Source: Novosphingobium sp. EMRT-2 (GTDB lineage Bacteria > Pseudomonadota > Alphaproteobacteria > Sphingomonadales > Sphingomonadaceae). From it: a DNA stretch of 64,000 bases. The notes beneath the pieces are model-generated. The model saw only the letters and a program-made list of their open reading frames with translations. It was not told where the DNA came from and ran no database searches. The stretch is taken from contig NZ_CP039695.1 in assembly GCF_005145025.1 (NCBI RefSeq), positions 2,961,501 to 3,025,500 of the forward strand. The letters are read 5' to 3'. This document shows, piece after piece, positions 1 to 64,000 of the stretch. Each line of letters opens with the position of its first letter. Within the stretch, counting starts at the first letter, position 1. Made by a program: the position numbers and the translations under genes.

Positions 1-286
1 AAAGGCCACGCGCCGCCAGATCCTAGCCTATGCCGTGTTCCTGCTGCCGCTGACGCTGGTGCCGTGGTTCATCGGCGGCACGGGGCTGGTCTATGGCCTC
101 TCGGCGCTGGTGCTGGGGCTGGTGTTCGTGGCGCTCTCGGTCCGCGTCGGCCTGCGCACCAGCGCGCCGGACGATGGCATGAAGCCCGAAAAGCGCCTGT
201 TCGCCTATTCTGTGCTCTATCTCTTCGTGCTTTTCGCGATGCTGGTTGCCGATCGCATCGCCACGGTGCAAGGCTGGCAAGCATGA
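1..286 (+). CDS. ctaB: Protoheme IX farnesyltransferase (heme O synthase), 3' end
   Basis: Only the last 94 codons are in the window, reading from base 2; the gene begins upstream. The product is an integral membrane prenyltransferase of the UbiA superfamily that adds a farnesyl group to heme b to give heme O for cytochrome oxidase. The visible part holds the C-terminal hydrophobic segments and the sequence KATRRQILAY followed by FLLPLTLVPW, typical of the end of CtaB. The aspartate-rich active-site motifs lie outside the window, so the call rests on the C-terminus and on the downstream cox assembly genes. Its stop overlaps the next start as ATGA. Confidence 0.85.
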   Translation, partial: KATRRQILAYAVFLLPLTLVPWFIGGTGLVYGLSALVLGLVFVALSVRVGLRTSAPDDGMKPEKRLFAYSVLYLFVLFAMLVADRIATVQGWQA

Positions 287-447
287 ACCCCAATGATGAT
301 CACCTGAGTCCCGCCGAAAGCGAAGCCTATCGCGCGCGGCAGCGTGCCCGCAGCAAGGTGCTGGGCCTGATTCTCGGTGCGCTGGCGGTGCTGTTCTTCG
401 CGATCACGATCGCGAAGATGAGCGTCCATGCATCGGGGCAGATGTGA
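283..447 (+). CDS. Small cytochrome oxidase assembly-associated membrane protein
   Basis: A 54-residue protein with a charged N-terminal part (about residues 1-27, rich in Arg, Glu and Ala) and one membrane segment at about residues 28-47. It starts with ATG inside the ctaB stop (ATGA) and overlaps the ctaG start by four bases, so all three are probably translationally coupled. Small one-helix proteins sit in this position between ctaB and ctaG in many alphaproteobacteria and are often labelled CoxF-like. The sequence shows no catalytic motif. A helper role in oxidase assembly is inferred from position only. Confidence 0.75.
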   Translation: MNPNDDHLSPAESEAYRARQRARSKVLGLILGALAVLFFAITIAKMSVHASGQM

Positions 448-1025
448 CCGTGGCCACCGCGACGCAAAGCCGTGGCAGCAACCGCAAGGTCGCGCTGATC
501 GCGGCGGGCGGGGCGCTGGCGATGTTGGGGCTGGGGTACGCCTCGGTCCCGCTTTATCGCCTGTTCTGCCAGGCGACCGGCTTCAACGGCACCACGCAGC
601 GCTCCACCGTTGCGCAGGCCGATTCGGTCAAGGTCACCGCGCGCCCCGTCCGCGTGCGCTTCGATGCCAACGTGGCCAGCGGCATGCCCTGGCAGTTCCG
701 GCCAGAACAGGTGACGCAGGACGGACGCATCGGCGAGCGCAAGATCGCGTTCTTCATCGCGAAGAACACTTCCACCCACCCGATCATCGGGCGTGCCACG
801 TTCAACGTCACGCCCGAACAGACCGGTGCCTATTTCCACAAGATCCAGTGCTTCTGCTTCAACGAACAGCGGCTGGAACCGGGTCAGGAAGTGCGGATGC
901 CGGTGATCTACTATGTCGATCCGGCGATGCTGGACGATGCCAACGCCAAGGATATCGGCGAAATCACGCTGAGCTACACCTTCCACGAGGCGGCCGGGAC
1001 CGCGCCCGTGCCGGCGGCGAAGTAG
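444..1025 (+). CDS. ctaG: Cytochrome c oxidase assembly protein CtaG/Cox11
   Basis: A 193-residue copper chaperone of the Cox11 family, which delivers copper to the CuB site of cytochrome oxidase subunit I. An N-terminal anchor helix (about residues 14-32) is followed by the family sequence SVPLYRLFCQATGF and a periplasmic beta domain with the copper-binding motif CFCF in KIQCFCFNEQ. The GTG start overlaps the preceding stop. Length and motifs are normal for the family. It sits between ctaB and ctaE, the usual alphaproteobacterial order. Confidence 0.95.
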   Translation: MTVATATQSRGSNRKVALIAAGGALAMLGLGYASVPLYRLFCQATGFNGTTQRSTVAQADSVKVTARPVRVRFDANVASGMPWQFRPEQVTQDGRIGERKIAFFIAKNTSTHPIIGRATFNVTPEQTGAYFHKIQCFCFNEQRLEPGQEVRMPVIYYVDPAMLDDANAKDIGEITLSYTFHEAAGTAPVPAAK

Positions 1026-1157
1026 AGTGGTGGCGCTAAGTCGGGAAAGGGGCCGAAAGCCACTGGACCGCGCCGTTCGCTGGCGATAAAGGCCGATCTT
1101 GAGATGCGTCTGGATCATGTCCGGATGCCATGAGAAATTTGGGGGAATCAGACCATC

Positions 1158-1982
1158 ATGGCTGGCGCTAAGAACCACGATTACCACATTCTGCCGCCTG
1201 ACATCTGGCCGCTCACCGGCGCGCTTTCGGCGCTGACCATGACCAGCGGCGGCGTGCTCTTCATGCACAGCCTGCCCGGTGGCAAGGCGGTGATGCTGCT
1301 GGGCCTGCTTGGCGTTCTCCTCACGATGTTCTCGTGGTGGGGCAAGGTCATCAAGGAAGCGCACGCGGGCGATCACACCCCGGTGGTGCAGCTGCACCAG
1401 CGCTATGGCATGATCCTGTTCATCGCTTCGGAAGTGATGTTCTTTGTCGGCTGGTTCTGGGCCTTCTTCGATTTCTCGCTGTTCCCCTCGACCATCAACG
1501 TCGACGTGATCGGTGGCCAGTGGCCGCCCAAGGCGATCGAGGCGGTGATGGACCCGTTCGATCTGCCGCTGCTCAACACGCTGATCCTGCTGTGCTCGGG
1601 CTGCACGCTCACCTGGGCACACCACGCGCTGATCCACGGTGATCGCGACGGCCTGAAGAAGGGCCTGTGGGCCACGATCCTGCTGGGCCTGCTGTTCAGC
1701 TCGATCCAGGCTTACGAATACGCGCATGCGCCGTTCGCCTTCGGCAAGAACACCTATGGTTCGGCCTTTTACATGGCCACCGGCTTCCACGGCTTCCACG
1801 TGATTGTCGGCACGATCTTCCTGATCGTCTGCCAGGTGCGCGCCTACAAGGGCGATTTCACCCCGCGCCAGCACTTCGGTTTCGAAGCCGCCGCGTGGTA
1901 CTGGCACTTCGTCGACGTGGTGTGGCTGTTCCTGTTCGTCGCGATCTACGTCTGGGGCGGCTGGGGTTACCCGACCCACTGA
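1158..1982 (+). CDS. ctaE: Cytochrome c oxidase subunit III
   Basis: A 274-residue polytopic membrane protein of the heme-copper oxidase subunit III family, predicted to have seven helices. Recognisable sequences are KNHDYHILPPDIWPL at the N-terminus, FIASEVMFFVGWFWAFF in the middle and AAWYWHFVDVVWLFLF near the end. The ATG is 132 bases after ctaG, so this gene may also have its own promoter, though none is clear. The stop codon shares one base with the start of the next gene (TGATG). Confidence 0.97.
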   Translation: MAGAKNHDYHILPPDIWPLTGALSALTMTSGGVLFMHSLPGGKAVMLLGLLGVLLTMFSWWGKVIKEAHAGDHTPVVQLHQRYGMILFIASEVMFFVGWFWAFFDFSLFPSTINVDVIGGQWPPKAIEAVMDPFDLPLLNTLILLCSGCTLTWAHHALIHGDRDGLKKGLWATILLGLLFSSIQAYEYAHAPFAFGKNTYGSAFYMATGFHGFHVIVGTIFLIVCQVRAYKGDFTPRQHFGFEAAAWYWHFVDVVWLFLFVAIYVWGGWGYPTH

Positions 1983-2356
1983 TGCCGCATCCGGCCGATC
2001 AGGCGGAATCGAAAGGGCAGTCCGGAATTCTCCGGGCTGCCCTTTCCGCTTCCTGCCCCCGCTGTGGCGCGCGCACGCTGTTCGCCGGGCCGGCGACGTT
2101 CGCCCCGCGCTGCCGCGCCTGCGGGCAGGATTTCGCCAGCCACGAACTGCAGGGGCGCCAGCTTTACCCCGTGGTGTTGCCGGTCACGGTGCTACTGATC
2201 CTGGCGGCGTTGAGGCTGGACGATATGGTGCGTTTTCCGGTCTGGGTGCTGGCGCTGGTCTGGCCTCTGCTGGCGGCCGGCGTGCTTACGCTGGCGCTGC
2301 GCGTGGCCAAGGCGGTGCGGCTGGTGCGCCGGTTGCGTGCGGCGGGCGAAGCATGA
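1982..2356 (+). CDS. DUF983 family zinc-ribbon membrane protein
   Basis: A 124-residue protein with two CxxC pairs (SCPRCGARTLF and RCRACG) forming a likely zinc ribbon, followed by two hydrophobic segments at about residues 59-75 and 81-100. This is the DUF983 architecture. The gene is regularly found between ctaE and SURF1 in alphaproteobacteria, as here, which points to a role near oxidase assembly; the biochemical function is unknown. I take the ATG at 1982, which overlaps the ctaE stop; a much longer frame upstream is only a shadow of ctaE. Confidence 0.85.
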   Translation: MPHPADQAESKGQSGILRAALSASCPRCGARTLFAGPATFAPRCRACGQDFASHELQGRQLYPVVLPVTVLLILAALRLDDMVRFPVWVLALVWPLLAAGVLTLALRVAKAVRLVRRLRAAGEA

Positions 2357-2946
2357 TCCGCCGCATCCCCATCGTGCCCACGCTGGTCGTGCTCGTGGCC
2401 GTCGCCACGATGATCGGTCTCGGCCTCTGGCAATTGCAGCGCCGGGCCTGGAAGGAAGCGCTGATCGCGCGCTACGCCGCGGTGCGCGTGGACAGCGCCG
2501 AAGTGGAGTGGCCGCGCGATCCGCAGGCGATCGAAGCCGCGCTGTATCGCCGCAGCACCGTGTGGTGTGACCAGGTGCTGGCCACCACCGCCATCGCCGG
2601 CCGCAGCGCGCGGGGGGAACAGGGCGTGGCGCAAGTTGCCACCTGCCGGATCGACGGCGGCGGGCAGGTCGATGTCGCGCTGGGATGGGCGTTGCAGCCG
2701 GCGCCGGTGTCGTGGGCGGGCGGCAAAGTCGGTGGCATTGTGGCATCCGGTCCGCAGCACAGCGCGCGCCTGATCGCCGATCCGCCACAGGCCGGGCTGG
2801 CGCCTTTGGCCCGTCCGGACCCGCGCGACATTCCCAACAATCACCTGGCCTATGCGGTGCAGTGGTTCCTGTTCGCCACGGTCGCGGCGGTAATCTATGC
2901 CCTTGCGCTTGCGAAGCGGCTTGCCGGGCCGGGCCGGCGCGGCTAA
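2353..2946 (+). CDS. SURF1 family cytochrome oxidase biogenesis protein
   Basis: A 197-residue SURF1 (Shy1) protein. It has the expected hairpin topology: an N-terminal helix ending in LGLWQLQRRAWKEALI and a C-terminal helix preceded by RDIPNNHLAYAVQWF, with a soluble domain between. SURF1 proteins help place heme a in subunit I. It is somewhat shorter than the usual 220-250 residues, mainly in the middle domain. It overlaps the DUF983 gene by four bases (ATGA) and closes the oxidase block. Confidence 0.92.
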   Translation: MIRRIPIVPTLVVLVAVATMIGLGLWQLQRRAWKEALIARYAAVRVDSAEVEWPRDPQAIEAALYRRSTVWCDQVLATTAIAGRSARGEQGVAQVATCRIDGGGQVDVALGWALQPAPVSWAGGKVGGIVASGPQHSARLIADPPQAGLAPLARPDPRDIPNNHLAYAVQWFLFATVAAVIYALALAKRLAGPGRRG

Positions 2947-2981
2947 CCGCGCCGCAAGCCGGGGCATGTAAGGATTCTGCC

Positions 2982-4403
2982 ATGAAGTACATCAGCACGC
3001 GCGGCAACGCGCCCGCGCTCGACTTCCAGGGCGCGACCCTGGCGGGCCTTGCGTCCGATGGCGGGCTTTACGTGCCGGAAACCTGGCCGACCTTCACCGA
3101 GGCGGACATCGCCGCGATGGCGGGGCTGCCCTATGCCGAACTGGCGGCGCGGGTGATGCAGCCCTTCGTCGGCGATTGCCTGACGCCGGAGCGGCTGCTG
3201 GAGCTGTGCCGGCAGGCCTATGGCCGTTTCGCCCATGTCGCGGTGACGCCGCTCAAACAGCTCGACGAGAAGCAGTGGGTGCTGGAACTGTTCCACGGCC
3301 CCACGCTGGCGTTCAAGGACGTGGCGCTGCAACTGCTGGGCCTGCTGTTCGAGGAATTCCTCAGCCGCCCGAAGGCCGATGGCGGCGATCACCACATCAC
3401 CATCGTCGGCGCCACCTCGGGCGATACCGGTTCCGCCGCGATCGACGCGGTGGCGGGCCGCGCCGGGGTCGATATCTTCATGCTGCACCCGCACGGCCGG
3501 GTCAGCGACGTGCAGCGCCGGCAGATGACCACGGTGCTGGCGCCGAACGTGTACAACATCGCCATCGACGGCAGCTTCGACGATGCGCAGGCGATGGTGA
3601 AGCGCATGTTCAACGATGCGGCGATGACCGGCCGCTTCGCGATCAGCGCGGTCAATTCGATCAACTGGGCGCGCCTGATGGCGCAAGTGGTCTATTACTT
3701 CGCCGCCGCGCTCCAGCTTGGCGCGCCGCAGCGCAAGGTGGCCTTCAGCGTGCCGACCGGCAATTTCGGCGATGTCTTCGCCGGCTATGTCGCCGCGAAG
3801 ATGGGCCTGCCGATCGAGCGGCTTATCGTCGCCACCAACGTCAACGACATCCTGCACCGCGCCCTTTCGAGCGGGGACTATTCGGCCAGCACCGTCACGC
3901 CCACCGCCGCCCCTTCCATGGACATCCAGGTCTCGTCGAATTTCGAACGCCTGCTGTTCGATGCCGCCGGGCGCGATGGCGCTGCGCTGGCCGCGCAGAT
4001 GAAAGGCTTCGAGGCGACGAAGGCGATGCAGCTGACCAACGCCCAGCGCGAAAGCATCGCCGCGCTGTTCACCAGCGCCCGCGCCGACGCCAACGATATG
4101 GCCCACGCGATGCGCTGGGCGCACGAGGCGACGGGCGAAGTGCTCGATCCGCACACCGCGATCGGGTTGCACGGTGCGCGCACGGCGCAGGGCATCCCCG
4201 CCGGCGTTCCCGTGGTCACGCTGGCGACCGCGCATCCCGCCAAGTTCCGCGATGCGGTGGAACGCGCCACCGGCGTCCGCCCCGCGCTGCCGACGCGGAT
4301 GGGCGACCTGTTCGAGCGCGAGGAATCCTGCGCGCACCTGCCGGGCGATTACGACACCGTTGCCGCGTGGATCGCCGAGCGCGCCACGCCGCGCCACGGC
4401 TGA
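2982..4403 (+). CDS. thrC: Threonine synthase
   Basis: A 473-residue PLP enzyme converting O-phosphohomoserine to threonine. The N-terminus YISTRGNAPALDF and the cofactor lysine motif GPTLAFKDVALQ identify the longer, yeast/E. coli-type ThrC. Further conserved sequences are GATSGDTGSAAI and VPTGNFGDVFAGY, which bind the PLP phosphate. The ATG at 2982 is chosen because the conserved N-terminus begins there; the open frame extends far upstream only as an antisense shadow of SURF1. Placement directly after the cox block is common in sphingomonads. Confidence 0.97.
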   Translation: MKYISTRGNAPALDFQGATLAGLASDGGLYVPETWPTFTEADIAAMAGLPYAELAARVMQPFVGDCLTPERLLELCRQAYGRFAHVAVTPLKQLDEKQWVLELFHGPTLAFKDVALQLLGLLFEEFLSRPKADGGDHHITIVGATSGDTGSAAIDAVAGRAGVDIFMLHPHGRVSDVQRRQMTTVLAPNVYNIAIDGSFDDAQAMVKRMFNDAAMTGRFAISAVNSINWARLMAQVVYYFAAALQLGAPQRKVAFSVPTGNFGDVFAGYVAAKMGLPIERLIVATNVNDILHRALSSGDYSASTVTPTAAPSMDIQVSSNFERLLFDAAGRDGAALAAQMKGFEATKAMQLTNAQRESIAALFTSARADANDMAHAMRWAHEATGEVLDPHTAIGLHGARTAQGIPAGVPVVTLATAHPAKFRDAVERATGVRPALPTRMGDLFEREESCAHLPGDYDTVAAWIAERATPRHG

Positions 4404-4421
4404 CGGGACGCGGGAAAGCGC

Positions 4422-5315
4422 ATGGCCCGGCTTGATTCCGCGCCCCGCCTGATGATCGGGCAGGGCTGGCCCGATTTCGGGCTGGTCGACAGCGGACACG
4501 GGCGTAAGCTGGAACGCTATGGGCGTTACCGCTTCATCCGGCCCGAACCGCAGGCGCTGTGGACGCCGCGCCAGGCCGACTGGACGGCGGACGGGGAATT
4601 CGTCCCCGGTTCCGACGAGGATGGCGGCGGGCGCTGGATGTTCGACCGGCCGGTGCCGCGCGAAGGCTGGGACCTGACGCGGGGCGAGGTGCGCTTCACC
4701 GCCTCCTGCACGCCGTTCCGCCATCTCGGCTTCTTTCCGGATATGGCCCCGGTGTGGGACTGGATGGGGGACCGGCTGGAAGGCAAGTCCGACGCCTCTA
4801 CGCTCAACCTGTTCGGCTATACCGGCGTGGGCACGTTGTCCCTGTCGGCGTTCGGGCCGGTCACGCACGTCGATGCCTCGAAGAAGTCGGTGGCGCAGGC
4901 GCGGGCCAATGCCGCGCTTTCGGGCATGGCCGAACGGCCGGTGCGCTGGATCGTCGACGATGCCGCCAAGTTCGCCGCGCGCGAAGTGCGGCGCGGGCGG
5001 CGCTATGACGGGATCATCCTCGATCCGCCCAAGTTCGGCCGAGGGCCGGATGGCGAGGTCTGGCGGCTGGAAGAGAACCTGCCGGGCCTGATCGCCGATT
5101 GCCGGCAGTTGCTCGACGCCGAAAGCCGCTTCCTGTTCCTGACGGTCTATGCGGTGCGCATGTCCTCGCTCGCCATTGCCGGCCTGCTGGCGGAAGCGCT
5201 GGCCGATCTGCCCGGTACGATCGAACACGGCGACCTCGCGATTCGCGAGGATGGCGACGACGGACGCCTGCTGCCGACCGCGATCTTCGCGCGGTGGAAC
5301 GCGCAAGGCGCGTAA
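4422..5315 (+). CDS. Class I SAM-dependent methyltransferase, RlmI/RlmK-like
   Basis: A 297-residue methyltransferase. The SAM-binding motif is LNLFGYTGVGTLSLSAFG followed by the acidic THVDAS; the catalytic-type motif is IILDPPKFGRGPDGEVW. DPPKF is typical of the 23S rRNA m5C/m2G methyltransferases RlmI and RlmK. There is no separate PUA domain as in RlmI, so the exact RNA target is uncertain. It lies 18 bases after thrC on the same strand, suggesting cotranscription. Confidence 0.85.
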   Translation: MARLDSAPRLMIGQGWPDFGLVDSGHGRKLERYGRYRFIRPEPQALWTPRQADWTADGEFVPGSDEDGGGRWMFDRPVPREGWDLTRGEVRFTASCTPFRHLGFFPDMAPVWDWMGDRLEGKSDASTLNLFGYTGVGTLSLSAFGPVTHVDASKKSVAQARANAALSGMAERPVRWIVDDAAKFAAREVRRGRRYDGIILDPPKFGRGPDGEVWRLEENLPGLIADCRQLLDAESRFLFLTVYAVRMSSLAIAGLLAEALADLPGTIEHGDLAIREDGDDGRLLPTAIFARWNAQGA

Positions 5316-5354
5316 CGGTGGACTTTTCCCGCGCGCGCTGCCAAATGCCGCGCC

Positions 5355-5729
5355 GTGTCTGACAGCCTCATCCTCGAAGTCGCCAACATCGAAACCGACG
5401 TGCTCACCGGGATTTACTCGGAAGAGACCGGGCGACCGCAGCCGTTGCGCATCTCCATCCAGGCCTGGCTGACGCCGCGAGACGGCTATTCGCCCGATTG
5501 CCCGCTATCGGCGAGCAAGAACTACATGGACCTCAAATTCGCCGCCTCGGACGGGCTGCCCAAGGACGTCCATTTCAAGCTCATCGAGGCGGTGGCCGAC
5601 CACATCTGCGAAACGCTGTTCCTGCAGGATACGCGGATCGAACGGATCGCGGTGAAGATCGTCAAGCTGGCGATCAGCGAGAACGGCGAGGAAATCGGCA
5701 TCACGCTCACGCGCGAGCGGCGCGGTTGA
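5355..5729 (+). CDS. folB: Dihydroneopterin aldolase
   Basis: A 124-residue FolB/FolX-family protein, acting in folate synthesis on dihydroneopterin. The sequence fits the T-fold family: an N-terminal strand LILEVANIETDVLTGIY with the conserved Glu, and the C-terminal strand pattern RIERIAVKIVKLAI. I take a GTG start at 5355, which gives normal family length. The stop is overlapped by the TTG start of the next gene, a reductase of pteridine-reductase type, supporting a pterin pathway role. Confidence 0.85.
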   Translation: MSDSLILEVANIETDVLTGIYSEETGRPQPLRISIQAWLTPRDGYSPDCPLSASKNYMDLKFAASDGLPKDVHFKLIEAVADHICETLFLQDTRIERIAVKIVKLAISENGEEIGITLTRERRG

Positions 5730-6502
5730 GCGAGGACGGGCCAGCGCCGCGGCCGCTTGCGCTGGTCACGGGCGGCTGGCGCAGGATCGGCGCCGCCATC
5801 GCGCGCAAGCTGGCATCTGCGGGGTGGGACCTGGCGCTCCACGCGCACCACGCCGGCTCGTTCGACACGGAATTTGCCGCCCAGCTCGAATGGATCGGCG
5901 CCCGCGTGGTGCCGCTGGCGGGCGATCTCGATGATCCGGCCTGCGCGGAACGGCTGCTGGCGGACTTGCGCGAACAGGCCGGGCGCGCGCCGCGCCTGCT
6001 CGTCAATTCGGCCTCGGTCTTCCACGACGACACCATCGCGACGATGACGCCTTCCGCGCTGGAGCATCATTTCCGCGTCAACCTGTTCGCGCCGATGCTG
6101 CTGACCCGCGCCTTCGTTGAGGCGCTGGGGGAAGGCGATGGCTCGGTGGTCAACATCCTCGACCAGCGCGTGGTGAACCCCGTGCCCGATCAGCTCAGCT
6201 ACACGCTGTCGAAGCAGGCGCTGCACGCCTCGGTGCGCACGCTGGCGCGTTCGCTGGCGCCGCGCGTGCGCGTGAACGGCGTGGCGCCGGGCCTGATCCT
6301 GCCCACGCAGGATTACGATGCCGAACAGTGGCGCCGGCTGGAAGAGATCATGCCGCTTCGCCGCCTGCCCGGCGCCGACGAGATAGCCGACGCGGTCCAT
6401 TACCTGGCGTCGGCCTCCTCGGTCACCGGACAGACTATTTTCGTCGATGCCGGCGCGAACCTTGAATCTTATCCGCGTGATTTCGTATACTTGGAAAAGT
6501 GA
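5726..6502 (+). CDS. SDR family oxidoreductase, FolM/pteridine reductase-like
   Basis: A 258-residue short-chain dehydrogenase with a TTG start that overlaps folB. The cofactor motif is [13 protein letters not shown]; the arginines at this turn favour NADPH. NSASVF follows strand 4, and the catalytic YxxxK is in [10 protein letters not shown]. Absence of the usual Ser three turns before, replaced around NILDQR, and the folB neighbour fit the pteridine reductase/FolM group, which makes tetrahydropterins. Its stop overlaps the moaA GTG start by four bases. The exact substrate is inferred. Confidence 0.85.
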
Positions 6503-7515
6503 GCACGCCCGCACCTCTCCCCGCACCCCTGGTTGACCGCTTCGCGCGGAGGATCACCTACCTCCGGCTGTCGGTTACCGATCGGTGCGATCTGCGCTGC
6601 GCCTATTGCATGCCGGAGCGGATGGAGTTCCTGCCCCGGGCCGAGGTGCTGACCCTGGAGGAACTTCACCGGCTGGCGCTGGCCTTCATCGCGCGTGGCG
6701 TCACCAAGCTGCGGCTGACCGGGGGCGAACCGCTGGTCCGGCGCGACATGATCGAGCTGGTCCGCGCGCTGGGGCGCCAGCTGGGAGAAGGGCTGGAGGA
6801 GCTGACGCTCACCACCAACGGTACGCGGCTGGCCGAATTCGCCGGGGACCTCGCGGCGGCGGGCGTGCGGCGCATCAATGTTTCGCTCGATACCCGCGAT
6901 CGCGCGCTGTTCGAGCAGCTGGCCCGGCGCGACAGTCTGCCGCAGGTACTGGAAGGCATCGCGGCGGCGAAGGCGGCGGGCCTCAGGGTCAAGCTCAACA
7001 CCGTCGCGCTCAAGGGGCTGAACGAGGCGGAAATTCCCGATCTTGTCGCCTGGGCGCACGGGCAGGGCCACGATCTCACGCTGATCGAGGTCATGCCGCT
7101 GGGCGAGGTCGAGGGCGACCGCTTCGATCACTACCTGCCGCTCGATGCGGTGCGGCGCGATCTGGCCGCGCGCTGGACCCTGACGGCGAGCGAGGCGCGT
7201 TCCGGCGGCCCGGCGCGCTATGTCGATATCGCGGAAACGGGCGGGCGGCTGGGCTTCATCACGCCGCTGACCGGCAATTTCTGCGACGGCTGCAACCGCG
7301 TGAGGGTGACGGCCACCGGGCAACTGTTCATGTGCCTTGGCGGCGAAGGCAAGGTGGACCTGCGCGCTGCGCTGCGTTCCGACGATCCCGATGCCGCGCT
7401 CGCGGTCGCCATGGCACGCGCCATGGGCGAAAAGCCCGAACGCCACGGCTTCGTCATCGATCGGCCCGGCGCGGCGCCGGCGCTGTCGCGCCATATGTCG
7501 ATGACCGGCGGCTGA
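6499..7515 (+). CDS. moaA: GTP 3',8-cyclase MoaA
   Basis: A 338-residue radical SAM enzyme that, with MoaC, makes the first molybdopterin precursor from GTP. The N-terminal cluster motif is [11 protein letters not shown] (CxxxCxxC); the C-terminal second-cluster cysteines are in [11 protein letters not shown] and LFMCLGG. The essential terminal GG is present (MTGG). Length is normal. It uses a GTG start within the previous stop. moaD and moaE follow at once; moaB and moaC are not in the window. Confidence 0.97.
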
Positions 7516-7517
7516 CC

Positions 7518-7757
7518 ATGGCGGCGCGGCTGGTGTTTCTCGGGCGTCTGGAAGACGTCGCCGGCGCGCCCGAGCGCGTGGTCGCGCCTGGCCCGCTCGA
7601 GGCGATTCTGGCCGCGCTCGATCCGGCGCTGGCGGTGGAACTGCTCGGCGATCGCGTGCGGATCGCGCTCAACGGCCGGCTGTTGAGCGACCACGGCGGG
7701 GTCATGCTGGCGGAGGGCGACGAACTGGCCTTCCTGCCACCGGTTTCGGGCGGCTGA
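7518..7757 (+). CDS. moaD: Molybdopterin synthase sulfur carrier subunit MoaD
   Basis: A 79-residue ubiquitin-fold protein of MoaD/ThiS type. It ends in FLPPVSGG; the C-terminal Gly-Gly is the site that is adenylated and thiocarboxylated. It starts two bases after the moaA stop and ends one base before moaE, its partner in molybdopterin synthase. The open frame continues upstream only as a shadow of moaA. Confidence 0.95.
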   Translation: MAARLVFLGRLEDVAGAPERVVAPGPLEAILAALDPALAVELLGDRVRIALNGRLLSDHGGVMLAEGDELAFLPPVSGG

Positions 7758-7758
7758 C

Positions 7759-8199
7759 GTGGCCGAGATCGTCTTGCGCGAATCGGCGTTCGATCCCGCG
7801 GCGGAAATGGACGCCTTCATCGGCCGTCACGCACAGGCCGGTGGCGTCGTCAGTTTTCTCGGACAAGTGCGCGGGGACGGCGGCGTGGAAGCGCTCGAAC
7901 TGAAGCACTATCCGCCGATGACGCAGCCGGGGATGGCCGATCTCGCTGTCACGATCGAACGGCGCTGGCCGCTGGAGGGGCTGCTGTTGCTGCACCGGGT
8001 GGGCCTGATGGTGCCGGGTGATCCGATCGTGCTGGTCGCCGCGGCCGCGCGCCATCGGCGCGATGCCTTCGCCGCCGCCGATTTTGCGATGGACCACCTG
8101 AAAGGCGAAAGCTGGTTCTGGAAGCGCGAAAAGACCGCCGCCGGCTGGCGCTGGATCGAACCGCGCGCGCAGGACCACGCCGACCTCGCGCGCTGGTAG
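7759..8199 (+). CDS. moaE: Molybdopterin synthase catalytic subunit MoaE
   Basis: A 146-residue MoaE subunit, which transfers sulfur from MoaD to precursor Z. Family sequences seen are VVSFLGQVRG near the N-terminus, LLLHRVGLMVPGD in the centre and FAMDHLKGESWFWKRE with the conserved lysines of the active site. The GTG start at 7759 is one base after the moaD stop. The gene ends exactly where the convergent lipoprotein gene ends. Confidence 0.96.
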   Translation: MAEIVLRESAFDPAAEMDAFIGRHAQAGGVVSFLGQVRGDGGVEALELKHYPPMTQPGMADLAVTIERRWPLEGLLLLHRVGLMVPGDPIVLVAAAARHRRDAFAAADFAMDHLKGESWFWKREKTAAGWRWIEPRAQDHADLARW

Positions 8200-8763
8200 C
8201 TATCCGCGCACGCGGCCGCGCAGCGAATCGAGCGAGCGGTTCTCGTCCGCCAGCCAGCCGTCCACTTCATCGCGCACCTTGCGCACCGCCTTGAGATCGG
8301 CATCGGGGCCGTCGACGGCGGCCTTGGTCGCTTCCACCAACATAGTGTCGAGATCGGCCAGCGGCAGCAGCAGGCTGGACCGGGCCGAATCGAGCGCGGC
8401 CAGCGCGCCCTGCGCGACCGACCAGTTCTCCGCGCCTGGTGCCGCGCCGGCCGCCTGCGCCGCCGCGCGTTCGCCGGCAGGGCGCAGCGCCTCGAAATCG
8501 CGATGCGCCTTCGCCGCGGAATCGCGCAGCGTGGCCAGGCGGGCGAGCAGCGCGGGGCTGGCGGCCGATGGCGCGGGAACAGGGGCGGGCTGGGGAGCGG
8601 TGACACCCGTGCCATAGGCGCTTTCGGCCGGGCGGCGGGCCAGTGAGGGATAGTGTCCGCGCGCCGCGCATCCTTGCACCGCCAGCGCGGCGATCGCGAG
8701 GACGCCGAGGCGGAGGGCGGCGGGCGAGAGCGGGGGCTTGCGGAATGGATCGGGGCGAAGCAT
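8200..8763 (-). CDS. Putative lipoprotein of unknown function
   Basis: A 187-residue protein from the ATG at 8763. Residues 1-33 are a lipoprotein signal: basic start, hydrophobic LGVLAIAALAV and lipobox AVQGC. The rest is an Ala/Pro-rich linker followed by helical sequence (about residues 60-187) with many Asp, Glu and Arg residues, probably coiled coil. No family is recognised. Its 3' end abuts the moaE stop in convergent orientation. A longer open frame reaches back to 8898 but lacks a signal-type N-terminus. Confidence 0.65.
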   Translation of the reverse strand: MLRPDPFRKPPLSPAALRLGVLAIAALAVQGCAARGHYPSLARRPAESAYGTGVTAPQPAPVPAPSAASPALLARLATLRDSAAKAHRDFEALRPAGERAAAQAAGAAPGAENWSVAQGALAALDSARSSLLLPLADLDTMLVEATKAAVDGPDADLKAVRKVRDEVDGWLADENRSLDSLRGRVRG

Positions 8764-8882
8764 GCCGACGCCATAGCATGGGCACGGCCGCTGGCCACCC
8801 CGCAGCGCTACCCTGCGCTGGCCTTCGTCGTGCGCTGTGGCCCGGCGCGCGCAATTTCCGCCCGCCGCACCGGCCTTTCGCG

Positions 8883-8911
8883 TTGACAGGCGGCCCACCT
8901 TGGACTATCCG
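8883..8911 (+). promoter_or_regulatory. Putative sigma-70 promoter for rplU-rpmA
   Basis: TTGACA at 8883-8888 and TATCCG at 8906-8911 are separated by exactly 17 bases. The next gene on this strand is rplU, 126 bases downstream, leaving a leader of about 115 bases. The -35 box is a perfect consensus match; the -10 box matches at the key T-A positions only. Confidence 0.5.
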
Positions 8912-9036
8912 CGCCTCTCTTTCCGGGACCCTGCCCACGGTGGGGTGCCGGTGTGTTGCCCGCTATCCGCCGATTCGTGCGGGGTCTGGCGAGCAGACGT
9001 GAAGACGGGCAGACTTGAAAGACGGATAGTAGAACC

Positions 9037-9333
9037 ATGTTCGCAATAGTGCGCACGGGCGGCAAGCAGTATCGGGTGGCCGCCGGAGACAAGATCGCGG
9101 TCGAGAAGCTGGCGGGTGAAGCCGGCGAAACGATCACCCTCGGTGACGTCCTCCTTGCGGGCAAGGACGGCGAACTGGCTGACGCGGCCAAGATCACGGT
9201 TTCGGCCGAGATCATCGCGCAGGCCAAGTCGGAAAAGGTCGTGGTGTTCAAGAAGCGCCGCCGCCACAACTATCGCCGCAAGAACGGTCACCGCCAGCAG
9301 CTTACCCTGCTGCGCATCGTGTCCGTGGCCTGA
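9037..9333 (+). CDS. rplU: 50S ribosomal protein L21
   Basis: A 98-residue L21 protein of the large ribosomal subunit. It begins [14 protein letters not shown] and carries the basic family signature [16 protein letters not shown] near the end. Length is normal. It is followed by rpmA after 23 bases, the nearly universal rplU-rpmA order. A consensus-like promoter sits 126 bases upstream. Confidence 0.98.
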
Positions 9334-9356
9334 TTCGAGATCCGGAGTAAGACGAG

Positions 9357-9626
9357 ATGGCACACAAGAAAGCAGGCGGCTCTTCGCGTAACGGTCGCGA
9401 TTCGGCTGGTCGCCGCCTTGGCGTGAAGAAGTTCGGCGGTCAGGAAGTGATCGGCGGCAACATTATCATCCGCCAGCGCGGTACCAAGGTGTACCCGGGA
9501 GCCAACGTCGGCATCGGCAAGGATCACACCCTGTTCGCGCTGACCGAAGGCCGCGTACGCTTCCACGCCGGCAAGCTCGGCCGCAAGTACGTGTCGGTCG
9601 ATGCCATGGCGGAAGCCGCCGAGTAA
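9357..9626 (+). CDS. rpmA: 50S ribosomal protein L27
   Basis: An 89-residue L27 protein, starting [16 protein letters not shown], the N-terminal tail that reaches the peptidyl transferase centre. There is no cleavable N-terminal extension. It includes [16 protein letters not shown], the family signature. It lies in the rplU operon and is followed by two hairpins, the second with a T run. Confidence 0.98.
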
Positions 9627-9642
9627 TCGGATGGTCGATAAA

Positions 9643-9665
9643 GGGCCATCCTGACGGGATGGCCC
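9643..9665 (+). terminator. Hairpin after rpmA (no T run)
   Basis: A perfect 9-bp stem, GGGCCATCC with GGATGGCCC, around a five-base loop, starting 17 bases after the rpmA stop. No T run follows, so it may slow polymerase or protect the 3' end rather than terminate. Confidence 0.5.
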
Positions 9666-9696
9666 CGCCGGTCTTCGCAGGAAGGCCGGCCGAACG

Positions 9697-9728
9697 AGGG
9701 AGAGGGGCCGACCCGTCTCCCTTTTTTT
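9697..9728 (+). terminator. Rho-independent terminator of rplU-rpmA
   Basis: Arms AGGGAGA (9697-9703) and TCTCCCT (9716-9722) pair perfectly; the loop can add GGG/CCC pairs. Seven T residues lie at 9722-9728. This is a classic intrinsic terminator and the clear end of the ribosomal operon. Confidence 0.8.
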
Positions 9729-9889
9729 GTTTCTCCCTCATCCCGCCGCGCCGGAAACCCGGATCGCCGCGCCGGTGGCCCATGGCCGCCTGCAGGACGC
9801 GATTCCGCATCGTTCCGGCGCAACGCGAAACAATGCTGTCACTTCATGTGCTTAGTGGGCGCGTGAGGGGCGGATGAAGGAGATGTGCC

Positions 9890-10465
9890 ATGTTCATTCG
9901 CAGCGAACGCCTATTCCTGAGGCCGGGCTGGCCCGAGGACTGGGCCGAGCTTCTGGCGCTGATCGACGACGAATCGGTCGTGCGCAATCTCGCTCGCGCG
10001 CCCTGGCCCTACAGCCCGGCCGACGCGCGCGCCTTCGCCAGCCAGCCGCAGGCGCGGCGCCATCCGCACTTCTTCGTGACGCTGCCCGGCGCGACCGGGG
10101 CCAGGCTGATCGGTTGCGTGGGGCTGACCGACCAGGACGGCGGGGCCGAACTGGGATACTGGATCGCGCGGCAGCACTGGGGCCGTGGCTATGCCACGGA
10201 AGCGGTGCGGGCGGTTCTGGCGCTTGCGCCCACGCTGGGGCACCGCCGGCTCGGCGCGCACCATTTCCTCGATAACCCGGCATCGGGCCGCGTCCTGACC
10301 AAGGCGGGCTTCGTGCCCACCGGCGATGTCCGTCCCCGGTTCAGCCTTGCGCGGCGCGGGGCGGCGCCATCCGCGGCCTATGTGCTGCACCTTGCCGCGC
10401 CGGTGAACGGCGGGAGCGAAGGCGGAGATGCTGGTGATTCTATCGAGGTGATGCGCGCCGCCTGA
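9890..10465 (+). CDS. GNAT family N-acetyltransferase, RimJ/RimL-like
   Basis: A 191-residue acetyltransferase of the Acetyltransf_3 type. The start FIRSERLFLRPGWPEDW and the acetyl-CoA-binding segment ELGYWIARQHWGRGYATEA (motif A, with RGYATEA) are typical of the RimJ/RimL group that acetylates amino groups on proteins or antibiotics. The substrate cannot be told. The last 30 residues are low complexity. The ATG is preceded by GGAG at a good distance. It stands alone, with a repeat element downstream. Confidence 0.85.
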   Translation: MFIRSERLFLRPGWPEDWAELLALIDDESVVRNLARAPWPYSPADARAFASQPQARRHPHFFVTLPGATGARLIGCVGLTDQDGGAELGYWIARQHWGRGYATEAVRAVLALAPTLGHRRLGAHHFLDNPASGRVLTKAGFVPTGDVRPRFSLARRGAAPSAAYVLHLAAPVNGGSEGGDAGDSIEVMRAA

Positions 10466-10496
10466 CGGCCAGTCGGGTAGGGCGGATGCGGAAAGC

Positions 10497-10575
10497 CCAC
10501 CCCGCTGCGACTAACACCGCCTGAGGCGGCGCAAGTCTCGCCCCCCTCCCGCGTGCGGGAGGGGTTGGGGGTGGG
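10497..10575 (+). repeat. Interspersed palindromic repeat, copy 1
   Basis: A roughly 80-base element bounded by CCACCCC and GGGGTGGG, containing CTGCGACTAACACC, a CGCCTGAGGCG stem and a CCCTCCCGCGTGCGGGAGGG hairpin. A second, longer copy lies at 14532-14646 in the opposite orientation. Both sit just beyond gene 3' ends, as REP-type elements often do. Confidence 0.75.
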
Positions 10576-10581
10576 CAGCGG

Positions 10582-10597
10582 CCTTTGCATGCAAAGG
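10582..10597. repeat. Perfect 16-base palindrome between convergent genes
   Basis: CCTTTGCATGCAAAGG is fully self-complementary. It lies between the 3' ends of the acetyltransferase and the SDR gene, next to the repeat copy. It has no loop, so a hairpin is less likely than a protein site or a remnant of the repeat. Confidence 0.4.
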
Positions 10598-10611
10598 ATG
10601 TAATCGGCAGC

Positions 10612-11220
10612 TCAATAGCCGGCAGTGAACCGCGCGCGCGGGTAGCGGTGCTGTTCCAGCTCGTCGACCATGGCGATGGCATAGTCGGCAAAGCTGATCC
10701 GGCTCTCGCCCTTGTCGTCGGTCACCAGCTGGTCCTTGCCGCCGCGATAGGTGCCAAGGCGCGGGCCTTCGAAGATGAAGGCGGCGGGGGAGAAGAACGT
10801 CCAGTCGATCTCGGTCTCGCCCTTCAGCGCGTCTAGGAAGGCGATCCCGCCCTGTGCCGCGCCTTTCCACGCTTCGGGGAATTCCGGCGTATCGATCAGC
10901 CGCACCCCCGGCGCCACTTCCAGACTGGCCGCGCCGCCCGTCACCAGCAGACGGCCGACGCCGGCCTGCTTTAGCGCCGAGAGCAGGGTGGCGGCGGGAA
11001 CGTCGAAATGGATCGCGCTGATCACCGCATCTGCGCCCCGGATCAGTTCGGCCAGCGCCGCCGGCTCAGAAGCGTCGCCGGCCTTGGCGGTCACGCCCGG
11101 CAGCGCGGGAATCGCTTCGGGCTTGCGCGCGATGGCGATCACCTCATGGCCGCGCGCGACCAGTTCCTTCACGATCTCCGACCCGGCGCGTCCGCTGGCG
11201 CCCAGAACTGCAATGGCCAT
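10612..11220 (-). CDS. NAD(P)H-binding atypical SDR (NmrA/YwnB-like)
   Basis: A 202-residue protein with the Rossmann motif AIAVLGASGRAGSEIV at the N-terminus and the pattern of NAD(P)-binding atypical SDRs related to NmrA and flavin-reductase-like proteins. The conserved GADAVISAI and LVTGGAAS segments follow. There is no YxxxK pair. The substrate is unknown. It is divergent from an HxlR regulator with 56 bases between starts, so it is the likely regulated target. Confidence 0.85.
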   Translation of the reverse strand: MAIAVLGASGRAGSEIVKELVARGHEVIAIARKPEAIPALPGVTAKAGDASEPAALAELIRGADAVISAIHFDVPAATLLSALKQAGVGRLLVTGGAASLEVAPGVRLIDTPEFPEAWKGAAQGGIAFLDALKGETEIDWTFFSPAAFIFEGPRLGTYRGGKDQLVTDDKGESRISFADYAIAMVDELEQHRYPRARFTAGY

Positions 11221-11238
11221 GGCCTGTCTCCTCGCATG

Positions 11239-11271
11239 GTTTCCAATGGGTACCAGCTGCGCTATGGAAAC
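11239..11271. promoter_or_regulatory. Candidate HxlR operator
   Basis: Perfect 7-base inverted arms GTTTCCA (11239-11245) and TGGAAAC (11265-11271) flank TGGGTACCA in the 56-base gap between the divergent SDR and HxlR genes. HxlR regulators bind palindromes in such gaps; assignment to this regulator is inference. Confidence 0.5.
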
Positions 11272-11276
11272 TTCCC

Positions 11277-11729
11277 ATGCAAGAACGCACGGAATCCATA
11301 CCAGGTCACCTCGCGGTAACTCTAGAGCCCGGCGGCGACAGCCGGCGCGCCCATGATCGGCGCGGCAATGCCTATGCCGCCGAATGCCCCACGCGGCAGT
11401 TGCTGGATCGCATTGCCGACAAGTGGAGCGTGCTGATCCTGCTGCTGCTGGGCAAGGAGGACTTGCGCTTCAGCGAACTGAAGCGGCGCATCGGCGGGAT
11501 TTCGCAAAAGATGCTAGCCCAGACGCTGCGCGCGCTGGAGCGCGACGGGCTGGTGCTGCGCGCGGTGGAACCGACCGTGCCGGTCACCGTCACTTACAGC
11601 ATCGCACCGCTGGGGCGCGGGCTGATGGCCGCCTGCCGCTCGATGCTGGAATGGGCGGAAACCTGCATGGTCGAAGTCGCCGCCGCGCAGCGCGCCTACG
11701 ATCTGCGGCAGGAAGCGGCCGAAAGTTGA
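11277..11729 (+). CDS. HxlR family transcriptional regulator
   Basis: A 150-residue winged-helix regulator. The HxlR domain begins at CPTRQLLDRIADKWSVLIL (about residue 37), with the N-terminal cysteine typical of redox- or electrophile-sensing members such as YodB. LRFSELKRRIGGISQKML is the recognition region. The first 36 residues are a non-conserved extension, but no other start codon lies in frame before the domain. It is divergent from an SDR reductase, a common arrangement where the regulator senses reactive electrophiles. Confidence 0.9.
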   Translation: MQERTESIPGHLAVTLEPGGDSRRAHDRRGNAYAAECPTRQLLDRIADKWSVLILLLLGKEDLRFSELKRRIGGISQKMLAQTLRALERDGLVLRAVEPTVPVTVTYSIAPLGRGLMAACRSMLEWAETCMVEVAAAQRAYDLRQEAAES

Positions 11730-11738
11730 AGCGCCGGC

Positions 11739-12125
11739 CTATTCCGGCGCGTGGCACGCCGCTTCCACGTTGACGCCATCGGGATCGAGCACGAAGGCTC
11801 CGTAATAGTTGGGATGGTAGTGCGGGCGCAGGCCCGGCGCGCCATTGTCGCGCCCACCGTGCGCCATGGCCGCCGCATGGAAGGCATCGACCAGCGCACG
11901 CGTGGGCGCGGTGAAGGCGATGTGCACGCCGGCGCCATTGGGGCCGCCGCTCGATACCCAGAAGAAGGGCTTGCCATCGCGACCATAGCCGACGCCTTCG
12001 TAACCGCCAGTTTCCGCGGCGATCAGTTCCATCATCGGGGTGATGCCCAGCGGAGCCAGCGCGGCGTCATAGAACCGGCGCGAGGCGGCGTAGTCCTTCG
12101 CCGCGATGCCGATATGGTCGATCAT
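11739..12125 (-). CDS. VOC family protein (glyoxalase/bleomycin-resistance fold)
   Basis: A 128-residue single-domain vicinal oxygen chelate protein. It starts MIDHIGIAAKDYAASRRFYD, the first beta-alpha unit with a metal-ligand His, and has a GVHIAFTAPTR strand and DPDGVNVEAACH with the terminal Glu ligand. Members include lyases, dioxygenases and resistance proteins; the substrate here is unknown. It ends ten bases from the convergent HxlR gene. Confidence 0.85.
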   Translation of the reverse strand: MIDHIGIAAKDYAASRRFYDAALAPLGITPMMELIAAETGGYEGVGYGRDGKPFFWVSSGGPNGAGVHIAFTAPTRALVDAFHAAAMAHGGRDNGAPGLRPHYHPNYYGAFVLDPDGVNVEAACHAPE

Positions 12126-12213
12126 GCCGGTCGCCTCCTGCCTTGCCGAAACCGCAGCAGCTTAGGCGTGCGGTCCGGCAAGGGAAAGGAGCGGCGTCTC
12201 CGTCGCGCCGATT

Positions 12214-13110
12214 TCAGGCCGTCGCCAGCCGCGCGTCGGGGAATTCGCTGTCGACCTTGTTGATCAGCTTGCGGTCGTCGTGCTGCCACGGGTGGAAGCC
12301 GGGCACGAAATAGCTGACCCAGGCCGGGAAGATGCGGCGCAGCACGCCGGGTTTCCACAGCAGGTAGGCGGCCAGCCGCCATTTCCACTTCGCGCCGGTC
12401 AACCCATCCTGCGCCAGCAGGTCCAGCGTATCCTGCACGCGGTGGGTCAAGAAGTTCTTGGTGACGACTACCATCATCAGCGACTTGACCTTCCAGCGCT
12501 TCCACCGGCTCCAGCCGCGCGTGGCGTGCAGCCAGGTGTCGTAGGCCACGCCCTTGTGCTCGATTTCCTCGATCGCGTGCCAGCGCCACATCGCGGCGGT
12601 TTCCGGCTCGGCCCCGGCGAAATGCTGCGGGTTTGCGAGGAATTCGTGCGCCATCATCGCGGTATAGTGTTCCAGCGCCATCGTCGCCGCCAGGTTCAGG
12701 ATCACCGGGCGGTCCTTGGTCAGCGCCAGCATTTCCTCCACGCGCTTGTCGATCTTGTCGATGTCGTAGCCAGCTTCGCTGGCGGCGCGGTTGAACACGA
12801 TGTGTTCGCGGGTGTGGTTGATTTCCTGCTTCACGAAGGCGCGGATCTCCGCCTCCAGTTTGGGCGGCACGCCATCGCGATGGGCTTTCACCGCCTCGAT
12901 GAAGAAGGCTTCGCCGCGCGGGAAGGTGGCGGACAGCGCGTTGTGCCAGGCGGTGGCGACGGGGTCGTTCGCCAGCCACCAGCGGCCGGGCTTCTCGTCC
13001 CGCCCGAAGCGCCGGTCGCGCACGGTGATGGTGAGGTCGGAAGGGGTAGGCGCAACCTTGCCCTCGGCAACGGCGCGTTCTACGGCGATGGGATCGGTGA
13101 TTGCGTTCAT
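12214..13110 (-). CDS. PF10118-type metal-dependent hydrolase
   Basis: A 298-residue protein of the predicted metal-dependent hydrolase family PF10118. Conserved His/Glu pairs appear in FVKQEINHTREH, ALEHYTAMMAHEF and WHAIEEIEHKGVAYD, consistent with a di-metal helical-bundle site resembling ferritin-like oxygenases. The ATG at 13110 is chosen because the family N-terminus follows; the frame stays open to 13653 only across the divergent TetR gene. The 28-base gap to that gene holds a palindrome. The substrate is unknown, perhaps a fatty acid derivative. Confidence 0.85.
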   Translation of the reverse strand: MNAITDPIAVERAVAEGKVAPTPSDLTITVRDRRFGRDEKPGRWWLANDPVATAWHNALSATFPRGEAFFIEAVKAHRDGVPPKLEAEIRAFVKQEINHTREHIVFNRAASEAGYDIDKIDKRVEEMLALTKDRPVILNLAATMALEHYTAMMAHEFLANPQHFAGAEPETAAMWRWHAIEEIEHKGVAYDTWLHATRGWSRWKRWKVKSLMMVVVTKNFLTHRVQDTLDLLAQDGLTGAKWKWRLAAYLLWKPGVLRRIFPAWVSYFVPGFHPWQHDDRKLINKVDSEFPDARLATA

Positions 13111-13125
13111 GCGGCTCAAGGTATA

Positions 13126-13134
13126 GTAACTTAC
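13126..13134. promoter_or_regulatory. Candidate TetR operator
   Basis: The perfect inverted repeat GTAA-C-TTAC sits in the 28-base gap between the divergent PF10118 and TetR genes, where a TetR repressor would control both promoters. It is short, so the call depends on position. Confidence 0.4.
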
Positions 13135-13138
13135 ATCA

Positions 13139-13729
13139 ATGTCAATAAGGAAACGTCTCAGCCCCGAGGAGAGCCGCGTTGCCGCGCTGGAAGCGGCGCG
13201 CGCGCTGCTGATCGAAGCGGGGCCGCAGGCCGTGACGCTGAAGGCCGTGGCGGCCCGAATCGGGCGCACGCATGCCAACCTGCTGCACCATTTCGGCTCG
13301 GCTTCGGGCCTGCAGAAGGCGCTGGCGGCGCATCTGGCCTCCGCCATCTGCGGCACGATCGCCGAAGCGGTGATCGCCACGCGCTCCGGCGTCGGCTCCC
13401 CCCGCGAGGTGGTGGACCTGACCTTCGACGCCTTCGACAAGGAGGGCGCCGGCGCGCTTGCCTCGTGGATGCTGCTTTCGGGCAACGAGGACGCGCTCGA
13501 CCCGATCGTCGATGCGATCCATGATCTCGTCACCGAACTGAACGAGCCTGAGGCGGCGAAGATGCATGCCACCACGCTCACGCTCACGCTCATGGCGCTG
13601 GGGGACGCGCAGATGGGCGGGCCTCTGTCCGCCGCGCTGGGCCTGCCGCGCACCGCCGCGCGCGATCATGCCGAGGCGATGCTGGTCGAGGCGGCCGAAC
13701 GCGCCGGGATCGTGCAGCAGCAGGGTTAG
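13139..13729 (+). CDS. TetR family transcriptional regulator
   Basis: A 196-residue regulator. The N-terminal helix-turn-helix spans about residues 14-60: [14 protein letters not shown], then [23 protein letters not shown]. The C-terminal ligand domain is helical and not recognisable. It is divergent from the PF10118 hydrolase gene and probably represses both. Sphingomonads often pair these two families. Confidence 0.9.
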
Positions 13730-13736
13730 CGGCGGG

Positions 13737-14480
13737 TCAGTCTTCCCCGGCCCCTTCTGGCGCCAGCGCCATCCACGCGGGCGCGAGATCGGCGGGCAGG
13801 TCTTCCACGCGCAGGTGATCCACGGCGAGGCCAAGGTCGGGATAGGCCACGCGCCGCCGCGCTTCGTCGGAGCGGTCCAGCGGCACCACCACCAGCCGGC
13901 GGTTCACCTTCTGCCGCCAGTTCATCCGCGCGGTGTTTTCCTGCCCCACGTAGCAGCCCTTGGTGAAGCTCACGCCGTTGAGATCGCCGGCGTTGGCTTC
14001 CAGCCACAGCGTCTTGTCGCTGCCGAGTTCGTCCGCGCCTTCGGGCACGCCCAGCGCCAGCCGGTGCGCGCGCCATATGGCGTCTGCAGGCTGGTCGGCG
14101 GGATCGGCGGGGGCGAGCCAGCGCTGGCCCAGCGCGGCCAGGCGCGGGTCGGGATTTTCACCCTCTCCCGCGCGCCAGTGGACGGCAAGCGACTCGTCGC
14201 GGGCGATGGCGATCTTGCGGCGCAGGCGGTAGAGCGAGAGCCGCTTGGCGAGCGCGTCCGCCGCGCCGGCCTCGCAATCGATCAGCAGGTCGTCGCCGTC
14301 GCGCCACACGATGAAGTCGAACAGCGCCTTGCCCTGCGCGGTCAGCAGCCCGGCCCAGACCGGCAGCGGTCCCTGCATGTCGCTGGTGACGAGGCCCTGG
14401 AGGAAGCCGGCCACGTCCTCGCCGGCCTCCTGCGGCGAAAGGCGGAGCACGGCGCGGTCGAACAGGCGGGTGGCGGTCAT
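13737..14480 (-). CDS. ygfZ: Folate-binding YgfZ-like protein
   Basis: A 247-residue protein of the YgfZ/IBA57 family, related to the glycine cleavage T-protein and involved in repair or assembly of some [4Fe-4S] proteins in a folate-dependent way. The diagnostic motif KGCYVGQE is present (in [16 protein letters not shown]), with [18 protein letters not shown] nearer the start. Length is slightly short of E. coli YgfZ. I use the ATG at 14480; the frame upstream runs through the repeat element. Confidence 0.9.
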
Positions 14481-14531
14481 GCCGCGAATCTGGAGACCGG
14501 TGCGGAGGGAATCAAGAGGGATGCGGTCGAT

Positions 14532-14646
14532 GCCCACCCCCAGCCCCTCCCGCAAGCGGGAGGGGAGAAGAGAGGAACCCCCTCCCGCATGCGGGAGGGG
14601 CGCGAGACTTGCGTCGCCGCAGGCGGCGTTAGTCGCAGCGGGGTGG
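14532..14646 (-). repeat. Interspersed palindromic repeat, copy 2
   Basis: On the minus strand this reads like the element at 10497-10575: CCCACCCCGCTGCGACTAAC, a CGCCTGCGGCG stem, CGCAAGTCTCGC, then a CCCTCCCGCATGCGGGAGGG hairpin. A second hairpin of the same kind (14545-14566) has been added before the closing GGGGGTGGG. It lies in the gap between ygfZ and the amidohydrolase gene. Confidence 0.75.
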
Positions 14647-14729
14647 GCCGTCCGACGTCCCACGATTTAGGGCTTGGACTTTCCCGCCGCGCCCGCTCAA
14701 ATCGCCGCCTGACGAGAGGAAGTCCGCCC

Positions 14730-16013
14730 ATGTCCCGCCCGTTCGCCCGCCCCCTGCTTGCCCTCATCGCCGCCCTGCTGGCGTCTCCCGTTTCCGCGCA
14801 GGAAGCCCCGCGCGGGGCCTATCTGCTCAAGCCCGACGCGGTGTTCGACGGCACCGGCACGGAGCTGCATCGCGGCTGGCAGGTGCTGGTGCGCGGCAAC
14901 CGGATCGAGGCGGTCGGCCCCGCCATCGCCGCCCCGGCCGACGCGCGGGTGATCGACCTGCCGGGCACCACGCTGCTGCCCGGCCTGATCGAGGGGCATT
15001 CGCACTTGTTCCTCCACCCCTACAACGAAACCCCGTGGGACGATCAGGTGCTGCACGAGCCGCTGGCGCTGCGCACCGCGCGCGCCACCGTTTCCGCGCG
15101 GGCGACGCTCCTGGCCGGCTTTACCACCGTGCGCGATCTCGGCACCGAGGGCGCGGGCTATGCCGATGTCGGGCTGAAGCAGGCGATCGCGCAGGGCATC
15201 GTTCCGGGACCCCGGATGCTGGTGGCCACGCGCGCGCTGGTCGCGCCCGGTGCCTATGGCCCGCGCGGGTTCGAGCCGGGCGTGGCCGTGCCGCTGGGGG
15301 CGGAGGAGGCTGACGGGCTGGCGCTCGTCACCGCCGCGCGCCGCCAGATCGGCGCGGGGGCGGACGTGGTGAAGCTCTACGCCGATTACCGCTGGGGCGC
15401 GGGCGAGCCGAGCCGGCCGACCTTTACCCAGGCGGAAATGGCGGCGGCGGTGGAGGCCGCGCACAGCGCCGGGCGCAAGGTCGCCGCCCATGCCGGCACG
15501 GCGGAGGGGATGCGCCGCGCGGTGCTGGCCGGCGTCGACACCATCGAACATGGCGACGAAGGCACGGCGGAGGTCTTCGCGCTGATGAAGCAGCACGGCA
15601 CCGGCTATTGCCCCACGCTCGCCGCCACCGACGCGATCGCGCGCTATCGCGGCTGGAACGGGGCGGAGCCGGCGCCGCCCATGGTGCAGGAAGCGCGCAC
15701 CGCCTTCGCCCGCGCCCGCGCGGCGGGCGTCGCGTTCTGCATGGGCGGCGACGTCGGCGTCTTCGCCCACGGCGACAACGCGCGCGAGGCCGAGCTGATG
15801 GCCGCCGCCGGCATGCCGCCCGCGCAAGTGCTGATCGCCGCGACCTCGGGCAACGCGAAACTGTTCGGCCTCGACGACCGCCTGGGCACGGTCAGGCCCG
15901 GCCTGCTGGCGGACCTCGTCGCCGTGGCCGGCGACCCCACCCGCACGATCGCCGCGCTGCGGCAGGTGCGGTTCGTGATGAAGGACGGGGAGGTGTGGAA
16001 GGGGGACAGGTAG
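14730..16013 (+). CDS. Secreted amidohydrolase family protein
   Basis: A 427-residue metal hydrolase with an N-terminal signal peptide (cleavage near VSAQEA, residue 24). Metal-site sequences are in place: EGHSHLF (HxH), VVKLYADY (bridging Lys), [14 protein letters not shown] and the aspartate in CMGGDVGVF. This resembles imidazolonepropionase-like and prolidase-type amidohydrolases. Such exported enzymes often cleave dipeptides or N-acyl amino acids; the substrate is not clear. The ATG at 14730 starts the signal; the open frame upstream is noise over the repeat. Confidence 0.85.
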
Positions 16014-16051
16014 GGGGATGCAGCGAGATTGTCGGCGTCGTTCACCCGTCG

Positions 16052-16240
16052 TGCAAGTGGTTGTGGTGTGACTGGCCGGATGACGAGGTTTGGGACAAAG
16101 CAGGCGTTCCTCAGTGATCCGTCCAATGACTGATCTTGTCAAAAACTGACGTTCAATATTTGTCCAATCGCTTCAGCACGCTAGACGTGACAAGCGCGAA
16201 GCGGTGCACCTGCAAGTGATTGAGGGAAGATTGACTGGCC
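16052..16240 (+). repeat. Imperfect direct repeats beside a low-GC island
   Basis: TGCAAGTGGTTG...TGACTGGCC (16052-16077) and TGCAAGTGATTG...TGACTGGCC (16211-16240) share both ends with a different short middle. They lie in the non-coding 235 bases between the amidohydrolase gene and the GIY-YIG frame. Another TGCAAGTG occurs at 17787. This may mark past insertion, but chance is possible. Confidence 0.3.
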
Positions 16241-16390
16241 CTAGACTAGAGAGATCCGATCCTCCTTGAAAATTATAAATCAGCTCCGACGGGGCCTGGA
16301 CTTTACGCAATAGGTGAGGCAATCGATCAATCAACCGCAGTAACGCCTTGTGATGATTACGATCGTTATTTAGGGCGCTGGCCCAATAAC

Positions 16391-16726
16391 TTGCGCCTAG
16401 TGTATGTCGGGATTTCGCAGTCAGCTAAACGAGGTGTGAGAGGCCGCCTTAGTTCACATGCACGCAAGAAGGGCAACAAGTTTGTGGCGGACAGATTACG
16501 TGCCGGGGCTCAAATGTGGTTTGTCGCCATCTCTTGCGACGAGGTTATCGAGTATGAAGCACTCTTACTGTGCCTAAAGACTACCGGACAGTTTGAAGGC
16601 AACGTAAGGGAGGAAGCAGACCGTAGTGCGAGGCGCGGAATGAAGCAGATACGAGATGAAATGGGGCCTCAGTCGTGCGATTTCTATGACAAACTCGATA
16701 TGGGTGAACACGGCGAAGGTATGTGA
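16391..16726 (+). CDS. GIY-YIG-like nuclease domain protein, 5' end unclear
   Basis: The frame is open from 16250. Read from there it shows PGLYAIGEAI, then RLVYVGISQSAKRGVRGRLSSH, which resembles the GIY and YIG strands and following arginine of GIY-YIG nucleases. However, no ATG, GTG or TTG is in frame before the TTG at 16391, which would cut off the GLYAIG half. A GTG frame at 16217-16270 ends at TGA just where the domain frame could join, so a frameshift upstream is possible. The protein from 16391 has 111 residues. The DNA is visibly poorer in G+C than its neighbours. It may be a decayed gene. Confidence 0.5.
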   Translation: MRLVYVGISQSAKRGVRGRLSSHARKKGNKFVADRLRAGAQMWFVAISCDEVIEYEALLLCLKTTGQFEGNVREEADRSARRGMKQIRDEMGPQSCDFYDKLDMGEHGEGM

Positions 16727-16792
16727 TGGCTAGCGCTCGGCGGTGGCTGATGGTCGTGATTTGATCGGTAAATGCGACTTGCGGTTTGATCG

Positions 16793-17422
16793 TTATGAGG
16801 GCCGACCCGCCTCAACCCATTCGCGCATCGCGGCAACGACTTGAACCGTGGGATAGGCTTTGATGTCATCGTCTGAAGCACCACGGGCCATTTCACGTTC
16901 CCAGTACCACTCCTGAAAAGTGAGATAGTTGCCCTGGACTTTTGCAGGTCCGACTGGAGTTGCACCGGCTTGTCGCATCAGCCAGCTCACCACTATTCGA
17001 ACAACTTTGATGAAGTCACCATCATGGGCGTGTATGTCCCAACCAGATATATCGGACAGCCCCCTCTGGTAATCGTATCGACTCTCTTCAAGGATCAAAA
17101 TGGCTTTCCCGGCCATGTGCCCGCCACCAAATCGAGCGCACGCATGATCCAAGCCAAGCTCGAATGGCATATTTAACCGTGCGTACTCGCCCACCGAAGT
17201 AGACTTGCATCTGCTTAGATCATGGATCCCAAACTTTGAACTGCGGATCAGATCGATGATCCGGTCAAGTCGGTTCGCCGCATTGTCCGCGTTCTCGGGC
17301 GCCAATCGAGGGAAAAACCCCATGTCTGTCAAACAGAAGGCAATCGCTTGAAGAAGCGGCGCAAATTCTTCATCGAACGGGCAATTGACGAAGACGGAAT
17401 ATTCGAACGGCGGAGTATTCAT
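16793..17422 (-). CDS. TIR/deoxyribosyltransferase-like protein, putative effector
   Basis: A 209-residue protein. The pattern of strands and motifs, FVNCPFDEEF (11-20), MGFFPRL (34-40), FGIHDLS (64-70), RLNMPFELGLDHA with Glu88, and KAILILEE, fits an alpha/beta fold of the nucleoside deoxyribosyltransferase/TIR superfamily, where a Glu in an ELG-type helix is catalytic. I recall such proteins in accessory regions but cannot name the family. It overlaps the DUF2188 gene by four bases (ATGA), so the two are coupled. G+C is lower than in flanking genes, suggesting transfer. A role in NAD or nucleotide cleavage during defence is inference. Confidence 0.7.
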   Translation of the reverse strand: MNTPPFEYSVFVNCPFDEEFAPLLQAIAFCLTDMGFFPRLAPENADNAANRLDRIIDLIRSSKFGIHDLSRCKSTSVGEYARLNMPFELGLDHACARFGGGHMAGKAILILEESRYDYQRGLSDISGWDIHAHDGDFIKVVRIVVSWLMRQAGATPVGPAKVQGNYLTFQEWYWEREMARGASDDDIKAYPTVQVVAAMREWVEAGRPS

Positions 17423-17643
17423 CCCTTCTGCGGATGTGGATCGTTGCCGTAGGAATTCCGTTCGCGAATGCGTCCGTCGCGTCCATGAATGTAAAGCTCA
17501 GTCCGCTGGTTTTTCGCAATCTGCGTGGCGGCCGCAATCGCTTCTTGCTGAGTCGCATGCGTGCTCGATGCTCTCGATGCACCAGCCTTCTTGACGCTCC
17601 ATCCACCAGATGATGGAACAACATGCTGCCCTTTCTTGGCCAT
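17419..17643 (-). CDS. DUF2188 family small protein
   Basis: A 74-residue protein matching DUF2188: HVVPSSGGWSVKKAGASRAS, then THATQQEAI and a C-terminal LYIHGRDGRIRERNSYGND. The family is widespread and of unknown function. The ATG at 17643 is preceded on the minus strand by GAGG at good distance. Its end overlaps the start of the TIR-like gene, making this the first gene of a two-gene operon. A small regulatory or inhibitory partner for the larger protein is possible but not shown. Confidence 0.85.
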   Translation of the reverse strand: MAKKGQHVVPSSGGWSVKKAGASRASSTHATQQEAIAAATQIAKNQRTELYIHGRDGRIRERNSYGNDPHPQKG

Positions 17644-17668
17644 CGCAGATACCTCACTTTCTGCCCGG

Positions 17669-17674
17669 TATATA
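17669..17674 (-). promoter_or_regulatory. Candidate -10 box for the DUF2188 operon
   Basis: TATATA lies 26 bases upstream of the DUF2188 start in an otherwise GC-rich setting. A clear -35 box at the right distance is not seen. The remaining non-coding stretch to 18011 shows no gene. Confidence 0.25.
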
Positions 17675-17969
17675 GCGACACAAGCTACCGCCAGCTAGGG
17701 CAGTAGCAGGTCGCATGAGCATTATTCAATGCCATGGTCCGGATGCTCGGACATGTGCCAGTGACAGGTTTCAGTGTAGGCAGACATGCAAGTGGGGGCT
17801 GGAGGATGGCGCGAATTGGTCGTTCCCCGCCAAAGCACGGCGCCCCCTCCAACACCCCCTGTCCTAATCCCCCCACCTATGGCAAAGCAGCGCGCATGAC
17901 GCCGCCTCCCGCCCGTTCCGCCTCCCGCCACAGGCGCAGCGGCGGGCGGTGGACGGTCTTGCCCTGGAC

Positions 17970-17988
17970 CGTGTCAACTTTGTCAACT
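17970..17988 (+). repeat. Tandem TGTCAACTT repeat before the dihydroorotase gene
   Basis: TGTCAACTT occurs twice in a row (from 17971 and 17980), followed by a degenerate third unit, TGTTCAGCTTTGG, in the 40 bases before the pyrC start. It may be an operator region or chance; nothing else in the 368-base gap 17644-18011 looks functional. Confidence 0.3.
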
Positions 17989-18011
17989 TGTTCAGCTTTG
18001 GAGTGCCTTCG

Positions 18012-19334
18012 ATGAACGTCGCCCCCGAACTCGTCCTGTCGAACGGCACGGTCCACACGCCGTCCGGGCCGGTCGTCGCGGATGTCGCGGTGCGGGACGG
18101 GAAGATCGTGGGCGTGGGGGCGTACCCGGACGCGGCGGAGCGGATCGATTGCACCGGGCTGGATGTGCTGCCCGGCGTGATCGACAGCCAGGTCCACTTC
18201 CGCGAACCGGGGCTGGAGCACAAGGAAGACTTGGAAAGCGGCAGCCGCGCCGCGGTGATGGGCGGGGTGACGGCGGTGTTCGAAATGCCGAACACCAATC
18301 CCAATACCGATACCGCCGATCGCGTGGCCGACAAGCTTGCCCGCGCGCACCATCGCATGTGGTGCGACCATGCCTTCTATGTCGGCGCCACGGCGGAGAA
18401 CGCCGAGCATCTGGGCGAGCTGGAGCGCATTCCCGGCACCGCCGGCGTCAAGATCTTCATGGGCGCCTCCACCGGCAGCCTGCTGGTGTCGGAGGATGCC
18501 GATCTGGCCCGCGTGCTCGCCCACGGCAGCCGGCGCGTGGCCATCCATGCCGAGGACGAGGCGCGGATGAACGCGCGCAAGGGCCATCGCGTCGAAGGTG
18601 ATGCCTCCAGCCATCCGGTGTGGCGCGACGATGAAAGCGCGATGCTGGCCACGCAGCGCATCCTGCGGCTGGCGCGCGCGGCGAAGCGGCCGATCCATAT
18701 CCTGCACGTGACCACGCCCGCCGAGCTGGAGCTGATCGCGCAGCACCGCGACGTGGCGACGTGCGAGGTCACGCCGCAGCACCTCACCCTGCGCGGGGAG
18801 GAGGCCTATCCGCGCCTTGGCACCTATGCGCAGATGAACCCGCCGATCCGCTCCGGCGCGCATGTCGACGGGCTGTGGCACTGGCTGCGGCAGGGCGTGC
18901 CCGACGTGATCGGGTCCGACCACGCGCCGCACACCATCGAGGAGAAGGCCAAGGTCTATCCCGCCAGCCCCAGCGGCATGCCGGGCGTGCAGACGCTGCT
19001 GCCGCTGATGCTCGATCACGTCGCCGCCGGGCGGATGACGCTGGCGCGGCTGATCGACATGACCAGCGCCGGGTCGCAGCGCCTGTTCGGCCTGGTCGGC
19101 AAGGGCCGCATCGCCACCGGCTATGACGCCGATTTCTCGGTCGTCGATCTCAAGGCGAAGTGGACGGTGACCGAGGACTGGCTGCAAAGCCGCTGCGGCT
19201 GGTCGCCCTACACCGGCATGGAGCTGACCGGGCAGGTGGTGGGGACCATCGTGCGCGGGCACCGCGTGATGTGGGAACGCCAGCTCGCCAATGCGGCGGC
19301 GGGCGAAAAGCTGCGCTTCGCGGCGGCGCTGTAG
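18012..19334 (+). CDS. pyrC: Dihydroorotase (class I, alphaproteobacterial type)
   Basis: A 440-residue amidohydrolase that interconverts carbamoyl aspartate and dihydroorotate in pyrimidine synthesis. Typical motifs are VIDSQVHFREPGLEHKED (58-75), EMPNTNPNT, GVKIFMGASTG with the likely carboxylated Lys147, ILHVTTP, and IGSDHAPHT with the catalytic Asp. The usual HxH metal motif reads QxH (Gln60-Val-His62), so the first metal histidine is replaced. I have seen this variant in other alphaproteobacterial dihydroorotases. The ATG at 18012 is chosen because the beta-sandwich domain starts there. It stands alone, not next to pyrB. Confidence 0.88.
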   Translation: MNVAPELVLSNGTVHTPSGPVVADVAVRDGKIVGVGAYPDAAERIDCTGLDVLPGVIDSQVHFREPGLEHKEDLESGSRAAVMGGVTAVFEMPNTNPNTDTADRVADKLARAHHRMWCDHAFYVGATAENAEHLGELERIPGTAGVKIFMGASTGSLLVSEDADLARVLAHGSRRVAIHAEDEARMNARKGHRVEGDASSHPVWRDDESAMLATQRILRLARAAKRPIHILHVTTPAELELIAQHRDVATCEVTPQHLTLRGEEAYPRLGTYAQMNPPIRSGAHVDGLWHWLRQGVPDVIGSDHAPHTIEEKAKVYPASPSGMPGVQTLLPLMLDHVAAGRMTLARLIDMTSAGSQRLFGLVGKGRIATGYDADFSVVDLKAKWTVTEDWLQSRCGWSPYTGMELTGQVVGTIVRGHRVMWERQLANAAAGEKLRFAAAL

Positions 19335-19360
19335 CGTATAGGCCGTCTTTGGCCATACCT

Positions 19361-19436
19361 CGTCATTGCGAGCGCAGCGAAGCAACCCAGAGTCTCGCGC
19401 GCCACCCTGGATTGCTTCGCTGCGCTCGCAATGACG
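19361..19436. repeat. Perfect 25-base inverted repeat element
   Basis: Arms at 19361-19385 (starting CGTCATTGCGAGCGCAGCG) and 19412-19436 are exact reverse complements around a 26-base loop. The arm sequence is a common dispersed palindrome in sphingomonads and other proteobacteria. It lies between the 3' ends of pyrC and the convergent transporter gene, where it could act as a bidirectional terminator. Confidence 0.8.
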
Positions 19437-19470
19437 ATGCAAAGCGATGCATCTGGCTTAGGCTGACGGT

Positions 19471-20328
19471 TCAGGCCGGCGCGCGCTGGCGGCGGCGCAG
19501 CATGTCCCAGCTGAACAGCGCGATCGCGGTCCAGATCAGCACGAAGCAGGCGAGGCGCACGGGATCGAGCGGCTCGTCGAACACGAAGATGCCTAGCAGG
19601 AACGCCAGCGTGGGCGAAAGGAACTGGACGAAGCCCAGCGTCGAAAGGTCCAGCCGCCGCGCCGCCACCGCGAACAGCAGCAGCGGCACCGCCGTCACAA
19701 CGCCCGAGGCGGCAAGGCCGATGGTGGTGCCGGCGTCTTGGCCCAGGCTCGATCCGGCGGGGCTGTGCGCCTGCCAGGCCACCACGGCGATGGCGGGCAG
19801 GTAGAGTACCGAAGTCTCGATCGTCAGCCCCGGCACCGAGCCGACCGGGGTGAGCTTGCGGACCAGGCCGTAGAGCGCGAAGCTGACGGCGAGCGCCAGC
19901 GCGATGCCAAGGCCGGCGATGGCCACGGCGGTCCACTGCGTGCGGGTCAGCCGCTCGCCCAGCAGGAGCGTGCCGAGCAGGACGTTGAGCAGCGGGTTTA
20001 TGTAGTAGCCAAGGCTGGCTGCGAGGACGTGGCCGTTGTTGATAGCGATCACGTAAAGCAGCCAGTTCGCACCGATCAGCAGCGCGCTGGCGCACAGGCG
20101 CAGCAGCACCGCGCGGTCGGCCAGCGCCGCGCGTACGTCCGCCGCCTGTCCGCGCGCGGCCACGATCGCCAGGCACAGGGGCAGCGTGAACACCACGCGC
20201 CAGCCCACCAGCTCCACCGCCGGCACATGGTGGAGCATGCGGAAGAACAGCGGCAGGAAGCCCCAGATCACGTAGGCGGCAACCGCGAGCATCAGACCGG
20301 TGCGATGGTGCGAGGAAGGCTGGGACAT
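19471..20328 (-). CDS. rarD: EamA family transporter, RarD type
   Basis: A 285-residue membrane protein with ten predicted helices in two EamA repeats. GLMLAVAAYVIWGFLPLFF at the start and VVFTLPLCLAI are characteristic of RarD (chloramphenicol-sensitive protein family). GYYINPLLNVLLGTLLLGER ends the first repeat and FLSPTLAFLLGIFVFDEP the second. The transported compound is unknown. The ATG at 20328 starts the first helix region; the frame extends to 20367 without conserved sequence. Confidence 0.88.
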   Translation of the reverse strand: MSQPSSHHRTGLMLAVAAYVIWGFLPLFFRMLHHVPAVELVGWRVVFTLPLCLAIVAARGQAADVRAALADRAVLLRLCASALLIGANWLLYVIAINNGHVLAASLGYYINPLLNVLLGTLLLGERLTRTQWTAVAIAGLGIALALAVSFALYGLVRKLTPVGSVPGLTIETSVLYLPAIAVVAWQAHSPAGSSLGQDAGTTIGLAASGVVTAVPLLLFAVAARRLDLSTLGFVQFLSPTLAFLLGIFVFDEPLDPVRLACFVLIWTAIALFSWDMLRRRQRAPA

Positions 20329-20521
20329 GCCGTGCCTCTCGCATTGGCGAGCGCGCCGGCCAAGCACAAAATATTCAACGGCTTGCCGATGTGACGGTTC
20401 GTTTCATCCTGTTTCACGAAGTCTGACGGAACGGTTGCCGTCCATTCAGGTCCGTATCGGTAGCGATTTTCGTAACGGCCGGGCGGTTCTCCGCGAAAGG
20501 CCGAATGAACAGGAGACCGAC

Positions 20522-20956
20522 ATGAGAATCATCACCCGTGCGGCCATTGCCGCCGCTCTCTCCTCCGCCTCCCTGGCGCTTGCCGCGCCGGCTTCGGCCA
20601 CGGTCATGGCGGTTCCGTCCGCGCCCGCCGCGTCGGTGGCGGATGCGCTGGGCGAAGGCTGGAATCACCGTGATCGCGGCTGGCATGAAGGCTGGCGCGG
20701 CGGGGATCGCGGCTATTACCGGGATGCCGGCCGCCGGGATTACTACCGTGGCCCCTCGTGGCGCGGGCGTGACGGACGCTATTATTGCCGCCGTTCGGAC
20801 GGCACCACCGGCCTGCTCATCGGCGGCGCGGCGGGCGCGCTGATCGGGCGCGGCGTGGCCGGTCGCGGCGATCGCACCGTGGGCACCGTGCTGGGACTCG
20901 CCGGCGGCGCGCTGCTGGGGCGGGAGATCGACCGCAGCGGATCGCGCTGCCGCTGA
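20522..20956 (+). CDS. Glycine zipper 2TM domain envelope protein
   Basis: A 144-residue secreted protein. A signal peptide covers residues 1-26 (ending ASA). The middle is rich in Gly, Arg, Tyr and Trp (HRDRGWHEGWRGGDRG). The C-terminal part, GLLIGGAAGALIGRGV and TVGTVLGLAGGALLGREID, is a glycine zipper hairpin as in Rick_17kDa/OmpA-like surface proteins. It probably sits in the outer membrane. The ATG is preceded by GGAG. A terminator hairpin follows. Confidence 0.85.
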   Translation: MRIITRAAIAAALSSASLALAAPASATVMAVPSAPAASVADALGEGWNHRDRGWHEGWRGGDRGYYRDAGRRDYYRGPSWRGRDGRYYCRRSDGTTGLLIGGAAGALIGRGVAGRGDRTVGTVLGLAGGALLGREIDRSGSRCR

Positions 20957-20995
20957 AAACCTGCCGCCTTTCGGGTCGCACCATGGGCAGGGCAG

Positions 20996-21027
20996 GGGCG
21001 CTCCGGCGAAAGGCCGGGGCGCCCTTT
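20996..21027 (+). terminator. Intrinsic terminator after glycine zipper gene
   Basis: GGGCGC-T-CCGGC pairs with GCCGG-G-GCGCCC around a GAAAG loop, then TTT. The stem of eleven pairs with one mismatch lies 40 bases after the stop. Confidence 0.6.
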
Positions 21028-21070
21028 CGCGTTCCGGCGAACGCTTCCTTAACCATGGCGGAGGCAAGGC

Positions 21071-21310
21071 GTGGGAATGGTTCGTCCCTTGCCGTTCATC
21101 GCGCTGCTTGCCGCGCCGTTCGCGCTTGCCGCTTGCGCGCAGGACGATGGCCCGCACCGTGCGGATGCCGATGATCCGGTCATGGCCCAGGCGCTGGAAA
21201 GCCAGTTGATGGTGGACCCCGATCTGTCGCAGCAGAACCTGCGCAACCAGGCGGTCGTTCCCGGTGGTCCGGTCGATACGGCGCTGGTGCGGTTCGACCG
21301 GCACGATTGA
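21071..21310 (+). CDS. Small putative lipoprotein
   Basis: A 79-residue protein with a lipoprotein signal: hydrophobic LPFIALLAAPFALAAC with the lipid-modified Cys at about residue 22. The mature part is acidic and includes MAQALESQLMVDPDLSQQN, a sequence style seen in small sphingomonad lipoproteins. I take the GTG at 21071, six bases after GGAGG; an ATG at 21077 is the alternative. Function unknown. Confidence 0.65.
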   Translation: MGMVRPLPFIALLAAPFALAACAQDDGPHRADADDPVMAQALESQLMVDPDLSQQNLRNQAVVPGGPVDTALVRFDRHD

Positions 21311-21330
21311 GCGCCGGCCGCAGCCCGGCT

Positions 21331-22761
21331 TCAGTTTTCGCGCAGACCCACGCCCATGCTGGCGCGCGGTTGCTCCATCTCCGCCGATGCCACGGGATAG
21401 GCGCAATAGTCCGCCGCGTAATAGGCGCTGGGGCGATGGTTGCCCGACAGGCCAACGCCGCCCATCGGCGCGGATAGCGACGTGCCGTTCGTCGGCCGGT
21501 TCCAGTTGATCACCCCGGCGCGGACATTGGCCCAGAACTGGTTGTATTCCTCGGGCGATCCGCCGACGAGCGCGGCGGTAAGGCCAAAGCGCGTGCGGTT
21601 CGCTTCCGCGATCGCCTGATCGAAATCATCGACCCGGATCACTTGCAGCAGCGGCCCGAACAGTTCGACATCCGGCCGTTCGGCCATGTCGGTCACGTCG
21701 ATCATCGCCGGCGACAGGAAGGGCAGGTTTTCGCGCAGCCGCCGCATGTGCAGGATCGGCCGCCCGCCGTTCGACAGCAGATAGACAAAGCTTTCGGTCA
21801 GCCCGTCGGCCGCCTCGTTGTCGATGACCGGCCCCATGAACGGTTGCGGCTCATCGAACGGCGCGCCGACGATCAGCCGGCTGCCTAGGCGCTTCATCTC
21901 GTCGATCAGCGGTTCGTACAACGATCCCTGCACGATCAGCCGGCGAGCCGAGGTGCAGCGCTGGCCCGACGTGGCGAAGGCGGACTGGATGGCCAGCACC
22001 GCCGCATCGGCGATCTTGGGCGTGTTCCACACCACCATCGGGTTGTTTCCGCCCATTTCGAGCGCAAGCATCTTGCCGGGGTTGCCGGCCAGGCGGCGGT
22101 TGATGGCGATGCCGGTGTGCGCAGAGCCGGTGAACAGCACGCCATCCACCCCGTCGTGTTCGGCCAGCGCGCGGCCCTGATCCGGGCCGCCGATCAGCAG
22201 TTGCACCACGTTTGCGGGAATGCCGGCGCGGTGGAAGCACTGCACCAGCAGTTCGCCGGTGGCCGGGGCCTTTTCCGATGGCTTGAACACCACCGCGTTG
22301 CCCGCGATCAGCGCCGGGATGATATGGGCGTTGGGCAGGTGCGCCGGAAGATTGTAAGGCCCCAGCACCGCCATCACCCCATGCGGCTTGTGGCGCAACG
22401 CGGCGGTGCCCTGCAGCGCGCCGTCGAACTTGCGCTGGGCAGACCGTTCGCCATAGGCACGCGCCGAGATATCGACCTTGGCGACGACCTTTTCGACTTC
22501 CGCGCGGGCTTCCCACAGCGGCTTGCCGGTTTCGCGCGCGATCAGCGCGGCCAGGTTCTCCTGCTCCTTGCGCACTTCGTTGGCGAAGCGCCGGCACAAT
22601 TCCACGCGGTTGGAAAGCGACAGGGCGGCCCACGTCGACCACGCCTGTCGCGCCCGATCGACGGTCGCGTCCACGTCACCCACCGGCCCGCGCCACAGTT
22701 CGGCGCCGGTCGCGGGTTCGCGGGAGACGATCTCGGCATCGTTGCCGGAAGGAGCGGTCAT
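21331..22761 (-). CDS. astD: Succinylglutamate-semialdehyde dehydrogenase-like (AstD paralogue)
   Basis: A 476-residue aldehyde dehydrogenase. The AstD-like sequence VLGPYNLPAHLPNAHIIPAL, the catalytic Glu in LEMGGNNP and the catalytic Cys in TSGQRCTSARR are intact, and the end NHRPSAYYAADYCAYPVAS is nearly the same as in the second copy at 60692-62101. The latter lies in the arginine succinyltransferase operon, so this stand-alone copy may act on a different aldehyde or under different conditions. It oxidises the semialdehyde with NAD to the succinyl-glutamate type product. Confidence 0.85.
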   Translation of the reverse strand: MTAPSGNDAEIVSREPATGAELWRGPVGDVDATVDRARQAWSTWAALSLSNRVELCRRFANEVRKEQENLAALIARETGKPLWEARAEVEKVVAKVDISARAYGERSAQRKFDGALQGTAALRHKPHGVMAVLGPYNLPAHLPNAHIIPALIAGNAVVFKPSEKAPATGELLVQCFHRAGIPANVVQLLIGGPDQGRALAEHDGVDGVLFTGSAHTGIAINRRLAGNPGKMLALEMGGNNPMVVWNTPKIADAAVLAIQSAFATSGQRCTSARRLIVQGSLYEPLIDEMKRLGSRLIVGAPFDEPQPFMGPVIDNEAADGLTESFVYLLSNGGRPILHMRRLRENLPFLSPAMIDVTDMAERPDVELFGPLLQVIRVDDFDQAIAEANRTRFGLTAALVGGSPEEYNQFWANVRAGVINWNRPTNGTSLSAPMGGVGLSGNHRPSAYYAADYCAYPVASAEMEQPRASMGVGLREN

Positions 22762-22820
22762 CGGTTCATTCGCTTTTGCTTTATCGGCAACGCTCTAGCA
22801 GGAAATTGGTTACCATATTT

Positions 22821-24245
22821 TCAAGCCGGTCCCGCATGACCGCGCGGGGCTGGCGCGGTGCCCAGCGCTTCCCCCATGCGCCGGACGGCGGCAACCTTGG
22901 CGTGCAATGCCCTCCAATCGTCCTTTTCGGCGATCGGTTCCCAGATCGCCTCCACTTCGTCGATCAGCATCGATTGCGGGGCTTCGTCGAACCAGTAGGG
23001 GTGATCGTCGACCATCGACCGGTAGGGGCCAAGCGCCTCCTTCAGCGCCGCGCCCGCATCGTCGGCCGCAAACGGTCCGCGCCCGCCGCGATGGGCGAAG
23101 AAGAAGGCGTCCGGCCCGATGCCCTGCGCCACCATGGCCGCTTCGCAGGCGCCGATCAGCGCGCTGTCTTCCTCCAGCCCGCGCGGCTCCACGCCAAGCC
23201 GCCAGCACCAGCGCCGCGCCATCGCCTGCTGGTAGAGATCGGGAAACCGGTTCAGCGCCGCGATCAGCGGCGGAGCTTCCGAAAGCAGGCGCAGCGCGAC
23301 GGCCAGCTGTCCGCAGTTCCAGTGGATCGCCTCGGGCTGGCGGCCGAAGGCGTAGAGGCCCGAATGATCGAAATAGGCGGCGGTGAACGCCGGATTCCAC
23401 GTCGGCAGCCAGCGCCAGGGGCCATAGTCGAAGCTCTCCCCGGTCACGTTCATGTTGTCGGTGTTCAACACGCCATGGACGAAGCCCGCGACCATGTAGC
23501 TGGCGGCCATGTCGGCCATGCGTTCGACCACCTGGTGCAGCAGCCGCGCCGCCTTGTTGTCTGGCTCGGGCGCGTCGGGGGGAAGGGCGGGGCCGGGGAA
23601 GCTGGCCAGGCAGTAATCGACGAGCTGTTCCATTTCGGCAGGCGCATCGAGCGCTGCCAGCCGCTGGAACGTGCCGAAGCGGATATGGCCGTGGCTGAGC
23701 CGGACCAGCACCGCTGCGCGGGTGGGCGAGGGTTCGTCGCCCCGCCACAGCGATTCGCCGGTCTCGATCACGGAGAAAGTGCGGCTGGTCGCCACGCCCA
23801 GCGCTTCCAGCATTTCCGTTGCCAGAACCTCGCGCACCGCGCCTTTCAGCGTGAGGCGGCCATCGCCCTGCCGGCTCCAGGGGGTCTGCCCCGAACCCTT
23901 GGTGCCAAGGTCCATCAGCCGGCCCCGCCGATCGCGCATCTGCGCGAACAGAAAGCCGCGCCCGTCTCCCAGTTCGGGATTGTAAACGCGGAACTGGTGG
24001 CCGTGGTAGCGCAGCGCCAGCGGCTGCGGGAGATTGCCGGGCAATGGCGCGAAGCGGCCGAAATGCGCGATCCATGCTGCATCGTCGAGATCGGCCAGCC
24101 CCACGTCCCGCGCCGCGCGATCGTTGCGGAAGCGCAGCGTCGTTCCGGGGAAGTCTGCTGGCGCCACCGGATCGCCCAGCCAGCCGGCCAGCGAAAGGAT
24201 ATGGGGATCAGCGGTGTAGATCGCGTCTTGCGGGTTGGGTTGCAT
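22821..24245 (-). CDS. selO: Protein adenylyltransferase SelO (YdiU, UPF0061)
   Basis: A 474-residue pseudokinase-fold enzyme that AMPylates proteins. Family sequences include LALRYHGHQFRVYNPELGDGRG split over RYHGHQF and GDGRGFLF, the lysine-bearing MDLGTKGSGQTPWSRQGDGR, and GVLNTDNMNVTGESFDYGP with the metal-binding Asn and Asp. The ATG at 24245 follows a TTG at 24248 that is also in frame. Related enzymes respond to oxidative stress. It stands alone on the minus strand, divergent from a hydrolase gene. Confidence 0.95.
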   Translation of the reverse strand: MQPNPQDAIYTADPHILSLAGWLGDPVAPADFPGTTLRFRNDRAARDVGLADLDDAAWIAHFGRFAPLPGNLPQPLALRYHGHQFRVYNPELGDGRGFLFAQMRDRRGRLMDLGTKGSGQTPWSRQGDGRLTLKGAVREVLATEMLEALGVATSRTFSVIETGESLWRGDEPSPTRAAVLVRLSHGHIRFGTFQRLAALDAPAEMEQLVDYCLASFPGPALPPDAPEPDNKAARLLHQVVERMADMAASYMVAGFVHGVLNTDNMNVTGESFDYGPWRWLPTWNPAFTAAYFDHSGLYAFGRQPEAIHWNCGQLAVALRLLSEAPPLIAALNRFPDLYQQAMARRWCWRLGVEPRGLEEDSALIGACEAAMVAQGIGPDAFFFAHRGGRGPFAADDAGAALKEALGPYRSMVDDHPYWFDEAPQSMLIDEVEAIWEPIAEKDDWRALHAKVAAVRRMGEALGTAPAPRGHAGPA

Positions 24246-24406
24246 CAAGCGATAGTGGTCTCTGGGCGGTCCGCAGGCAAGCGGGTCCGCTCGCGGACGC
24301 GGGATATTGGGCGCGGATACGGGATAATGGTGTTTGAGCCGGGCGGATGTTCGGCTTATGGCGCCGGTCGCGTGGGGGCGTTGAACAAGGAACGGTTTTT
24401 CAGGCG

Positions 24407-25267
24407 ATGGCGGATTTCGAGAATCGCAGCTGGTCCAGCCGCGACGGGCTGCGCCTGCATTTCCGGGACTTTCCGGGGCCGGACAACAAGCCGCCGGTGC
24501 TTTGCCTGCCGGGCCTGACCCGCAATGCGCGCGATTTCGAGGACGTGGCGGCGCGGCTTGCCGGGCAATGGCGGGTCATCTGCCCGGACATGCGCGGCCG
24601 GGGCGACAGCGATTACGCCAAGGATCCGATGACCTACAATCCGGCGCAGTATCTCGATGATGTCGAGCTGCTGCTGGAACAGCACGGCATCGCCCGGTTC
24701 GTGGCAGTCGGCACGTCGCTGGGCGGCTTGCTGACGATGCTGCTGGCGGGCCGGGACAACAGCCGGATCGCGGGATTCGTGCTGAACGATATCGGTCCGG
24801 AAGTGGAAGAGGCCGGGCTGGAGCGCATCCGCGAATACGTGGGGCAGGGCCGCAATTTCGAAACCTGGATGCACGCCGCGCGCGCGCTTCAGGAAAGCCA
24901 GGCCGATGTCTATCCCGATTACGGCGTGTCCGACTGGCTCCGCTATGCCAAGCGCGTGATGGCGCTGGGCAGCGGCGGTCGGATTGCGTTCGACTATGAC
25001 ATGAAGATCGCCGAGCCGTTCGACGCGCCGGCCGGGGCGACGCCGCAGGTGGATATGTGGCCGCTGTTCGATGCGCTGGCGGGGCGTCCCGCCCTGCTGC
25101 TGCGCGGCGCCCTGTCGGACATCCTTTCTGCCGGCACCGCGAACCGGATGGTCGCGCGCCACCCGGACATGGAGCTTGTGACGGTCGAGCGCGTCGGCCA
25201 CGCCCCCACGCTGGACGAACCCGAAGCGGTCGCGGCGATCGACCGGCTGCTCGCCCGGGTCTCATGA
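24407..25267 (+). CDS. Alpha/beta hydrolase
   Basis: A 286-residue alpha/beta hydrolase. The nucleophile elbow is VGTSLGGLLT (GxSxG); the oxyanion region is LCLPGLTRNARDF; the acid/His end is RVGHAPTLDEPE. CPDMRGRGDSDYAKDP is typical of the esterase/epoxide hydrolase-like group. The substrate is unknown. The ATG at 24407 is the first that yields the conserved start; an upstream ATG at 24347 is in frame but adds an unconserved leader. Its stop overlaps the glycosyltransferase start (ATGA). Confidence 0.85.
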   Translation: MADFENRSWSSRDGLRLHFRDFPGPDNKPPVLCLPGLTRNARDFEDVAARLAGQWRVICPDMRGRGDSDYAKDPMTYNPAQYLDDVELLLEQHGIARFVAVGTSLGGLLTMLLAGRDNSRIAGFVLNDIGPEVEEAGLERIREYVGQGRNFETWMHAARALQESQADVYPDYGVSDWLRYAKRVMALGSGGRIAFDYDMKIAEPFDAPAGATPQVDMWPLFDALAGRPALLLRGALSDILSAGTANRMVARHPDMELVTVERVGHAPTLDEPEAVAAIDRLLARVS

Positions 25268-26415
25268 GCGACGGCGGCAGGCGGCGCCTGCACCTTCTGC
25301 ACCTGCATTCGACCTTCGGTGCGGGCGGCAAGGAGCGCCGCAGCGTGGCGCTGATCAACCGTTTCGGCCCCGCCATCGATCACAGCATCGTTTCGGCCGA
25401 ACCCGGCGCGATGGGCGCGATGGCGCATATCGCCAAGGGCATTTCCGCGCATTCCCCGTTCGGCTTTCCGCGGCTGGCCGGTCGGTTCGGCGTGCGCCGG
25501 CTGCAGACGCTGGCCCGCGCGATGCGGGGTTTCGACCTGATCCTGACCTACAATTGGGGCGCGATGGACGCGGTGATGGCCCACGCGCTGTTCGGCCCCG
25601 CGATGGGGCTGGCGCCGCTGGTGCACCACGAAGACGGGTTCAATGCCGATGAGGCGGAGAAGCTGAAGCCCGCGCGCAACTGGTATCGCCGCGTGGCGCT
25701 GGCCCGCGCGAGCGCGCTGGTGGTGCCGTCGCGCCAGCTGGAAGGCGTGGCGCTGCAGGCGTGGCACCAGCCCTCCGGCAAGGTGCACCGCATTCCCAAC
25801 GGCATCGATACCGCCGCCTATGGCCGCAAGCCCAGGCCCGATGCGCTGCCGCGCGTGGTCAAGCGGCCCGGCGAAAAATGGGTCGGCACGCTCGCGGGCC
25901 TGCGCCCGGTGAAGAACCTGCGCCGGCTGGTGCGCGCCTTTCGCGCCTTGCCGCCCGAATGGCAGCTGGTGATCGTGGGCGAAGGGCCGGACCGCGAGGC
26001 GATCATGGCGGAGGCGGTCGCGCTGGAAGTGGGTCATCGCGTTCACCTGCCGGGGCATGTGGACGATCCGGCGCGGGCGGTCGGCCTGTTCGATATCTTC
26101 GCGCTTTCGTCCGACAGCGAGCAGTTCCCGCTGTCCGTGGTGGAGGCGATGGCGGCGGGCTTGCCCATCGCCAGCCCCGCCGTGGGGGACGTGCGGGACA
26201 TAGTTTCAGACGAGAATCGCGATTTCATCACGCCGCCGGGCGACGAAGCCGCGCTGGAAGCGACGCTGGCCGCCTTCGCCTGGGACGAGGGGCTGCGCCG
26301 CCGGATCGGGGCGTCCAACCAGGTCCGCGCCCGCGCGGAATTCGACGAGACGGCGATGGTCGCGCGCTATGCCGCGCTCTATGGCGGCGTGCTCGGCCTT
26401 GCGCAGTTTCCTTGA
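25264..26415 (+). CDS. Glycosyltransferase family 4 protein
   Basis: A 383-residue GT-B glycosyltransferase. The N-terminal loop HSTFGAGGKERRSVALIN is the donor/acceptor glycine region, VGTLAGLRPVKNLRRLVRAF starts the Glycos_transf_1 domain, and SEQFPLSVVEAMAAGLPI holds the ExxxxxxxE motif (Glu in EQFPLSVVE) for the nucleotide sugar. The product probably builds a surface polysaccharide or glycolipid. It is coupled to the preceding hydrolase gene by a four-base overlap. Confidence 0.9.
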   Translation: MSDGGRRRLHLLHLHSTFGAGGKERRSVALINRFGPAIDHSIVSAEPGAMGAMAHIAKGISAHSPFGFPRLAGRFGVRRLQTLARAMRGFDLILTYNWGAMDAVMAHALFGPAMGLAPLVHHEDGFNADEAEKLKPARNWYRRVALARASALVVPSRQLEGVALQAWHQPSGKVHRIPNGIDTAAYGRKPRPDALPRVVKRPGEKWVGTLAGLRPVKNLRRLVRAFRALPPEWQLVIVGEGPDREAIMAEAVALEVGHRVHLPGHVDDPARAVGLFDIFALSSDSEQFPLSVVEAMAAGLPIASPAVGDVRDIVSDENRDFITPPGDEAALEATLAAFAWDEGLRRRIGASNQVRARAEFDETAMVARYAALYGGVLGLAQFP

Positions 26416-26563
26416 TGCGCGCCTTACGATGGCCATGATTACCAAGTGTTTCCCGCTTCACCGGGGGTTCACCCACGGGATTCCAGAATCATTCCCGTTG
26501 AAAAGGCGGGTCTATCCGCTAAACACCCGGCACTTCCGTTAACTGTCCGCCGAAAGCGCAGCC

Positions 26564-27349
26564 TTGGCCCTTCGTCCTACCCGTCCGCAGTCCCGCTCCG
26601 ATCAGCTTGCCGAACGCAAGGCCGCGCAAGGCGATGTGTTCCTGCGCGAAGTCGATGATGCGCTGCGCGAGGACCAGGTGTTCGACGCGCTGCGCCGCTA
26701 TGGCAAGCCGGTGGGCGCGCTGGTGGTGGCGGGGTTGGTCGGCCTGGCCGGCTGGCTGTGGTACGATTATCACAAGGCCACGGTCGCGGGCGAACAGGGC
26801 GAACGGATGACGATCGCGCTCGACCAGCTCGAAGCCGGCCGGGTGCAGACCAGCAGCGACAGCATGGCGCCGCTCGTCAAGGATGGCGGGCCGGGCTATC
26901 GCGCCGCCGCGCAACTGACGCAGGCCGGCATCGCCGCCCAGCAGAACAAGACCGACGATGCCGCAAAGCTGCTCGCCGCCGTCGCCGCGGACCAGAGCGC
27001 GCCGCAGGCCTACCGCGATCTCGCCACGATCCGCGAAGTGGCGATCACCATGGACAAGCTGCCGCCGGAAAAGGTGGTGGAACGGCTCAAGCCCCTGGCC
27101 GTGCCGGGCAACGCCTGGTTCGGCAGCGCGGGCGAACTGCTCGGCTTCGCCTACCTGAAGCAGGGCAAGAACGATCTGGCCGGGCCGCTGTTCGCGGCGA
27201 TGGCCAAGGACAAGACCGTTCCGGCCTCGATCCGGGAACGCGCGCGCCAGTTGGCCGGCACGCTGGGCGTGGATACCATCGATGATCCGAAAGCTCTGAT
27301 TGCGCAGGGCCAAGCACAGCAGGGGCCGGCCGACGCCGGCGCCCAGTAA
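26564..27349 (+). CDS. TPR-like inner membrane protein, YfgM type
   Basis: A 261-residue protein: a cytoplasmic N-terminus, one membrane helix (about residues 49-66, VGALVVAGLVGLAGWLWY) and a periplasmic helical TPR region. This is the YfgM (PF09976) layout; YfgM works with the Sec translocon and periplasmic chaperones. The bamB gene follows after 25 bases, the order yfgM-bamB known from gammaproteobacteria. A TTG start at 26564 gives family-like length. Confidence 0.85.
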   Translation: MALRPTRPQSRSDQLAERKAAQGDVFLREVDDALREDQVFDALRRYGKPVGALVVAGLVGLAGWLWYDYHKATVAGEQGERMTIALDQLEAGRVQTSSDSMAPLVKDGGPGYRAAAQLTQAGIAAQQNKTDDAAKLLAAVAADQSAPQAYRDLATIREVAITMDKLPPEKVVERLKPLAVPGNAWFGSAGELLGFAYLKQGKNDLAGPLFAAMAKDKTVPASIRERARQLAGTLGVDTIDDPKALIAQGQAQQGPADAGAQ

Positions 27350-27374
27350 CACCAGTTTGACGGGGATGACGGGG

Positions 27375-28745
27375 ATGATGCGCAATCCGGTGCAGGAACA
27401 TGGCGGTATTGCCGCGCGCCGCCGGCTGGTTCGCCGCGCGGGCATGGCCGGGGTGATCGCCCTGGCGGTCGCGGTCAGCGGGTGTGCGGGCAAAAACAAG
27501 GTCAAGACCACGCCGACGGTGGGGCAGCGCGTGCCGATCCTGTCGCGGATCGAGGCGGGCACCAAGGTCGATACCGCGATTTCGGGGATGCAGGTGGTGC
27601 TGCCGCCGGCCGAAGTGAACACGGAATGGGCGCAGGGCGGCGGCACGGCCAGCAAGTCCTATGGCCATCTCGCGCTCGGTGCCACGCCCCAGCGCCTGTG
27701 GACCGCCAACATCGCCGGTTCCTCGGTCAAGCAGCGGCTGGCCGCCTCGCCGGTGATCGGCGATGGCAAGCTGTTTGTGATGGACACCGAAGGCGTGGTC
27801 CGCGCGATGGACGCCAATACCGGCAAGGAACTGTGGCGGGCCAGCTTCAAGCTGCCCGAGAACAGCGGTTCCGTGTTCGGCGGCGGTGCTTCGTACAACG
27901 AGGGCCGCGTCTATGTGACGACGGGCCTGGGCGAAGTTGCTGCGCTTGATGCCAAGGACGGCGCGATCAAGTGGCGCGTCAAGCCGGCCGGGCCGCTGCG
28001 CGGCTCGCCCACGGTCAGCTTCGGCGCGGTTTATGTGATGACGCAGGACAACCAGATCGTCGCGCTCAATATCGAGGACGGCGCGCTGCTCTGGAACGAA
28101 TCCGCCTCGGTCGCGCAGACCGGCGTGTTCGGCGTGGCCGCGCCGGCTGCCGGGCAGGGCACGATCGTCGCGGGCTACAGCTCGGGCGAACTGGTCGCCT
28201 ACCGTTACGAGAACGGCCGCCAGCTCTGGTCCGATGCGCTGGCGCGCACCAGCATCGCCACTAGCGTTTCGACGCTGACCGACATCGACGCCGACCCGAT
28301 CATCGAGCGTGGCCGCGTCTATGCGCTGGGGCAGGGCGGGCGCATGGCCGCCTACGAACTCGTCACCGGGCAGCGCGTGTGGGAACTCAACCTCGCGGGC
28401 ATTTCCACCCCGGCCATCGCCGGAGAATGGATCTTCACGCTGACCGACGAAGCCAAGCTGCTGTGCATCGCCAAGGGTACCGGCAAGGTGCGCTGGCTGA
28501 CCCAGCTCCGCCGCTGGGGCAGCGAGAAGAAGAAGAGCAATCCGATCTTCTGGACCGGCCCGGTGCTGGCGGGTGACCGCCTGTGGGTCGCCAATTCGCG
28601 CGGCGAGGTGTTCACGCAATCGGTCACCGACGGGAAGGCGAGCGAATGGGGCAAGGTTTCCGGCGCGGTATCGCTGCCGCCGGTGGTCGCCAACCAGACG
28701 CTCTATATCCTGGACAACAACGGCCGCATCACGGCGTTTCGCTGA
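27375..28745 (+). CDS. bamB: Outer membrane protein assembly factor BamB
   Basis: A 456-residue lipoprotein of the BAM complex, which inserts beta-barrel proteins into the outer membrane. The lipobox is AVSGCAG (Cys about residue 35), and the rest is an eight-bladed PQQ-type propeller with repeated units like DANTGKELWRASFKL, DAKDGAIKWRV and NIEDGALLWNES. Three in-frame ATGs lie at 27366, 27375 and 27378; I use the middle one after GGGGA. It is cotranscribed with the YfgM-type gene. A short GGCC-rich hairpin follows the stop. Confidence 0.92.
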   Translation: MMRNPVQEHGGIAARRRLVRRAGMAGVIALAVAVSGCAGKNKVKTTPTVGQRVPILSRIEAGTKVDTAISGMQVVLPPAEVNTEWAQGGGTASKSYGHLALGATPQRLWTANIAGSSVKQRLAASPVIGDGKLFVMDTEGVVRAMDANTGKELWRASFKLPENSGSVFGGGASYNEGRVYVTTGLGEVAALDAKDGAIKWRVKPAGPLRGSPTVSFGAVYVMTQDNQIVALNIEDGALLWNESASVAQTGVFGVAAPAAGQGTIVAGYSSGELVAYRYENGRQLWSDALARTSIATSVSTLTDIDADPIIERGRVYALGQGGRMAAYELVTGQRVWELNLAGISTPAIAGEWIFTLTDEAKLLCIAKGTGKVRWLTQLRRWGSEKKKSNPIFWTGPVLAGDRLWVANSRGEVFTQSVTDGKASEWGKVSGAVSLPPVVANQTLYILDNNGRITAFR

Positions 28746-28754
28746 TCGGGCGTG

Positions 28755-28776
28755 AGGCTGGCCAAGGCCGGCCTTT
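28755..28776 (+). terminator. Possible terminator after bamB
   Basis: AGGC-T-GGCC pairs with GGCC-G-GCCT around AA, then TT. The T run is short, so termination is uncertain. Confidence 0.35.
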
Positions 28777-28813
28777 ACGCTTTGCTCATGCTTGAACGCT
28801 AAACCTGCCGCGC

Positions 28814-30190
28814 ATGAGCGCGCACGGTTCCGTGGCCGAAACACGGCCCCAAGCCCCTTTCGTTCCGGCTAGCCGGCCGGACAGCGATGTGTCCGTTGGC
28901 GTCGGCCTGTCGGGGCTTGCCGGTCTGGCGTTCTGGGTGCTGGTCTGCCGCAACTGGCCCGCCATCGTCGACATGTTCGGCCTGCCGGGGCCGCGCGAAC
29001 CGATGGTGGGGCCGTCCGCCGCGCTTCTCGCGCTGCTTTTCTCGGGCACGCCGATGGTCCTCTATTCGCTGCTGGTCGACAAGGTCCACCGCCGCGCCTC
29101 CACCGGGATCGACTGGTCCAGCCCGCGCCCCTTGCGCGAGGTGATGGACATTGCGATCACCAAGCTGGCCGGGCTGTGGGCGACGTGGACGCTGATCGGC
29201 TTCGTCTATTGCCTGGGGCGCTGGTACTGGCGCGGGCAGTACCTGTTCGCGATGGACGTGCTGGAAACCACAGCCCCGCTGCTGTTTCTGGCCTCCGTCC
29301 CCTATGTGCTGTGGCTCGATCGCGTGCTGGTGAACCCGCGCGACGGCGCCTGGCATTTCGGCGCGATGCTGATGGGGCGCGAACCCTATGCACGCGAGGA
29401 AGTCTATCACCACTTGCGCGCCTGGACGGTGAAGGGCTTCTTCTGCGCCTTCATGATCTCGATCCTGCCCGGCGGGTTCGCCGCCGTGGTGCGGGCGGAC
29501 TGGTCGCTGGCGGCCCACGATCCGGTGCGTATCGCCGGCATGACGATCGAGACGATGTTCATGGTCGACGTGCAGATCGCCATGGTCGGCTATCTGCTGA
29601 CGATGAAGCCGCTGGATGCGCAGATCCGCACCGCGAACCCCTATCTCGGCGGCTGGCTTTCCGCGCTGATCTGCTATCCGCCGTTCATCCTGATGGGCGG
29701 TGGCGACGTGCTGGACTATCGCGCCAACGGGGCCGAGTGGGACTTCTGGCTGCAGGGCCACACCGCGCTATTGTGGATCTGGGGGGCGGCGCTGGTGCTG
29801 CTGACCGCGGCCTATGCATGGGCGACCGTGGCGTTCGGCCTGCGCTTTTCCAACCTCACCTGGCGCGGCGTGCTCACCAACGGGCCTTACGCCATCACCC
29901 GCCATCCTGCCTATGTGTCCAAGAACGCCTACTGGTGGCTGGCCTCGCTGCCGTTCCTGACCGTAAACCATTCGATGACCGACGCGGTGCGCAACACGGT
30001 CACGCTGGGGCTGGTCAGCGCGGTCTATTACTGGCGCGCCAAGACCGAGGAGAAGCACCTGCTCGCCTCGGACCCCAAGTACCGCGCCTATCACGCGTGG
30101 ATGGACGAGCACGGCCTGCTGACCAGCGCGTTCAACCGTCTGCGCCGGCGCGTGATGCCGGCACGGGTAGAGCTTCAGCCGGCGGAATAA
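28814..30190 (+). CDS. ICMT-like membrane methyltransferase with extended N-terminus
   Basis: A 458-residue membrane protein with about nine to ten hydrophobic segments. The C-terminal third has the isoprenylcysteine methyltransferase/PEMT motif GPYAITRHPAYVSKNAYWW followed by AKTEEKHLLASDPKYRAY, where the paired Glu and the RHP segment bind SAM and substrate. The first 330 residues add several further helices with a hydrophilic loop (VHRRASTGIDWSSPRPLRE) of no known family. The substrate is unknown; bacterial members methylate lipids, cysteines or quinone-like compounds. Confidence 0.75.
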   Translation: MSAHGSVAETRPQAPFVPASRPDSDVSVGVGLSGLAGLAFWVLVCRNWPAIVDMFGLPGPREPMVGPSAALLALLFSGTPMVLYSLLVDKVHRRASTGIDWSSPRPLREVMDIAITKLAGLWATWTLIGFVYCLGRWYWRGQYLFAMDVLETTAPLLFLASVPYVLWLDRVLVNPRDGAWHFGAMLMGREPYAREEVYHHLRAWTVKGFFCAFMISILPGGFAAVVRADWSLAAHDPVRIAGMTIETMFMVDVQIAMVGYLLTMKPLDAQIRTANPYLGGWLSALICYPPFILMGGGDVLDYRANGAEWDFWLQGHTALLWIWGAALVLLTAAYAWATVAFGLRFSNLTWRGVLTNGPYAITRHPAYVSKNAYWWLASLPFLTVNHSMTDAVRNTVTLGLVSAVYYWRAKTEEKHLLASDPKYRAYHAWMDEHGLLTSAFNRLRRRVMPARVELQPAE

Positions 30191-30194
30191 CTGC

Positions 30195-30494
30195 TTAGAC
30201 GGCCACGCCCTCGTCGGTTTCGAAGATGCGGATGTCGCGGTCCGAAAGGCCGAGTTCGGCGCGTTCCTGCGCCCAGGCCGCCATGTGCGCGGTCTTGAAA
30301 TGGGCGTCGAGCGCGGCGCGATCGCGCCACTTTTCGCTGACGCGAATCACTTCGGGATCGGCCACGTCGCGCGAATAGGCATAGAGGATGCAGCCGTCCT
30401 CTTCCCGCGTGGCGGCGATCACCTTTGCCATCATGGGCAGCGCTTTGTCGAAGTTCGCCGCCGGCAGGCGGAAACTGCCCATGACCAGAATCAT
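30195..30494 (-). CDS. Antibiotic biosynthesis monooxygenase family protein (YgiN-like)
   Basis: A 99-residue ferredoxin-like-fold protein: MILVMGSFRLPAANFDKALP at the start, TREEDGCILYAYSRDVADP in the middle and EKWRDRAALDAHFKTAH, the ABM domain pattern. Relatives act as quinol monooxygenases or as heme-related enzymes. It lies 18 bases downstream of gshA on the same strand, so the two may be cotranscribed, suggesting a redox role. Confidence 0.85.
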   Translation of the reverse strand: MILVMGSFRLPAANFDKALPMMAKVIAATREEDGCILYAYSRDVADPEVIRVSEKWRDRAALDAHFKTAHMAAWAQERAELGLSDRDIRIFETDEGVAV

Positions 30495-30512
30495 CGCTCT
30501 TGTCCTTCCGAT

Positions 30513-31886
30513 TCAGAAGCTTTTGACGGCGTAGACCTTGGAAACGTCGCCGCCCCATTCGCCGTGGTAGAGATCGAGCAGCCGTTCGGCCGGAGTCTTG
30601 CCGGTGCTGACGATCTCGTCGAGCGGGAGCAGGTAGCCCGTTTCGTTGTCGCCGGCGGCGTTGAGGCGGTTGCGCGCCGAAAGCCCGGCGCGCGCGATGC
30701 GCAGCACTTCGCCGGCGATGTCGCGCAACGTGCCGCCGCCCGGAAGGGGCGCGTCCAGACCCAGCTTGGGCACGCTGGAGCGCAGGCGCTCGCGCCCGTC
30801 CATGTCCCAGTCCTTCACCAGATCCCAGGCCGCGTCGAGCGCGGTCTGGTCATAGAGCAGGCCCACCCACAGCGCCGGCAGCGCGCAGATGCGGCTCCAC
30901 GGGCCACCATCGGCGCCGCGCATTTCGAGGAAGCTCTTGAGCCGCACTTCGGGGAAGGCCGTGGAAAGATGGTCGATCCAGTCCGACTTCAGCGGCTTTT
31001 CGCCGGGCAGCGCGGGCAGCTTGCCATCCAGGAAATCGCGGAACGACTGGCCGGCGGCGTCGATATACTTGCCGTCGCGGAACACGAAGTACATCGGCAC
31101 GTCGAGCATGTAGTCGACATAGCGTTCGTAGCCGAAGCCATCCTCGAACACGAACGGCAGCATCCCCGTGCGCGCCGGGTCGGTATCCGACCAGATGTGG
31201 CTGCGGTACGAGAGGAACCCGTTGGGCTTGCCTTCGAGGAACGGCGAATTGGCGAACAGCGCGGTCGCCAGCGGTTGCAGGGCCAGGCTGACGCGGAACT
31301 TCTGCACCATGTCCGCCTCGCTCGCGTAGTCGAGGTTGGTCTGGATGGTGCAGGTGCGCAGCATCATGTCGAGGCCCATCGATCCGACGCGCGGCATGTG
31401 CCGCAGCATGATCTCATAGCGGCCCTTGGGCATGATCGGCAGGTCTTCGCGGCGCTTGTCGGGCCACAGGCCAAGGCCGAGATAGCCGATGCCGAGCTTG
31501 TCGCCGATGGCCTTCACCTGCGCCAGGTGGCGGCCGGTTTCTGCGCAGGTTTCGTGCAGGTTCTCCAGCGGCGCGCCTGAGAGTTCCAACTGCCCTGCCG
31601 GCTCCAGGCTGACCGTGCCGTCGGCACCGCCCATGGCGATCACGTTGCCGCCTTCGATGATGGGCTCCCAGCCGTATTCGGTCAGCGCCATCAGCAGGTC
31701 GCGGATGCCGCCCTGTTCCGCATAGGAAGGGGCGTGATAATCCCGCGTGCTATAGACGAACTTCTCGTGCTCGGTGCCGATCCGCCAGTTTTCGCGTGGT
31801 TTTTCACCGCGCTGCATGGGGGCCACGAGCTGCTCGCGGCTTTCGATGACGGGATCGTTGCTATTTGAAACTTGCCGCGTGCTCAT
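30513..31886 (-). CDS. gshA: Glutamate-cysteine ligase (plant/alphaproteobacterial type)
   Basis: A 457-residue enzyme joining glutamate and cysteine, the first step of glutathione synthesis. The N-terminus WRIGTEHEKFVYS, GGNVIAMGGADGTVSLEPAG and QLELSGAPLENLHET are the conserved active-site segments of the type shared by plants and alphaproteobacteria. PFVFEDGFGYERYVDYML follows. Length is normal. gshB is not in the window. It precedes a YgiN-like gene. Confidence 0.96.
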   Translation of the reverse strand: MSTRQVSNSNDPVIESREQLVAPMQRGEKPRENWRIGTEHEKFVYSTRDYHAPSYAEQGGIRDLLMALTEYGWEPIIEGGNVIAMGGADGTVSLEPAGQLELSGAPLENLHETCAETGRHLAQVKAIGDKLGIGYLGLGLWPDKRREDLPIMPKGRYEIMLRHMPRVGSMGLDMMLRTCTIQTNLDYASEADMVQKFRVSLALQPLATALFANSPFLEGKPNGFLSYRSHIWSDTDPARTGMLPFVFEDGFGYERYVDYMLDVPMYFVFRDGKYIDAAGQSFRDFLDGKLPALPGEKPLKSDWIDHLSTAFPEVRLKSFLEMRGADGGPWSRICALPALWVGLLYDQTALDAAWDLVKDWDMDGRERLRSSVPKLGLDAPLPGGGTLRDIAGEVLRIARAGLSARNRLNAAGDNETGYLLPLDEIVSTGKTPAERLLDLYHGEWGGDVSKVYAVKSF

Positions 31887-31961
31887 GCGCGTTCCGTTAG
31901 TGCCTGCAAGGCCTTCTGGCCAGCGCGAAATCGGAAATACACTATCCCGGAAATGGAAGGC

Positions 31962-32714
31962 TCAGCCGGTCCAGTCGCCGGAAATTCCCATCCACAGCGC
32001 GGTAGCCGCGATGGCCGCGGTTTCCCCCCGCAGGATGCGCGGGCCAAGCGATATGGGCACGGCGGCGGGATGGGCGCGGATCAGTGCGCGCTCGGCATCG
32101 TCGAATCCGCCTTCCGGGCCGATGAGCAGCCCCGCCGGGCCGGTGTGCGCGGCAAAGGCGGCGGCGGCCGGCGCGCCGCCGGTTTCGTCGGCGAAGAACA
32201 GGGTGCGGCTTTCCGGCCAGTCGCGCACCAGCGCCTCCAGCTTCGCCGGATCGGCCAGCGCGGGCAGCGCGGTGCGCGCGCATTGTTCGGCCGCCTCGGT
32301 CACGATGGCGCGGGCGCGTTCGGGGTTGAGCTTGTCCGCCACGCAGCGCCGGGTGATCGTCGGGCGGATCGTGCCGACCCCCAGTTCGGTCGCCTTTTCG
32401 AGCACGAGGTCGAAGTTCGGTTTCTTGAGCAGCGCGGGGCACAGCCAGAAATCGGGCACCGCTTCGCGCGTGCGCAGGCGCCGTTCGACCGTCAGCGTCA
32501 CATCGCGCTTGCCCGCGACATTGACTGTGGCGAGCCATTCGCCGGTCACGTCATCGCACAGGATCACCGCATCGCCCGGCGCTACGCGCATGACCTTGGC
32601 GAGATAGTGCGCCTGCCCGCCGTCGAGCGGCAGGGTCATGCCTTCGGACAGGGGCATTTCGACGAACAGGCGCGGCGCGCTGCGTGGGGGCCAGGCGGGG
32701 GTGGCGGGCATCAT
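31962..32714 (-). CDS. rsmE: 16S rRNA (uracil(1498)-N(3))-methyltransferase
   Basis: A 250-residue SPOUT methyltransferase. The N-terminal PUA-like domain has AHYLAKVMRVAPGDAV; the C-terminal knot carries LLIGPEGGFDDAE and SLGPRILRGETAAIAA, the SAM-binding signature of RsmE. It methylates U1498 in the decoding region. The start is ATG at 32714, with a second ATG directly after. It is upstream of gshA on the same strand and divergent from ubiA. Confidence 0.95.
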   Translation of the reverse strand: MMPATPAWPPRSAPRLFVEMPLSEGMTLPLDGGQAHYLAKVMRVAPGDAVILCDDVTGEWLATVNVAGKRDVTLTVERRLRTREAVPDFWLCPALLKKPNFDLVLEKATELGVGTIRPTITRRCVADKLNPERARAIVTEAAEQCARTALPALADPAKLEALVRDWPESRTLFFADETGGAPAAAAFAAHTGPAGLLIGPEGGFDDAERALIRAHPAAVPISLGPRILRGETAAIAATALWMGISGDWTG

Positions 32715-32740
32715 GGCTCCTTATCGTCGCAAGCATCTTT

Positions 32741-32814
32741 CGTCATCCCCGCGAAAGCGGGGATCTCGTGCCTCGATGCCACCGACCGAGATCCCCGCTT
32801 TCCCGGGAAGGACG
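32741..32814. repeat. Imperfect inverted repeat element between rsmE and ubiA
   Basis: Two 28-base arms (32741-32768 and 32787-32814), matching at about 25 of 28 positions, include the well-known CCCCGCGAAAGCGGGG-type core. It lies between divergent genes, so it is in their promoter region rather than at a 3' end. Confidence 0.7.
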
Positions 32815-32832
32815 AGGTGCTATAGCGTCGCC

Positions 32833-33750
32833 ATGACCTCCGCACAGATCGTTCCCGATAGCGAACTTCGCGGCCTCGTTGCGCATCTGCCGCCGGGCTT
32901 GCGCGATTTCGCGCTGCTGGCGCGGTTCGACCGGCCGATTGGCTGGTGGCTGCTGTTCTGGCCCTGCGCCTGGGGCGTGCTGCTGGCGGGGGGAGCCGCG
33001 CGCTGGCCGATCGTGCTGTGGCTGCTGCTCGGCTCGATCGCGATGCGCGCGGCGGGGTGCGTCTATAACGACATCGTCGATGCCGATCTCGACCGGCAGG
33101 TGGCGCGCACGGCGGCGCGGCCGGTGGCGAGCGGGCGTGTTTCGACGAAGGCGGCGTGGGTCTGGCTGCTGGCGCTGTGCGGGGTGGGGCTGGTGGTCCT
33201 GCTGCAACTGCGCTGGCAGGCGCAGGCGGTGGCGCTGGGCAGCCTGGCGCTGGTGGCGGCCTATCCGTTCATGAAGCGGATCACCGGCTGGCCGCAGGCG
33301 TGGCTGGGGCTGGTCTTCACCTGGGGCGCACCGGTCGGCTGGGTGGAAGTGGCCGGGTTCGACCGGCTGGGTGGGCTGGGCCTGCTTTATGCCGGATGTT
33401 GGGCCTGGTGCATGGGCTACGACACGATCTATGCCTGCCAGGATCGCGAGGACGATGCGCTCGTGGGCGTGGGATCGAGCGCGCTGTCGCTGGGCCGGCA
33501 CGTGAAGGCGGGCGTGGGCGCGCTCTATGCCATGGCGGTGGCGTGCTGGTGCGGCGCGGTGTGGCTGGTGCGGCCCGATCCCGTGGCCCTGCTGGCCCTG
33601 CTGCCCGTGGCGGCGCATCTCGCCTGGCAGGCCGGGACGCTGCGGCCGGATGACGGCGACAGCGCCCTGGCGCGGTTCCGCTCGAACCGCTTTGCCGGCC
33701 TGCTCATGGCGGCGGCCTGCCTCGTGGTGGGTGCGGCTGGTCAGGTGTAG
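32833..33750 (+). CDS. ubiA: 4-hydroxybenzoate polyprenyltransferase
   Basis: A 305-residue membrane prenyltransferase that attaches the isoprenoid tail to 4-hydroxybenzoate in ubiquinone synthesis. The first aspartate motif is NDIVDADLDRQVARTAARP and the second YDTIYACQDREDD. About eight helices are predicted. The ATG at 32833 follows the repeat element; the open frame upstream is not conserved. Its end overlaps the convergent VOC gene by ten bases. Confidence 0.95.
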   Translation: MTSAQIVPDSELRGLVAHLPPGLRDFALLARFDRPIGWWLLFWPCAWGVLLAGGAARWPIVLWLLLGSIAMRAAGCVYNDIVDADLDRQVARTAARPVASGRVSTKAAWVWLLALCGVGLVVLLQLRWQAQAVALGSLALVAAYPFMKRITGWPQAWLGLVFTWGAPVGWVEVAGFDRLGGLGLLYAGCWAWCMGYDTIYACQDREDDALVGVGSSALSLGRHVKAGVGALYAMAVACWCGAVWLVRPDPVALLALLPVAAHLAWQAGTLRPDDGDSALARFRSNRFAGLLMAAACLVVGAAGQV

Positions 33751-34118
33751 CTGACCACTTCGAATTCGATGCCGTCCCAATCGAAGAAGTAGAACCGCCG
33801 GCCGGGTTCGTAATCCGCATGGTTGAAGGGCACGAGTCCGGCCTCGATGACGGTGCGTTCCGCCGCGTCCAGATCATCCACCAGCAGCCCGATGTGGTTG
33901 AGCGGCAGGCCCTTGGCGAAGCGCATCGGCCGCTTCTCGTCGGGCGTCCACAGCGCGAGATAGTCGGTATCGGCACTGCCGACGTGGATGGTCCAGCCGC
34001 CCAGTTGCGAAGGGCCGCGCCAGCGTTCCTCCCACCCGCACAGCCGGGCCAGGAAGGCAGCCATGCGTTCGGGATCGCTGACGGTGATGTTGATGTGTTC
34101 AAGGCGGGCGGGCTGCAT
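33741..34118 (-). CDS. VOC family protein under SoxR-type control
   Basis: A 125-residue VOC/glyoxalase-fold protein: LEHINITVSDPERMAAFLA at the start with a metal His, LPLNHIGLLVDDLDAAERTV in the second half, and RRFYFFDWDGIEFEVVSY with the terminal Glu. It is divergent from soxR, and a SoxR-type box lies in its promoter. Likely a detoxifying enzyme induced by redox-cycling drugs; the exact reaction is unknown. Confidence 0.88.
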   Translation of the reverse strand: MQPARLEHINITVSDPERMAAFLARLCGWEERWRGPSQLGGWTIHVGSADTDYLALWTPDEKRPMRFAKGLPLNHIGLLVDDLDAAERTVIEAGLVPFNHADYEPGRRFYFFDWDGIEFEVVSYT

Positions 34119-34170
34119 CGTTTTGTGTCCTTTCGGGGATGGTTGCGAATCGATGCTCGTGACGATGCAA

Positions 34171-34188
34171 TCTCAAGCTGACTTGAGG
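34171..34188 (-). promoter_or_regulatory. SoxR box between VOC gene and soxR
   Basis: TCTCAAGCTGACTTGAGG matches the SoxR site CCTCAAG-N4-CTTGAGG at all but one arm position. On the minus strand TTGACC precedes it and a weak CATCGT -10 follows at a 19-base spacing, the stretched spacing typical of SoxR-activated promoters. This promoter would drive the VOC gene. Confidence 0.75.
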
Positions 34189-34212
34189 TCAAGCAGCGAT
34201 TAGGCTGTCTGC

Positions 34213-34659
34213 ATGAACCGCAACGACCTGATCCCGATCGGCGCGCTGGCGCGGCGTACCGGCCTCGCCGTGTCCGCCATCCGCTATTACGAGCAGCGCG
34301 GGCTGATCGAATCGGTGCGCAGCAGCGGCAACCAGCGGCGATTCCTGCGCTCCGACATCCGGCGGCTGAGCTTCATCCTGATCGCGCAGAAGCTGGGGCT
34401 GGGCCTGGCCGAGATCGAGCGCGAACTGGCCGCGCTGCCGCAGGGGCGCACGCCCAACGCGCGCGACTGGGCGCGGATCAGCCGTTCGCTGCGCGGCGAG
34501 ATCGACCGCCGCATCGCCACGCTGGAGCGCACGCGCGAAAAGCTGGACGCCTGCATCGGCTGTGGCTGTCTGAGTCTGGCGCGCTGCCGCCTCTACAACC
34601 CGGAGGACCGTGCCGGGGAGCAAGGAAGCGGGCCGCGCTACGTGCTGGATGACGGCTGA
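34213..34659 (+). CDS. soxR: Redox-sensitive transcriptional regulator SoxR
   Basis: A 148-residue MerR-family regulator. The N-terminal winged helix IGALARRTGLAVSAIRYYEQ is followed by a dimer helix and the [2Fe-2S] cysteine motif CIGCGCLSLARC (CX2CXCX5C). SoxR activates promoters with long spacers when its cluster is oxidised by redox-cycling compounds. There is no soxS nearby, as usual outside enterics; the divergent VOC gene is the likely direct target. Confidence 0.96.
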   Translation: MNRNDLIPIGALARRTGLAVSAIRYYEQRGLIESVRSSGNQRRFLRSDIRRLSFILIAQKLGLGLAEIERELAALPQGRTPNARDWARISRSLRGEIDRRIATLERTREKLDACIGCGCLSLARCRLYNPEDRAGEQGSGPRYVLDDG

Positions 34660-34690
34660 TTGGCTGGCGCGATGGGGACGGTTCGAGCGC

Positions 34691-35416
34691 CTAGAGGGGC
34701 TTGTGTCCGAAGGCCATCGTTGCGCAACCGAAGAACGCCCTGCGATAGCTGGCTATAAGACCCGCCCCTTCCAACATGCCGGTGAATTGCCGGCAATTCC
34801 CGAATTGTGTGCTGTAGGTACCGATCATCGCGAAATCTTGGGCGCCACGCAGGAATATGCGTTCAATTGCCGGGAGCACGGTCTTCAGGTGGAAAAGGTA
34901 CAGCGGCCGCAGCAACCAGCCCCTCGGATCCGACGCCTCGATGAACGCGAACCGTCCACCGGGTTTCAGCACCCGCGCGGTCAGCGCGGCAAGACGGCGG
35001 TGCTGGGCGGGCGAGAAGGTCTTGAGGCCGAACGTGGACGCCACGAAGTCCGCGCTGGCATCGGGCAGATCGCTGGCCAGCACGTCATCCTCGATGAAGG
35101 CGATCCGGTCCGAGCGCATCGCATGGAGCCGCTCCATCGCCAACGTGTGCATGCCCGAGGAGATGTCGACCGCGACGATCTGTTCGATTTCCGGATTCGC
35201 CCCCAGCAGGTGCGGCCAGACTTCGCCCGTGCCTGACATGAAATCATAGCCCGTTGCCGCGCCCCGCGGCAAAGCCAGCGCGGCGACGCATTGTCGCCGC
35301 CAGCGTTCCGTGAAGCCGAGCGAACAGACGAAACTGAACGCGATGTAGCGGCGCGAGCAGCGGTCGAACACCGCTTTGACGAAGGCCGGATCGTAAATGT
35401 CCGGCACGTCTTCCAT
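34691..35416 (-). CDS. Class I SAM-dependent methyltransferase (UbiE-like)
   Basis: A 241-residue methyltransferase. The SAM motifs are GYDFMSGTGEVWPHLL (motif I), IVAVDISSGM and the post-motif DASADFVASTFGLKTFS; VLKPGGRFAFIEAS is motif III. This fits the UbiE/Methyltransf_11 group acting on small hydrophobic molecules. The substrate is unknown. Its ATG shares one base with the smc stop (TGATG), so it is probably translated from the smc message. Confidence 0.85.
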   Translation of the reverse strand: MEDVPDIYDPAFVKAVFDRCSRRYIAFSFVCSLGFTERWRRQCVAALALPRGAATGYDFMSGTGEVWPHLLGANPEIEQIVAVDISSGMHTLAMERLHAMRSDRIAFIEDDVLASDLPDASADFVASTFGLKTFSPAQHRRLAALTARVLKPGGRFAFIEASDPRGWLLRPLYLFHLKTVLPAIERIFLRGAQDFAMIGTYSTQFGNCRQFTGMLEGAGLIASYRRAFFGCATMAFGHKPL

Positions 35417-38400
35417 CAGGCCGTCGCCAGCAATTCCTCGGCCGCGCCAAGATCCACGCTGACCAGCCGCGAGACGCCCTTTTCGACCATGGTTACGCCG
35501 AACAGGCGGTGCATTCGGCTCATCGTGACCGCGTTGTGGGTGACGATGAGGTAGCGGGTCTGGGTTTCGCTGACCATCGCGTCGAGCATGTCGCAGAAGC
35601 GTTCGACGTTGGCGTCGTCGAGCGGGGCGTCCACTTCGTCGAGCACGCAGATCGGCGCGGGGTTGGTGAGGAACAGCGCGAAGATCAGCGCCACGGCGGT
35701 CAGCGCCTGTTCGCCGCCCGACAGCAGCGTCAGCGATTGCAGGCGCTTGCCCGGCGGCTGGGCGAAGATTTCGAGGCCCGCTTCCAGCGGATCATCGCTG
35801 TCCACCAGCGCCAGATGCGCCTCGCCGCCGCCGAACAGGCGCGAAAACAGGTGGCGGAAGTGGCCGTCCACCGCCTCGAACGCGGCGCGCAGGCGTTCGC
35901 GCCCCTCGCGGTTGAGATTGCCGATCGATCCGCGCAGGCGGTGCACCGCCTCGGTCAGTTCGGCCTGTTCGGTGATGCTGGCGCCGTGGCGGTCCTCAGC
36001 CTCGGCCAGTTCGTCGGCGGCGAGCAGGTTGACCGGGCCGATGCGTTCGCGTTCGGCGATCAGCAGATCGTGCCGCGTGGTTTCCTCGGCCGCGTTGCCG
36101 ATATCGCCAGAGGCGAAGTCGAAGCGTTCGGGCAGCAGCGGTGGCGGGCACTGGAATCGTTCGCCCGAAAGGCTGGCCATTTCCTGCCGGCGTGTGTCGT
36201 CGCTCTCGGCGCGAGCCACCGCGCCGGCGCGCCGTTCGCGCGCGGCGGCGAGCGTTTCGTTGGCCGCGCCCAGCGCCGCGTCGGCGGCCTTCGCGGCGGC
36301 ATCCGCACCAGTCAGTGCGGCTTCGGCCAGCGCCAGTTCCTGGCCCAGCCGCGTGCGGATCGATTCGGCATCCTCGATCTCGCGCAGCAAGGCGGCGGGC
36401 CGCGCGGCGCTGATCGCGCGTTCGCGTTCCACCTCCTCGCGCCGGCCCGCCATGTCCGCCAGCCGCTTTGCCGCGTCGCTGGCGCGTGCCTGCCAGTTGC
36501 GGATGTCCGCCCGGTGCGTGCCCAGCCGCTCGCGCCCGACGGCAAGTCCCTGCTCCAGCGCGGCGATGGCCGCCGAAGCCGTCTGCAGAGCCGCCCGCGC
36601 GGCATCGTTGCGCGTCCGCGCCGCTTCGACGGCGGCACGCCCGGCAGCGGGATCGGGCAGGGCCGCGCGCTTGGCCTCGGCGCTGGCCAGCTCGGTTGCG
36701 CCATCGGCCTGGCGCTCGGCCAGCTCGGCGAGCGCGCGATCGAGTTCTGCGCGGCGGGCTTCCGCGCGGGCGCGGGCGGCTTCGGCCTGGTCCAGCGCGC
36801 GCAGCGCCGCGCGCTCGGCATCCGCAGCCGCGGTCATGGTGCGTTCGGCCGTGCCCAGCCGGGCTTGCGCGTCGGCCAGCGCCGCGCGCGCCGTCTCGGC
36901 AGCTGCTTCCGCTTCGCTCACTGCATCGCGCAGCGCGGGCAGCCGCGCGGCGAGGTCGATCAGCCGGTTCTCCGCTTCCAGCGTGGCCGCTTCGGCCGCG
37001 CCTTCGCCGCGCGCGACAAAGCCGTCCCAGCGCCGCAGGTATCCGGTGCGCGTCACCAGCCATTCGCCGGGGGCAAGCGCCTGCCCCTCGTCGCGATCGA
37101 CCACGCGCACCAGCCCGAAGCGCGCCGCCAGTTCGGGCGGGCACTGCGGCACATGGTGCAGCAGCGAATAGGGCAGCGCGGCATCGACTTGCGCGCCGGT
37201 CCAGAAGCGCCCGTCGGCATCCGCCGGGGCGGGGCCTACCGGCGCGCCGGCATCGCGCCCCAGCACGGCGGCGACGGCGCGCTCGAAGCCCGGCGCCACG
37301 CGCAGCGCGGCCAGCGCGGTGGTGCCGTGCCCGCCGGCGGCCTGGCGTTCGCGCGCGGCCTTGTCGCGGGCGAGGGCATCGTGTTCGCGCTCCACCCCGG
37401 CGAGTTCGGCGCGCGCGGCGGCGAGCGCGCTGCCGGCGTGATCGCGTTCGGCGGTCAGGTTTTCGCGCAGCGCCAGCAGCTCCGTCCGCTCCGCTTGCGC
37501 CGTGGCGAGCGCGGCGGCTGCTTCGGCGCGCCGGGCCTCTGCCGCCGCGATCTGCGCGCCGGGATCGCCCTCGCGCGCCAGTTGATCGACCTGCTGCCGC
37601 AGCCGCGCCGCTTCGGCGTCGTGCCGTTCGCACAGCTGGCGGGCCGCCGTGACGGCCGCTTCCGCCACGCGCCAGTCGGCATCGATTCCGGCCTGTTCGG
37701 CCACGCGCTGCGCCAGCGTGACTTCGGCGGAACGCGCGGCGCGATCGGCATCGTCCTGCGCGGCGGCAAGGCGCGGCCGCTGGGCCTCGTCCGCCGCGAG
37801 CGTTGCTTCGGCGGCGGCAATGTCGTCTTCCAGCCGGGTGAGCGCTTCGGCCGCGTCCTCGGTCATGCGGTCGGCGTGGGTACGATCGTCGTCCAGCCGC
37901 TGCAGCTGCCGGTCAAGGTCGGCCAGCCGTTGCTCGGCCGCCTCCAGCTGGGTGGTCAGCGAGGCCATGCGCTGGCCATGTGCCGACGCGTCCTGCCGGC
38001 GATCGAACAGATCGTCGCGCGCTTCGGCCAGCGCGGCGGCGGCGGCATGTTGCGCCAGCTGGGCCGCGCGCGCGGCGGCCTGCGCGCTGACGACGGCCTC
38101 CTCGCTGGCCTTCGCTTCCCGCCGCGCCGCGTCCGCCGCGTCCGCCGCATCGCGCCAGCGGGCAAAGACCATGCGCGCCTCGGCCACGCGGATGCGTTCG
38201 CTCACCGCCTTGTAGCGATCGGCGGCGCGGGCCTGCCGGCGCAGCGTGGCGATCTGGCCTTCCAGCCCGGCGAGCAGGTCCACCAGCCGTTCAAGATTGG
38301 TTTCGGTGGCGCGCAGCTTCTGTTCGGCATCGCGCCGGCGGACGTGGAGGCCGGCGATCCCCGCCGCTTCCTCCAGCATCATGCGCCGTTCGGCGGGGCG

Positions 38401-38850
38401 CGCGGCGATCACCGCCGCGATGCGGCCCTGGCTGACCAGCGCCGGGCTGTGCGCGCCGGTGGCGGCATCGGCGAAGACCAGCGCCACGTCCTTGGCGCGC
38501 ACGTCCTTGCCGTTGACGCGATAGGCGCTGCCCGCGCCGCGTTCGATCCGGCGCACCACTTCCAGCTCGTCGCCGAACGGACCGGAGGGATCGGTCGTGG
38601 CGGTCAGCGTCACTTCGGCGAAGGCGCGCGCCGGGCGCTGGGTGGTGCCGGCGAAGATCACGTCTTCCATGCCGCCACCGCGCATCGACCGGGCCGAGCT
38701 TTCACCCATGACCCAGCGGATTGCTTCCAGCAGGTTCGATTTTCCGCAACCGTTGGGGCCGACAATACCCGTCAACCCCGGTTCGATCCGGAGTTCAGCA
38801 GGTTCCACAAAGCTCTTGAAGCCGGTCAGCTTCAAGCGCCTGAATTCCAT
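35416..38850 (-). CDS. smc: Chromosome segregation protein SMC
   Basis: A 1144-residue SMC ATPase that compacts and separates chromosomes with ScpA/ScpB. The Walker A is GPNGCGKSNLLEAIRWVMGE near the N-terminus; the ABC signature LLSGGEQALTAVALIFALF and Walker B CVLDEVDAPLDDAN are near the C-terminus. Long Ala/Glu/Arg-rich coiled coils surround a hinge at about residues 510-620 that contains FERAVAAVLGRDAG and LVTRTGYLRRWDG. Length is normal. scpA and scpB are not in the window. The opposite strand is open over most of this gene because of GC bias. Confidence 0.97.
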   Translation of the reverse strand: MEFRRLKLTGFKSFVEPAELRIEPGLTGIVGPNGCGKSNLLEAIRWVMGESSARSMRGGGMEDVIFAGTTQRPARAFAEVTLTATTDPSGPFGDELEVVRRIERGAGSAYRVNGKDVRAKDVALVFADAATGAHSPALVSQGRIAAVIAARPAERRMMLEEAAGIAGLHVRRRDAEQKLRATETNLERLVDLLAGLEGQIATLRRQARAADRYKAVSERIRVAEARMVFARWRDAADAADAARREAKASEEAVVSAQAAARAAQLAQHAAAAALAEARDDLFDRRQDASAHGQRMASLTTQLEAAEQRLADLDRQLQRLDDDRTHADRMTEDAAEALTRLEDDIAAAEATLAADEAQRPRLAAAQDDADRAARSAEVTLAQRVAEQAGIDADWRVAEAAVTAARQLCERHDAEAARLRQQVDQLAREGDPGAQIAAAEARRAEAAAALATAQAERTELLALRENLTAERDHAGSALAAARAELAGVEREHDALARDKAARERQAAGGHGTTALAALRVAPGFERAVAAVLGRDAGAPVGPAPADADGRFWTGAQVDAALPYSLLHHVPQCPPELAARFGLVRVVDRDEGQALAPGEWLVTRTGYLRRWDGFVARGEGAAEAATLEAENRLIDLAARLPALRDAVSEAEAAAETARAALADAQARLGTAERTMTAAADAERAALRALDQAEAARARAEARRAELDRALAELAERQADGATELASAEAKRAALPDPAAGRAAVEAARTRNDAARAALQTASAAIAALEQGLAVGRERLGTHRADIRNWQARASDAAKRLADMAGRREEVERERAISAARPAALLREIEDAESIRTRLGQELALAEAALTGADAAAKAADAALGAANETLAAARERRAGAVARAESDDTRRQEMASLSGERFQCPPPLLPERFDFASGDIGNAAEETTRHDLLIAERERIGPVNLLAADELAEAEDRHGASITEQAELTEAVHRLRGSIGNLNREGRERLRAAFEAVDGHFRHLFSRLFGGGEAHLALVDSDDPLEAGLEIFAQPPGKRLQSLTLLSGGEQALTAVALIFALFLTNPAPICVLDEVDAPLDDANVERFCDMLDAMVSETQTRYLIVTHNAVTMSRMHRLFGVTMVEKGVSRLVSVDLGAAEELLATA

Positions 38851-38877
38851 CGGCCCCCCTTCTGCGCGCGCTCCCCT

Positions 38878-39627
38878 TTAGCGCGCGCCAGCCTTTTGTA
38901 GCAGCGGTTCCAGTTCCTGCCAGCTTGCAACTTCCAGATTCTTGCCGTTCAGGACGAATGTGGGCGTCCCGGTGACGTTGAAGTCCTTGGTCGCCTTGTC
39001 GGTGCGATTGGCCAGCTCGGTGGCCTTGGTGGTGTCGGACAGGCACTTGGAGGCCTGATCGGCCGCGATGCCGCGCGCGGCGAAGAAGTCGGTCATGCCG
39101 CCAAGCTGGGCGATGCCGGCGAAGCGCTGGGCCGGCGGCTGTTCCGCCAGAGACTTGAAGCGGGCCTCGTCCTTCTGGAGATTGGTGAACATGTTGGGCT
39201 GCCAGTCCCAGAATTGTTCGCTGAGCGGGATCACCGCCTCGGGCGAACCGCAGGTGGCGAGCAGCGCCGCCGGCACGTCGAGCGCGTTGAGCATGAACAG
39301 GCGCAGCTCGTAGCTCACCCGGCCGCTGGCGACGTAATCGTCCTTCAGCTTGGGAAAGCCTTCCTTGGAGAAGGCGGCGCAGTGCGAACAGCTTAGCGCG
39401 CCGAATTCGATCAGCTTGAGCGGCGCTTGCGGGTTGCCCATCAGGTAGCCGCCATCGGGCGTGGCGGAGATCATGTCGGTCCACGCCTTGCCGGCCGGCG
39501 GCGCGATCTTGGCGATCGGCGCGGCGGCTTCGGCGCCGACGCCGACCTCGTCCTTCTTGCCGCAAGCGGAAAGGCCCAGCACGAGCGGCAGGGCAAGCAG
39601 GAGAAGGCGGGCGCGGGTAGGTTTCAT
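38878..39627 (-). CDS. DsbA family thiol-disulfide lipoprotein
   Basis: A 249-residue protein with a lipoprotein signal (GLSACGKKDE, Cys about residue 22) and a thioredoxin fold of the Thioredoxin_4 type. The active site is GALSCSHCAAFSKEGF (CSHC), with the cis-proline in TGTPTFVLNG. It probably oxidises or isomerises disulfides in the periplasm. It is followed downstream by smc; upstream is a second DsbA-type gene. Confidence 0.92.
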   Translation of the reverse strand: MKPTRARLLLLALPLVLGLSACGKKDEVGVGAEAAAPIAKIAPPAGKAWTDMISATPDGGYLMGNPQAPLKLIEFGALSCSHCAAFSKEGFPKLKDDYVASGRVSYELRLFMLNALDVPAALLATCGSPEAVIPLSEQFWDWQPNMFTNLQKDEARFKSLAEQPPAQRFAGIAQLGGMTDFFAARGIAADQASKCLSDTTKATELANRTDKATKDFNVTGTPTFVLNGKNLEVASWQELEPLLQKAGAR

Positions 39628-39722
39628 GAATGCTGTTCCCGGGATTGGAAGGGTCGCTGAAAGGAAGGGCTAGCCGATCCGCGCGCCGGATTGAAGCCGG
39701 ATTGAAGCGCGCGCGGGGCGGA

Positions 39723-40430
39723 TCAGTGCAGGCGGGCTTCGATCTGCGGCTTCAGAGCCTCCCAAGTGTAGGTGCCCGAAAGCGGCACGCCGTTCAGCAC
39801 GAAGCTGGGCGTACCGGTGACGAAATCCTTGTCCATCGCGTCCTGCGTGCCCTTGGCCAGCTTGTCGGCCAGGGCCTTGTTGGCAAGGCAGCGATCAATG
39901 GCGGGCCTGTCGAAGCCATGTGCCGCCATGATTTCGTAGAAATGGAAATCGCTGGCGATGGCGCGGGTGCGGCTGGCGAAATCGCCGGCGGTCCAGCGCT
40001 GCCGCTGGGCGGCGTTGGCGGAGACCATGGGGCCGATCCAGTCGGCCTGCCGGCCCAGAAAGGCGTTGTGCAGAGTGACGAATTTCGACGGCGGTCCGCA
40101 ATGCGTCAGCAAGGCCACGGTCATGTCCACTGGATCGCGCACGAAGCTGCGGATCTCGACCGAACCCTTGCCGTTGCCGATGAAGCCGATCTGGAGCTGC
40201 GCGAGCGATTCATGATGGAATTCGGCGCAGTGCGGGCAGGTATAGCTGATGTATTCCACCAGCTTCACCGGCGCGGCGGGGTTGCCCAGGATGTGGCTTT
40301 CGGTGGCCGTGCGGGTGACGATGGTGGTCGGCGCGCGCGTCGTGGTCGGCAGGCGCCCCGCGGCGGTGAGTGTCGCCAGCCCGGCCACAGCCAGCGCCAG
40401 CATGCCCAGCGTCCGCAAGATCAATCGCAT
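39723..40430 (-). CDS. DsbA family periplasmic thiol-disulfide oxidoreductase
   Basis: A 235-residue protein with an uncleaved or cleavable N-terminal helix (LILRTLGMLALAVAGLATL) and the DsbA active site ISYTCPHCAEFHHE (CPHC). The cis-Pro loop is VTGTPSFVLNG. The ATG at 40430 overlaps the dciA stop as TGATG; a GTG at 40433 is also in frame. It is a paralogue of the neighbouring lipoprotein. The pair is a regular feature of sphingomonad genomes. Confidence 0.92.
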   Translation of the reverse strand: MRLILRTLGMLALAVAGLATLTAAGRLPTTTRAPTTIVTRTATESHILGNPAAPVKLVEYISYTCPHCAEFHHESLAQLQIGFIGNGKGSVEIRSFVRDPVDMTVALLTHCGPPSKFVTLHNAFLGRQADWIGPMVSANAAQRQRWTAGDFASRTRAIASDFHFYEIMAAHGFDRPAIDRCLANKALADKLAKGTQDAMDKDFVTGTPSFVLNGVPLSGTYTWEALKPQIEARLH

Positions 40431-41023
40431 CACTGTGTCTTTTCCCCGTCCTGATTGCCGTCCGAAGTGTTCCCGCCCAGGTTGCGCGCCAGCGATTCCA
40501 GCACGGCGCGCAGTTCCGGATCGCCGATGTCGCGCAGCGATTCCCCCAGCTCCATGGGAATGGGCTTCAGCGAAGGCGGCGCGGTCCGCGCGCCGTCATT
40601 CCCGCGCGGCGTCTGAACCTGACCTTGCCGGATCTTGACGCGCGCCACCGCGCGATAGCCGAAGAACCGGTTCACCCGCTCGATGATCTCCGGAATGACG
40701 TGCTGGATCAGCGGCGCGTGCGCGGGCGTGACGACAAGCTGGAGAATGCCATCGGCTTTTTCGCCGGGCGGGAAGCGGATCGATTCGGGCGCGCAGTGCC
40801 GGGCATGGTGCGATCCCACAATCTCGGGCCAGCGCGTGACCACCGAACTCTGCACGAAGCCGAAGCGGCGGAAGGCGGTGCGCCCGATCGCGGGCATCAG
40901 GTCGGCGATCTGCCGCGCTTCCCCGCCGCGCGCGCGCTCGAACGGCTTGCCGGCTTTTTGGCCGGTCTTTTGCGGGGCGTTCCGGGGCTTTCCTGCTTCG
41001 CGTTCCATATTGGCTGCTGCCAT
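40430..41023 (-). CDS. dciA: DUF721 protein (DciA, replicative helicase loader)
   Basis: A 197-residue protein with the DUF721 KH-like domain: WPEIVGSHHARHCAPESIRF, LQLVVTPAHAPLIQHVIPE and ERVNRFFGYRAVARVKIRQG. DciA loads the DnaB helicase in bacteria that lack DnaC. The C-terminal 50 residues are disordered. It is divergent from mutY with only 14 bases between starts and overlaps the dsbA-type gene. Confidence 0.88.
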   Translation of the reverse strand: MAAANMEREAGKPRNAPQKTGQKAGKPFERARGGEARQIADLMPAIGRTAFRRFGFVQSSVVTRWPEIVGSHHARHCAPESIRFPPGEKADGILQLVVTPAHAPLIQHVIPEIIERVNRFFGYRAVARVKIRQGQVQTPRGNDGARTAPPSLKPIPMELGESLRDIGDPELRAVLESLARNLGGNTSDGNQDGEKTQ

Positions 41024-41037
41024 GCCATAGCGGCGCG

Positions 41038-42096
41038 ATGCAGACCAGTGGCGAGACGAATTCGGGTGCGGGTACGATCGCCGGCGATCTGCTCGCCTGG
41101 TACGATGTCCATGCGCGCCGTTTGCCGTGGCGGCGGCTGCCGGGGGAGCCAGCGCAGGACCCCTACCGCGTGTGGCTGTCGGAAGTGATGCTCCAGCAGA
41201 CGACCGTGGCCGCCGTCGGCCCCTATTTCGCGAAGTTCACCCAGCGCTGGCCGGCGGTGACCGATCTGGCGGCGGCGGACGATGCCGATGTCATGGCGGC
41301 CTGGGCGGGGCTGGGCTACTACGCCCGCGCCCGCAACCTGCTGGCTTGCGCCCGCGCCGTGGCGGCGATGGGCGGGAGCTTCCCCGATAGCGAGGAAGCC
41401 CTGCGCGCCTTGCCGGGGCTGGGCGCCTATACCGCAGCCGCCGTTGCCGCGATCGCTTTCGGGCGGCGCGCGGTGGTGGTCGATGCCAATGTCGAACGCG
41501 TGGTGGCGCGGCTGTTCGCCATTGCGGAGCCGCTGCCCGGCGCGCGGCCGGCGATTCGCGATGCCACCGACGCGATCACGCCCGAAGCGCGCGCGGGCGA
41601 TTTCGCGCAAGCGATGATGGACCTTGGTGCGACGGTCTGCACCGTGAAGGCCCCTCGCTGCCTGCTGTGCCCGCTGCGCCCCGAATGCCGCGCCTATGCC
41701 GAGGGCGAGCCGGAGCGGCTGCCGGTCAAGGCGGCGAAGAAGGCGCGTCCCACGCGGCGCGGGCGCGCGTTCTGGATCGTGCGCGATGGCGCGGTCTGGC
41801 TGGTGCGGCGGCCGGGGAAGGGGATGCTGGGCGGGATGCGCGCCCTGCCGGACGATGGCTGGAACGCGCGCGCAGATGGCCATGGCGAACCGCCGCTGGC
41901 CGCAGCCTGGCGCTCGGGCGGACTGGTCCGACACACCTTCAGTCATTTCGATCTCGAATTGCAATTGATGCTTTGCGATGCTGCCGGTGGTGCTAGTCTG
42001 GCGGAGGGAGAATGGTGGCCGCTCTCCGGGATCGGGGAGGCCGGCTTGCCCACGGTGTTCGCCAAGGCGGCGCAACTGGCGCTGGCCGAAGCGTAA
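41038..42096 (+). CDS. mutY: A/G-specific adenine glycosylase MutY
   Basis: A 352-residue repair enzyme removing adenine mispaired with 8-oxoguanine. Motifs: catalytic Glu in WLSEVMLQQTTV, helix-hairpin-helix LPGLGAYTAAAVAAIAFG, catalytic Asp in VVVDANVERV, and cluster ligands CTVKAPRCLLCPLRPEC (CX6CX2CX5C). A NUDIX-like C-terminal domain (from about residue 235) reads 8-oxoguanine. It is divergent from dciA. Confidence 0.96.
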   Translation: MQTSGETNSGAGTIAGDLLAWYDVHARRLPWRRLPGEPAQDPYRVWLSEVMLQQTTVAAVGPYFAKFTQRWPAVTDLAAADDADVMAAWAGLGYYARARNLLACARAVAAMGGSFPDSEEALRALPGLGAYTAAAVAAIAFGRRAVVVDANVERVVARLFAIAEPLPGARPAIRDATDAITPEARAGDFAQAMMDLGATVCTVKAPRCLLCPLRPECRAYAEGEPERLPVKAAKKARPTRRGRAFWIVRDGAVWLVRRPGKGMLGGMRALPDDGWNARADGHGEPPLAAAWRSGGLVRHTFSHFDLELQLMLCDAAGGASLAEGEWWPLSGIGEAGLPTVFAKAAQLALAEA

Positions 42097-42124
42097 GGAC
42101 GAGCGAGAGGCGATAGACGACCCC

Positions 42125-43441
42125 ATGCGAAGCGAAGTTCTGCCCCCGTTCCGGGGCCTTTCCCGACGCGAGATCATGCGTGGTGGCCTGTTCATCGGCC
42201 TCGGCGGCGCTCTGTTTCCCCGGTTCGCTTTCGCCAGCGCGGCGGCCGAGGCGCAATGGCCGGCGGTGACGCAACTGCTCGATGGCTACGTGTCCGGTGG
42301 CAAGCTGCCGGGCATGATCGCGGCGCTTGGCTGGGGCAGCGCCCCGCCGGAAAGTATCGCGCGCGGCGTGGAGACGAAGGGCGAAGCCGCCCCCGTCACC
42401 ATGGACAGCCTGTTCCGCGTCTATTCGATGACCAAGCCGATCACCGGCATGGCGGCGATGATCCTGATCGACGAAGGCAAGCTGCGCCTCGACCAGCCCT
42501 TGTCGGACATCCTGCCGAAGTTCGCGAAAATGCAGGTGCAGGTGACGCCGGACGGCTCGATCACCGATCTCCGGCCCGCGAAAACGCCGATTACGATCCG
42601 TCACCTGCTCACCCACACGGCGGGGCTGGGCTATTCGATCATCCAGAAGGGACCGATCAAGACCGCCTACGAACAGGCTGGCATCGTGCCCGGCCAGATC
42701 ACGCGGTTGCCGGTGCCGGGCATGCAGCAGCCCGCCGCCATGCCCCGTAGCCTGGCCGAATTCGCGGACCGGCTGGCCGACCTGCCGCTCGTCTATGAAC
42801 CGGGCACGCAATGGAGCTATTCGGTCGCGCTCGACCTGCTGGGACGCGTGATCGAGGTGGCATCGGGCCAGCCGTTCGAGCGCTTCCTGCAGGATCGCAT
42901 CTTCGGCCCCACGGGCATGGACAGTTCGTGGTTCCAGGTGCCGAAGAGCGAAGTCGGCCGGCTGACCTCGAACTACGGCGTGCTCGGCGGATTCGTGGTG
43001 CCGCTCGATCCGGCGCAGTCCTCGATCTACCTCGATCCGCCGGCGTTCCCGTTCGGTGGCGCCGGGCTGGTCAGTTCCCCGCGCGATTATGACCGCTTCC
43101 TCACCATGCTGCTGGGCTATGGCACGATCGACGGGCGGCGGGTGATGAGCGAAGCGGCGGTACGGCTGGGTACCAGCAACCTGCTTCCGCCCGGCGCTGC
43201 CACCGACGGCACGATGATCGCGGGGGCGGGCTTCGGTGCGGGCGGGCGTGTGGGCATCGGCGTGGATGCGGGCACCTATGGCTGGGCCGGGGCCGCCGGC
43301 ACGATCGCCTTCATCAACCACCGCGTCGGCAACCGCGCGGGCCTCTATACGCAATACATGCCCTCCGAAGCCTATCCGGTGCAAAGGGATTTCCCCAAGG
43401 CTGTGATCGCAGACCTGTTTCGTGGAAAGAAAGCCGCATGA
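42125..43441 (+). CDS. Serine hydrolase of beta-lactamase (class C) family, Tat-exported
   Basis: A 438-residue protein. An N-terminal twin-arginine signal SRREIMRGGLFIGLGGA precedes the beta-lactamase-like domain. The nucleophile motif SxxK is in RVYSMTKPITG and the YxN-equivalent tyrosine in QWSYSVALDLL; HTAGLGYSI and GWAGAAGT complete the site. Relatives are esterases or peptidases rather than true beta-lactamases. The ATG at 42125 begins just before the signal. Its stop overlaps nudC. Confidence 0.88.
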   Translation: MRSEVLPPFRGLSRREIMRGGLFIGLGGALFPRFAFASAAAEAQWPAVTQLLDGYVSGGKLPGMIAALGWGSAPPESIARGVETKGEAAPVTMDSLFRVYSMTKPITGMAAMILIDEGKLRLDQPLSDILPKFAKMQVQVTPDGSITDLRPAKTPITIRHLLTHTAGLGYSIIQKGPIKTAYEQAGIVPGQITRLPVPGMQQPAAMPRSLAEFADRLADLPLVYEPGTQWSYSVALDLLGRVIEVASGQPFERFLQDRIFGPTGMDSSWFQVPKSEVGRLTSNYGVLGGFVVPLDPAQSSIYLDPPAFPFGGAGLVSSPRDYDRFLTMLLGYGTIDGRRVMSEAAVRLGTSNLLPPGAATDGTMIAGAGFGAGGRVGIGVDAGTYGWAGAAGTIAFINHRVGNRAGLYTQYMPSEAYPVQRDFPKAVIADLFRGKKAA

Positions 43442-44322
43442 ACGGAACCACCATCGCCTTTGCCGGCAGCGCGCTCGACCGGGCGGATCATGTCCGCTCC
43501 GATCCGGACAAGCTGGCCGGCCTGATGAACTGGCGCGCGCGCCTGCTGCGGCTGGACGGGCTGGACCCGGTGCTAGCGCCCGAAGGCGGGCTGGACTGGG
43601 GCACGCTGGCCGATGCCGATCCGCAGGCCGAACTGGTTTTTCTGGGCCTGACCGAGGACGGCCGCGGCTGCTTCGCCGAAGTCGCGCCGCGTCTGGTGGG
43701 CAGCGTGGCGCCGCCCAATTCGCGCCTGTGGCAGGCGATGACGATGCTGGGATCGCAGGACCTCGCGATCTATGGCGGGGCGCGCAGCCTGGTGGACTGG
43801 CACGCCCGGCACCGCTTCTGTGCGCGGTGCGGCCATGCCACTGTGCTGGCCAAGGGCGGCTGGCAGCGTTCCTGCACGAACGCGGCGTGCAAGGCGGAGC
43901 ATTTCCCGCGCGTCGATCCGGTCACGATCATGCTGGTGGAGCATCAGGGCAACCTGCTGCTGGGCCGCCAGCCGCGCTTTCCGCCGCGCCGCTTTTCGGC
44001 GCTGGCCGGGTTCGTGGAGCCGGGCGAATCGATCGAGGGCGCGGTGGCGCGCGAAGTGCAGGAGGAAGCGGGCGTGGTCGTGCGCGACGTGACCTATGTC
44101 GCCAGCCAGCCGTGGCCGTTCCCCTCGTCGCTGATGATCGGCTGCCACAGCCTGACCGACGATCCCACGCTCACCGTCGACACCACCGAACTGGAAGAGG
44201 CGCGCTGGTTCACCCGCGCCGAAGTGCGGGCGGCGCTGGACGGCGATGAGGAAGGGCCTTTCATCGCGCCCCCGCCGCACGCTGTGGCGCGGCACCTGCT
44301 GGAATGGTGGATCGCCCGATGA
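43438..44322 (+). CDS. nudC: NAD+ diphosphatase NudC (decapping Nudix hydrolase)
   Basis: A 294-residue Nudix hydrolase cleaving NADH and NAD-capped RNA 5' ends. The zinc ribbon is in FCARCGHAT and SCTNAAC; the Nudix box is GFVEPGESIEGAVAREVQEE plus AGV; SQPWPFPSSLMIG is the NudC signature. Length is normal. It overlaps the preceding hydrolase and the next dsbA-type gene by four bases at each end. Confidence 0.96.
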   Translation: MNGTTIAFAGSALDRADHVRSDPDKLAGLMNWRARLLRLDGLDPVLAPEGGLDWGTLADADPQAELVFLGLTEDGRGCFAEVAPRLVGSVAPPNSRLWQAMTMLGSQDLAIYGGARSLVDWHARHRFCARCGHATVLAKGGWQRSCTNAACKAEHFPRVDPVTIMLVEHQGNLLLGRQPRFPPRRFSALAGFVEPGESIEGAVAREVQEEAGVVVRDVTYVASQPWPFPSSLMIGCHSLTDDPTLTVDTTELEEARWFTRAEVRAALDGDEEGPFIAPPPHAVARHLLEWWIAR

Positions 44323-45029
44323 CCGCGCCCGCTGCGCCAAAGCCGGTGACGATCGATATCTGGTCGGACGTGATGTGTCCGTGGTGCGTGATCGGCTACC
44401 ACCAGTTGCAGAAGGGGCTGGCCATCCTGGGCGACGAAGTGGCGGCGACGATCCGCTTCCACCCGTTCGAGCTCAACCCCGACATGCCGCCCGAAGGCGA
44501 GGAGCAGAGCGCGCACATCATGCGCAAGTACGGGCGCAGCAAGGAACAGGCGGCGGAAGGCCGCTCGCAATTGCTGGCCATCGCCGAGCGGGCCGGCGCC
44601 AACTTGTCCTGGTCGGGCGAGGGCACGCCGCCGCCCGCGATGATGTGGAACACCCGCGCCGCGCACACGCTGCTGGTCCACGCGCTGCGTGATTACGATG
44701 CGGAAACCGAAGTGCGGCTGAAGCTCGCGCTGTTCGAGGCGCATTTCCAGCACCGCCGCAACGTTTCGGACCAGGGCGTGCTGCTCGATGTGGCGGAAAG
44801 CTTGGGGCTGGACCGCGCCCGCGCGCAAGCCGCGCTCGACGATCCGGAACTGGCCGCGATTGTCGAGGCGGGCGAGCAGCAGGCGTGGGACTGGAACATC
44901 TCGGGCGTGCCGGCGATGGTCGTCAACGGCAAGTACCTGATCCCCGGCGCGCAGGAACCGGACGTCTATGCCAACGCCCTGCGCCGCGTGATCGCGCGCG
45001 AGGCGGCGGCGGGGGCAATACCTGAATGA
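44319..45029 (+). CDS. DsbA family oxidoreductase, FrnE-like
   Basis: A 236-residue cytoplasmic DsbA-like protein with the active site DVMCPWCVIGY (CPWC) and the family segment FHPFELNPDMPPEGE. GVPAMVVNGKYLIPGAQ contains the cis-proline loop. FrnE-type proteins act in polyketide synthesis or oxidative stress. No signal peptide is present. The ATG at 44319 overlaps the nudC stop (ATGA); an ATG at 44304 is also in frame. Confidence 0.9.
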   Translation: MTAPAAPKPVTIDIWSDVMCPWCVIGYHQLQKGLAILGDEVAATIRFHPFELNPDMPPEGEEQSAHIMRKYGRSKEQAAEGRSQLLAIAERAGANLSWSGEGTPPPAMMWNTRAAHTLLVHALRDYDAETEVRLKLALFEAHFQHRRNVSDQGVLLDVAESLGLDRARAQAALDDPELAAIVEAGEQQAWDWNISGVPAMVVNGKYLIPGAQEPDVYANALRRVIAREAAAGAIPE

Positions 45030-45101
45030 ACTTCCGCTATCGGGTGACCACGAAAATCGGCTCATGGGCGGGAATGGCGGGGGGAGCGGACGTTTTGGCT
45101 A

Positions 45102-45341
45102 TTACCATCCACCGCCCCAATATTCAGCGATACCGCCAGCGGCAAAGCCTACGCCAATAGCAAGGATGAACACGCCAAAGCCGGTAAGTGCTTTGCGCAT
45201 GTAACCCTTGTGCTTGTCTAACTTCTTGAAACCGCTAGCCCACATTGGAAGCCAGTAGCGGCTAGCGTAAACGAGAGCAGCAACACCGACGCACCAAGCG
45301 CCGACGAACACCACTTCCATGCTCTTGGCGAGAAACGTCAT
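45102..45341 (-). CDS. Small two-helix membrane protein of unknown function, low GC
   Basis: A 79-residue protein from the ATG at 45341 with two hydrophobic segments (about residues 8-31 and 51-72) and a basic loop, FKKLDKHKGYMRKAL. No family is recognised. Codon use is clearly less GC-biased than in its neighbours, suggesting transfer. A longer frame to 45392 adds a basic leader and is possible. It stands alone between two unrelated genes. Confidence 0.5.
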   Translation of the reverse strand: MTFLAKSMEVVFVGAWCVGVAALVYASRYWLPMWASGFKKLDKHKGYMRKALTGFGVFILAIGVGFAAGGIAEYWGGGW

Positions 45342-45446
45342 CCCGCTTTTTTGCACGGCGCTTCGACGTCCGCAATCGTGCCTGTTCGGCATGGCTTGAC
45401 CGCCTCAACTGTCGAAGAAAGCGGACTGATAACCAGTCCCCACACC

Positions 45447-45474
45447 CGTTCGTCCTGAGCTTGTCGAAGGACGC
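45447..45474. repeat. Dispersed repeat fragment (CGTTCGTCCTGAGC type)
   Basis: CGTTCGTCCTGAGCTTGTCG followed by AAGGACGCG is a short sequence found many times in sphingomonad genomes; its ends GTCCT and AGGAC can pair. It lies between the small membrane gene and the SleB-type gene. Confidence 0.5.
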
Positions 45475-45487
45475 GCGTGGAGCCGGT

Positions 45488-46855
45488 CTACCCCTGCGGC
45501 TGCGCGATCCACTTGCCGCTGTTCTGGTATTCGGGCCGGATGGTGTTGGCGCCGGGCAGGTTCGATCCCGCAGGATGCGAACCGGCGGGAGGTGTGCCGG
45601 GCAGCCGGTCGCTCGCGCGGAACACGGCATCGCCGCCGCGCTGCTCGATCGCCGGCGCATAGGCGGGCGCGGTGGCGTGGGGCAGCGGCGCCTGCCCGAA
45701 CGCGGCGGACGTGGCCGCCGGCACCGGCGCGGCCTGCTGTTGCAGCGCGGCCAGGCGGCCATCCTCGTAGGCGCGGGCGAGCGCGACCGGATCGGCGATG
45801 TCGGTGGGCGCGGGCGTCCAGGTGCGCGGATGCGGCGCGGCGATCGGCTCGCCCCCGGCATAGACCGCGTTGAACGCCGCCGGGCGGCCCGCGCCGCCGC
45901 TCCAGCGGTAGAACCGGTGCGCGCCGATCGTGCCGATGAACGTCAGGCTGTCGGCCCAATAGGGGTGGATCGCGCTGGTGTGGTAATGCGTGGCCAGGCC
46001 CACCGGGGCATAGACGTACCCGGCCAGCGCATCGCGGGCGACGCGCCGCGCGCGTTCCCAGAACGCCACCATCGGCCGGCGCGCCAGCGATCCGTCGCAG
46101 GCGAAGCTGAACTGGCAGCCGGGCCGCTCCGATCCCTGATAGACCACGCCGCACACGGTATTGGGGAAGGCGGGATGCGCCACGCGGTTCAGCACCACTT
46201 GCGCCACCGCGCGCTGACCGCTGTCGGGTTCCGAAGCGGCCTCGTAATAGATCGCCGCCGTCAGGCATTGCAGCGCGCGCCACTGGTCCTCGCCGCTGCC
46301 GCGCGCGAAGATCGGCCGCGCGGCGGGGCCGGCGGGCTCGGCGGTGGAAGCGACCTCCTCGTCGTCGCGGTGCGCGGCCCAGGCCTGTTCGGCGGCATTG
46401 GGCGCGATCAGCCCGGTATCGTCGGGTGAGACATAGTAGAAGGCCGATCCGGGAAAGCTCTCGCCCGCCTGCTCGAACGGCTGCAGCGCACCCGCTTCGG
46501 CCTGCGCGGCGGCGCGGTCGATTCCGCCGGGGCTGCCCCAGCCGATGGGGCCGAGCACCATCGCGAACAGGCCGATCGTGGCCACGCCGGCCAGACGCTG
46601 GCGCAGCAGCGACGGGGTCCGCAGCCGGCGCCGCACCGACACCATGTCGCGCCGGCGGATGCGCGCGGCAAAATCGCGCGGGCGGGGCATCGGCAAGGCG
46701 CAGGCGGCGGTCGCTTCAGTGGCTTCGGTGCGTGCCAGGGGAACCGGCGTCACGCCATCGAGCACTGCCGAAGCCGCACGCGCCGCATCCCGCGCCGGCG
46801 AGGGCGTGGCCTCGGGCGGAAGGGCGAACGGACGGTAGGCGATCTCCAGCGGCAT
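45488..46855 (-). CDS. Cell wall hydrolase, SleB (Hydrolase_2) family
   Basis: A 455-residue protein. A membrane-anchor helix (LAGVATIGLFAMVLGPIGW, about residues 87-105) follows a cytoplasmic Arg-rich part. The catalytic domain has CLTAAIYYEAASEPDSGQRA with the catalytic Glu, VVLNRVAHPAFPNTVCGVVY, and FSFACDGS. Such enzymes are lytic transglycosylases acting on peptidoglycan. The C-terminal tail is Pro/Ala-rich. I use the ATG at 46855; the frame extends to 46915. A cobalamin riboswitch lies divergently upstream. Confidence 0.88.
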   Translation of the reverse strand: MPLEIAYRPFALPPEATPSPARDAARAASAVLDGVTPVPLARTEATEATAACALPMPRPRDFAARIRRRDMVSVRRRLRTPSLLRQRLAGVATIGLFAMVLGPIGWGSPGGIDRAAAQAEAGALQPFEQAGESFPGSAFYYVSPDDTGLIAPNAAEQAWAAHRDDEEVASTAEPAGPAARPIFARGSGEDQWRALQCLTAAIYYEAASEPDSGQRAVAQVVLNRVAHPAFPNTVCGVVYQGSERPGCQFSFACDGSLARRPMVAFWERARRVARDALAGYVYAPVGLATHYHTSAIHPYWADSLTFIGTIGAHRFYRWSGGAGRPAAFNAVYAGGEPIAAPHPRTWTPAPTDIADPVALARAYEDGRLAALQQQAAPVPAATSAAFGQAPLPHATAPAYAPAIEQRGGDAVFRASDRLPGTPPAGSHPAGSNLPGANTIRPEYQNSGKWIAQPQG

Positions 46856-47019
46856 CGGGTCTTGGACGCGTTCCTTGTACTTTCGTGCGCTAGCGCGCGC
46901 GGAAAGGTCCCGCACGCGCGGCGTTCGCGCCGTCCCAGGGCGGCACAGACCCGCGTCATAGGGTGAATCGGTTAAGACTCTTGCCCGTGCCTGCGTTCGG
47001 GGCTACGCGCCGCAGCGAC

Positions 47020-47198
47020 GCCACCGGTGCCCCTAAAGGGCCAAGAGGGAATCCGTTGAAGGACCAGTCGGTCCCCGAACCGGAGCTGCCCCCGCAACTG
47101 TATCCGGCGAGCGCCCTGTCCACGATGCCACTGGCCGCACGGCCGGGAAGGCGGGCGGGGGGCGATGACCCGGAGAGCCAGGAGACCTGCCGGTGTGT
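47020..47198 (+). promoter_or_regulatory. Cobalamin (AdoCbl) riboswitch
   Basis: The leader shows the conserved order of the B12 riboswitch: GGTGCC, GGGAATCCG, CCGGAGCTGCCCCCGCAACT, GCCACTGGCCGCACGG, and the B12 box AGCCAGGAGACCTGCC. It ends about 115 bases before btuB. When cobalamin is plentiful it should lower expression of the downstream uptake genes. Ends are approximate. Confidence 0.95.
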
Positions 47199-47314
47199 GG
47201 TCGTTCCGCGGCCGGGCGGGGTGTACCGGGCGCACGCGTCGTGAGTTCCGCCCGTTGGCCCGGCGGTCCTCCCGCCATGAACGGCAGTTCGTTCATGGGC
47301 TGGGAGTCTGAAGA

Positions 47315-49219
47315 ATGCCGGGCAAGTATCTGTTTTTCCTTACCGTATCCCTGTTGGCCGCCACGCCGGCGCTGGCCCAGGACGAGATGGCGCAACCGGC
47401 GCCCGCCGCCGTCTCCGCCGATGCGCAGATCACCGTGCTCGCCACGGGCAGCAAGCTGCGGCTCGACCAGACCGGGCAGGCCGTCACCGTCATCACCGCC
47501 GACCAGATCGCGCAAGTGCAAGGCCCGGACCTGACGCGCGTGCTGGAGCGCGTGCCGGGCCTCACCTTCTCGCGCAACGGCGGCCTTGGCGGCTTTACCG
47601 GCGTGCGCCTGCGCGGCTCCGAAGCCGAACAGGTGCTGGTGCTGATCGATGGCGTGCGGGTGGAAGACGTGTCCTCGCCGTCGGGCGGCTACGATTTCGG
47701 CAACCTGCTGACCGGCGGGATCGACCGCATCGACGTGCTGCGCGGCTCGAACTCCGTGGTCTGGGGCAGCGCCGCGATCGGCGGCGTCATCGCGGTGACG
47801 ACGAAGGAAGTGAACGGCGCGGAAGCCAGCGTCGAATATGGCGCGAAGGAAACCGTCTCCGCCGATGCCGTGGCCGGCGTGGCCAACGATCGCTATGCCT
47901 TCTCGCTCAACGGCGGCTACGCGCGCACCGATGGCGTGTCCGCCGCCGCGACCGGCACCGAGCCGGACGGCTATCGCCAGTGGCGCATCGGCGGGCGCGG
48001 GCGCGTGAACCTCACCCCCGATCTCTCGCTCAACGCCGTCGCGCGCTATGCCGACAGCCGGCTCGATATCGATGGCTATCCGGCGCCGACTTACACCGTG
48101 TTCGGCGACACGCCCGAATTCCAGAAGACGCGCCAGTTCTCGGGCCGCGCCGGGTTCCACTACGCCGGCAGCGCGCTCACGCTCGACGGCGGCTACGCGC
48201 TCGCCGATACGCGCCGGACCTACTACGATCCCACCTACGGCACCGATCCGCAGTACGGTTACAAGGGCCGCAGCCAGCGCGTCGACCTCACCGGCCGCAT
48301 CGCGCTGCCCGCGCATTTCGCGCTCGATTTCGGCGGGGACAGCGAATGGACGCGCTTCTCCTCCACGTTCGATCCCCAGCGCAGCGCGCGCCTCTCCAGC
48401 GGCCACGCCCTGCTCGGCTGGTACACCGACCGGGCCAGCCTTGCCGCCGGCGTGCGTGTGGACGATCACAGCCGCTTCGGCACGCAGGCGACGTTCGGTG
48501 CCAATGGCAGCGTCCGCGTGGTGCAGGGCCTGCGCCTGCGCGCCAGCTATGGCGAAGGGTTCAAGGCGCCCACACTCTACCAGCTCTATTCGGACTACGG
48601 GAACCAGGGGCTCAGCCCCGAACGCAGCCGCAGCTACGATGCCGGGGTCGAATATACCACGGCCGATGGCGTGTTCCATGCCTCGGCCACCTGGTTCCGG
48701 CGCGATACGCGCAACCTTATTTCCTATGTCTCGTGCTTCTCGGTCACCAGCCCGCAGTGCGCGGGCGGGCGCTTCGGCTTTTACGACAACGTTGGCAAGA
48801 CTCGCGCCGAAGGCGTGGAGCTGGAACTGCGCGCCGATGTCAGCCCCACGTTCCGCGCACAGGCGGTCTATACCTATGATCGCGCCCGCAACCTCACCGT
48901 CGCGGACGCGAACTACGGCAAGGCGCTCGCCCGCCGCCCACGCAACGCGCTGACGCTTTCGGCCGACTGGACCTCGCCGCTCGCTGGCCTGACCCTGGGT
49001 GCGGATGTCCGCCTTGTCAGCGACAGTTTCGACGATGCGGGCAACCGCACCAGGCTCGATGGCTACGAACTGACCACGCTGCGCGCCAGCTTGCCGTTCG
49101 GGGATTTCTTCGAACTGTTCGGCCGCGTCGAGAACCTGTTCGATGAAAAGTACCAGACCTCGGCCGGATACGGCACCTGGGGCCGGTCCGCCTTCATCGG
49201 CGCGCGGGTGCGGTATTAA
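47315..49219 (+). CDS. btuB: TonB-dependent vitamin B12 receptor BtuB
   Basis: A 634-residue outer membrane receptor. A signal peptide (residues 1-21, ending ALAQ) is followed by the plug domain with VITADQIAQVQGPDLTRVL and VLVLIDGVRVEDVSSPSGG and then a 22-strand barrel. The C-terminus VENLFDEKYQTSAGYGTW and a last residue of Tyr are typical of TonB receptors. It is directly under a cobalamin riboswitch and heads the btuBFCD run. Confidence 0.95.
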   Translation: MPGKYLFFLTVSLLAATPALAQDEMAQPAPAAVSADAQITVLATGSKLRLDQTGQAVTVITADQIAQVQGPDLTRVLERVPGLTFSRNGGLGGFTGVRLRGSEAEQVLVLIDGVRVEDVSSPSGGYDFGNLLTGGIDRIDVLRGSNSVVWGSAAIGGVIAVTTKEVNGAEASVEYGAKETVSADAVAGVANDRYAFSLNGGYARTDGVSAAATGTEPDGYRQWRIGGRGRVNLTPDLSLNAVARYADSRLDIDGYPAPTYTVFGDTPEFQKTRQFSGRAGFHYAGSALTLDGGYALADTRRTYYDPTYGTDPQYGYKGRSQRVDLTGRIALPAHFALDFGGDSEWTRFSSTFDPQRSARLSSGHALLGWYTDRASLAAGVRVDDHSRFGTQATFGANGSVRVVQGLRLRASYGEGFKAPTLYQLYSDYGNQGLSPERSRSYDAGVEYTTADGVFHASATWFRRDTRNLISYVSCFSVTSPQCAGGRFGFYDNVGKTRAEGVELELRADVSPTFRAQAVYTYDRARNLTVADANYGKALARRPRNALTLSADWTSPLAGLTLGADVRLVSDSFDDAGNRTRLDGYELTTLRASLPFGDFFELFGRVENLFDEKYQTSAGYGTWGRSAFIGARVRY

Positions 49220-49256
49220 GAAACGCCGCGCCTCGCCCTTCCTCACCCCGCCGGCC

Positions 49257-50093
49257 TTGGGACGGCGAGGCCGGGGGCTGGCGTTGCTGGCGGGCCTCTG
49301 CGCGTGCACACCCGCCACGCCGCCACCTTCGGCCGCGCGCGCGCATCCCGCGATCGTTTCGCTCAACCCGTGCAGCGATGCGATCCTGGCCGAAGTGGCC
49401 GATCCGGGGCAGGTGCTGGCGCTGTCGCACTACAGCCGCGATCCCCGGTCGAGTTCGATGGACGTGGCGCAGGCCCGGCGCTTCCCCGCCACGCGCGGCA
49501 CGGTGGAGGAAGTGCTGGCGCTCCATCCCGATCTGGTGCTGGGCGATACGTTCCTCGGCCCGGCGGCGCGCGCGGCCTATGACCGCCTCGGTATTCCGGT
49601 TGCCCAGCTTCCCATCGCGATGAACGTGGCCGACAGCCGCGCGCAGGTCCGCCGCATCGCCGCGCTGGCGGGGCATCCGGAGCGCGGCGAGCGGCTCGTC
49701 GCGCGGATCGACGCCGCGCTTGCCGCCGCCGCGCCGCCGCCGGGTGCCGCGCCGGTGCCCACGGTCGTCTGGCAATCGGGCGGGATCGTGCCGGGCGAAG
49801 GCACGCTGATCGCCGACCTGCTCCGGCGCACCGGCTTTGCCAGTTTCAGCGCCGCGCGCGGGATGCGCCAGGCGGACGTGCTGCCGCTCGAACGGATGCT
49901 CGCCGATCCACCGCGCCTGATCCTGGTCGCGTCCGACGCGCACGGCGATGGCGATCGCCTGCTGCACCATCCCGTTCTCGCCGCGCTGGACGGCACCCGG
50001 CGCGAAACGCTGGCGTCCGGCCTGCTCTATTGCGGTGGTCCCACGATCGTCCGCGCGGCGGCGCGGCTGCGGCAGGTGCGGGCTTCGCTATGA
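49257..50093 (+). CDS. btuF: Cobalamin ABC transporter substrate-binding protein BtuF
   Basis: A 278-residue binding protein by this start. HPAIVSLNPCSDAILAEVAD opens the BtuF/Peripla_BP_2 fold; LHPDLVLGDTF and LPLERMLADPPRLILVASDA follow. The N-terminus is uncertain: TTG at 49257 gives a signal with lipobox-like GLCAC, while ATG at 49143 overlaps btuB by 77 bases and gives a poor signal. It delivers cobalamin to the BtuC/BtuD transporter, whose genes follow with overlaps. Confidence 0.88.
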   Translation: MGRRGRGLALLAGLCACTPATPPPSAARAHPAIVSLNPCSDAILAEVADPGQVLALSHYSRDPRSSSMDVAQARRFPATRGTVEEVLALHPDLVLGDTFLGPAARAAYDRLGIPVAQLPIAMNVADSRAQVRRIAALAGHPERGERLVARIDAALAAAAPPPGAAPVPTVVWQSGGIVPGEGTLIADLLRRTGFASFSAARGMRQADVLPLERMLADPPRLILVASDAHGDGDRLLHHPVLAALDGTRRETLASGLLYCGGPTIVRAAARLRQVRASL

Positions 50094-51055
50094 CCCTGCG
50101 CCTCATCCCCGCCCTGCTTGTCGCGCTGGCGCTGGCCGTGCCGCTCTCGCTGCTGGCAGGGCAGGTTTGGATCGATCCGCTGGCGCCGGCCGCGCGCAAC
50201 GCCGTGCCGATCCTGATCGAGCTGCGCCTGCCGCGCGCGGTGCTGGCGCTGCTCGTCGGCGGCGGGCTGGGCGCGGCGGGCGCGGCGATGCAAGGCTATC
50301 TGCGCAATCCGCTGGCCGATCCGGGGCTGTTCGGCATTGCGCCGATGGCGGCGCTGGGCGCGGTGCTGTCGTTCTGGACGGGCTATGCCGCGCAAGCCTG
50401 GCTGCTGCCGCTGTTCGCGCTCGCCGGCGCGGGGCTGGGCATGGCACTGCTGGCGCTGATCGCGGGGCGGACCGGCGGGGTGGCGCTGTTCACGCTGGCG
50501 GGAATGATGATCGCCAGCCTGGCCGGCGCGCTCACCAGCCTCGCCATCAGCCTGGCGCCCAATCCCTTCGCGCTCAGCGAGATCGTCACCTGGCTGATGG
50601 GCGCGCTGGCCGATCGCGGCTGGCCCGATGTGCTGATCGCGTTGCCGCCCACGCTGCTTGGCCTGCTGGTGCTGTGGCGCACCGGCCCCGCGCTCGATGC
50701 GCTGACGCTGGGCGAAAGCGCGGCGCGCTCGCTTGGCGTCGATCCCCCGCGGTTGCTGTGGTTGATGGTCGCGGGGGTCGGTCTCGTCGTTGGCGCGGGC
50801 GTGGCGGTCGCCGGGATCATCGGGTTCGTTGGCCTCGTCGTGCCGCATCTCGTCCGTCCCTTTACCGACCGCCGCCCGTCGGCGCTGTTCCTGCCCAGTG
50901 CGCTGGCCGGGGCGCTGCTGCTGCTCATGGCCGATTGCCTGTGCCGCGTCCTGCCGCTGGCGGGCGGCGAACTGCGCCTCGGCATCGCGCTCAGCTTGAT
51001 CGGCGCGCCGTTCTTTCTACGTCTGCTGCTGGCGATGCGGCGGGAGATCGCGTGA
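50090..51055 (+). CDS. btuC: Cobalamin ABC transporter permease BtuC (FecCD family)
   Basis: A 321-residue inner membrane permease with about ten helices. LRLPRAVLALLVGGGLGAAG, GAAMQGYLRNPLADPGLFGI and AGIIGFVGLVVPHLVRPFTD are the family signatures, the last being the cytoplasmic loop contacting the ATPase. The ATG at 50090 overlaps the btuF stop; the open frame from 50030 adds an unconserved leader. It acts with the btuD product. Confidence 0.95.
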   Translation: MTLRLIPALLVALALAVPLSLLAGQVWIDPLAPAARNAVPILIELRLPRAVLALLVGGGLGAAGAAMQGYLRNPLADPGLFGIAPMAALGAVLSFWTGYAAQAWLLPLFALAGAGLGMALLALIAGRTGGVALFTLAGMMIASLAGALTSLAISLAPNPFALSEIVTWLMGALADRGWPDVLIALPPTLLGLLVLWRTGPALDALTLGESAARSLGVDPPRLLWLMVAGVGLVVGAGVAVAGIIGFVGLVVPHLVRPFTDRRPSALFLPSALAGALLLLMADCLCRVLPLAGGELRLGIALSLIGAPFFLRLLLAMRREIA

Positions 51056-51819
51056 TGCTCGCCGCCAAGCAGATCTCCGTTCCCGCCCGGCTCGAGGCGA
51101 TCACCACCGCGCTGCGCCCTGGCGAAGTGACCGCAATCTGCGGCCCCAACGGCGCGGGCAAGTCCACGCTGCTCGCGTGTCTCGCCGGGCTGCACGCGCC
51201 GACGGAAGGCGTCGTGTTGCTCGATGGCCATCCTGTCGCCACGCTACCGCCGCTCGCCCGCGCGCGCGCCATCGGCTTCCTGCCGCAGGACGGCGCGGTC
51301 GCCTGGGATGTCACCGTGGAAACGCTCGTTCGGCTCGGTCGCCTGCCGCACCGCGCCGGACCCGAAGCGGACGCCGCCGCGGCGCGGGCTGCCATGGCCG
51401 CGCTCGATCTGGAGGGCTTCGCCGCGCGGCCCGTTTCCGCGCTATCCGGCGGCGAGCGCGCCCGCGCCCTGCTGGCGCGCGTGCTGGCGGGTGAGCCGCG
51501 CTGGATTCTCGCCGACGAACCGCTCGCCAGTCTCGATCTCGCGCACCAGCTTGCCTTGCTGGCCCGCTTCCGCATCCTCGCGGGGGGCGGAGCGGGGGTG
51601 GTCCTCGTACTCCACGATCTCGCGCAGGCGATGAACCATGCCGATCGCGTCCTGATCCTCGATCAGGGTCGCCTCGTGGCCAATGGGCCGCCCGAAACGA
51701 CGCTTACCCCCGCGATGATCGGGGAAGTGTGGGGCCTTGATGGCCATTGGCTGGGCGAGCCGGGCGCAAGGGCGCTGGCTTTCTCTCCGGCAGGAAACGC
51801 GCCTACTGGCCGCCGCTAA
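51055..51819 (+). CDS. btuD: Cobalamin ABC transporter ATPase BtuD
   Basis: A 254-residue ATPase of the FepC/BtuD type. Walker A is ICGPNGAGKSTLLA, the Q-loop is IGFLPQDGAV, the signature is ALSGGERARALLARVL, Walker B is WILADEPLASLD, and the H-loop is VLVLHDLAQAM. The ATG overlaps the btuC stop by one base (GTGATG; a GTG three bases earlier is also in frame). It ends overlapping the convergent DUF389 gene by 17 bases. Confidence 0.95.
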   Translation: MLAAKQISVPARLEAITTALRPGEVTAICGPNGAGKSTLLACLAGLHAPTEGVVLLDGHPVATLPPLARARAIGFLPQDGAVAWDVTVETLVRLGRLPHRAGPEADAAAARAAMAALDLEGFAARPVSALSGGERARALLARVLAGEPRWILADEPLASLDLAHQLALLARFRILAGGGAGVVLVLHDLAQAMNHADRVLILDQGRLVANGPPETTLTPAMIGEVWGLDGHWLGEPGARALAFSPAGNAPTGRR

Positions 51820-53368
51820 ACGGCGGCGGCGCGAAGATTTCCAGAATCGCGGTGCCGGCCGGGGCAACCTTGCCGGGCATGGGTTGCGTCGTGATCCCGG
51901 CGCCGGCCAGTGCCCCGGGCAGGGCTTCGTCGTGTGCGTCCTCGGGCATGGCGATGCGGACGTGGGCAACGCCCCAGCGCTGCAAGGCCCAGATCGCGAC
52001 ACCGGCCGGAATCGCGTCGGCGGGGGCTCCCTCGGTGGTGAGCGCGACGCGCAGTTCCGCCGTGGCGGGCGGGATCACGCGCACGCTCCAGCCCTCCGCC
52101 GCGTCGGTGGCGATGCGCTCGGCCTGAAGATAATCGGTCAGCTTCCAGCCGGGCGCAGCAACCGGCTGGATGTTCACCGCGCGTTCGGTGCGGTTGATCC
52201 ACAGCGCGGTGGTGGGCAGGCCGATGCTGGCGCGGATGCGGGCATAGGGCGGCACGTCGGCGGCGATCCCGGCGGCGGTGCGTTCCATCGCCGCGTCGAT
52301 CATGGCGCGGGTTTGCGCGGGCAGGTCGGCGGCCAGCACCTGCTGCAGATTGACCGAGACTTCCGGCCCGACCTTCGGTGCCAGGAGATCGTGGACGCGC
52401 TGTTCGCCGTTCGCCGCGTATTGCGGGGCGACCACGACCGCATTGACCGAGGGATCGCCGAACAGGGGCCAGTGCACGTCCATCTGCGCGATGCTGGCGC
52501 CCCGCTGGCCGGAAACCTGCTCGATCGCGCTCCTCGCGGACGAACGCAGCGTCGCCTCGCGCTTTACCTGCACGAGTGTCATGGCCAGCGGGGTGGCCAG
52601 CGCCAGGAACGCGGCGACACCGGCTACGGTATGCGTGGTGGTCCATTGCACGTTCTGCAATGGCCGCGCCGCGCCGGAGAGCCGGGCGACCAGCGCGAAG
52701 GCAAAGGCGATGGCGGAAAGGTTGGTCAGGAACAGCAGCAGCGCGCCCAGCGCGAAGGTGGGTTGCAGCGTGGCGATGCCATAGCCGACGGTGGTCAACG
52801 GCGGCATCAGCGCGGTGGCGATGGCCACGCCGATCGCGGTCCCGCCCTTGCGCATCACCGTGGCGTACCCGCCGGCGATGCCGGAAAGCAGCGCGACGGC
52901 GAGGTCGAGCAGGGTCGGCTGCGTGCGGGCCAGAAGTTCGGGCGTGGCGTTGCGGATCGGGCTGATCCAGGTGATCAGCATTCCGGCGGCAATGCCGATC
53001 GCCGCGCCCACCAGCACCACGCGCGCGGCATCGCGGATGCGCTGCCCGTCGATCGAGGCGAAGCCGAAGCCCAGCGCGGCGATCGGGCTCATCAGTGGCG
53101 AGACCAGCATCGCACCGATCACCACGGCGGTTGACGATTGCAGCAGGCCCAGCGCCGCGATGCCGGCGGCCAAGCCGCACATCAGCATGTACCCGCGTGT
53201 CAGCGCGCCATCATCCTGCACCTGATGCCCCAGTTCACGCGCGTCATCGGGCGAGAGCTCCGGAAGCAGGATAAGCCGGGCGAACCGGACGCGCCAGCGC
53301 ATCAGGCGATGCCGGAGCGGAGCGATTCGGGAGGAGAGCGCGGCGGGATCGGGAAAGCGGAAAGCCAT
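51803..53368 (-). CDS. DUF389 domain membrane protein
   Basis: A 521-residue protein. Six to seven hydrophobic segments in the first half carry the DUF389 hallmarks STAVVIGAMLVSPLMSPIAA and GGTAIGVAIATALMPPLTTV. The second half (from about residue 275) is a soluble region probably in the periplasm. The family's function is unknown; some members are linked to transport or stress. It ends inside the btuD gene in convergent orientation. Confidence 0.88.
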   Translation of the reverse strand: MAFRFPDPAALSSRIAPLRHRLMRWRVRFARLILLPELSPDDARELGHQVQDDGALTRGYMLMCGLAAGIAALGLLQSSTAVVIGAMLVSPLMSPIAALGFGFASIDGQRIRDAARVVLVGAAIGIAAGMLITWISPIRNATPELLARTQPTLLDLAVALLSGIAGGYATVMRKGGTAIGVAIATALMPPLTTVGYGIATLQPTFALGALLLFLTNLSAIAFAFALVARLSGAARPLQNVQWTTTHTVAGVAAFLALATPLAMTLVQVKREATLRSSARSAIEQVSGQRGASIAQMDVHWPLFGDPSVNAVVVAPQYAANGEQRVHDLLAPKVGPEVSVNLQQVLAADLPAQTRAMIDAAMERTAAGIAADVPPYARIRASIGLPTTALWINRTERAVNIQPVAAPGWKLTDYLQAERIATDAAEGWSVRVIPPATAELRVALTTEGAPADAIPAGVAIWALQRWGVAHVRIAMPEDAHDEALPGALAGAGITTQPMPGKVAPAGTAILEIFAPPPFSGGQ

Positions 53369-53450
53369 GCCGGGAGGATAGCGGCCTCGCTGCCGGTCGC
53401 CAAATCCGCAGGGTCCTTGCCGCCGATGATTTCATCCGCACCGGATGCGA

Positions 53451-53479
53451 AAAGGGCATGGAACCGGTCCATGCCCTTT
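53451..53479 (-). terminator. Intrinsic terminator of the acyl-CoA dehydrogenase pair
   Basis: A perfect 12-bp stem, AAAGGGCATGGA with TCCATGCCCTTT, around a five-base loop. Read on the minus strand it is followed by a short T run. It lies 27 bases past the stop of the gene at 53506. Confidence 0.8.
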
Positions 53480-53505
53480 CCCTTGCTTCAATATCCGCAG
53501 GCCGA

Positions 53506-54636
53506 TCAGGCCGGAAGCGTCAGCGCCTCGTAGCGTTCGAGATGCCAGTCGGCGGGGCCGAACTGGCTTTCGATCATCGTCATGCGCTTGAAGTAGTGGC
53601 CGGCGGCCAGTTCCACGGTGATGCCGATGCCGCCGTGCGTCTGCACCGCGTTCTGGCCGATGAAGCGCAGCGACTTCGAGACCTTGGCCTTGGCGAGGCT
53701 CACCGCCGCCTTGCGCTGTTCGGCCGGCAGGTCGAGCTTGAGCGTGCCCATCAGCGTCATCGAGGCGATCTGTTCGGCCTCGATCATCATGTCGGCCAGG
53801 CGGAACTGCAGCGCCTGGAACCGGCCGATCGGCTGGCCGAACTGCTTGCGTTCCTTGGTATAGGCCAGCGTCAGTTCGTGAAGCTGGCGCCCGGCGCCCT
53901 GGCCTTCGGCGCAGACGGCCATCGTGGCTTGGTCCATCACCTGCTCGATCAGGTCCATGCCACCGGGCAGCAAGGCTTCGCCGGGGACGGCGACGTTCTC
54001 GAAATAGACTTCCGAGGCCTGGAACCCGTCGACTGTCGGGTAGTCGCGGCGCGTCACGCCCGCACTTTTCGCGTCCACCACGAACAGCTCGACGCCGCCG
54101 CGTTCGTTGCCCGATCCGCCGGTCCGGGCGGTGACCAGCAGGTGCGTGGCCCACGGCGCGGCATAGACCACCGCCTTGTGACCGTTCAGCACATAGCCGG
54201 CGCCGTCCTTGCGCGCGGTGGTTTCGATCCGCGCCAAGTCATAGCGGCCCTTCGGCTCGGCATAGGCGAAGGCGAAGATCACATCGCCGCCGATGATGCC
54301 GGGAATCAGCGCGTCGGCCATCGCGCCGCCCGCCGCCTTCAGCGCGCCGCCGCCGATCACGGCGGTCTGGAGGTAGGGTTCGATCGCGATGACCTTGCCC
54401 AGTTCCTCCATCACGATCAGGTTTTCCAGCGGCCCGCCGCCCAGGCCGCCCTGTTCCTCGGAAAAGGGCGCGGACAGGATGCCCAGCTCGGTCGCCAGCG
54501 CGCGCCAGATGCCGGGATCGCGGCCTTCGGGGCGCTCCAGCATCTTCTTGCGGGTTTCAAAGTCGTAGGTGTCCGCCAGGAAGCGCGAAAGCGTGTCGCG
54601 CAGCATGTCCTGCGTTTCGGTGAAGCTCAGGTCCAT
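53506..54636 (-). CDS. Acyl-CoA dehydrogenase family protein (smaller partner)
   Basis: A 376-residue flavoprotein of the acyl-CoA dehydrogenase fold. It begins MDLSFTETQDMLRDTLSRFL and has FSEEQGGLGGGPLENLIVME and AKSAGVTRRDYPTVDGFQAS. The C-terminal region FIGQNAVQTHGGIGITVELA is normal, but the catalytic-Glu loop of the usual YGG/EI type is not visible here. The second acyl-CoA dehydrogenase gene lies 50 bases upstream on the same strand and has that loop, suggesting a mixed tetramer. Confidence 0.88.
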   Translation of the reverse strand: MDLSFTETQDMLRDTLSRFLADTYDFETRKKMLERPEGRDPGIWRALATELGILSAPFSEEQGGLGGGPLENLIVMEELGKVIAIEPYLQTAVIGGGALKAAGGAMADALIPGIIGGDVIFAFAYAEPKGRYDLARIETTARKDGAGYVLNGHKAVVYAAPWATHLLVTARTGGSGNERGGVELFVVDAKSAGVTRRDYPTVDGFQASEVYFENVAVPGEALLPGGMDLIEQVMDQATMAVCAEGQGAGRQLHELTLAYTKERKQFGQPIGRFQALQFRLADMMIEAEQIASMTLMGTLKLDLPAEQRKAAVSLAKAKVSKSLRFIGQNAVQTHGGIGITVELAAGHYFKRMTMIESQFGPADWHLERYEALTLPA

Positions 54637-54686
54637 TCGTATCTATCCTCTCGGTCGGCCGCCGGATGGCCAGCCTGTTGGCTGGC

Positions 54687-55886
54687 TCAGAGGCCGAGAA
54701 CCATCTTGGCGATGATGTTGCGCTGGATTTCGTTGGACCCGCCATAGATGGTGGTCTTGCGCATGTTGAAATAGCTCGGTGCGGTGTGGTGCGCCCAGTC
54801 CGGCCCGATCGGGTGCTCGTTGTCCCCTTCGCCGAAGCCGCGGAAATAGGGCGCGCCATAGTGCCCCGCCGCTTCCAGCGCGAGTTCGGTGATGCGTTGC
54901 TGGATCTCCGAACCCTTGATCTTCAGCACGCTCGATTCCGGCCCCGGCCCGCGCCCGGCGGCTTCGCCGGCCAGCGTGCGCAGTTCGGTGAATTCCAGCG
55001 CGGTCAGGTCCATTTCCAGTTCGGCCACCTTGCGGCGGAAGAACGGATTGGCCAGCAGCGGACGGTCGCCGTCCATTTCCGACGAGGCGATCGAGCGCAC
55101 CCGCTCGATCCCGCGCTTCGAGGCCGCGACGCCGGCGATGCCGGTGCGTTCGTGCGCCAGCAGGAACTTGGCGCAGGTCCAGCCCTTGTTCTCTTCGTAC
55201 ACGCGGTTTTCGACCGGCACCTTCACGTCTTCGAGGAACACCTCGTTGACTTCGTGTTCGCCGCCCAAGGTGATGATCGGGCGCACGGTGATGCCCGGCG
55301 TCTTCATGTCGATCAGCAGGAAGCTGATGCCTTCCTGCTGCTTGGCATCGGGATTGGTGCGGACCAGGAAGAAGCCCCAGTCGGCATGCTGCGCCATCGT
55401 GGTCCAGGTCTTCTGGCCGTTGACGATATAGTGCGTGCCGTCGTCGCTCAGCACCGCGCGCGTGCGCAGCGAGGCAAGGTCGGAGCCGGAGCCGGGCTCG
55501 GAATAGCCCTGGCACCACCAGTCCTCGCCCGAAAGGATGCGCGGCAGGAAGCGGGCCTTCTGCTCGGGCGTGCCGAAGGTGTAGATCACCGGGCCGACCA
55601 TGGTGATGCCGAAAGGCATGATGCGGATGCAATCGGCCCGCGCGGTTTCCTCGGACCAGATGTAGCGCTGCGTCGCGGTCCAGCCGGGGCCGCCGTACTC
55701 GACCGGCCACGCGGGCGCGATCCAGCCCTTCTTCGCCAGCACCTTGTGCCAGGACAGGAAATCCTCCTTGCTCAGGTCGCCGCCCTCGTCCTGCTTGCCG
55801 CGCAGCTGGGCGGGGTAGTTTTCGGCGATGAACGCGCGCACTTCGTCGCGGAAGGCAAGCTCTTCCGGGCTGAAATCAAGGTTCAC
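54687..55886 (-). CDS. Acyl-CoA dehydrogenase family protein (larger partner)
   Basis: A 399-residue acyl-CoA dehydrogenase. YSEPGSGSDLASLRTRAV is the FAD/substrate loop, GQKTWTTMAQHADWGFFLVR follows, and the C-terminus TTIYGGSNEIQRNIIAKMVL carries the YGGSNEI segment. The pair resembles actinobacterial FadE heteromers acting on steroid or branched acyl-CoA side chains; sphingomonads use similar pairs. It precedes the smaller partner. Confidence 0.92.
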   Translation of the reverse strand: MNLDFSPEELAFRDEVRAFIAENYPAQLRGKQDEGGDLSKEDFLSWHKVLAKKGWIAPAWPVEYGGPGWTATQRYIWSEETARADCIRIMPFGITMVGPVIYTFGTPEQKARFLPRILSGEDWWCQGYSEPGSGSDLASLRTRAVLSDDGTHYIVNGQKTWTTMAQHADWGFFLVRTNPDAKQQEGISFLLIDMKTPGITVRPIITLGGEHEVNEVFLEDVKVPVENRVYEENKGWTCAKFLLAHERTGIAGVAASKRGIERVRSIASSEMDGDRPLLANPFFRRKVAELEMDLTALEFTELRTLAGEAAGRGPGPESSVLKIKGSEIQQRITELALEAAGHYGAPYFRGFGEGDNEHPIGPDWAHHTAPSYFNMRKTTIYGGSNEIQRNIIAKMVLGL

Positions 55887-56196
55887 GACGTCTCTCCCTT
55901 TTATAGACCGTCAGGCGCTGTCCGGCGAACGCGAAGGCTCTCGGAACAGGTTTAATCGGGCGACTGAATAGCAGGAAAATTGCCCGGTTTTAAGCGGGTG
56001 ATGCAGGCTTTGGCGCAAGATCGCGGCAGCGCCGGACGAGGCTGGATGACGTAACGGAAAGAAACGCGGCAAGGCGCCGAGGCGGCCCTTTCGGGCGGTC
56101 TGCGGCGGCAGCGCGGATGCGCGGGTAAGCGCGGGAAAAGCACGCCGCGCGAATCGGGTCCGGCCCTGAAACCGGCTTGGCGCGGGCCAGACGAAG

Positions 56197-56212
56197 TGTG
56201 ATGAAACTCACG
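56197..56212. promoter_or_regulatory. Candidate CRP/FNR-type binding site
   Basis: TGTGA-TGAAAC-TCACG fits the CRP pattern TGTGA-N6-TCACA except for the last base. It lies 77 bases before the start of a Crp/Fnr-family gene and about 310 bases from the divergent acyl-CoA dehydrogenase pair. The rest of the 402-base gap 55887-56288 shows no gene. Confidence 0.55.
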
Positions 56213-56288
56213 GACGCTGGCGTTGGCATGGTTCTACCATTTGGCCCTTGCAACGCTTCCCTGAAGCTGGAAACGCGAAGTACCGGGC

Positions 56289-56963
56289 ATGTCGGGCAGG
56301 TCGAAGGGAATGCACAGGGACGAACGCATAACGGCGATCGCCGCGATGTTCGATTGCGCGCCCGCGCTGGCCGCACACGTCGAGCCATCGATGCAGGCGG
56401 TATCGTTCGCGCATAAGGCGGTGCTCGCCCACCAGGGCGATCCCTCCGAACATTGCTGGCTGGTGATCGGCGGCACCGTTCATATCCAGGTGAACGGCAT
56501 CGACGGGCAGCGCGTGCAACTGGCCTATCACGGACCGGGTGAATTCTTCGGGGCCTACCCCGAACCGGCGACCCACCGCGCGGACATGGTGGCGCACGGC
56601 GCGGTCGATCTGCTGCGCATTCGGTGCACCGAACTGGCGGCGCTGGCCACGCGCGAACCGGCGCTGGCGGTCGGCCTTGCCAGACGGCTCGCGCGCCAGC
56701 TCGATCTGTCGTTGGACCGGATGGCGGCGCAGACCACGCTTTCGGCGCCCGGGCGCATTCATGCGGAATTGCTGCGGCTGGCGGATGCGGAATACCGCAT
56801 TGTGCCGGCACCGCAGATTACCGCGCTGGCGCTCAACGCCAACACCGCGCGCGAAACCGCCTCGCGCGCGGTCAGCGCGCTGGAGCGGCGCGGGATCGTG
56901 GAACGGTCGGAACGGGGCCTGACCATCCTGGCTCCACGCATGTTGCGCGATATGATCTACTGA
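56289..56963 (+). CDS. Crp/Fnr family transcriptional regulator
   Basis: A 224-residue regulator: a cyclic-nucleotide-binding-like beta domain (residues about 28-120, EHCWLVIGGTVHIQVNG and YHGPGEFFGAYPEP) and a C-terminal helix-turn-helix (ITALALNANTARETASRAVS, then ALERRGIVE). It lacks the N-terminal cysteines of Fnr. The effector is unknown. The ATG at 56289 is used; one at 56310 is possible. A CRP-type site lies upstream, hinting at autoregulation. It converges on the TPR gene of the TIR operon. Confidence 0.88.
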   Translation: MSGRSKGMHRDERITAIAAMFDCAPALAAHVEPSMQAVSFAHKAVLAHQGDPSEHCWLVIGGTVHIQVNGIDGQRVQLAYHGPGEFFGAYPEPATHRADMVAHGAVDLLRIRCTELAALATREPALAVGLARRLARQLDLSLDRMAAQTTLSAPGRIHAELLRLADAEYRIVPAPQITALALNANTARETASRAVSALERRGIVERSERGLTILAPRMLRDMIY

Positions 56964-56981
56964 CCGGGCGTTTGCTGTTAA

Positions 56982-58448
56982 TCAGCGCACCGCCAGCAGC
57001 CCCAGCGCCAGATCTCCCTGCGCCGACGCGATCTGGCCGAAGTTTTCGCAGTGCAGGTCCGGCGCGTGCAGGGTCAGCGCCAGCGCCAGCGAGCGGGATA
57101 CCGGCACTTGTCCGGGCAGCCCCGCACCGGCCACGCGCACGGCCGTTTCCAGGCGCTGCGTGGTGTTCCCGGCCGGATCGTAGGCGCCATAGGTCACGCC
57201 CAGCGTGCGGCCGTGCAGCGTCACGTCCGCCAGCGCTATGCGCGCCGCCGCGACCGGATCGTCGAATCGCGCGATGGTGAACGCGCCGTGCCGGACCAGC
57301 GCCGCGCCGGCGTGGGCGAAATGGTCCGCCGGCTCGCCATCGGGCACGGCGACAAGCGCCTCGCGCGCGAAGGTGGGCGGGGGGCTGGTCGTGGAGCCGC
57401 TGCGTTCGAGCGGGACTCGTTCGATGGGCAGGCCACGGTCGCGCCAGGCGGCGTCCAGCAGCGAACCTTGCGCCCGCGTGCCGTCGCCCAGCCGCAGCGC
57501 CACGGCATGGCTTTCGAGTTGGCGGGCATGGCGGATCGCGCAGCCCATCGCCATCTCGTCGCCGACGTAGATTCCCGATTGCGAAACCGCGTCCAGCGCC
57601 TCGATGGTTTCCACCGAAGCGGCGGCTTCGAGAATGGCGTCGAAACGCGCTTCCCAATGCGTGCCGAAGCGGGAGACCGAATCGTGGCGGAAGCCCTCGA
57701 TCGTGGCGGGCAGCATGACGTGCAGTTCCACGTCGCGTTCCAGCAGCGCTTCGGCGACCATGATGTCCGCCCCCGCGGCCAGCGCGCCGAAGGCGAAGCC
57801 GGGCCGGATGCGATCCACCGCCTCGGCGATCCGTTCGGGCGATTGCGCCTGATCGGGCGCGACGTGGATGATGCCGCTGAAATGCAGGCTTGCCGGTGGA
57901 CGATAGGCATCCAGCCATTCCGCCGGCCGCGCGAGCGTCGCCATGATCAGCCGGAAATGCCGCAGGGTGGAGGCGTGATCCTCCCACGCGCGCGGGGCCT
58001 GCCGGACGGCCTGCGCCAGCACCGCCTGGCCCTTGTCGATCTCGCCCAGCAGCAGGCACGCTTCCGCGCGAGTGGCGTGCAGCCAATAGGCGGTTTCGGG
58101 TTCGTGATCGCCCGCATCGAGCATGGTCAGGACGCGGGTGGCCAGGATCGCCGCGTCCTTTTGGTTGCCTTCCAGCAGTGCGATCGTTGCGGCGTTGATC
58201 AGCGGATAGGTGGCCGGCATCATCGCCGCAGCCGAGAGATAGGCCTGCCGCGCCGCGCCCAGCAGGCGGGTGCGTTCCGCCGTCGATGGCGCGGAAAGGC
58301 CCCGGTCCTTCAACAGGCGGCCCTTCAGCGTCAGCGTATCGGGATGCCGGTCGCCTTCCAGCGCGGCGTCGGTGAACATCTGCCACGCCCGCATCGTATC
58401 GCCGCTGCGGGCAAGCCGTCTGATGATCGGGATTTTCGAATTGTGCAC
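56982..58448 (-). CDS. TPR protein with SLOG/DprA-like central domain
   Basis: A 488-residue protein, third gene of the TIR operon. Residues 1-175 are helical TPR-like repeats (AYLSAAAMMPATYPLINAAT, LLGEIDKGQAVLAQA). Residues 186-250 read as a Rossmann-like unit: LHFSGIIHVAP, then FAFGALAAGADIMVAEALLE and VELHVMLPAT. The GALAAGAD loop and ending at VMLP resemble SLOG/DprA domains that bind nucleotides; related sequences occur in TPR proteins of signalling systems. The C-terminal 200 residues are unassigned. Nucleotide sensing is inference. No catalytic residue can be named. Confidence 0.7.
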   Translation of the reverse strand: MHNSKIPIIRRLARSGDTMRAWQMFTDAALEGDRHPDTLTLKGRLLKDRGLSAPSTAERTRLLGAARQAYLSAAAMMPATYPLINAATIALLEGNQKDAAILATRVLTMLDAGDHEPETAYWLHATRAEACLLLGEIDKGQAVLAQAVRQAPRAWEDHASTLRHFRLIMATLARPAEWLDAYRPPASLHFSGIIHVAPDQAQSPERIAEAVDRIRPGFAFGALAAGADIMVAEALLERDVELHVMLPATIEGFRHDSVSRFGTHWEARFDAILEAAASVETIEALDAVSQSGIYVGDEMAMGCAIRHARQLESHAVALRLGDGTRAQGSLLDAAWRDRGLPIERVPLERSGSTTSPPPTFAREALVAVPDGEPADHFAHAGAALVRHGAFTIARFDDPVAAARIALADVTLHGRTLGVTYGAYDPAGNTTQRLETAVRVAGAGLPGQVPVSRSLALALTLHAPDLHCENFGQIASAQGDLALGLLAVR

Positions 58449-58475
58449 GGCTTGCCCAGCTTTCCTTGCGGGGTT

Positions 58476-58955
58476 TCAGTTGAGCTTCGGCGGCGGGTTC
58501 TTGATGTCCGGATCGATGCTCATCCCGATCCAGCGCGGACCCCTGCGGCTCTTCTGCAGCAGGTCGATGTTCACGTTGAAGGCGTGCGTGGTGCCGAACT
58601 TGCCGCCCTTGTTGAAGCGCGCCACGAAACGCACGATCTTGTAGCGATCCAGCTTCTCGTCATAGCCGTCGTATTCGAGATTGCTGTAGAACGCGCCGAG
58701 ATTGGCATCCTTCATGGTGATCGCGTCGAACGCCTTGGAGAAGAACAGCTGGTCGCCCTTCAGCACGATCTCGACCATCGTGTCTTCGGTGATCGCGATA
58801 TAGTCCTGCGCTTCCTGGCCATCCTGATCCATCTTGAGCACGATCGCGCCGTTGCGGGCATAGAGGCTGATCGTGAAGGTCAGCGCCTTGCCGGCCGCCG
58901 TGCGCAGCGCGGGATCGTGGGGAAGCGCGTATTGCGCGGGGGAACATTGCGACAT
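58476..58955 (-). CDS. Small conserved-looking protein of unknown family in TIR operon
   Basis: A 159-residue protein without signal or membrane segment. It looks rich in beta strands: GKALTFTISLYARNGAIVLK, DYIAITEDTMVEIVLKGDQL and RYKIVRFVARFNKGGKFG. I recognise no domain. Its ATG is one base after the stop of the TIR gene, and the TPR gene follows 27 bases after its stop, so it is the middle cistron of a tight operon. A link between sensor and effector, or a ligand-binding role, is only possible. Confidence 0.75.
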   Translation of the reverse strand: MSQCSPAQYALPHDPALRTAAGKALTFTISLYARNGAIVLKMDQDGQEAQDYIAITEDTMVEIVLKGDQLFFSKAFDAITMKDANLGAFYSNLEYDGYDEKLDRYKIVRFVARFNKGGKFGTTHAFNVNIDLLQKSRRGPRWIGMSIDPDIKNPPPKLN

Positions 58956-58956
58956 G

Positions 58957-60570
58957 TTACTTCTCCGTTTTCAGATCGGGAAAACTTTGCAGGATGCGCA
59001 GGCGCCAGGTCAGCCAGTCGCGGTTGTCGGGATCGGTGGCGATCAACCGGTTCGCGGCCTGCATGGCCAGCCTTGCGGAGCCGCGCGCGCCGGTCTTGTC
59101 GCCAAGGTCCGACAGCAGCGTTGCCATCGAATAGCGCGAAAGCATCCAGTCCTGCCGGTAGGCGGCGTTGGCCGGATCGATGCGCAGCAGATCGTCCATG
59201 ATCGTGGCCTGTTGCTGGCGTTCCGCCAGCGCGTCGCGCTTGTGTCCGGCCGCGTTGAGCGCATCGGCCAACCAGGCGTGGCGGTTGGCGAGATCGGCCT
59301 TGATGCCCGCATCGCCGGGGCGGGATCGCGCGGCCTGTTCCATCGCGGCAAGCGCGCTGCGGCAGGCGTCTAACCCGGCCGGCGGGCGCGCCTGCTCCGC
59401 CAGTTCCAGCGAACAGATATTGCCCTGCGCGTAACCCAGCTCGCGCAGCGCGCCGGCATCGCCGGGTTGCAGTTTCACCAGCTTTTCGGCCAACGCGCGA
59501 TAGGCGGTGAAGTGCGGGCGCGCGGCGGCATAGCGGTTGCGCTGGTAGTCGGTATAGCCGATCCAGAACTCGCTTTGCGCATGCGCGAACACGCGCTGCG
59601 GATCGTTCGGCATTTCCGCCAGCAAAGCGCCGGTGGCGCGGTGCGCTTCGCTGAACTCCATCAGCGCGGCGTCCAACCGTCCGCGCTTCTGGTCGTCCTC
59701 GCCCATCGCTTGCAGCACGCGGGCGCGCCGGTCGAGCGAGCCGGCGGGCAGGCCGTCGAGATCGCCCTGTGCGGCATAGTAGTCCAGCGCGCGCGTGTTG
59801 ACCGATTCCAGCACGTCGAGCCGCCCGACTCCTTCCAGCCTTGTCCGCAGGTCTGTCAGCATGAACTCGATCAGCCCTTCGGCCTGTTGCCTTTGCCGGT
59901 CTGCCTCGTTGCGCGCGTTGATCGCCACGAACAGGAGCGTGGACAGCACTACAACGGTCAGGGCGGAAACAAGCGTGATGGCCGTCACGCGGCGCAGCTG
60001 CCGCTGCGCGTCGCGCTGCACCAGCTCGTCGAGCCCGATGCCGGTCAATCCGGCAACAAGGCGCAGGCGGGCAAGCTTGCCGTCGCCGATCCGGCGGAAG
60101 TCGGCGGCGGCCGGCTCGCGCACCGCTTCTCCGGCTTCCCCGTCGGTCGCGGCATCCGTCAGACTGGGCGGAAAGGCGTCTTCCGGTTCGCCGTGGAGCA
60201 GCCCCGCCAGGATCGGGCGATCCGGGTGCTTTTCGCGGAAATAGCGGATTTCCTGATCGACCCAGCGCGAACGCCGCGCCTCGGGCGAACAGAGCACGAT
60301 CAGGCAGGCCGATGCGGCCAGCGCGTTGCGGACTTCCTCGTTCAGATCGCTGGAGGCGGGCAGCTCGTTGCGATCGCGGAAGATCGGCGTCAGCCGGCGT
60401 GGCACCCGGCCGCGTGGCGTTTCCAGCCCCACCAGCCGGGGGGGGATGCGGTACGTCTCCAGCCAGCGGTGAAGCCGCGCGGCCGCCGGCGTATCCGCAT
60501 GGCTATAGCTCAGGAAGGCGCGATAGCGCGGCTGCTCGTTTGCGGAACTGGCCTCCGGCGGGGCAGTCAT
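58957..60570 (-). CDS. TIR domain protein with membrane helix and TPR region
   Basis: A 537-residue protein heading the operon. Residues 16-150 are a TIR domain: RAFLSYSHADTPAAARLHRW, LTPIFRDRNELPASSDLNEE, and ACLIVLCSPEARRSRWVDQE. The glutamate at about 107, after Trp103, matches the catalytic Glu of NAD-cleaving TIR domains. One membrane helix lies at about 196-217, so TIR is cytoplasmic. After a coiled linker (GLIEFMLTDLRTRLEGVGRL), residues 250-530 are TPR-like helices, which would be extracytoplasmic if the helix is a simple anchor. This is unusual for a TPR sensor. ATG at 60570 follows GGAG. Confidence 0.85.
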   Translation of the reverse strand: MTAPPEASSANEQPRYRAFLSYSHADTPAAARLHRWLETYRIPPRLVGLETPRGRVPRRLTPIFRDRNELPASSDLNEEVRNALAASACLIVLCSPEARRSRWVDQEIRYFREKHPDRPILAGLLHGEPEDAFPPSLTDAATDGEAGEAVREPAAADFRRIGDGKLARLRLVAGLTGIGLDELVQRDAQRQLRRVTAITLVSALTVVVLSTLLFVAINARNEADRQRQQAEGLIEFMLTDLRTRLEGVGRLDVLESVNTRALDYYAAQGDLDGLPAGSLDRRARVLQAMGEDDQKRGRLDAALMEFSEAHRATGALLAEMPNDPQRVFAHAQSEFWIGYTDYQRNRYAAARPHFTAYRALAEKLVKLQPGDAGALRELGYAQGNICSLELAEQARPPAGLDACRSALAAMEQAARSRPGDAGIKADLANRHAWLADALNAAGHKRDALAERQQQATIMDDLLRIDPANAAYRQDWMLSRYSMATLLSDLGDKTGARGSARLAMQAANRLIATDPDNRDWLTWRLRILQSFPDLKTEK

Positions 60571-60622
60571 CGATCACTCCAGCGGACAGTCTGGCAGACA
60601 TAGGGGCCAAGGGCTGCCGAGG

Positions 60623-60650
60623 TTTATACTCAGGCAACGCCCTTAGACAA
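60623..60650 (-). promoter_or_regulatory. Putative sigma-70 promoter of the TIR operon
   Basis: On the minus strand TTGTCT (60645-60650) and TATAAA (60623-60628) are separated by 16 bases. The TIR start codon is 52 bases downstream of the -10 box, with GGAG before it. Confidence 0.5.
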
Positions 60651-60691
60651 TTGTCGCGACCGCTGGTGTGATCGATGCCGCAGCCGGCGGG

Positions 60692-62101
60692 TCAGCCTAT
60701 TCCGGGCACCGCCTCGGGCACGGCCGCATCGCTTTCGAAGCTTGCCACCGGATAGGCGCAATAGTCCGCCGCGTACCACGCACCGGGGCGGTGATTGCCC
60801 GATTCGCCCAGACCGCCGAACGGCATGTTGGCGGCAGCGCCCGTGGTCGGGCGGTTGCGGTTGATCACGCCGGCGCGGGCGAAGTCGAGATAGTGCTCCC
60901 ACTTCGCGTCATCGCCGGTGACGAGGCCGGCGGAAAGGCCATAGGCGGTGGCGTTGGCGGCGGCGATCGCCTGTTCGAAATCGCCCACGCGGCGCACGAA
61001 CAGCACCGGCGCGAAGATTTCCTCGTCGGGCACGTCCACGCCGGTTACGTCATAGAGCGCGGGCTTGACGAAGCTGCCCGGCCGGCCGGCGATCCCGGTG
61101 AAGCGCCGCAGCGGGCGCGCGCCCATCCGCTCGATCGCGCCGACCATGTCGAGCGCGCGTTCCGCGGCCTGCACCGACACCAGCGGCCCCATGAAGGCGT
61201 CGCCGGCGTCCGACCATGCGGCCACCGGCAGGCGGTCGATCAGCGCGGTCAGGGCCTCGATGAAGGCGTCGCCCGTCGCGCCTTCGGGCACGATCAGCCG
61301 GCGCGCGCAGGAACAGCGCTGGCCGGTGGTGATGAAGGCGGACATCGCGATCACGCGCGCCACCGCCTCGGGATCGCCGTCCCACGCAATCAGCGGGTTG
61401 TTGCCGCCCAGCTCCAGCGCCAGCATCACGTGGGGCCGGTCGATGAAGGCGCGGCGGAAGGCGCGGCCGGCGGCGGAGGAGCCGGTGAACAGCAGCCCGT
61501 CGATGTCGCCGCCGATCAGCGCCGCGCCGGTCTCGCGCGCGCCCTGCGCCAGTTGGAGCACGCCATCGGGCAGGCCCGCCTCGGCCCACGCGCGGGCCAT
61601 GACCTCGCCGGTCCATGGCGCGATCTCGGACGGCTTGAACACCACCGTGTTGCCCGCCAGCAGCGCCGGCACGATGTGCCCGTTGGGCAGATGGCCGGGG
61701 AAGTTGTAGGGGCCAAGCACCGCCATCACACCGTGCGGGCGGTGGCGCAGCACCGCGCGGCCGAACGCGGTCGCGCTTTCGCGGGTGCCGGCGCGTTCGG
61801 CCTGCGCCGCGATCGATACCTCGACCTTGCCGGCCATGGACGCAGCTTCGGTCTTGCTTTCCCACAGCAGCTTGCCGGTCTCGCGCGAGATCGTCTCGGC
61901 GATCGAGCCTGCGTTCGCCTTCAGGTAATCGGCGTAGCGCCGGGCCACGGCGATGCGTTCGTTCAGCGGCGTGCGCGACCAGCCGGGCAGGGCGACGCGG
62001 GCGCGCTCCACCATCGATGCGGCTTCCTCCGGCGCGGTGATCGCGCCTTCCCACACGGTTTCGCCGGTTGCGGGATCGATCGACTGGAGCATTTCGGCCA
62101 T
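60692..62101 (-). CDS. astD: Succinylglutamate-semialdehyde dehydrogenase AstD
   Basis: A 469-residue aldehyde dehydrogenase of the arginine succinyltransferase pathway, oxidising succinylglutamate semialdehyde with NAD. VLGPYNFPGHLPNGHIVPAL, the Glu in LELGGNNP and the Cys in TTGQRCSCARRLIV are in place; the end NHRPGAWYAADYCAYPVAS is AstD-like. The ATG at 62101 starts the family sequence; the open frame to 62197 overlaps astA. It follows astA by 11 bases. A stand-alone paralogue is at 21331-22761. Confidence 0.95.
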   Translation of the reverse strand: MAEMLQSIDPATGETVWEGAITAPEEAASMVERARVALPGWSRTPLNERIAVARRYADYLKANAGSIAETISRETGKLLWESKTEAASMAGKVEVSIAAQAERAGTRESATAFGRAVLRHRPHGVMAVLGPYNFPGHLPNGHIVPALLAGNTVVFKPSEIAPWTGEVMARAWAEAGLPDGVLQLAQGARETGAALIGGDIDGLLFTGSSAAGRAFRRAFIDRPHVMLALELGGNNPLIAWDGDPEAVARVIAMSAFITTGQRCSCARRLIVPEGATGDAFIEALTALIDRLPVAAWSDAGDAFMGPLVSVQAAERALDMVGAIERMGARPLRRFTGIAGRPGSFVKPALYDVTGVDVPDEEIFAPVLFVRRVGDFEQAIAAANATAYGLSAGLVTGDDAKWEHYLDFARAGVINRNRPTTGAAANMPFGGLGESGNHRPGAWYAADYCAYPVASFESDAAVPEAVPGIG

Positions 62102-62112
62102 GTTCGCGTCCT

Positions 62113-63123
62113 TCAGGCCCGGACCAGGATCTGGCTGCCGGCATCGAGGCCGAGCATCCGGGCGGTGGAAGCCGGAATGTGGGCATTCCCGTCGCAAATG
62201 TCGACGGGGGCGTGAGTCACGCGGAAGCGCTCGATGGCGTCGTTGGCGACCAGCCGCGAAGGCGCGGCGGCGACGTTGTCGTTGACGGCTACGGTGCAGG
62301 GCGTGGTTCGACGGATCGTGTCGATCTTGTCGCGCGCGCAGGTCACCGTTGGTCCGCCGTCGAACACGTCGACCAGCCCGGTCCAGCTGAAGCCTTCGCT
62401 TTCGAGCATTTTGCGCGCGGCGCGGCCATCGGGGTGGACTTCGCCGATCACGTCGCGCGCGAACGGCTCGATCAGTTCCAGGTAGATCGGGTGGCGCGGG
62501 GCCAGATCGACCAGGAACTGCCCGTTGCTGGCGGTGATCATGCGGTCCGCTTCCTCGAAGGGCAGGCGGAAGAACTTGGCGGAAACGCCTTCCCAGAACG
62601 GGCTTTCGCCTTCCCAGTCAAACCAGCCGCGCAGTTCGGAAACGATCTTGTCGGCGAAGCGGTCGCGCGCCGCCGCTATCAGCATGTAGCGCGATGCCGC
62701 CAGCAGCGTGCCGTTGCCGCCGCCGCGATGCTCCGGGTGGACGAACAGCGAGCCGACCTCGCTGGCCCCGGCGCATTCGTTGACCAGCACCAGCGCCTCG
62801 TGCTCGAAGTTCACGCCGGCGGCGTTGGAATGCTGCGCCAGCTTGACCACGCGGAACGAGAAGTGCGGGCGCGCCACGCCGATCGCCCCGCGCACCGAGG
62901 CGACGCCGATCACCTGCCCGGTATCGCTCTCCTCCAGCATCAGCGTGTACCACGCCTCCGCCGCCGGGATCGTCCCGGCGAAGCTGGCCGCCGACAGGGC
63001 GAGCCGGTGGCCCAGCGTATCGGCGCATTCGGGCAGGCTGGTCAGCCCCGGACCGCCCAGGCGGGCGAGGTCGAGCAGGGCGTCGAGATCGGCTTCGGTG
63101 CCGGGGCGAACGATGCGGGCCAT
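62113..63123 (-). CDS. astA: Arginine N-succinyltransferase AstA
   Basis: A 336-residue GNAT-related enzyme that adds succinyl from succinyl-CoA to arginine. It begins IVRPGTEADLDALLDLARLG and has GVNFEHEALVLVNECAGASE, LFVHPEHRGGGNGTLLAASR and WTGLVDVFDGGPTVTCARD, all family sequences. Length is normal. The ATG at 63123 lies five bases after the transaminase stop. The frame remains open to 63633 only as a shadow. Confidence 0.95.
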   Translation of the reverse strand: MARIVRPGTEADLDALLDLARLGGPGLTSLPECADTLGHRLALSAASFAGTIPAAEAWYTLMLEESDTGQVIGVASVRGAIGVARPHFSFRVVKLAQHSNAAGVNFEHEALVLVNECAGASEVGSLFVHPEHRGGGNGTLLAASRYMLIAAARDRFADKIVSELRGWFDWEGESPFWEGVSAKFFRLPFEEADRMITASNGQFLVDLAPRHPIYLELIEPFARDVIGEVHPDGRAARKMLESEGFSWTGLVDVFDGGPTVTCARDKIDTIRRTTPCTVAVNDNVAAAPSRLVANDAIERFRVTHAPVDICDGNAHIPASTARMLGLDAGSQILVRA

Positions 63124-63128
63124 GGCGT

Positions 63129-64000
63129 TCAGGCCACTTCCGGAACGTGCGCGTTCCAGGCCGCGAACGTGGCGTCGAGCTTGGCGAGCGCCTCGTCGGC
63201 TTCGTCCTCCGAGATGATCAGCGGCGGCAGCAGGCGGATGCAGTTTTCGCCGCCGCCGGCCACCAGCAGGCCCTGTTCGCGCGCGGCGGCCATCATCTCG
63301 CGGTTGTTGGGCTTGAGCTTCACGCCCACCAGCAGGCCCTTGCCGCGCACTTCCTCGACGATCTCGGGATAGCGTTCGATCATCGCGCGCAGGCCCGTGG
63401 CCAGCCGGTCGCCGATCGCGCGCACATGGGCGAGCAGCGCTTCGTCGGCGATCAGGTCGAACGCCCTGGCCGCGACCGCCATGGCCAGTGGATTGCCGCC
63501 GAAGGTGGAGCCGTGGGTGCCGAAGACCATGCCCTTGGCCGCTTCGGCGCTGGCCAGGCACGCGCCCACCGGGAAGCCGCCGCCCAGCGCCTTGGCCACG
63601 GCCATGATGTCCGGCTCGCAGCCATCGAACCACTGGTGCGCGAACAGCTTACCGGTGCGGCCCATGCCGCTTTGCACTTCGTCGTAGATCAGCAGCACGC
63701 CGGCTTCGGTGCAGCGCTGGCGCACGTTGGCCAGCCATTCGCCGCTGAGCGCGCGGGCGCCGCCTTCGCCCTGCACCGGCTCCACGATCAGCGCGGCCGT
63801 GGTGGGGGAGGCGATGGCCTTCTCGATCGCGGCCATGTCATCGACATGAAGCTGGACGAAGCCGGGCAGGCGCGGGCCGAAGCCGTCGAGATAGGCAGCA
63901 TTCCCCGAAGCGTTGACGGCGGCATAAGTGCGGCCGTGGAACGAACCGGCGAACCCGATCACGTCGATGCGCTCGCCCTGCCCGTTGACGTGGTGATAGC
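63129..64000 (-). CDS. astC: Succinylornithine/acetylornithine aminotransferase, 5' end outside window
   Basis: The last 290 residues of a class III PLP aminotransferase; the gene begins beyond the window. GSFHGRTYAAVNASGN, IYDEVQSGMGRTGKLFAHQW and the PLP-lysine segment MAVAKALGGGFPVGACL are ArgD/AstC signatures. Position as first gene before astA and astD favours AstC, acting on succinylornithine; it may also serve as ArgD. The sequence alone cannot separate the two. Confidence 0.88.
   Translation of the reverse strand, partial: YHHVNGQGERIDVIGFAGSFHGRTYAAVNASGNAAYLDGFGPRLPGFVQLHVDDMAAIEKAIASPTTAALIVEPVQGEGGARALSGEWLANVRQRCTEAGVLLIYDEVQSGMGRTGKLFAHQWFDGCEPDIMAVAKALGGGFPVGACLASAEAAKGMVFGTHGSTFGGNPLAMAVAARAFDLIADEALLAHVRAIGDRLATGLRAMIERYPEIVEEVRGKGLLVGVKLKPNNREMMAAAREQGLLVAGGGENCIRLLPPLIISEDEADEALAKLDATFAAWNAHVPEVA

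Follow-up and report, generated by a model that had tools for sequence, protein, structure and literature searches.

Organization of the locus

The window, a 64,000-nucleotide stretch of contig NZ_CP039695.1 from Novosphingobium sp. EMRT-2, contains three consecutive genes on the minus strand. Gene 1 (58957..60570) encodes a 537-amino-acid protein with a TIR domain, a membrane helix and TPR repeats, which is the likely effector. Gene 2 (58476..58955) encodes a 159-residue beta-sandwich protein that ends in a DP tail and belongs to Pfam family PF20301 (pNTSase1). Gene 3 (56982..58448), which starts with GTG, encodes a TPR-S protein of 488 residues. The intergenic gaps are 1 and 27 bases, and the ORF calls bear out the coordinates of the preliminary description, which had proposed a three-gene operon. 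A gene for a Crp/Fnr-type regulator (56289..56963, plus strand) is convergent with the TPR-S gene.

We examined 40 loci with TPR-S matches, 15 chosen for the middle gene and 25 for TPR-S. The TIR-TPR gene, the middle ORF and the TPR-S gene were found in this order at 32 of them (15/15 and 17/25 of the two samples); the loci without the trio were L040, L041, L052, L056 and L061-L064. Adjacency of the three genes in other genomes, which the preliminary description had left to be checked, is thus conserved. As order and adjacency repeat across many genomes, the gene set is more than chance. When three loci near-identical to the window (L002, L003, L028) were left out, a Crp-type regulator adjoined TPR-S in 33 of 37 non-redundant loci. 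The trio is therefore real and recurrent, but the opposite-strand regulator belongs with it, and the locus comprises four genes rather than three. A PDB sequence search with profiles of genes 1 to 3 gave nothing significant.

The TIR-TPR protein

Gene 1 matched the TIR_2 (47 bits) and ThsB_TIR (43.9 bits) profiles, both over the cut-off. The TIR domain spans residues 19-126 (60193..60516, minus strand) and carries W103 and E107 in a WxxxE motif, so that the catalytic Glu of TIR NADases is present, as had been suggested from the sequence. E107 was conserved in all 36 non-gapped trio proteins (one of the 37 aligned rows was gapped at this position and was left out) and in 20/20 TIR-TPR proteins at loci without TPR-S; the corresponding figures for W103 were 36/36 and 18/20.

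The membrane helix that had been noticed in this protein was recovered by a Kyte-Doolittle scan as a hydrophobic segment at residues 192-210 (59941..59997, minus strand). At the same cut, exactly one such segment was found in 21 of 37 relatives. The charge bias places the TPR arm perhaps outside the membrane in 26/37, and none of the middle proteins has a signal-peptide-like start. With the arm outside, contact between the two proteins would be prevented, which counts against the mechanism that we favour below.

The middle protein resembles SO1698 in its predicted fold

The middle protein had been regarded as an orphan. It is not, since it matched PF20301 at 215.1 bits (cut-off 25). The Pfam name, pNTSase1, stands for "predicted novel nucleotide synthetase". 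The predicted structure of the middle protein is an all-beta sandwich (pLDDT 90.9), and all 12 Foldseek matches at E≤0.001 were to SO1698, a DP-EP relative (listed E 3.8e-6); the model also matches MakD and PixA.

If gene 2 encoded a nucleotide synthetase, its product would make a messenger that TPR-S binds, with the TIR protein as effector. Besides the Pfam name, the polar residues R104, N115, H124, N127 and D131 are invariant in 55/55 middle proteins, as expected of an enzyme. However, no nucleotidyltransferase was among the structural matches listed, and in the equivalent operon slot elsewhere little is recognisable besides the tail, and an active site shared by all is thus not apparent. 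In view of the structural match to SO1698, we retain this reading as a rival only and consider it very unlikely.

The tail motif, D148-P149-D-I-K-N153 (58497..58514, minus strand), has the same spacing as DPQIIN in SO1698. D148, P149, I151 and N153 were kept in 55/55 middle proteins aligned, and judged by range ends and spacing, the invariant D148-P149 corresponds to the Asp-Pro site of SO1698. The SO1698 mutants that retain a longer deposited chain affect D37, S114, D116 and P117. Three of these four have counterparts by spacing, S146 (S or T), D148 and P149, each in 55/55. The fourth counts against our reading: in a weak match, hhalign pairs D37 with Y52, which lies beside D51 (D in 42/55). 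D51 had been put forward as the D37 counterpart and was withdrawn, the aligned residue being Y52. In L084, a close SO1698 relative, no residue aligned to D37.

The middle protein, as modelled, shares the fold and the C-terminal Asp-Pro site of the DP-EP family (PF08985) but not its sequence profile, which gave no match to the window protein at E≤1. When the alignments of the middle proteins and of PF08985 were compared by hhalign, the result was E 0.0046 with a probability of 7.5. SO1698 has an isopeptide link. The window protein has no Lys at the distance of K98, and an isopeptide link as in SO1698 was dropped. We found no description of the role of SO1698-type proteins in open papers.

Seven of the 37 middle genes lacked the DP tail, which again counts against our reading. 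The middle proteins at L043-L047 and L049 carry an HPP tail. blastp linked 135 of 666 pairs of middle proteins, against 666/666 for both neighbouring genes, and by sequence the tail appears to be the shared part while the bodies seem to diverge between clades. In a control with 160-residue segments, the C-terminal segment of TPR-S was linked in 107/666 pairs and the other five segments in 376 to 666 of 666. A general claim that the middle gene is hypervariable is weakened by this control, in which the C-terminus of TPR-S was equally variable. Within the window's clade the middle gene does not change faster than its neighbours, a further point against the reading that we prefer.

TPR-S and the Crp-type regulator

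Gene 3 matched TPR-S (PF20308) at 41.8 bits (cut-off 27.6) and MAP3K_TRAF_bd (PF13281) at 33.7 bits, also over the cut-off. Its predicted structure (pLDDT 93.9) models as three parts on the minus strand: a TPR region like the central region of ASK1 (residues 1-183, 57900..58448), a Rossmann domain of the SLOG/YpsA type (residues 184-348, 57405..57899), and what appears to be a decayed class III adenylyl cyclase domain (residues 359-488, 56985..57374). TPR repeats and a SLOG-like core with GALAAGAD and VMLP had been described here. Both motifs are present, the first as GxLA(A/C)G(A/S/T)D in all 44 aligned rows, window included, and the model gives the YpsA/LOG Rossmann fold with its Gly-rich loop. 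Among the Foldseek matches to gene 3, TPR proteins (OGT, SPY) ranked first, and cyclases were listed as well. As YpsA was not among the best 50 matches listed, the SLOG match rests on a separate comparison.

The cyclase domain has the class III fold, and its metal-binding Asp pair is lost in the window; both residues were kept in 6/37 trio loci. The regulator matched cNMP_binding (44.5 bits) and HTH_Crp_2 (34.9 bits), and so has a cNMP-type domain and a Crp HTH. The residues GE...RS, which we take to be the cAMP-pocket signature of Crp, are replaced in the window by FGAYP...HRAD. Where the cyclase has decayed, the adjoining Crp protein is likewise without the cAMP-pocket signature. At five loci outside the trio (L041, L061-L064), TPR-S has both cyclase Asp residues and no Crp match was found in the stretches examined, which counts against a fixed cyclase-Crp pair.

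A putative Crp-type site, the palindrome TGTGATGAAACTCACG (56197..56212, plus strand), lies 92 bp before the Crp gene. A perfect YGTGA-N6-TCACR was found ahead of the Crp gene at 12/34 loci; shuffled sequences gave a mean of 0.03 and a maximum of 1 in 200 shuffles. In an unprompted palindrome search, CGTGA-N6-TCACG was obtained before the TIR gene at 5/37 loci and before the Crp gene at 7/34. The window has no perfect palindrome before its TIR gene; one further perfect copy lies inside gene 1, at 59974.

Pairing of TM-TPR and DP-tail proteins across lineages

A TM-TPR protein with TIR was paired with a DP-tail protein at 30/37 trio loci, with seven exceptions set aside by reading, and at 14/20 loci without TPR-S, where L113, L116 and L117 were added by eye and a clear DP-tail gene was missing at the other six (L104, L106, L112, L119, L121, L122). 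The tail scan gave a later DP than the motif in L036, L053 and L091. Genes of PF08985 (DP-EP) were placed behind a relative of the TM-TPR protein in 11/11 genomes, and in 3/3 of these partner proteins scanned, nSTAND1 (wHTH-STAND) takes the place of TIR.

Such tight two-gene pairing across lineages would also suit a toxin-antitoxin system. In it the DP-tail protein would inhibit the TIR-TPR toxin by binding to its TPR arm, the toxin would be freed once this inhibitor is cleaved or lost, and Crp would act as a repressor-type controller. The Crp-type site ahead of the regulator gene, which suggests autoregulation, is in line with this. But the wHTH-STAND partner of the other lineage is no obvious toxin, and the middle gene comes after the effector gene, not before it. 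We regard a toxin-antitoxin system as unlikely.

Distribution and genomic surroundings

Relatives of the TIR-TPR protein occur in 84/296 genomes of the order (E≤1e-40, own genome counted) and in 25/79 genomes of the genus. Outside the order, 5 of 289 genomes in a class sample had one (E≤1e-30), and TPR-S was absent from the stretches examined around these five. A strong Crp match was present in only 9 of the 25 TIR-TPR genomes of the genus, which we count against our reading. Weaker Crp relatives do occur at other loci.

With ORFs of either strand taken, just 20 of 666 locus pairs had flanking genes in common, which means that the set is found in many different genomic settings. Among plasmid records there were five matches, one with coverage of at least 80%. 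From the ORFs alone, the neighbours of the window copy read as metabolic (acyl-CoA dehydrogenases and an arginine-catabolism-like cluster), and the phage records gave no match to the TIR protein at E≤1e-10. Both observations count against a defence role. Together with the wHTH-STAND regulator that is the partner in the other lineage, they would suit ordinary metabolic or envelope-stress signalling, in which the TIR domain is a scaffold or a housekeeping NADase. The patchy presence and unshared flanks, however, fit an accessory, mobile set, and TIR, STAND and SLOG are typical domains of conflict systems. A signalling role outside defence therefore seems to us somewhat unlikely.

Proposed signalling

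Stress or immune signalling is the most likely function predicted for the locus. That it acts as a four-gene, two-module system by the mechanism set out here is quite possible, though short of probable. This reading rests on the kept TIR Glu, the recurrent TM-TPR and DP-tail pair, the fold match to SO1698, the SLOG, cyclase and ASK1-TPR folds, and the adjacency of Crp with its sites. The first module would be a membrane-held TIR effector on a TM-TPR arm together with the small beta-sandwich protein, whose tail is conserved as DPx(I/V)xN. As the trigger, this protein would sense an invader or damage through its variable body. The TPR arm would read the DP tail, perhaps after self-cleavage at D148-P149, and the TIR domains would then cluster and consume NAD.

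TPR-S and the Crp regulator would form the second module. In the direction of signalling that we infer, an NAD-derived product of TIR activity would serve as the ligand of the SLOG domain in TPR-S. In the ancestral state, the TPR-S cyclase may have made a cyclic nucleotide that Crp read. Since both the cyclase and the Crp pocket have decayed in the window, the message to Crp would be another ligand or direct contact. Such joint decay would preserve a natural trace of the loss or rewiring of a second-messenger pathway.

A further reading, which we consider rather unlikely as a whole, takes the TM-TPR and DP-tail proteins together as a trigger unit of ancient origin whose output (TIR, wHTH-STAND) can be exchanged. 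On sensing, the sandwich would cleave its own chain at Asp-Pro, and the TPR arm would bind the DPxIxN tail in its freed or reshaped form; the "nucleotide synthetase" would be a self-cleaving switch, and TPR-S with Crp a second unit in which cyclase and receptor decayed jointly. 

Should the reinterpretation of the locus hold, the annotation of a whole family as nucleotide synthetase would be wrong, and its members would instead be related to a protein of solved structure that seems to be self-cleaving. SO1698-type proteins would gain a partner, and one common trigger would link TIR and STAND signalling.

Comparison with known systems

Like Thoeris (ThsB TIR, ThsA SLOG), the locus has a ThsB_TIR match and a SLOG-type partner. 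Here, in contrast, the TIR domain is in a membrane TPR protein, and the DP-tail and Crp genes are extra. Membership in Thoeris was rejected, as gene 3 gave no SIR2 match and its C-terminal domain has a cyclase fold. Pycsar consists of an active pyrimidine cyclase and a cNMP-gated TIR or membrane effector. A cyclase fold beside a TIR effector is likewise present here, but the cNMP-type domain belongs to a Crp regulator, which lacks the pocket signature. Pycsar was also rejected, both metal Asp residues of the window cyclase being lost and gene 1 giving no cNMP domain match. The TPR region of ASK1 in the ASK signalosome is resembled by that of TPR-S, which is bacterial and came with no kinase match.

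A 2020 study by Burroughs and Aravind is said to treat TPR-S and pNTSase1 as conflict components. The locus shares with these the Pfam families PF20308 and PF20301 (genes 3 and 2) and the TIR partner. It differs in that the middle protein is SO1698-like in the model, not a synthetase, and in the addition of Crp and a decayed cyclase.

SO1698 is reportedly the subject of a 2012 study by Osipiuk. Compared with the DP-EP proteins of PF08985, the middle protein has no profile match, lacks a Lys where the spacing of K98 would put one and has no certain counterpart of D37, and its partner carries TIR whereas theirs carries nSTAND1. The two are alike in fold, in an Asp-Pro site with identical spacing to the Asn, and in having a TM-TPR partner gene.

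Genes and domains of the locus

The preliminary description had placed three same-strand genes in the window, and re-reading bore out the ORFs, strands, gaps and motifs. The first gene (TIR-TPR, 58957-60570, − strand) encodes a TIR domain, a predicted membrane helix and TPR repeats and matched Pfam TIR_2 and ThsB_TIR. The middle gene (58476-58955, −) matched pNTSase1 (PF20301), the third (TPR-S, 56982-58448, −) matched TPR-S and MAP3K_TRAF_bd, and a convergent neighbour (56289-56963, +) matched cNMP_binding and HTH_Crp_2. Matches to NCBIfam profiles were all far under cut-off. With PADLOC, gene 1 matched the SAVED-TIR model (29.6 bits) and, weakly, ThsB models, and genes 2 and 3 gave no match. 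The sole TIR_2 match found in the 4.77-Mb genome lies within the window (contig C1). Middle proteins of Novosphingobium sp. MD-1 and SCN 66-18 are 99% identical to the window's.

In its anatomy this is a two-module signalling locus with an NADase-type effector; from the domain types and the patchy distribution we infer a function in defence. The component families are already known and the operon itself may already be in print. In the open-licence literature we found no account of the re-assignment of the middle gene, of a TIR/STAND link through TM-TPR (the part of TIR-TPR after the TIR domain) and the DP tail (the C-terminal D148-P149 motif, DPx(I/V)xN, of the middle protein), of the Crp partner or of the decay of cyclase and Crp pocket.

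Recurrence of the three genes

pNTSase1 was found in 16 of 296 genomes of the order (15 over cut-off; own genome counted), in all 16 with a TPR-S match adjoining by coordinates. TIR-TPR occurred in 84 of the 296 (profile A3, E<=1e-40) and lay within 4 kb of TPR-S in 41 genomes (64 TPR-S places examined). Forty loci were fetched, 15 selected by pNTSase1 and 25 by TPR-S alone. The adjacency that had been proposed as a check held in 15/15 of the former, and TIR-TPR, middle ORF and TPR-S stood in order on the same strand in 17/25 of the latter. The fetched trio loci, five named loci (selected by the middle gene) and the window itself, with near-identical copies removed, gave 37 non-redundant loci, among which protein families within 3 kb around the set were common to just 20 of 666 locus pairs. 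At comparison locus L053 the slot between TIR-TPR and TPR-S (8009-9490, 1483 bp) holds two ORFs (245 and 239 aa).

A shared TM-TPR and DP-tail module

The DP tail is present in 30 of the 37 middle proteins. The other seven (L043-L047, L049, L050) have a differing C-terminal end, which in six carries (I/A)HPP or IHPS. A distinct HPP/HPS-ending middle protein occupies the same slot at L043-L047 and L049; those of L043 or L044 are 34-36% identical to those of L045 and L047, and the TIR proteins 76-80%.

DP-EP (PF08985, the family of SO1698) had 3 matches in 249 phylum genomes searched and 11 in 119 genomes of one match's order, the phylum-sample three included. In 11/11 genomes DP-EP is immediately preceded by a gene that aligns to the TM-TPR portion of the window TIR profile (E 9.6e-9 to 3.7e-47). 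Four such partners were scanned (three belong to these 11 genomes; the fourth, L074, is from the class of the window) and read wHTH-nSTAND1-TPR, with a hydrophobic segment between. At L081 (5812-6733), a tandem pair of DP-EP genes follows a single wHTH-nSTAND1-TPR gene.

Where TIR-TPR occurs without TPR-S, a short gene with a DP tail lies immediately downstream in 14 of 20 loci. Among 56 listed tails, selected for containing DP so that D and P are there by construction, I/V stands at +3 in 42 and N at +5 in 48, relative to D-P. As background, DP occurs 2-24 residues from the end in 203 of 2375 arbitrary ORFs of 100-310 aa.

The mechanism we propose is the one making best use of the conserved features. 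In the docking model, the DP tail would be read by the TPR arm, and membrane topology is its main weakness. Exactly one hydrophobic segment was detected at the usual cut in 21/37 TIR-TPR proteins; the residues preceding the segment include more basic residues than those following it in 26/37, as many in 6 and fewer in 5, a charge bias that leans towards a TPR arm outside the membrane. Such an arm clashes with a cytosolic DP-tail protein, because a hydrophobic start was found in 0/37 middle proteins at the same cut. The second of two DP-EP genes at L077 has an apparent signal peptide, judged by eye.

The Crp-type regulator

A relative of the window Crp (phmmer query) touches TPR-S in 33/37 loci (gap -23 to 160 bp), convergently in 32 and co-directionally in L033; at L057 it lies on the opposite side of the set, and none was found at L032, L034 or L039. 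Crp also stands beside TPR-S genes lacking a TIR neighbour (L052, L056, L101, L102), and phmmer found no relative at the five non-trio loci whose TPR-S bears a cyclase (L041, L061-L064). Within the genus, TIR-TPR was found in 25/79 genomes (E<=1e-60) and a strong Crp match (E<=1e-39) in 9/79, all nine also with TIR-TPR and eight with both in the same array. L101 and L102 (G178:C2:364837-367100; G966:C22), with TPR-S and Crp adjacent, come from genus genomes in which TIR-TPR had no match at E<=1e-60.

Nearly every aligned row retains the RET..R of the recognition helix. A perfect YGTGA-N6-TCACR lies upstream of the Crp gene in 12/34 loci, the window among them, and upstream of TIR in 5/37 (shuffles mean 0.03; control region inside the operon 0/37). 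Single sites are not proof, since the window has a second perfect one inside gene 1, and the candidate palindrome might serve a neighbouring gene as well.

Other TIR/TPR-S neighbourhoods

At L041 (3579-6531) and L061 (4529-7540), a TPR-S protein that also carries a class III cyclase domain (PF00211, above cut-off) is encoded beside a TIR gene, TIR-FHA at L041, and a gene that we read as PP2C-like; this is another TIR/TPR-S pairing, without a DP-tail gene. At L040 (2722-13370), a TPR-S-type protein lies amid trypsin-like, patatin-like, TIR-like and STAND-like genes, by our reading.
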